This document shows, in pieces, positions 1 through 16,839 of a stretch of 16,839 nucleotides of DNA. The notes under the pieces are model-generated. The model did no database searches and had not been told where the DNA came from. It saw nothing but the letters and a program-made list of their open reading frames with translations. Source of the stretch: Oscillospiraceae bacterium (lineage in GTDB: Bacteria; Bacillota; Clostridia; Oscillospirales; Acutalibacteraceae); NCBI GenBank assembly GCA_003517915.1, contig DOZQ01000151.1, positions 1-16,839 of the forward strand, written 5' to 3'. How positions within the stretch are numbered: position 1 is the stretch's first letter; every line of letters starts with the position of its first letter. The translations under genes and the position numbers were made by a program.

Positions 1-14
1 GAAAGACATGACAC

Positions 15-74
15 ATAGCAAATTAATACTTATTGTCTCTGTGGTATATAAGCCACGTTTTATTAATTTGCTAT
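15..74. repeat. 13-bp perfect inverted repeat just after the DUF3048 gene
   Basis: ATAGCAAATTAAT (15-27) and its exact reverse complement ATTAATTTGCTAT (62-74) frame a 34-nt interior that itself contains a small GTGG/CCAC stem (41-44 with 53-56). The right arm ends 3 bp before the stop codon of the minus-strand DUF3048 gene, so its transcript would fold here. There is no long U-tract after the left arm within the window, so it is not a textbook intrinsic terminator. It could be a 3'-end hairpin or one side of a small foldback element. Confidence 0.5.
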
Positions 75-76
75 AA

Positions 77-1171
77 TTAATCAGAGAAGCTTGCGCTGTG
101 TGATTCGGGGCCAAGAGATATCCAGGAATTGCCCGCGTTTACTGTAAGGGGGCTTCCATCTGCCTTTTTGAGCTTTAGACGGTCATCGTAGCCGCCCTTT
201 TCCCATAAAATTTCTACTTCATTCCCTTCGGAGTAGTAGTATCCGGTGCCCGAATCAAGCCCGATTTTGAGATGAAGATTATCGGGATAGAACCCTACAT
301 CGGTAAACAGCACGAAAATATTCTTGACACTCAGCTGTTTGTCATTAAAGTGATCGATATGCGGCTGGCCGTTTTGACTTTTCAGATAATTTTTTCCGGC
401 GGGATCATAAACATAATCGGAATAATAATAATCGGAAAAAGCCACATGGACATTTTCGGCTTTGCCGCCCGACAGCTTGGCCGATTCGTCCGGCAAAGCG
501 AAATCAAAAACCGGGGATTTATATTCGTCCGCGATTTCTTTTTGCACTCCGCTTTTTTCCAGTGCGTCCATAAGCTCCGCGCCCGAGGTAAACAGCCGGT
601 GTTCATAGGGCAGTCCGTTGTCGACGCGGTGGCTGGCATACGAGTATTTATCGTCGATGTTAAACGCGTCCAGCCCTGTTTCGCTTACATGAGGCATGGC
701 ATATACAGGGTCGCCGCCCGCGTGAACATATATCGCGTCGTGTCCGGCGGCCAGGTCGGTATAAACATAACGGGCGGAACGCACACTGCCAAGCTCACCC
801 GCCTCGGCGGGATCACCGAACAGCGCCATAAGCCGCGTGATACCGCCTTCGACAAGCGCCTCATAAACTATATCCGCGCAGCTGAGTCCCGACTGTACCG
901 CCTGAGCTGCCGAGACATTGTTTATCATAACGGCGAAAGGACGCATGCCCACGGCGGAGTCCGAAAGGTCGTAAAGCCCGGTTAAAGGATTTATATTGCC
1001 TTTTGGTAGCTGAGGCTCACTGCTCGGCGCGGGCTCGGAGGAAGAAACCGCAGGTTCAGACGAGCTCGGCGGTTCCTGCTCCTTTTTACAGGAAACCGAG
1101 CTAAAAATAAGCGTTATAAGCAGCAGGCTCAGCGCGATTTTTTTGACAGTCCTTATATTCAATATTTGCAC
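77..1171 (-). CDS. DUF3048 domain lipoprotein (YerB-like)
   Basis: Predicted surface lipoprotein of 364 residues. The N-terminus has basic residues, a hydrophobic stretch (about 12-25) and a lipobox ending SVSC at Cys28, followed by a Ser/Pro/Glu-rich linker (about 33-55) that would span the wall. The rest matches the DUF3048 family as I know it: NPLTG near residue 61, MRPFAVMINN near 76-85, a GGITR segment, and the paired N- and C-terminal halves. The family is widespread in Firmicutes (YerB in Bacillus); its biochemical role is not established. The start drawn is GTG, but GGAG lies only 1 nt before it. TTG at codon 4 (1160-1162) sits 10 nt from the same GGAG and may be the true start; the signal peptide is kept either way. 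It is monocistronic here, divergent from the small-protein gene. Confidence 0.85.
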   Translation of the reverse strand: MQILNIRTVKKIALSLLLITLIFSSVSCKKEQEPPSSSEPAVSSSEPAPSSEPQLPKGNINPLTGLYDLSDSAVGMRPFAVMINNVSAAQAVQSGLSCADIVYEALVEGGITRLMALFGDPAEAGELGSVRSARYVYTDLAAGHDAIYVHAGGDPVYAMPHVSETGLDAFNIDDKYSYASHRVDNGLPYEHRLFTSGAELMDALEKSGVQKEIADEYKSPVFDFALPDESAKLSGGKAENVHVAFSDYYYSDYVYDPAGKNYLKSQNGQPHIDHFNDKQLSVKNIFVLFTDVGFYPDNLHLKIGLDSGTGYYYSEGNEVEILWEKGGYDDRLKLKKADGSPLTVNAGNSWISLGPESHSASFSD

Positions 1172-1200
1172 ACTCCAAAAAAATGATTTAATATAACTAT

Positions 1201-1239
1201 ATTATACCTTATTATACCTCATTTTGCGCGTTTTGACCA
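1201..1239 (-). promoter_or_regulatory. Putative promoter of the DUF3048 gene
   Basis: Read on the minus strand, TGGTCA (1234-1239), a 17-bp spacer and TATAAT (1211-1216) form a sigma-A-like promoter. A second TATAAT follows at 1201-1206 because of a tandem 10-bp repeat (ATTATACCTT/ATTATACCTC). Transcription would begin about 30 nt before the gene. The -10 is perfect and the -35 is 4/6. Confidence 0.5.
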
Positions 1240-1325
1240 TAAATTTTTACCGGGATTTAAGCGGTATTTTTTATAAACTGCATCAATTTGCTACAATTGC
1301 CATATTCTTAAACCTCTAAAAAGTG

Positions 1326-1340
1326 TTATTGCGGCAATAA
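1326..1340. promoter_or_regulatory. 15-bp palindrome next to a -10-like box, upstream of the small-protein gene
   Basis: TTATTGC-G-GCAATAA is a perfect 7-bp inverted repeat around one base. It abuts TATAAC (1341-1346), a possible -10 for the 61-residue gene. No good -35 is visible 17 bp upstream, which would fit an activator- or repressor-controlled promoter. Seen directly: the palindrome. Inferred: the operator role. Confidence 0.4.
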
Positions 1341-1373
1341 TATAACTGAAATAAATTTTTAGGAGGTTATATT

Positions 1374-1559
1374 ATGTATCGGAGACATGGCGCCGGCAGA
1401 TTTATCAAAGGCATGGGTACCGGATTGGCCGCTGGGATGACGATTTACGCCGTGGGAAGTGTTATGCTGAAAAATAAAAAGAACGTGAGCAGAAATGCCG
1501 GCAGGGCAATAAAAGCGGTGGGTTCTTTCATAGACAATGTACAATATATGATGAAGTGA
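1374..1559 (+). CDS. Small basic membrane-associated protein of unknown function (61 aa)
   Basis: A 61-residue protein that I do not recognise as a named family. The case that it is real is strong: AGGAGG at 1361-1366 with 7-nt spacing to ATG, a perfect terminator directly downstream, and a palindrome with a -10-like box upstream. The N-terminus is rich in Arg/Gly. Residues about 15-31 (GMGTGLAAGMTIYAVGS) form a glycine-rich hydrophobic stretch that could cross or lie in the membrane, followed by a basic KNKK segment and an amphipathic C-terminus. Similar short glycine-rich, YtxH-like proteins are common as hypotheticals in Clostridia. It is a single-gene transcript, convergent with the histidine kinase operon. 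The opposite strand also carries a 61-codon frame, but that one has no ribosome binding site. Confidence 0.75.
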   Translation: MYRRHGAGRFIKGMGTGLAAGMTIYAVGSVMLKNKKNVSRNAGRAIKAVGSFIDNVQYMMK

Positions 1560-1571
1560 GCAAACCGATAA

Positions 1572-1612
1572 AAAAGCCCGAAAACCCTTTGCTAATGGGT
1601 TTTCGGGCTTTT
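1572..1612. terminator. Bidirectional intrinsic terminator
   Basis: A perfect 16-bp stem (1572-1587 with 1597-1612; arm AAAAGCCCGAAAACCC) closes a 9-nt loop. The T-run ends the plus-strand small-protein transcript, and the A-run on the left becomes a U-tract for the minus-strand operon that ends with the histidine kinase at 1630. Confidence 0.92.
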
Positions 1613-1629
1613 ATCTAGGAATAATATAA

Positions 1630-2673
1630 TCAACGCCCGCCCTGCGGCAAAACAGCCAGCGACAGCGTAACCTTTGTACCCGCGCCCTGTGCGCTGACTA
1701 GCGAAACGCCGTAATCCTGCCCGTATATCAGCTTGATACGTTCATTGACATTTGCCAGCCCAATGTTCATCTTTTCCTCATGCCGTTCGGATTCCCCGTT
1801 TCCTTCGTAAGGCGCCGGCTGTGCGGACAGCTTCTCGCTCAGCGAAATCAGTCTTTCCGGCGGCATTCCCACTCCGTCGTCCTCAACCGAGATTTCCAGC
1901 CTTTTTTCAGTGCGAAAGGCTCGCAGGATTATACGCCCTTTGCCGGATTTAGGTTCCAGACCATGTATCAGCGCGTTTTCAATAACCGGCTGCACAAGCA
2001 GCTTGGGGATTAGAAGCTGTCTTGCGTCCTCGTCGATTTGCGCGTCCAGCTCAAATTTATCGTTGAATCGAATGCGCTGAATTTTGATATAGCTGTCAAT
2101 GTTGGCCAGCTCCTCGCTCAGGTGGATCAGGGCGCCCTTTTTGCTGATGCTGTAGCGGAAAATATCGGCCAGCGCCTTGGTGGTCTCCGCGATTTGGGTT
2201 TCGCCGCAGCACAAAGCCTGTCCGCGAATCGTCTCAAGGGTGTTGTAGAGAAAATGCGGGTTGATTTGATTTTGCAGCGCGTTGATCTCCGCTCGCTTGG
2301 TCATAAGCTTAGCCGACGCCTCACGCTGCAGCAAAAATTGCAGCAGCTCGGTCAGGCTGCCCGATGCCTGCTCCGCGCCGGCATAGTTTACACCGGTTTT
2401 TTCCGCCGCTTCCCGCAATGAATTTACCGATTTTTCCAAATCAGCGACGGTGCGGAATACCAGCCGCGCACATATATAGATATTCGCGGCGCAGATTAAA
2501 ACCGCCGCCGCCACCAGCAGGCTGTCGGTCGTTATCCGGCCCTCGCCTAACAGCGTATGCCACACTCCCAGCCGGAAAGAAAGCCAAAAACACACCGCTA
2601 AAAGGAGCGCCGTGCCCGCAAGCTGAAAACAAAGCGCGCTTCGCATATACTGCTTTTTCCATTTTTTAATCAT
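1630..2673 (-). CDS. YesM/LytS-type sensor histidine kinase with minimal sensor region
   Basis: Membrane histidine kinase of 347 residues, expected to phosphorylate the response regulator encoded just upstream. Two hydrophobic segments (about 13-35 and 50-73) are separated by only about 14 residues, so almost nothing is outside the cell. YesM relatives usually carry a large extracellular sensor there. A helical linker (about 75-120) leads to the His_kinase domain with the phospho-acceptor His140 in QNQINPHFLYNTLE. The HATPase domain has an N-box with Asn233 (QPVIENALIHG), a G1 box DDGVGM (265-270), a second glycine segment (IGLANVNERI, 304-313) and GAGTKVTL (330-337). All catalytic motifs look intact. 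It overlaps the regulator gene by 8 bp (translational coupling) and is the last gene before the terminator. The missing sensor suggests that it takes its signal from another protein, perhaps the degenerate ATPase of the same operon. Confidence 0.92.
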   Translation of the reverse strand: MIKKWKKQYMRSALCFQLAGTALLLAVCFWLSFRLGVWHTLLGEGRITTDSLLVAAAVLICAANIYICARLVFRTVADLEKSVNSLREAAEKTGVNYAGAEQASGSLTELLQFLLQREASAKLMTKRAEINALQNQINPHFLYNTLETIRGQALCCGETQIAETTKALADIFRYSISKKGALIHLSEELANIDSYIKIQRIRFNDKFELDAQIDEDARQLLIPKLLVQPVIENALIHGLEPKSGKGRIILRAFRTEKRLEISVEDDGVGMPPERLISLSEKLSAQPAPYEGNGESERHEEKMNIGLANVNERIKLIYGQDYGVSLVSAQGAGTKVTLSLAVLPQGGR

Positions 2674-4255
2674 TGCCCGTCATCAACCTTCTGTATTCGC
2701 CCGGCGTAACTCCGACCAGCTTTTTAAAAGATTTCCCAAAGTTTTTTGTATCGTTATATCCCACCAGCTCCGAGATTTCAGAAAACTTATAGGCCGGATT
2801 GCGCAGCATTTCTTTTGCGGAGCCGATGCGCTTTGCGATCAGATATTTTTTAAAATTCTCCCCTGTTTCCCGCTTAAACACCTCGCAGAAATAATTGGGA
2901 TTCAGGTTTACCTTTTCGGCCACCTCACTGAGACTTATGTCCTGCATGTAGGCACTTTCAATATATGCCAAAGCCTTTTGCACAGCGGGCCCCGCCATAT
3001 TATTTTCGCTTTCCGCCCGAAGGGCGGTCAGCTCCGCGGCAAAATCCCCGAGCATCTGCTTTATTTGCCCTATGGAGCCGGCGCAGGCGAGCATACGCCG
3101 CTTGTCGGCAAATAGACGGCGGCGCTTGTCCTCAGTAAGAGGCGCGCTGCTTTCAAACAGCAACAGCATCTGATTGATTCCGCGCATCAACAATTCGGGG
3201 TGCCTTTGCGCTTTTGCCATAAATCTGTCTACAGCGGCACTCACCAGCTTGCTGAGCGTGTCGATCTGTCCGCTGTCAAAGGCTTGCTTTAGGCTGATTT
3301 CAAAGTTCGGGTAAAGCATCTGCTGCTCGTTTTGAGCCGTATGCGGTTCGGTGCGGCTGTTATAGACGCGGTTCGGGCCGTGCACCAGCCGCGCCATCTG
3401 CATCTCGCGCATGCGGCGGTAGCTGCACTGCAATCCGCCTATCTCACGCACGGCCTCGCCGATACCCATAGTCACGCCGCAGGCGGGCCGGGATGAGAGT
3501 ACCTCCCCGAACATCTCCGTCAGCGACTGCTCTATTTTAGGGATTTCTCCCTGTGCGTAATTGAGCACCAGAATAACCTCTTGATTAAGCGTCAGAGTCA
3601 GCATTTCGTAGCAGTCGGCCGGAAGATTGACCTGCCAGATAGCGCGGGTGATCCACCCGTTTATTTCCTGCTCCAGCTCCGCGGAATCTATAAAAACCCC
3701 GACTATCATATATTCGCCCCGGCAAAAGCTCAGGCGAAGAAGGGTGTTGAGGGATGAGACGCTCTCAGCCGCTTCCCCCGTGCCCTCAAACAGATTTAAA
3801 AAAGTCTGCTTTCGGAGCTTTTCCATCATCTCGCCCATCGAGCTTTGCAGACGCTTTTCTTTTTGCTGTTCGGCCTGCTTTTGCAGCTGCAGCTCGGCCG
3901 CCTTGCCTACATATTTCCCCAGCTCGGCCTGATCTATGGGCTTTAGCAGATACCCCAGCGCGCCGTAGTCCAGCGCGGTGCGGGCATATTCAAAATCGTT
4001 GTAGCCGCTGATGATTATAAACATGGGGCCGTCGCCGCTTTCGCTCATCTCACGCATAATATCAAGCCCCATTATCCCCGGCATGCGGATGTCGGTAAGA
4101 ACAAGCTGAGGCTTCAGCTCTCGTATCCCGGCCAGGCCCTCACGCCCGTCGTGGTATACCCCGGCGACCCGAAACCCGAAATCCTCCCACCTAAGCAGCT
4201 TTTCAAGCATTCGCGTTACCCAAATCTCATCGTCAATAATTACAACGTCCATCAT
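2666..4255 (-). CDS. YesN-like response regulator (REC + AraC-type HTH)
   Basis: Cytoplasmic transcription regulator of 529 residues, partner of the downstream kinase. The receiver domain (about 3-120) has the acidic pair Asp8/Asp9, phospho-acceptor Asp55 (VLTDIRMPG), Ser83 in IISGY and Lys105 in LLKPID. A long central region (about 120-420) has a Gln/Lys/Glu-rich coiled-coil start and no motif I can name. The C-terminal ~105 residues are an AraC/XylS double helix-turn-helix: ISLSEVAEKVNLNPNYFCEVF is the first half and FSEISELVGYNDTKNFGKSF the second, with the typical end GVTPGEYR. It overlaps the ATPase gene upstream by 4 bp (ATGA) and the kinase downstream by 8 bp. By analogy with YesN-type regulators it likely activates a nearby uptake operon. 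The importer at 7288-11866 is the obvious candidate, but no experiment is visible in sequence. Confidence 0.93.
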   Translation of the reverse strand: MMDVVIIDDEIWVTRMLEKLLRWEDFGFRVAGVYHDGREGLAGIRELKPQLVLTDIRMPGIMGLDIMREMSESGDGPMFIIISGYNDFEYARTALDYGALGYLLKPIDQAELGKYVGKAAELQLQKQAEQQKEKRLQSSMGEMMEKLRKQTFLNLFEGTGEAAESVSSLNTLLRLSFCRGEYMIVGVFIDSAELEQEINGWITRAIWQVNLPADCYEMLTLTLNQEVILVLNYAQGEIPKIEQSLTEMFGEVLSSRPACGVTMGIGEAVREIGGLQCSYRRMREMQMARLVHGPNRVYNSRTEPHTAQNEQQMLYPNFEISLKQAFDSGQIDTLSKLVSAAVDRFMAKAQRHPELLMRGINQMLLLFESSAPLTEDKRRRLFADKRRMLACAGSIGQIKQMLGDFAAELTALRAESENNMAGPAVQKALAYIESAYMQDISLSEVAEKVNLNPNYFCEVFKRETGENFKKYLIAKRIGSAKEMLRNPAYKFSEISELVGYNDTKNFGKSFKKLVGVTPGEYRRLMTGND

Positions 4256-5751
4256 ATCTGCACATCTCCCTCGGTTTCGGTCAGCCGTATAATTTCCTCA
4301 TACGAAAGCCTGTCTCCAGCAATTTCCCCCGGGCTTCGTCCGCCCCGAATCACCAGAGTGCGGTCGCAGCATTGTACAAGAGGATCAATCTTGGAAAAAA
4401 TAATAACAATTCCGCATGTTTTTCTTATTTCCTCAAGAATATCGCGCAATATCAGCACACTTTCGCTGTCCAGCTCACGGTTCGGCTCGTTTAATATAAG
4501 CACGCGCGGATTGCCGGCCATGCAGCGCGCCAGGGCGATTTTCGCCAGCGCCGCGCTGTTCAGCCGTCCGAGATTCTGGCCTATATCGTTATCGACCCCA
4601 AAACGCTCGCAGTATTCGCGGGCCAAAAGCTCTTCCTTTTTGCGGCTCAAAACTCCCAAGGAGCTTATCCGGCTCAAAACCCCCTGTGAGATATTCATAT
4701 AAACGGGATCACAGTCCGAGAGCAGCATCCGCTCCCGCCTCTCAAAATACAGGCCGATGCCGCTGCGCTGGGCGTCGCGCGGGGAGGTGAGTTTCCGCCG
4801 GACTCCTTCCACCCAGACGGTTCCGCCACGCATGGGAAGACCGCCAGCCAAGCACTCCGCCAAAACGGATTTCCCGTTTCCCGTAAGCTCGGTAATCCCC
4901 AAAATCTCCCCCAAAGCCACCGAAAAAGAAAGTGACTCAAGCGTCCCGGCACTTAAGCGCTCCACCCTAAAGACCTCTCTTCCGGGCGGAGCCGCCGTGT
5001 TTTGCGCCAAGGCCTTCCACCCGGGCGCGGTTTTCCCGTACATCAGGTGCCTGAGCGTGTCCTTGTCGAAATTTTCCTTGGGCAGTTCGGCAACGATGCA
5101 GGCGTTTCTCAGCACCAAAATCCGGTCGGTCAGCCGTATTGCGTCCTCGTAATTGTGCGTGGCGTATATAATCGCGGCGCCGTCTTTAGCCGCCCGCTCG
5201 AAAGTCCTTTTTAGGTTCGCCGTCTCGCTTTCTGAAAAGGAGTTCGCCACCCCGTCAAACACCAGCACGCGGGGGCGCGCGGCGAGCTGACGCGCTACTT
5301 GCACCTCTTTCATCTGAAAGTAGGAAAGCGACGGCGGCATCGCTTTGGGATTTATATCGAACTCGAAATATTTCAAAATCCGGCGCGCGTTTTCATAGAG
5401 TGCATGGCGGCTATAGTAAAGCTTTGGATTTTTGTCAAGGCCGATTATCAGATTTTCCGCTACCGTCATGTTGGGCAGCAGCTGCGGCTCCTCGCTGACA
5501 TAGCCTATTTTGCCGCGTATGGCGTCTCTGGGTGAGCGGAGGTTAAGCTCGGCGTCGTCGAGAAAAATATGCCCTGAATCCGGCGCCATTATCCCCGCGA
5601 AAATCTGCGCCAGAAGGGTTTTCCCTACACCGTTTATGCCGGCAACGCCGAGAATCTCCCCTTTGTACAGGCTAAGGGAAATGTTTGAAATGATTTTTTC
5701 ACCGTTCCGGCTCAGGGTAAGATTGCGTGCCCGGAGCACTTCGCTTTTCAT
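4252..5751 (-). CDS. RbsA-like double ABC ATPase with degenerate signature motifs
   Basis: A 499-residue protein with two tandem ABC domains, like the sugar importer ATPases (RbsA/MglA/XylG). Domain 1 keeps Walker A (GINGVGKT, 38-45), Walker B Asp166 and the switch His199. The catalytic Glu is Gly167 (VLVFDGVAN), the Q-loop Gln is replaced (YVSEEPQ) and the LSGGQ-type signature reads LSYFQM (142-147). Domain 2 has a weak Walker A (ELTGNGKS, 288-295) and LNSAALAK (397-404) in place of LSGGNQQK; its Walker B is ILNEP (Asn421 for Asp) and its switch His is gone (IIFSKID). Both signatures are lost but the fold seems preserved, so it probably binds ATP while hydrolysing it poorly. Start is ATG with AGGAG at 5759-5763. 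It is first in a translationally coupled unit with the regulator and kinase. I infer a sensory rather than a transport role; an unusual working transporter subunit is the alternative. Confidence 0.85.
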   Translation of the reverse strand: MKSEVLRARNLTLSRNGEKIISNISLSLYKGEILGVAGINGVGKTLLAQIFAGIMAPDSGHIFLDDAELNLRSPRDAIRGKIGYVSEEPQLLPNMTVAENLIIGLDKNPKLYYSRHALYENARRILKYFEFDINPKAMPPSLSYFQMKEVQVARQLAARPRVLVFDGVANSFSESETANLKRTFERAAKDGAAIIYATHNYEDAIRLTDRILVLRNACIVAELPKENFDKDTLRHLMYGKTAPGWKALAQNTAAPPGREVFRVERLSAGTLESLSFSVALGEILGITELTGNGKSVLAECLAGGLPMRGGTVWVEGVRRKLTSPRDAQRSGIGLYFERRERMLLSDCDPVYMNISQGVLSRISSLGVLSRKKEELLAREYCERFGVDNDIGQNLGRLNSAALAKIALARCMAGNPRVLILNEPNRELDSESVLILRDILEEIRKTCGIVIIFSKIDPLVQCCDRTLVIRGGRSPGEIAGDRLSYEEIIRLTETEGDVQI

Positions 5752-5762
5752 CTTTTAGCTCC

Positions 5763-5782
5763 TATAGTCAAATATGACTATA
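5763..5782 (-). promoter_or_regulatory. Palindrome abutting the ribosome binding site of the degenerate ATPase gene
   Basis: TATAGTCA-AATA-TGACTATA is a perfect 8-bp inverted repeat with a 4-nt centre. Its edge base is the last base of the AGGAG at 5759-5763, so a bound protein, or the RNA hairpin itself, could block translation or transcription of the ATPase-regulator-kinase operon. The half-site TATAGTCAAAT recurs near 12131-12141 and, with one change, near 12753-12763. Confidence 0.5.
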
Positions 5783-5814
5783 ACTGCGGGCGACAAAAAT
5801 GCCGCCCACAGTTA
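5781..5814 (-). ncRNA. Leader RNA stem-loop upstream of the degenerate ATPase gene
   Basis: On the minus-strand transcript, a 12-nt arm starting TAACTGTGGGCG (5814-5803) pairs along its whole length with CGCCCGCAGTTA (5792-5781) using a single G-U pair, closing a 10-nt loop. It is followed at once by the 5763-5782 palindrome, giving two stacked hairpins directly before the ribosome binding site. No U-tract follows, so it is not a simple terminator. It may be a leader element, an RNA stabiliser or a DNA operator. I do not recognise a known riboswitch class. Confidence 0.45.
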
Positions 5815-5826
5815 TGTTGTGCCAAT

Positions 5827-6073
5827 CCCGCAGATAACCTTGCCATTTACTTTATTATGCTGCGGTTCGCTATGTTATATGTATTTAGAGTCTGTTCACA
5901 TAAACGCATACACACGTCTTTTTGACAAGTTTTCCGCCCTACTATGTTCAAATTTTTCGGCATAAACAAATTATTCCTGCAAAATTTCGCCTTGTATGAC
6001 GAAAAACTTGCTTAAAAATCCGCGCATAGCCGTCATGTGAACAGACTCAAGGATTACGCCGTTTATCTGCGGG
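5827..6073. repeat. 11-bp inverted repeat pair flanking the foldback element
   Basis: CCCGCAGATAA (5827-5837) and TTATCTGCGGG (6063-6073) are exact reverse complements. The right copy lies 15 bp downstream (on the minus strand) of the M24 peptidase stop. With the 161-bp foldback element (5888-6048) removed, the arms would be only 64 nt apart, so they may be an original end-of-operon stem that was interrupted by an insertion. Confidence 0.45.
5888..6048. mobile_element. 161-bp foldback element with 14-bp terminal inverted repeats (MITE-like)
   Basis: GAGTCTGTTCACAT (5888-5901) and its exact reverse complement ATGTGAACAGACTC (6035-6048) bound a segment whose two halves stay imperfectly complementary to the centre. 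Examples are CAAGTTTTCCGCC at 5926-5938 against CAAGTTTTTCGTC from the opposite arm, and AAATTTT runs in both arms. No reading frame of note lies within. This is the structure of a miniature inverted-repeat element mobilised by a transposase elsewhere. No clear target-site duplication is visible (TTTA on the left, AAGG on the right), and I cannot name the parent insertion sequence. It sits between the importer operon and the sensory operon, where it could also act as a large RNA hairpin. Confidence 0.65.
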
Positions 6074-6088
6074 GTTTACATAAAGACT

Positions 6089-7246
6089 TTACCAGCGATT
6101 GGTTCTCGGGAAGTTGGTCAGGCTTTCGGGGCCGTCGGCGCGCAGAACCACTGTGTCCTCAATACGGGTGCCGCCCACGCCGGGCTCCATCAGGGTAATT
6201 TCGAAACAGAATGTCTGGTTGACCTGCAGCACGTCGTCGCTGTTCGGGCCGATTGTGGGAATCTCTTCCTCGGGGTCCATGCCGGTGGAGTGCGCGCAGC
6301 CGCGGCCTTCTCCGGCGAAGTGGATATAACCGGCTTCCGCCATCACGCGGTTGGCGGCCACGTCGGCCTCTTTGCCTGTCATGCCGGGACGCAGCGCCGC
6401 CATGCCTTCTTCCCATGCCTTGAGGCAGGTGTCAAGCAGCTTTTCCTGCGCGGCGGACATTTCTCCGTAGCCTACGCCGCGCGCCATATCCGACGAATAA
6501 TCGTTGAAACGGCAGCCGATATCAACAAGGATAGTTTCGCCCCTTGTGATGATTTTGTCGGTTGGGTAAGCGAGAAACCATTTTTCCGCGTTAACGCCGG
6601 ACTGCACCATTATATCAAAGGATTTACTGTCTGCGCCCAGGCGGAACATCTCCGACATGGCCTGGCGCACGACCTCGCGCTCGGTAAGGCCGGTTTCGCA
6701 TTCCAGCAACTCTTTGATTCTCCAAAGACCCTTGTCGGCAAGCTCGCCGGCGACCTTCATGTTTCTGATTTCGCGCTCGCTCTTTACGGATTTCAGGTTC
6801 TCGATGAGCATGGTTTTCTCAAGCTTTGCGCCTCCAATGTTGGCCATAATCATCTCATAGAACTCAAGCGCGCAGTATTTCGCGCCGGAAAGTCCCAGCT
6901 TCGCGCCCGGATGCTTTGCCGCGAAATCCTTAACGATGTTTCCCAGCTCCTGGCGGATGCCGCGCGTGTCACTCATCCAGGTCTTGTCGGAGGCATAGCC
7001 TACAAGGCTGCCCTCGGCCAGAAGAATGGGATCGCCGGAAAGCGGTAAAAACACCATCGCGGGATAGGGAAACACGCCGTCAAACGCGCGGTAGTCAGCA
7101 AGCCAGCGCACATTGCTCATGCGTGGCGCGTCCGAATAGACCAGAAGTCCGTCCAGTCCTTCGAGCTGCATTTTTTGCCTGGTGCGCGCCACACGATCCT
7201 GATATTCGCTTACGGGGATATTTTGCAGTACATCTTCGTAACCCAT
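6089..7246 (-). CDS. M24 family metallopeptidase (Xaa-Pro aminopeptidase/creatinase-like)
   Basis: Cytoplasmic pita-bread hydrolase of 385 residues, a normal length. The creatinase-type N-terminal domain covers about 14-150 and the catalytic domain about 160-375. The five metal ligands expected for M24 enzymes are visible: Asp242 (VDIGC), Asp253 (SSDMARG), His319 (GCAHSTG), Glu354 (LMEPG) and Glu363 (RIEDT), which argues for a metal-dependent peptidase or amidase rather than true creatinase. The segment after His319 (STGMDPEEEIPTIG) differs from the usual GhxxHE.P form, so substrate preference is uncertain: proline dipeptides, or a small amide as in ectoine hydrolase relatives. Start ATG follows AAGGAG. 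It lies 41 bp downstream of the binding-protein gene and is the last gene of the importer operon, suggesting that it processes the imported compound. Confidence 0.88.
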   Translation of the reverse strand: MGYEDVLQNIPVSEYQDRVARTRQKMQLEGLDGLLVYSDAPRMSNVRWLADYRAFDGVFPYPAMVFLPLSGDPILLAEGSLVGYASDKTWMSDTRGIRQELGNIVKDFAAKHPGAKLGLSGAKYCALEFYEMIMANIGGAKLEKTMLIENLKSVKSEREIRNMKVAGELADKGLWRIKELLECETGLTEREVVRQAMSEMFRLGADSKSFDIMVQSGVNAEKWFLAYPTDKIITRGETILVDIGCRFNDYSSDMARGVGYGEMSAAQEKLLDTCLKAWEEGMAALRPGMTGKEADVAANRVMAEAGYIHFAGEGRGCAHSTGMDPEEEIPTIGPNSDDVLQVNQTFCFEITLMEPGVGGTRIEDTVVLRADGPESLTNFPRTNRW

Positions 7247-7287
7247 TTTTAGTCTCCTTCCATTTGTTAAATGCTAATTTACTTTAA

Positions 7288-8304
7288 TTAAGAAAAGTTA
7301 GCGGCCAAATAAGCGTCTACGTTTTCCTTGGTAACCAGCTCATATGGGAGAATGATGCGCTTGTCAACGTTCTCACCCTTCGCCAGCTTGTACGCCGCGG
7401 CAACAGCCTCGTGCGTGTCGGAGTTGTTGGTGATGGTCAGCTTGAAGGATCCGCCCTTTTGAACTTCCAGCGCGGCGTCTTCTTGGCCGTCCATGGAAAT
7501 AATCATGATTTCTTTTTCGCGTCCGGCGTCCTGAATCGCCTCAAGGCAGCCCATAGCCATCTCGTCGTTTTCGCAGTATACCAGATCGATGTCGCTGTTG
7601 GCGCTGAGGATGTTGGTCATAGCCTGATTCGCGTCCAGGCGCAGCCAGTCGGCGGCCTGCTCCACAATAACCTTGATGTCGGGATATTCGGGCGCTTTTT
7701 TGTTCCAGCCGTTGTAGCGGTTGAGCGAGTTTGTGGACTCGACGACACCGCGGATCATAACGACGTTGCCTTTGCCGTTCAGAAGAGTGTTGGCATATTC
7801 AGCCGCCGCCATACCCATTTCCACCTCATCGGTGGAGACGAAGGTATTGTAGTAGTTATAGGCGTCCTCGCCCTCGGTGGCGCAGCCCGAAGCCGCGATA
7901 ATAAGCGGAATGCCGGCTTCATAAACTTCTTTGTAGGCAGGGTAAATCGCGGTGCCGGACAGGGAGGATACGATAATAGCGTCGCAGCCTTGCTGGATTA
8001 AAGACTCGATGTTGGTGATTTCGGTCTGAACGTCGCCGTCGCCCTCTACGATTATAGGCTCGACGTCGGGATAATCCTTGACCGCTTCTTTGAAATAGTC
8101 AACCATCGAGATGCGGAACGGGTGGTTCATTACGCACTGGGAAAATCCAATTTTGAACTTTTCACCCGCCGGGTCGTTTGCCTTGGAACCTGTCGAGGCC
8201 GTATCGCCCGAGCTGCCTCCGTTAGACGTGGCAGGGGAGGAACTGCAAGCCGCCAATGACAGGGCAAATGCCAAAACCAATAAAATCGCCATGAATTTTT
8301 TCAT
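7288..8304 (-). CDS. Substrate-binding lipoprotein of RbsB type (Peripla_BP_4)
   Basis: Extracellular solute receptor of the importer, 338 residues. The signal peptide ends in the lipobox LAAC with Cys20, so the protein is lipid-anchored to the membrane. A Ser/Gly/Thr linker (about 21-48) precedes the type I periplasmic-binding fold: FKIGFSQCVMNHPFR opens the first lobe, IESLIQQGCDAIIVSS is the typical RbsB-family helix-strand, and later parts include DIDLVYCENDEMAMG and IMIISMDGQ. The family binds pentoses, hexoses, AI-2 or other polyols; the ligand cannot be read here. AAAGGAG precedes the ATG. An intercistronic stem-loop lies just upstream, consistent with higher expression of the binding protein than of the permease genes. 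It could serve both transport and signalling. Confidence 0.93.
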   Translation of the reverse strand: MKKFMAILLVLAFALSLAACSSSPATSNGGSSGDTASTGSKANDPAGEKFKIGFSQCVMNHPFRISMVDYFKEAVKDYPDVEPIIVEGDGDVQTEITNIESLIQQGCDAIIVSSLSGTAIYPAYKEVYEAGIPLIIAASGCATEGEDAYNYYNTFVSTDEVEMGMAAAEYANTLLNGKGNVVMIRGVVESTNSLNRYNGWNKKAPEYPDIKVIVEQAADWLRLDANQAMTNILSANSDIDLVYCENDEMAMGCLEAIQDAGREKEIMIISMDGQEDAALEVQKGGSFKLTITNNSDTHEAVAAAYKLAKGENVDKRIILPYELVTKENVDAYLAANFS

Positions 8305-8327
8305 AAGTGTTTTCTCCTTTCGTACTT

Positions 8328-8394
8328 ATGCCGGCGCATGCCTTTGACTTTAGAGCAGGCAAACCGGCATTATATGTTAGTCCGGATTATCCGG
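8328..8394 (-). other. Intercistronic stem-loops between permease and binding-protein genes
   Basis: Arms ATGCCGG (8328-8334) and CCGGCAT (8364-8370), with inner arms TGCCT (8339-8343) and AGGCA (8357-8361), form one hairpin. A second perfect palindrome, CCGGAT-T-ATCCGG (8382-8394), abuts the permease stop codon. There is no U-tract. Such structures commonly protect or separate the mRNA of a strongly expressed binding-protein gene; that role is inferred here. Confidence 0.5.
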
Positions 8395-8395
8395 C

Positions 8396-9352
8396 CTAAA
8401 CCTCTTTGACAAGCTTTTTACGCTTGTTTACAAGCTCGCGGGATACGATAAGCGAGGTAATAAGAATCACCGCGCCCGTGACAATAGGCTGCGCGTCGGT
8501 ATTGATGTTCATCAGGTTCATCAGATTTTTTATCATACATACGACCATTGTACCGACAAAGGTACCCAAAATGCTCCCCTTGCCGCCGGTCATACTGATT
8601 CCGCCTATAACACAAATTGTAATGGCCGTCATCTCATAGCCCTGCCCTGAGCGGGGTTCGCCTATACCTATGCGAGCCGCTATAAACAAACCCGAGAGCG
8701 CCGCTAAGACCGCGCTTATAATATAAACGGCTATCTTGATTTTGTCGGCATTGACGCCGAAGAGCTTTGAGGTTTCTTCTCCGCCGCCCACAGCGTGGAC
8801 ATGCCGCCCGAAGCGCGTTCGGTTTAGCACCAGCAGCGCCAGCAAGAACGCCGCGATTACATACCAGATGCCGTTTTGCATACCAAGAGTTCTGCCCTTG
8901 ATTATCTGCTTAAAACTGTCGCCGACCGTTCCGGTCAGCGGTCCGCCGCCGGTGAAAAGAAAGGTGACGGCCCGCATTATCATCATCATGGCGAGGGTCG
9001 CCATGAACGGCTCTATATTAAAGCGCGTCACTAAAAAGCCGTTGACAAGTCCGCACGCAAGGCCGATTGCTATGACCGTGAGGAAAATAAGCGGCAAAGC
9101 CACATTGCTCAGAGCCATCTTTGCGCTTACGACGCTGGAAAAGGCCAAAACCGAACCTACTGAAAGGTCAATGCCTCCCACCATCAGCACAAAGGTCATG
9201 CCTATGCCTATAAGCGCCGATTCCACCGCGTACTGTATGATATTTGCGAAGTTGCCTATGCTGAAAAAGCTGTCGGAAAGCTGTGAGCCGACAATTATAA
9301 GCGCGATCAGCATCGCGACGGGTAACAACTTGGAAATTTCAATCTTTTTCAT
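8396..9352 (-). CDS. ABC importer permease, RbsC type (second permease)
   Basis: Integral membrane subunit of 318 residues, BPD_transp_2 family, with roughly eight to ten hydrophobic segments. Family hallmarks: GIGMTFVLMVGGIDLSVGS near residues 48-66 and GGISMTGGKGSILGT in the C-terminal third. The N-terminus is short and the C-terminus is basic (NKRKKLVKEV). It overlaps the ATPase gene by 4 bp (ATGA), so the two are translationally coupled. With the other permease it would form the heterodimeric channel of the importer. Confidence 0.93.
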   Translation of the reverse strand: MKKIEISKLLPVAMLIALIIVGSQLSDSFFSIGNFANIIQYAVESALIGIGMTFVLMVGGIDLSVGSVLAFSSVVSAKMALSNVALPLIFLTVIAIGLACGLVNGFLVTRFNIEPFMATLAMMMIMRAVTFLFTGGGPLTGTVGDSFKQIIKGRTLGMQNGIWYVIAAFLLALLVLNRTRFGRHVHAVGGGEETSKLFGVNADKIKIAVYIISAVLAALSGLFIAARIGIGEPRSGQGYEMTAITICVIGGISMTGGKGSILGTFVGTMVVCMIKNLMNLMNINTDAQPIVTGAVILITSLIVSRELVNKRKKLVKEV

Positions 9353-10848
9353 GATACATGCCTCTCAAGCGCGTATTTCAGAACTAATTCCTGTGTGGCT
9401 TCTTCCTTAGGCAACGAAGCGGTGAGCGCTCCGCCCGAAAAAACCAGCACCCGGTCACACATGCCGAGCAGCTCCGGCATTTCCGTAGAGAAAAGTATTA
9501 TAGCAAGCCCCTGCTCGGCAAGGCTGTTGATCTGCCGGTATATCTCCGACTTGGCCCCGACGTCCACGCCTCTGGTAGGCTCCTCTAAAATCAGCACCTT
9601 GTGGCTGCCGATTATCCAGCGCCCGAGCAGCACTTTTTGCTGATTTCCGCCGCTGAGCTCATCCGGATGCTCGTGAAGCCCCTGAGTCTTGACGCCCAGC
9701 CGCCGCACCACCTCCCCACTTTGAGAACGCTCAAAGCGGTTGTGAAGAATCGCCCGTTTGCTGAATAAACTGTCCAGCGCACCTGCCGTGATGTTGGTGA
9801 GCAGATTCTGGTTGAGAAAAAGCCCCTGGGTTTTGCGATCCTCCGGCAGAAAGGCTATCCCGTTGCGTATGCTTTCGGCAGGATTTTTAATATTCAGTTT
9901 CCTGCCGCCGCAAACTACTTCCCCGGTCGGATGTCCGCACAGACCGAACAGCGTTTTGGTGACGGCGCTCGCGCCCGAAGCCTCCAGCCCGGCGAAGCCA
10001 AGAACCTCCCCCTTGTGCAGGGTGAAAGAAACATTCCCGAAGTGTTCGCCCAAAGACAAATCCTTAACCTTAAGCACAGCGTCGCCGCGCGAGGCATTCC
10101 TCGCCGGATACAGGGAGTTAAGCTCCCGCCCTATCATCAGCGGTATAAGGCGTTCTTCATTGCATTCCTCTCCGGGCATTGTTGCTATGAGCTTGCCGTC
10201 GCGCAGCACCGACACGCGGTCGGCTAAGGAAAAAACCTCATTCATGCGGTGGGATATATATATTATGGTTACTTCTTCTTTTTTAAGGTCGTCGATCATC
10301 TGGAACAGAGCCTGCATTTCCTCGGCGTTCAGGTTCGCCGTCGGCTCGTCCATAATCACCACCGACGCCTTCTGGCTGACCGCGCGGGCAATCTCCACCA
10401 TTTTACGTGTCGAGACAGGCAGCTCGCGCATTTTTGCGGAGGTGTCGATTTTTAGTCCCAGCCGTTCCATAAGCTCCTTCGCGCTTTGCCGGAGCTTTTT
10501 GCGGTCCACCAAAAAGGTACCCGGATACCGGGGCTCCCGGCGCAGAAAGATGTTTTCCGCCACCGTCATTTCGGGAATCTCCTGAATCTCCTGGAACAAG
10601 GTGCTGATGCCCGCTGCTTGCGCGTCGCTGGGGTTCATAAACTGCACCGGTTCCCCGTTCAAAAAGAGTCTGCCCCTGTCAGCCCGATAGACTCCCGAGA
10701 TAATTTTGATAAGCGTGGATTTTCCCGCCCCGTTTTCTCCTACCAGCGCGTGCAGCTCACCGCGTTTAAAAGTAAGGCTCACGTCGTCCAGCACCGTGTT
10801 GTGGGAAAAAACCTTGCTGACTTCCTTGAGTTCAAAAACGTCACGCAA
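9349..10848 (-). CDS. ABC importer double ATPase, RbsA type
   Basis: A 499-residue energising subunit with two ABC domains. Domain 1: Walker A GENGAGKST (38-46), FQE Q-loop (85-87), signature region LPVSTRKM (143-150), Walker B with Glu (VIMDEPT, 164-170), switch His200. Domain 2: a relaxed Walker A (GLEASGASA), as is usual for this family, FLPEDRKTQGLF (333-344), canonical LSGGNQQK (398-405) and ILEEPTRGVD (420-429), where the Walker B Asp is Glu. The essential motifs of a working importer ATPase are therefore present, in clear contrast to the degenerate paralogue of the same length at 4252-5751. Start is TTG with AGGAGG 9 nt upstream; it overlaps the first permease gene by 8 bp and the second permease gene by 4 bp. 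Confidence 0.94.
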   Translation of the reverse strand: MRDVFELKEVSKVFSHNTVLDDVSLTFKRGELHALVGENGAGKSTLIKIISGVYRADRGRLFLNGEPVQFMNPSDAQAAGISTLFQEIQEIPEMTVAENIFLRREPRYPGTFLVDRKKLRQSAKELMERLGLKIDTSAKMRELPVSTRKMVEIARAVSQKASVVIMDEPTANLNAEEMQALFQMIDDLKKEEVTIIYISHRMNEVFSLADRVSVLRDGKLIATMPGEECNEERLIPLMIGRELNSLYPARNASRGDAVLKVKDLSLGEHFGNVSFTLHKGEVLGFAGLEASGASAVTKTLFGLCGHPTGEVVCGGRKLNIKNPAESIRNGIAFLPEDRKTQGLFLNQNLLTNITAGALDSLFSKRAILHNRFERSQSGEVVRRLGVKTQGLHEHPDELSGGNQQKVLLGRWIIGSHKVLILEEPTRGVDVGAKSEIYRQINSLAEQGLAIILFSTEMPELLGMCDRVLVFSGGALTASLPKEEATQELVLKYALERHVS

Positions 10849-11866
10849 CCTTGGCCCCCTCCTTTCTCAGTACACGAAGGATCTTGCCTTTTGAGGAAAT
10901 AAGCACCGCCATCAGTATGATAAAGCCCTGAATAAGCTGCTGGATATAAGAGCTTATGCCAATGAGCGGGAAGAGGTTGGAAAGAATGCCGTACAGCACC
11001 GCACCCAGCAGCGTGCCAACAATGCTGCCCTTGCCGCCCGATAGCGACGCGCCCCCGACAACTACCGCCGCAATCGCGTTAAGCTCCATGCCCGCCGCGC
11101 CGCCGTGCGTCGTCGTCGGCTGAAAAGCTCCTATTCTCGCCACCGAAAGCAGTCCGCTCACCGTGGCGAACAGCGCGCACAGCACATAGGCCAAAACCTT
11201 GACCCTGCGCACATTGGTTCCCGAATAATACGCCGCCGTCTGGTTCGAGCCGGTTATATACAGCCGGCGGCCGAAGGTGGTTTTTCTCATCATAAAAAAC
11301 GCCGCTACCGCAATAACAAACATAACTACTACCGGCACCGGGATAAACCCGATATAGCCCGCGCCTATTTGCATGAAAGTGTCCGGCACATCTCCCGATA
11401 TGCTTGCCCCTCCCGAGGCAACCAGCACAATCCCCTGCATTATCTGTCTGGTCACCAGCGTGACCACAAACGGCTGTAACCGGCCGTAGGTGACGATTAT
11501 GCCGTTGAGCAGACCAACGAGCAGCCCGACCGCCAGCGCGGCGGCAATAGTGACGCCGATGGATACTCCGTCAACCATCATCATTATTGAAACCATGCCC
11601 ACAATCTGCACCGTCGCCCCAATTGAAAGGTCTATGCCGCCGATGAGTATTACAAAATACATGCCGATCGCGGCTATTGCGGTATAGGCCGTCTGACGCA
11701 GAAGATTGAGCAGGTTGTCCGCAGAGAGAAAGACCGGGGAAAGAAACTGCGAGACCACAAAAACCACGATTATAAGCAGCGAGATTGCTATTTCGTTTTT
11801 ATATTCCCGTATATAAGGCCGTTTTTTAAACAAAGCCTTCGGTAATATAGATTTTAATACCGCCAT
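10841..11866 (-). CDS. ABC importer permease, RbsC type (first permease)
   Basis: Integral membrane subunit of 341 residues and the first gene of the importer operon. After a basic cytoplasmic N-terminus (about 25 residues) come eight to ten hydrophobic segments. The conserved IGMYFVILIGGIDLSIGATV (about 72-91) and GGASLSGGKGSIVGTLLG (C-terminal third) match the BPD_transp_2 sugar permeases. It is clearly related to, but distinct from, the second permease, as expected for a heterodimer. ATG is preceded by GGGAGG at 7-nt spacing. The gene overlaps the ATPase gene by 8 bp. Candidate promoter and operator elements lie in the 1.2 kb upstream. Confidence 0.93.
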   Translation of the reverse strand: MAVLKSILPKALFKKRPYIREYKNEIAISLLIIVVFVVSQFLSPVFLSADNLLNLLRQTAYTAIAAIGMYFVILIGGIDLSIGATVQIVGMVSIMMMVDGVSIGVTIAAALAVGLLVGLLNGIIVTYGRLQPFVVTLVTRQIMQGIVLVASGGASISGDVPDTFMQIGAGYIGFIPVPVVVMFVIAVAAFFMMRKTTFGRRLYITGSNQTAAYYSGTNVRRVKVLAYVLCALFATVSGLLSVARIGAFQPTTTHGGAAGMELNAIAAVVVGGASLSGGKGSIVGTLLGAVLYGILSNLFPLIGISSYIQQLIQGFIILMAVLISSKGKILRVLRKEGAKVA

Positions 11867-11930
11867 AAAACACCCTCCCGACAGGCTTGTATGTATTTGC
11901 CTGCATACCTGTATCGGTTCATTTTTTTGT

Positions 11931-11970
11931 TTGTGTCCACAAGTGTAATATAGCGGAAATTGTTTATCAA
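11931..11970 (-). promoter_or_regulatory. Candidate promoter and operator of the importer operon
   Basis: On the minus strand, TTGATA (11965-11970), a 17-bp spacer and TACACT (11942-11947, 4/6) give a weak sigma-A-like promoter about 75 nt before the first permease gene. Right after it lies the palindrome TTGTG-TC-CACAA (11931-11942), placed at the likely start site as an operator would be. A weak -10 fits activator dependence. It is only one of several possible placements. Confidence 0.35.
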
Positions 11971-12025
11971 CCGGTACATTTTCACATTGGGTGTCATTTC
12001 TTCAGATGTTGTGTATTTAGGGCAA

Positions 12026-12059
12026 TTTGATTAAACTTATATGGTATAAGTTGGTCAAA
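12026..12059. promoter_or_regulatory. Extended palindrome upstream of the importer operon
   Basis: AACTTATA-TGG-TATAAGTT (12034-12052) is a perfect 8-bp inverted repeat, extended after a short asymmetric gap by TTTGA (12026-12030) and TCAAA (12055-12059). It lies about 170 bp upstream of the first permease gene. It could be an operator or an RNA hairpin. A smaller TTCAC/GTGAA repeat occurs near 12078-12092. Confidence 0.4.
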
Positions 12060-12125
12060 CAGCTTTAAAATTAGCACAATAAATTCACACATCGTGAAAA
12101 TATGTAAAAAATTGGCGTCGTATTT

Positions 12126-12141
12126 AAGTGATTTGACTATA
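12126..12141. repeat. AAGTGRTTTGACTATA repeat, copy 1
   Basis: AAGTGATTTGACTATA matches AAGTGGTTTGACTATA at 12748-12763 in 15 of 16 positions. Its reverse complement begins TATAGTCAAAT, the same 11-mer that forms the left part of the 5763-5782 palindrome before the degenerate ATPase gene. It lies 260 bp upstream of the importer operon. It may be a binding site for the YesN-like regulator (inference). Confidence 0.45.
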
Positions 12142-12211
12142 ACCGTATTAAACGGAAAGCTGTTAACCACCCCTGCACCGGGTTATTTTGATTATTGTTT
12201 CCCAAAATACG

Positions 12212-12245
12212 CAAAAAAGAAAACCACCTTTACCGGTGGTTTTCT
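12212..12245 (-). terminator. Intrinsic terminator of the gene remnant
   Basis: An 11-bp perfect stem AGAAAACCACC (12218-12228) and GGTGGTTTTCT (12235-12245) with a 6-nt loop is followed on the minus strand by a run of six or more T. It lies about 40 bp after the stop codon of the frameshifted remnant, so it is that gene's surviving terminator. Confidence 0.85.
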
Positions 12246-12284
12246 GTAAGCAATATTCAGTGTAATGTCAAATCGAGCCTCGTG

Positions 12285-12744
12285 TTACTCCACGGCGGGG
12301 AAATAGCTCGCTTCCCTAAGCGATATCATCGCCTCATCCCAGACGAATAATTTCATTTAGCGCCCGCGCCGATATCCTCCGGGATATCGATGTCAGTCTC
12401 GTACGCAGCGAGTCCGTTTACAAACTCGGATTCGGTTTCAAAGGCGGAAATTAATCTGCCATTTTCCGCGTACAGCGCGGCGATCATTGTCTGCGGCCGG
12501 TTTTCAAATAAGGCCGGCGGAGACAAATATCGCCGGCGTCAGATATTTCATCTCGGGGCTTGAATAGATCGGAATTTCCTGGCCGTTTACAAAAATGCGG
12601 AATGACATGCCGTTGTTATAATCCTTAATGTGGCTTACGCCGATCCAGGTTTCAAACCGGCCGTAGCCTAAACTCTTTAAACTTTTTTACGATGTTGCAC
12701 TTGGCCCCGCAGACAAAAATATCTCCGAAAATTCTGTGCCACAT
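12285..12744 (-). pseudogene. Frameshifted remnant of a surface or carbohydrate-binding protein
   Basis: Reading across three frames rebuilds one continuous protein tail of about 150 residues. Segment 1 (12744 down to about 12683) starts MWHRIFGDIFVCGAKC. Segment 2, after a shift in a six-T run at 12683-12688, includes GYGRFETWIGVSHIKDY, MSFRIFVNGQEI and SSPEMKYLTP and stops at 12504-12506. Segment 3 gives MIAALYAENGRLIS and IDIPEDIGAG and stops at 12353-12355. Segment 4 is MKLFVWDEAMISLRE, ending at 12285. From memory, the first part resembles NPCBM-like sugar-binding domains, and the last resembles the ALYDENGRL...MKxFxWD tail common at the C-terminus of Clostridia surface or glycan-active proteins. 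A ribosome binding site (AAGGAGG, 12782-12788) remains upstream, 37 nt from the ATG, and the terminator is intact. It is likely an internally deleted gene that then decayed; basecalling errors are a less likely cause because all the neighbours are intact. Confidence 0.7.
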
Positions 12745-12747
12745 TTC

Positions 12748-12763
12748 AAGTGGTTTGACTATA
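12748..12763. repeat. AAGTGRTTTGACTATA repeat, copy 2
   Basis: AAGTGGTTTGACTATA is a direct repeat of the copy at 12126-12141 (one difference). It lies between the remnant's ribosome binding site and its first ATG. The two copies bracket the pseudogene and its terminator, 622 bp apart. They could be regulator sites or the scars of a rearrangement. Confidence 0.45.
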
Positions 12764-12798
12764 TTTTTGACTGGTTTGTTACCTCCTTAATTTTCAAT

Positions 12799-12938
12799 TT
12801 GTGCAAACTTAAATACTGCGCCACAACCAATTGGTATAAATAGATATTTTGTGTATGCTTAGAGAATAAATCTTGTGCAATTACTATAATACAAATTCGA
12901 TAGAAAAAGCATAGATTATCGTCTCATTCACTGTGCAA
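12799..12938. repeat. Three TTGTGCAA direct repeats between the remnant and glmS
   Basis: TTGTGCAA occurs at 12799-12806 and 12873-12880, and TGTGCAA at 12932-12938. The last two share the longer form TGTGCAATT(A)CTATA. A perfect palindrome ACCAATTGGT lies at 12826-12835. They sit in AT-rich DNA between divergent units and may be sites for one regulator of glmS or of the former minus-strand gene. I see no gene in 12790-12983. Confidence 0.35.
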
Positions 12939-12983
12939 TTCTATATCTTTTTATTTTCATTTCTTTTATGAATCAAGGACATA

Positions 12984-13012
12984 TTGTATTAAAATATTAG
13001 ATATAGTATAAT
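12984..13012 (+). promoter_or_regulatory. Promoter of glmS
   Basis: TTGTAT (12984-12989), an exact 17-bp spacer and a perfect TATAAT (13007-13012) form a good sigma-A promoter. The transcript would start near 13019, leaving a leader of about 28 nt. This short leader has no room for a glmS ribozyme. Confidence 0.75.
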
Positions 13013-13046
13013 AGACAAATAAAAAAATGAAGGGACTGAACCGTAT

Positions 13047-14879
13047 ATGTGTGGTATTGTCGGTTATGTGGGTGACAAGCAGTCCGCGCCGCTCTTGATC
13101 GAGGGTCTTGAAAAGCTGGCTTACAGGGGCTATGATTCGGCCGGGGTGGCGGTTATAGAAAACGGTAAATTGCGCATTGACAAAGCTAAGGGACATCTTG
13201 AGGTGCTCAGCGAGCGCATTGACGGCGGAGCCGCTATACAGTCGAATGTTGGCATAGGGCATACCCGCTGGGCGACTCACGGCCGCCCGTCGGATGAGAA
13301 TTCCCATCCGCATAGAAGCGGCAGCGGCCGTTTCGCGGTGGTTCACAACGGAATTATAGAAAATTACGTGCAGCTCAAAGCCGAGCTAATAGACAAAGGC
13401 GTCGAGTTTTGCTCCGAAACCGACACCGAGGTGATCGCGCACCTGCTTGAGGAACTTTATGACGGTGAGCTTCTCAGTACGGTGGCAAAGGTGATCGGCC
13501 GGCTTCAGGGCTCTTACGCCTTGGGGATTTTATGCGAGGAGCACCCGGATGAAATCGTCGCGATACGTTCTTCCAGCCCGCTTATTGTCGGCCTTTCGGA
13601 CGCCGGGAATTTCATAGCGTCGGATATCCCCGCGATTTTAAGCCATACCAGAAAAATTTATCACCTTGAAAACGACGAGCTGGTGCTTTTAAAGGGCGAC
13701 GGGGTTTCAATTTATACGCTTGAGCTCGAGCCGGTGCTCAAAAAGGTAGAAGAGGTCACCTGGGATGTCGCCGCCGCGGAAAAGGGCGGCTACGCGCATT
13801 TTATGATAAAAGAGATTATCGAGCAGCCGAGGGCCCTGCAGGACACTATCTCGCCGCGCGTTGACGACAACGGCGAAATCGTGCTCGACGGAATAACGCT
13901 CACGGCGCAGCAGCTTAAAAATATAAAAAAGATTTATATAGTCGCATGCGGCTCGGCCTATCATGTCGGGGTGGTGGGCAAATATGTTCTCGAAAAGCTC
14001 ACCAGAATCCCGACCGAGGCCGATTTGGCGTCCGAGTTCCGCTACCGCTCACCGCTTGTGGATGAGTCGACGCTGTGCATAATAATCAGCCAGTCGGGCG
14101 AGACGGCCGACACTCTGGCCGCACTGCGAGAGGCAAAGGAGCGGGGTGCGCGGGTGTTGTCTATTGTCAACGTCGTCGGCTCGAGCATAGCCAACGAGTC
14201 GGACGACGTGCTTTACACCTGGGCCGGGCCGGAAATAGCGGTGGCGACCACAAAAGCCTACTCCACCCAGCTTGTTATGCTCGACCTCATAGCGCTGTAT
14301 ATCGCCAAGCGGCTGGGTCGTATTACAAAGGAAGAGATGAGGGGACTGCTCTCATCCATAATCAAGCTGCCCGGCCGGGTCGAGGCCATAATAGAAAGCT
14401 ATGACGACAGACTGCGTGAGCTGGCCGAAAAATTCAAGGATTATGAGCATGCCTATTTTTTGGGGCGCAACGTCGACTACGCGGTGGCGCTTGAGGCGTC
14501 GCTCAAGCTAAAGGAGATAAGCTATATCCATTCCGAGGCATATGCGGCGGGTGAGCTAAAGCACGGGACGATTTCACTCATTGAGGAAAACACGCTTGTG
14601 GTGGCGCTTGCGGGCTGTCACCGGCTGTTCGCGAAGACACTGAGCAATATAAAGGAGGTCAAGGCCCGGGGCGCTTATGTTCTGGCCGTGACCACCGAGG
14701 ATAATACCGCCATAGAGCAGGAGGCCGACGATGTGCTTTACATCCCCTGCACCAAGGAGCTTCTCATGCCGTCGCTCGAGGTTGTGCCCATGCAGCTGCT
14801 GGGCTATTATATCGCCTTGGCCAGAGGCTGTGATATCGACAAGCCGCGCAATCTGGCAAAGTCGGTGACGGTGGAATGA
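13047..14879 (+). CDS. glmS: Glutamine--fructose-6-phosphate aminotransferase (isomerizing)
   Basis: Makes glucosamine-6-phosphate from fructose-6-phosphate and glutamine, the committed step of amino-sugar and peptidoglycan precursor synthesis. Its 610 residues match the family length. N-terminal glutaminase domain: nucleophile Cys2 (MCGIVGYVG), GHTRWATHG (71-79) with Arg74 and Thr77, oxyanion-hole Asn101-Gly102 and Asp126. The two SIS sugar-isomerase domains follow: VACGSAYHVG (299-308), SQSGETADTL (348-357), and the conserved C-terminal DKPRNLAKSVTVE. All catalytic landmarks look intact. The ribosome binding site (AAGGG, about 12 nt from ATG) is somewhat distant. The stop overlaps the next start as ATGA. 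No glmS ribozyme core is visible in the leader, so feedback by glucosamine-6-phosphate through that route is not supported here. Confidence 0.98.
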   Translation: MCGIVGYVGDKQSAPLLIEGLEKLAYRGYDSAGVAVIENGKLRIDKAKGHLEVLSERIDGGAAIQSNVGIGHTRWATHGRPSDENSHPHRSGSGRFAVVHNGIIENYVQLKAELIDKGVEFCSETDTEVIAHLLEELYDGELLSTVAKVIGRLQGSYALGILCEEHPDEIVAIRSSSPLIVGLSDAGNFIASDIPAILSHTRKIYHLENDELVLLKGDGVSIYTLELEPVLKKVEEVTWDVAAAEKGGYAHFMIKEIIEQPRALQDTISPRVDDNGEIVLDGITLTAQQLKNIKKIYIVACGSAYHVGVVGKYVLEKLTRIPTEADLASEFRYRSPLVDESTLCIIISQSGETADTLAALREAKERGARVLSIVNVVGSSIANESDDVLYTWAGPEIAVATTKAYSTQLVMLDLIALYIAKRLGRITKEEMRGLLSSIIKLPGRVEAIIESYDDRLRELAEKFKDYEHAYFLGRNVDYAVALEASLKLKEISYIHSEAYAAGELKHGTISLIEENTLVVALAGCHRLFAKTLSNIKEVKARGAYVLAVTTEDNTAIEQEADDVLYIPCTKELLMPSLEVVPMQLLGYYIALARGCDIDKPRNLAKSVTVE

Positions 14880-15544
14880 TGAACAGGCTTCATACAAAAA
14901 ATCTTCTGGATCTCTCAAAAACCCTGGCCGCGCCGCTGCTTGCGCGTTTTGATTTTCCGTGGCAGGCTCTGGCCGAAATAGGGGAATTTATAAAAGAGCT
15001 TATGAATATGCTGCCGCCCGAGGTGTATGATAATGCGGGAGAGGGGATTTATATCGCGAAGACGGCCGAAGTCGCGAAGACGGCCGATATCACCGGCCCG
15101 TGTATTATAGGTGAAAGCACCCAGGTGCGCCCGGGTGCTTTTATAAGGGGTAATGTGCTTGTCGGCGCGGGCGCGGTAGTCGGCAATTCCACCGAGCTTA
15201 AAAACGTGATACTCTTCGACGGGGTTCAGGCTCCGCATTACAATTATCTCGGTGATTCTATTTTGGGATATAAGTCTCATATGGGGGCGGGCGCGATAAC
15301 CTCCAACCTGAAAAACGACAAATCACCCGTGAGCGTTAAGCTTCCGGACAATAAAATAGAGACAGGGCTTAAAAAATTCGGCGCGGTTTTGGGCGATTTC
15401 GCGGAGATAGGCTGCAACACAGTGCTTGCTCCGGGAACGGTAATAGGCCGGCACACAGACATATATCCGCTTTCGTTCGTGCGCGGATATATCCCGCAGG
15501 ACAGCATTTTCAAAACCGGTGCCGAGGTAGTTAAAAAGATCTGA
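14876..15544 (+). CDS. Left-handed beta-helix acyltransferase resembling the GlmU C-terminal domain
   Basis: A 222-residue hexapeptide-repeat protein. Residues 1-50 are a helical N-terminus without nucleotidyltransferase motifs. From about 55 to 205, isoleucine/valine-spaced hexapeptides (ITGPCIIGESTQVRPGAFIR, VLVGAGAVVG) form a beta-helix. The stretch APHYNYLGDSILG with His121, then MGAGAITSNLKNDK (136-149), closely parallels the acetyl-transfer site of GlmU (catalytic His in HLxYxGD, then GAGTITCNYDG). The pyrophosphorylase half of GlmU is absent. I infer an acetyltransferase acting on an amino-sugar phosphate, though members are often annotated loosely as UDP-GlcNAc pyrophosphorylase-like. 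The 4-bp overlap with glmS and 15-bp gap to glnA place it in one operon using the glmS product. ATG ATG gives two possible starts. Confidence 0.85.
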   Translation: MMNRLHTKNLLDLSKTLAAPLLARFDFPWQALAEIGEFIKELMNMLPPEVYDNAGEGIYIAKTAEVAKTADITGPCIIGESTQVRPGAFIRGNVLVGAGAVVGNSTELKNVILFDGVQAPHYNYLGDSILGYKSHMGAGAITSNLKNDKSPVSVKLPDNKIETGLKKFGAVLGDFAEIGCNTVLAPGTVIGRHTDIYPLSFVRGYIPQDSIFKTGAEVVKKI

Positions 15545-15559
15545 ACAGGAGGGGAAATT

Positions 15560-16839
15560 ATGCAGGAATATACAAAACAGGACATAATGCGCACATGCGC
15601 CGAGCAGGACGTGAGGTTTGTAAGGCTGCAGTTCACCGATATTTTCGGTACGCAGAAAAACGTGGCGATCACCGTAAGCCAGCTCGAAAAGGCGCTTGAC
15701 AACAAATGTATGTTTGACGGCTCGTCGATCGAGGGGTTTGTCCGCATAGAAGAATCGGATATGTACCTTCACCCCGACCCCGGCAGCTTCGCTATTTTAC
15801 CGTGGAGGCCGCAGCAGGGCAAGGTGGCCCGGCTTATCTGCGACGTATACAAAACCGACGGCACCCCGTTTGACGGCGACCCGCGTTACATTCTGCGCAA
15901 GGTGTGCCATGAAGCTAAAGAGATGGGCTACACCTTCAATGTCGGGCCGGAATGTGAATTTTTCCTTTTTTTAAGAGACGAGCACGGCCGTCCGACCACC
16001 ATCACACATGACGACGGCGGCTATTTTGACATGGGTCCGGCGGATTTGGGAGAAAACTGCCGGCGGGACATAAGCATGACGCTTGAGGATATGGGCTTTG
16101 AGATAGAGGCGTCGCACCATGAGGTGGCCAACGGACAGCACGAGATCGATTTTAAATATGACGAGGCGCTTAAAACCGCCGACAACATAAGCACCTTTAA
16201 GCTGGTGGTCAAAACTGTGGCTCAGCGGCACGGCCTGCACGCGACATTTATGCCAAAGCCGCTTTACGGCGTCGCGGGCAACGGGATGCATATAAACATG
16301 TCGCTGTTCAAAAACGGCGAAAACGCCTTCTGTGATGAAAACGACCCGAATTATTTAAGCCGCGAGGCATATTATTTTATCGGAGGGCTGCTCGCGCATG
16401 TAAGCGCGATGGCTCCGATTACCAACCCACTGGTAAATTCCTACAAACGCTTAGTGTCTGGATATGAAGCGCCGGTGTATATAGCCTGGTCGGCGCAAAA
16501 CCGCAGCCCGTTAATCCGTGTACCAGCCGCTAGGGGCATGGGTACCCGGTTGGAGCTGCGTTCGCCGGATCCAACAGCAAACCCCTATCTGGCGCTGGCG
16601 GTTTGCCTTGCCGCAGGGCTGGACGGCATACGCAACAAGATCGAGCCGCCCGCTCCCTGCGACACCAATATTTACACCATGACCGACGAGCAAAGGGAGC
16701 TGCTGGGCATAGGCAGTCTGCCCGCAACTCTTCTCGACGCCATACGCGAGCTTAAAAGGGACGATCTTATAAAGCAGACCCTGGGCCGGCATATTTATAA
16801 AAAGCTCACCGAGCACCAGCGCATAGAATGGGGCGAATA
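15560..16839 (+). CDS. glnA: Glutamine synthetase type I (GSI-alpha), 3' end outside the window
   Basis: Forms glutamine from glutamate, ammonia and ATP. 426 codons are present without a stop; the family is about 443 residues, so roughly 17 are missing. AGGAGG at 15547-15552 is 7 nt from ATG. Visible features: the beta-grasp N-terminus, [19 protein letters not shown] with Arg62 (the feedback-inhibition arginine of Bacillus-type GSI-alpha), metal ligands in GPECEFF (Glu131, Glu133) and [10 protein letters not shown] (Glu188, Glu195), His244 in GNGMHINMS, the Glu303 flap region ([11 protein letters not shown]) and NRSPLIRVP (314-322). The adenylylation insert of GSI-beta enzymes is absent. Its position behind glmS couples glutamine supply to the main glutamine-using enzyme of cell-wall synthesis. 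No GlnR-type operator can be judged in the 15-bp gap. Confidence 0.97.

What the first reader, a model, noticed from the sequence alone, without database searches (positions are those of the whole stretch)
4252..5751. Degenerate RbsA-like ATPase fused by gene overlap to a two-component system: candidate transporter-state sensor
Both ABC signatures are lost (LSYFQM and LNSAALAK instead of LSGGNQQK). The NBD1 catalytic Glu is Gly167, NBD2 Walker B Asp is Asn421 and the NBD2 switch His is gone, while Walker A of NBD1 and the overall length (499) are kept. A canonical 499-residue paralogue is encoded 3.6 kb upstream. The degenerate copy has no permease of its own and is translationally coupled (4-bp ATGA overlap) to a response regulator and then a kinase. 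Established: signature and Walker B residues are needed for ABC hydrolysis, and ABC transporters can act as sensors for kinases (Bce systems). Inference: this protein docks on the importer permeases, or on the kinase, and passes on transport or substrate state without powering transport.
Basis: partly seen in the sequence, partly recalled or inferred. Interest (0 to 1): 0.8.

Follow-up and report, generated by a model that had tools for sequence, protein, structure and literature searches.

The report
Dead transporter ATPase replacing a kinase sensor
A sugar-importer ATPase that has lost its motor parts is kept by selection next to a signalling kinase that has lost its sensor, and the same pairing recurs in other Clostridia-like bacteria, which suggests that the dead motor now tells the kinase what the importer is doing.

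Summary
The gene at 4252-5751 (-) is a real, intact, degenerate RbsA-type tandem ATPase. It overlaps a YesN-type regulator gene by 4 bp and is followed by a YesM-type kinase with two TM helices, a loop of about 13-17 residues and no sensor region. Distinctive is the loss of the one consensus ATP site: NBD2 LSGGNQQK and the Q-loop Gln throughout the close family, the catalytic Glu in most.

A survey of 133 regulator loci goes beyond the finding. All 16 kinases without a sensor region have an RbsA-length ATPase lacking the NBD2 signature directly beside them; only 2 of 98 long kinases have any RbsA-length ATPase that close, and both score as keeping the signature. In 13 of the 16 the Walker A GK[S/T] is gone too; in 3 the kinase has no TM helix. 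dN/dS is 0.03-0.13, so these are not pseudogenes. The pairing is mostly one lineage, kept over great divergence and three gene orders.

Best reading: a non-energising co-sensor subunit of the two-component system. Docking on the importer permeases is likely but not shown.

The parts
4252..5751 (-). degenerate RbsA-type tandem ATPase (proposed co-sensor subunit)
2666..4255 (-). response regulator, receiver plus AraC-type HTH (YesN-like); D55 and K105 present; 4-bp ATGA overlap with the ATPase gene
1630..2673 (-). YesM-type histidine kinase, two TM helices, 139 residues before the H box, no sensor or HAMP domain found by Pfam; H140 present; 8-bp overlap with regulator
9349..10848 (-). working RbsA-type ATPase of the importer (NBD1 site and NBD2 LSGGNQQK intact)
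10841..11866 (-). importer permease 1 (BPD_transp_2)
8396..9352 (-). importer permease 2 (BPD_transp_2)
7288..8304 (-). substrate-binding protein, RbsB-like
6089..7246 (-). M24 (prolidase/creatinase-type) hydrolase, conserved in the G809 copy of the cluster
5780..5815 (-). 16-bp hairpin, terminator-like by consensus, between hydrolase and ATPase genes; the ATPase-regulator-kinase genes may be a separate transcription unit
   Evidence: consensus match only; 20 found in the scanned region, 17.9 expected from shuffles

Best explanation
The protein is a catalytically dead, RbsA-derived signalling subunit of the neighbouring two-component system. It keeps the tandem-NBD fold and the post-Q-loop segment TVAEN, but not the consensus hydrolysis site. 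Proposed mechanism (inferred): it docks from the cytosol on the importer's two permeases in place of, or beside, the working ATPase, follows the conformation set by the ligand-loaded binding protein, and passes that state to the sensorless kinase, which then phosphorylates the regulator. Shown: degeneration, selection, conserved linkage to sensorless kinases, importer genes in the same cluster. Inferred: binding partners, direction of the signal, the importer operon as the target.
For: Close family P0002-P0012 (35-83% identity) stands clear of the generic sugar ATPases listed (34% or less) and lacks NBD2 LSGGQ in every member that covers it. G809, of another order of the class, has the same eight genes in the same order; G398 keeps ATPase, regulator and kinase with overlaps. 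Of 133 regulator loci, 114 had an unbroken kinase beside the regulator: 16 of 16 sensorless kinases have an adjacent signature-less RbsA-length ATPase (15 on the same strand, L226 convergent); 2 of 98 long kinases have any RbsA-length ATPase within 150 bp and both score as keeping the signature. L150-L152 kinases have no TM helix by hydropathy. A full-motif RbsA-type ATPase and a permease hit lie in the fetched neighbourhood of 13 of the 16 (not L038, L139, L143, where the contig ends). dN/dS 0.028-0.134 in the five dead-ATPase pairs that could be measured. Retention of canonical conserved columns in the close family: TVAEN segment 1.00, NBD2 signature 0.27, all columns 0.44. The L140-type ATPase occurs once in each of 8 of 25 genomes searched, at this locus each time. 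Sensorless kinases that depend on an ABC transporter are known: BceS (PMC10314905, passages read), and proposed for PhoR (PMC5775613, abstract read).
Against: The co-occurrence is largely one history: the kinase tree needs only 2 label changes, so independent contrasts are few. No contact between proteins was predicted or measured. A 337-bp gap with a hairpin parts the ATPase gene from the importer genes. The TVAEN argument rests on recalled knowledge of where coupling helices bind, and it weakens in the diverged subtypes (retention 0.50, 0.00 and 0.38; there other regions are kept better). Pfam found no sensor domain in the long kinases L137, L138 and L142 either, so 'sensorless' rests on length and TM spacing, not on Pfam. 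Walker A and the NBD1 His persist in the window protein, so ATP binding and weak hydrolysis are not excluded.
Confidence: 0.6

Rival explanations
1. Cytosolic modulator: the dead ATPase binds the kinase alone, as scaffold, brake or nucleotide sensor, and never touches the permeases.
For: Its gene adjoins the kinase/regulator pair in all 16 cases, while distance and order relative to the importer vary. The window subtype keeps Walker A, so a nucleotide-level sensor is possible there. L150-L152 kinases look soluble.
Against: A working RbsA-type ATPase with a permease is in the same neighbourhood in 13 of 16 loci. Walker A GK[S/T] is lost in 13 of 16, so by motif nucleotide sensing is unlikely to be the general function. 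The TVAEN segment is the best kept of the regions compared in the close family.
Confidence: 0.25
2. Transport subunit: the protein joins the importer as a second, asymmetric ATPase and helps or regulates uptake rather than signalling.
For: Same fold and length as RbsA; Walker A kept in the window subtype; two different permease genes in the importer.
Against: A complete working ATPase is present; the dead copies are tied to the two-component genes and to loss of the kinase sensor rather than to the permease genes; 13 of 16 lack the Walker A GK[S/T].
Confidence: 0.1
3. Decaying duplicate of the importer ATPase without function.
For: Lost motifs; a paralogue sits nearby.
Against: Open frame; dN/dS 0.03-0.13; homologues beside sensorless kinases in genomes of 8 family codes; the tree does not join it to the neighbouring paralogue.
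Confidence: 0.02

Closest known systems
Bce-type modules (BceAB-BceS-BceR)
   Same: A kinase without sensor domain depends on a linked ABC transporter (PMC10314905 and PMC8534201, passages read).
   Different: BceA is a working ATPase and BceB another permease fold (recalled). Here importer permeases are BPD_transp_2, the kinase is YesM type, the regulator AraC type, and the linked ATPase is an extra, dead one.
PstSCAB-PhoU-PhoR phosphate signalling
   Same: An importer's conformation is proposed to be read by a kinase without periplasmic sensor domain (PMC5775613, abstract read).
   Different: PstB is the working ATPase and PhoU a separate adaptor; here a dead tandem ATPase would be the adaptor.
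Solute-binding-protein co-sensors (CuaD-CuaSR)
   Same: A transporter component is diverted to sensing for a clostridial two-component system (PMC10384115, abstract read).
   Different: CuaD is modelled on the extracellular domains of CuaS, which the window kinase lacks; the diverted part here is the ATPase.
RbsA/AraG/XylG-type tandem sugar ATPases
   Same: Length, tandem fold and full-length similarity.
   Different: The consensus ATP site is lost; scores are far below the curated cut-offs.

Membership tests
RbsA-type tandem sugar importer ATPase | two ABC_tran domains over the full length | tested here: met
RbsA-type tandem sugar importer ATPase | intact consensus ATP site (NBD1 Walker A, Glu, His with NBD2 LSGGNQQK) | tested here: not met
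   Walker A and His kept, Glu and LSGGNQQK lost
RbsA-type tandem sugar importer ATPase | curated score of a known equivalog model | tested here: not met
   best 221.6 bits against cut-off 850; note that the working paralogue, 502.9 against 689, also fails
YesM/YesN two-component system | His_kinase PF06580 plus HATPase_c; receiver plus AraC-type HTH | tested here: met
YesM/YesN two-component system | large extracellular sensor region, as in the long kinases of the survey | tested here: not met
   139 residues before the H box against 247-447 in the 84 long kinases where the box was found
Bce-type module | kinase with two TM helices and no sensor domain | tested here: met
Bce-type module | linked BceA/BceB transporter with working ATPase | tested here: not met
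   permeases are BPD_transp_2; the linked ATPase has lost its site
SBP co-sensor system (CuaDSR-like) | extracellular kinase domain that could bind a dedicated SBP | tested here: not met
   only about 13-17 residues lie between the two TM helices
any transporter-coupled kinase | physical contact between transporter part and kinase | not testable with these tools
   only single-chain prediction was offered

The most novel reading that the evidence does not exclude
A clostridial signalling module in which a dead RbsA-type ATPase has taken over the place of the kinase's sensor domain: the importer's permeases and binding protein would serve two assemblies, a transporting one with the live ATPase and a receptor one with the dead ATPase that reports to a kinase reduced to two bare TM helices or to a soluble enzyme. 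Long-sensor, half-sensor and no-sensor kinases with progressively dead ATPases (L138, L137/L142, window, L139-L148, L150-L152) would be steps of that replacement.
Probability: 0.42. Interest if true: 0.88.

Novelty: new variant of a known kind. Interest (0 to 1): 0.77.

Why it matters
Kinases that read transporters are known, but in the examples cited here the reporter is the working transporter. A dead duplicate of the motor, kept only to report, would separate sensing from transport genetically and make 'what does the kinase read from an importer' directly testable: remove the dead ATPase and transport should stay while signalling goes. It would also mean that some genes named 'sugar ABC ATPase' are regulators, which affects transporter counts in Clostridia.

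Tried and rejected
Pseudogene: rejected (dN/dS; conservation). Recent copy of the neighbouring paralogue: the tree puts the dead ATPases together, away from it (support for the dead group only 58, long branches). Statistical independence: the Fisher p near 1e-17 is not independent evidence, since the kinase tree needs only 2 changes. A permease-kinase fusion as Rosetta stone: P0135 (16 member sequences) joins the first ~140 residues of an importer permease to the kinase, but it lies on a 2259-base contig and reads like an operon deletion or an assembly chimera, so it was not used. The search for related loci gave only 4 remote loci of 22-23% identity. Genome searches with the close-family profile scored only 3-5 candidates per genome in the large samples and missed the diverged subtype (for instance in G126 and G218, both in the sample), so they understate frequency. 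Fold searches listed ABC proteins as expected and suggested no closer functional analogue; the L140 model has pTM 0.51, so its domain arrangement is unsure. No sugar-importer tandem ATPase was among the six solved sequences (E up to 1e-30). Literature: in the listings of searches (titles and starts of abstracts; only 12 of 73, 10 of 232 and 12 of 15 papers were listed for 53, 85 and 86; two found none) I saw no description of a degenerate RbsA-type subunit of a two-component system; the library lacks most subscription journals and preprints.

Rows dropped before the counts: of 133 regulator loci (every match listed), 13 had no kinase called beside the regulator and 6 had broken or cut kinases (L108, L169, L191, L205, L232, L238), leaving 114 (16 short, 98 long). 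L155 and L156 were left out of the script and added; both are long without an adjacent ATPase. 12 of the 98 had no recognised H-box motif and were counted as long by their length of 568-644 residues. The short/long cut (165 residues before the H box) was set after seeing the values; they leave a gap from 163 to 247. An adjacent ATPase meant at least 420 aa, at least 45 bits and a gap under 150 bp. The kinase tree has 103 rows, 99 of them labelled, by the quick method.
Full report
WHAT IS THERE. The window is G000:C258:1-16839, from a 2.14-Mb draft genome in 280 contigs, 80% complete. On the minus strand lie an importer (permease, ATPase, permease, binding protein), an M24 hydrolase, then the gene of the finding, a response regulator and a kinase. 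The gene of the finding (4252-5751) encodes 499 aa with two ABC_tran stretches. It overlaps the regulator gene by ATGA, and regulator and kinase genes overlap by 8 bp. 337 bp with a hairpin (5780-5815) separate it from the hydrolase gene, so its transcription with the importer is open.

WHICH LOSSES COUNT. In RbsA-type proteins the consensus ATP site is formed by NBD1 Walker A/B/His and the NBD2 signature; the other site is naturally non-consensus (recalled). Of 55 ATPases of roughly RbsA length in the surveyed loci, 36 keep the NBD1 Walker A, Glu, His and the NBD2 signature (counted); the other 19 are the 16 dead ones beside sensorless kinases, L138, L142 and L184. Yet the NBD1 signatures and NBD2 switches of the 36 vary or lack His, as do those of the window paralogue (LPVSTRK, STEM). 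LSGGNQQK to LNSAALAK, E167G and Q87E (Q-loop) are, though position 167 varies within the family (G, D or E). The close family P0002-P0012 lacks the NBD2 signature in all members covering it (P0004 is cut before it) and has Glu in the Q-loop throughout; the 36 full-motif ATPases all have Gln there. Walker A and the NBD1 His are kept in most of the close family, so ATP binding is possible.

SELECTION. Window against G398: dN/dS 0.134 for the dead ATPase, 0.144 for the regulator, 0.124 for the kinase, with dS of 1.5-2 and hence rough; among diverged subtypes 0.115 and 0.108 (L140 against L139, L141), 0.061 (L144 against L145), 0.028 (L150 against L151) (Nei-Gojobori with Jukes-Cantor correction, own script). 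Synonymous sites are saturated between window and G809, so that pair gave no ratio. These genes are kept.

NEIGHBOURHOOD OF CLOSE RELATIVES. Profile searches of overlapping samples (300 of the family, 394 of the order, 391 of the class and 398 of the phylum, plus 1 of the genus, 18 and 58 around two hits) found the close subtype in three genomes: G000, G398 and G809 (633-797 bits; every other listed match is at most 385 bits). G809, of another order, has the eight genes in the same order, although the dead ATPases share only 40% identity. G398 keeps ATPase, regulator and kinase on a 4.2-kb contig. In the protein database, 6 of the 11 clusters P0002-P0012 share a source label and the exact longest-contig length with a regulator hit and 5 of 11 with a kinase hit; that equal length means the same contig is an inference, and 5 of 11 had no such match among the 120 hits listed.

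THE WIDER CLASS. Searching with the regulator profile (216 genomes of the order, 196 of the class) and fetching every listed match gave 133 regulator loci. After dropping 13 without a called kinase and 6 with broken kinases, 16 kinases have at most 163 residues before the H box, and all 16 have an RbsA-length ATPase that lacks the NBD2 signature within 150 bp or overlapping (15 on the same strand; in L226 it is convergent). Of 98 long kinases, 2 have any RbsA-length ATPase so near (L137, L142), both scored as keeping the signature, though L142 is visibly worn; 25 of the 98 have one 150-4500 bp off. In 13 of the 16 the Walker A GK[S/T] is gone as well. In L150-L152 the kinase has no TM helix by hydropathy. 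Pfam finds no sensor or HAMP domain in the 7 of 16 short kinases that I scanned, but it finds none in the long kinases L137, L138 and L142 either, so the absence of a sensor rests on length. NCBIfam still aligns the diverged ATPases L140, L144, L175 and L226 to RbsA/AraG/XylG models over most of their length; L150 and L152 match only weakly. In 25 genomes searched with the L140-type profile, 8 have one match above 670 bits, each at its regulator-kinase locus, and every other listed match (the list was cut) is below 250 bits.

HISTORY. A quick tree of kinase cores puts the 16 short kinases with L137, L138, L142 and L198 in a group of 20 of 103 rows (SH-aLRT 95) and needs 2 changes of the short/long label, against 15.1 in shuffles. 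The association is thus one or two origins kept through deep divergence, not many independent events. Gene order still differs: ATPase-regulator-kinase (window, L038, L078), regulator-kinase-ATPase (the other 12 on the same strand), and a convergent ATPase (L226). L138 (full sensor region, worn ATPase 1.15 kb away with its own permease gene), L137 and L142 (loops of about 140 and 105 residues) look like intermediates; L198, a full-length kinase without an adjacent ATPase, falls in the same group. That reading is an inference. The ATPase tree groups the dead proteins apart from all canonical ones, with weak support (58) and long branches.

STRUCTURE. The window protein is predicted as a tandem ABC fold (pLDDT 81.5, pTM 0.71), matching tandem chains of DppABCD. 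The fully degenerate L140 protein keeps the fold of its domains (pLDDT 78.3, pTM 0.51). Of columns conserved in 35 canonical proteins, the close family keeps all of the four in the segment after the Q-loop (TVAEN) but 27% of the NBD2 signature and 44% overall; the diverged subtypes keep 21-31% overall, and in them the TVAEN segment (0.50, 0.00, 0.38) is not the best kept. The segment after the Q-loop is near where permease coupling helices bind (recalled); this hints at docking in the close family but shows nothing.

MECHANISM. A kinase with two bare TM helices, or none, is unlikely to read an extracellular ligand by itself. BceS shows that such a kinase can depend on an ABC transporter (PMC10314905, passages), and the same is proposed for PhoR (PMC5775613, abstract). 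The dead ATPase is the constant partner of the sensorless kinases of the survey and shares the neighbourhood with a live importer ATPase and a permease in 13 of 16 loci, the other 3 being cut by contig ends. The best-supported account is therefore a co-sensor that carries the state of binding protein and permeases to the kinase. Binding to the kinase alone is the main rival and cannot be told apart here. Non-energising signalling subunit: about 0.8; docking on the permeases: about 0.5; the statement as given: 0.6.

Noticed in passing
window 5817-6083: Nested inverted repeats between hydrolase and ATPase genes (21 nt, 81%; 14 nt, 100%); a 16-base pattern holding the 14-mer was found, at up to one mismatch, only here in the 80%-complete genome. 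Possibly a small element or a regulatory region.
   Followed up: partly
P0135: 398-aa database protein joining the N-terminal part of an importer permease to the kinase; likely an operon deletion or assembly chimera on a 2259-base contig.
   Followed up: partly
L137 (G828:C1:1484000-1503000): RbsA-type ATPase with nearly full motifs beside regulator and a half-sensor kinase, without a permease hit in 19 kb: orphan ATPase, a possible early stage.
   Followed up: partly
L150, L151, L152: YesM-type kinases of about 275 aa with no TM helix, beside the most degenerate ATPases; their N-terminus is basic and aromatic by eye, perhaps a peripheral anchor.
   Followed up: no
window 9349-10848: The live importer ATPase has Glu in place of the NBD2 Walker B Asp and an unusual NBD2 Walker A (GLEASGAS), shared in kind by the G809 copy.
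   Followed up: no
window 6089-7246: M24 hydrolase conserved within the importer cluster in G000 and G809; its substrate could reveal the imported ligand.
   Followed up: no
window 77-1171; L078:973-2061: A DUF3048 protein gene flanks the window cluster; a protein that looks alike by eye lies near the G809 cluster.
   Followed up: no
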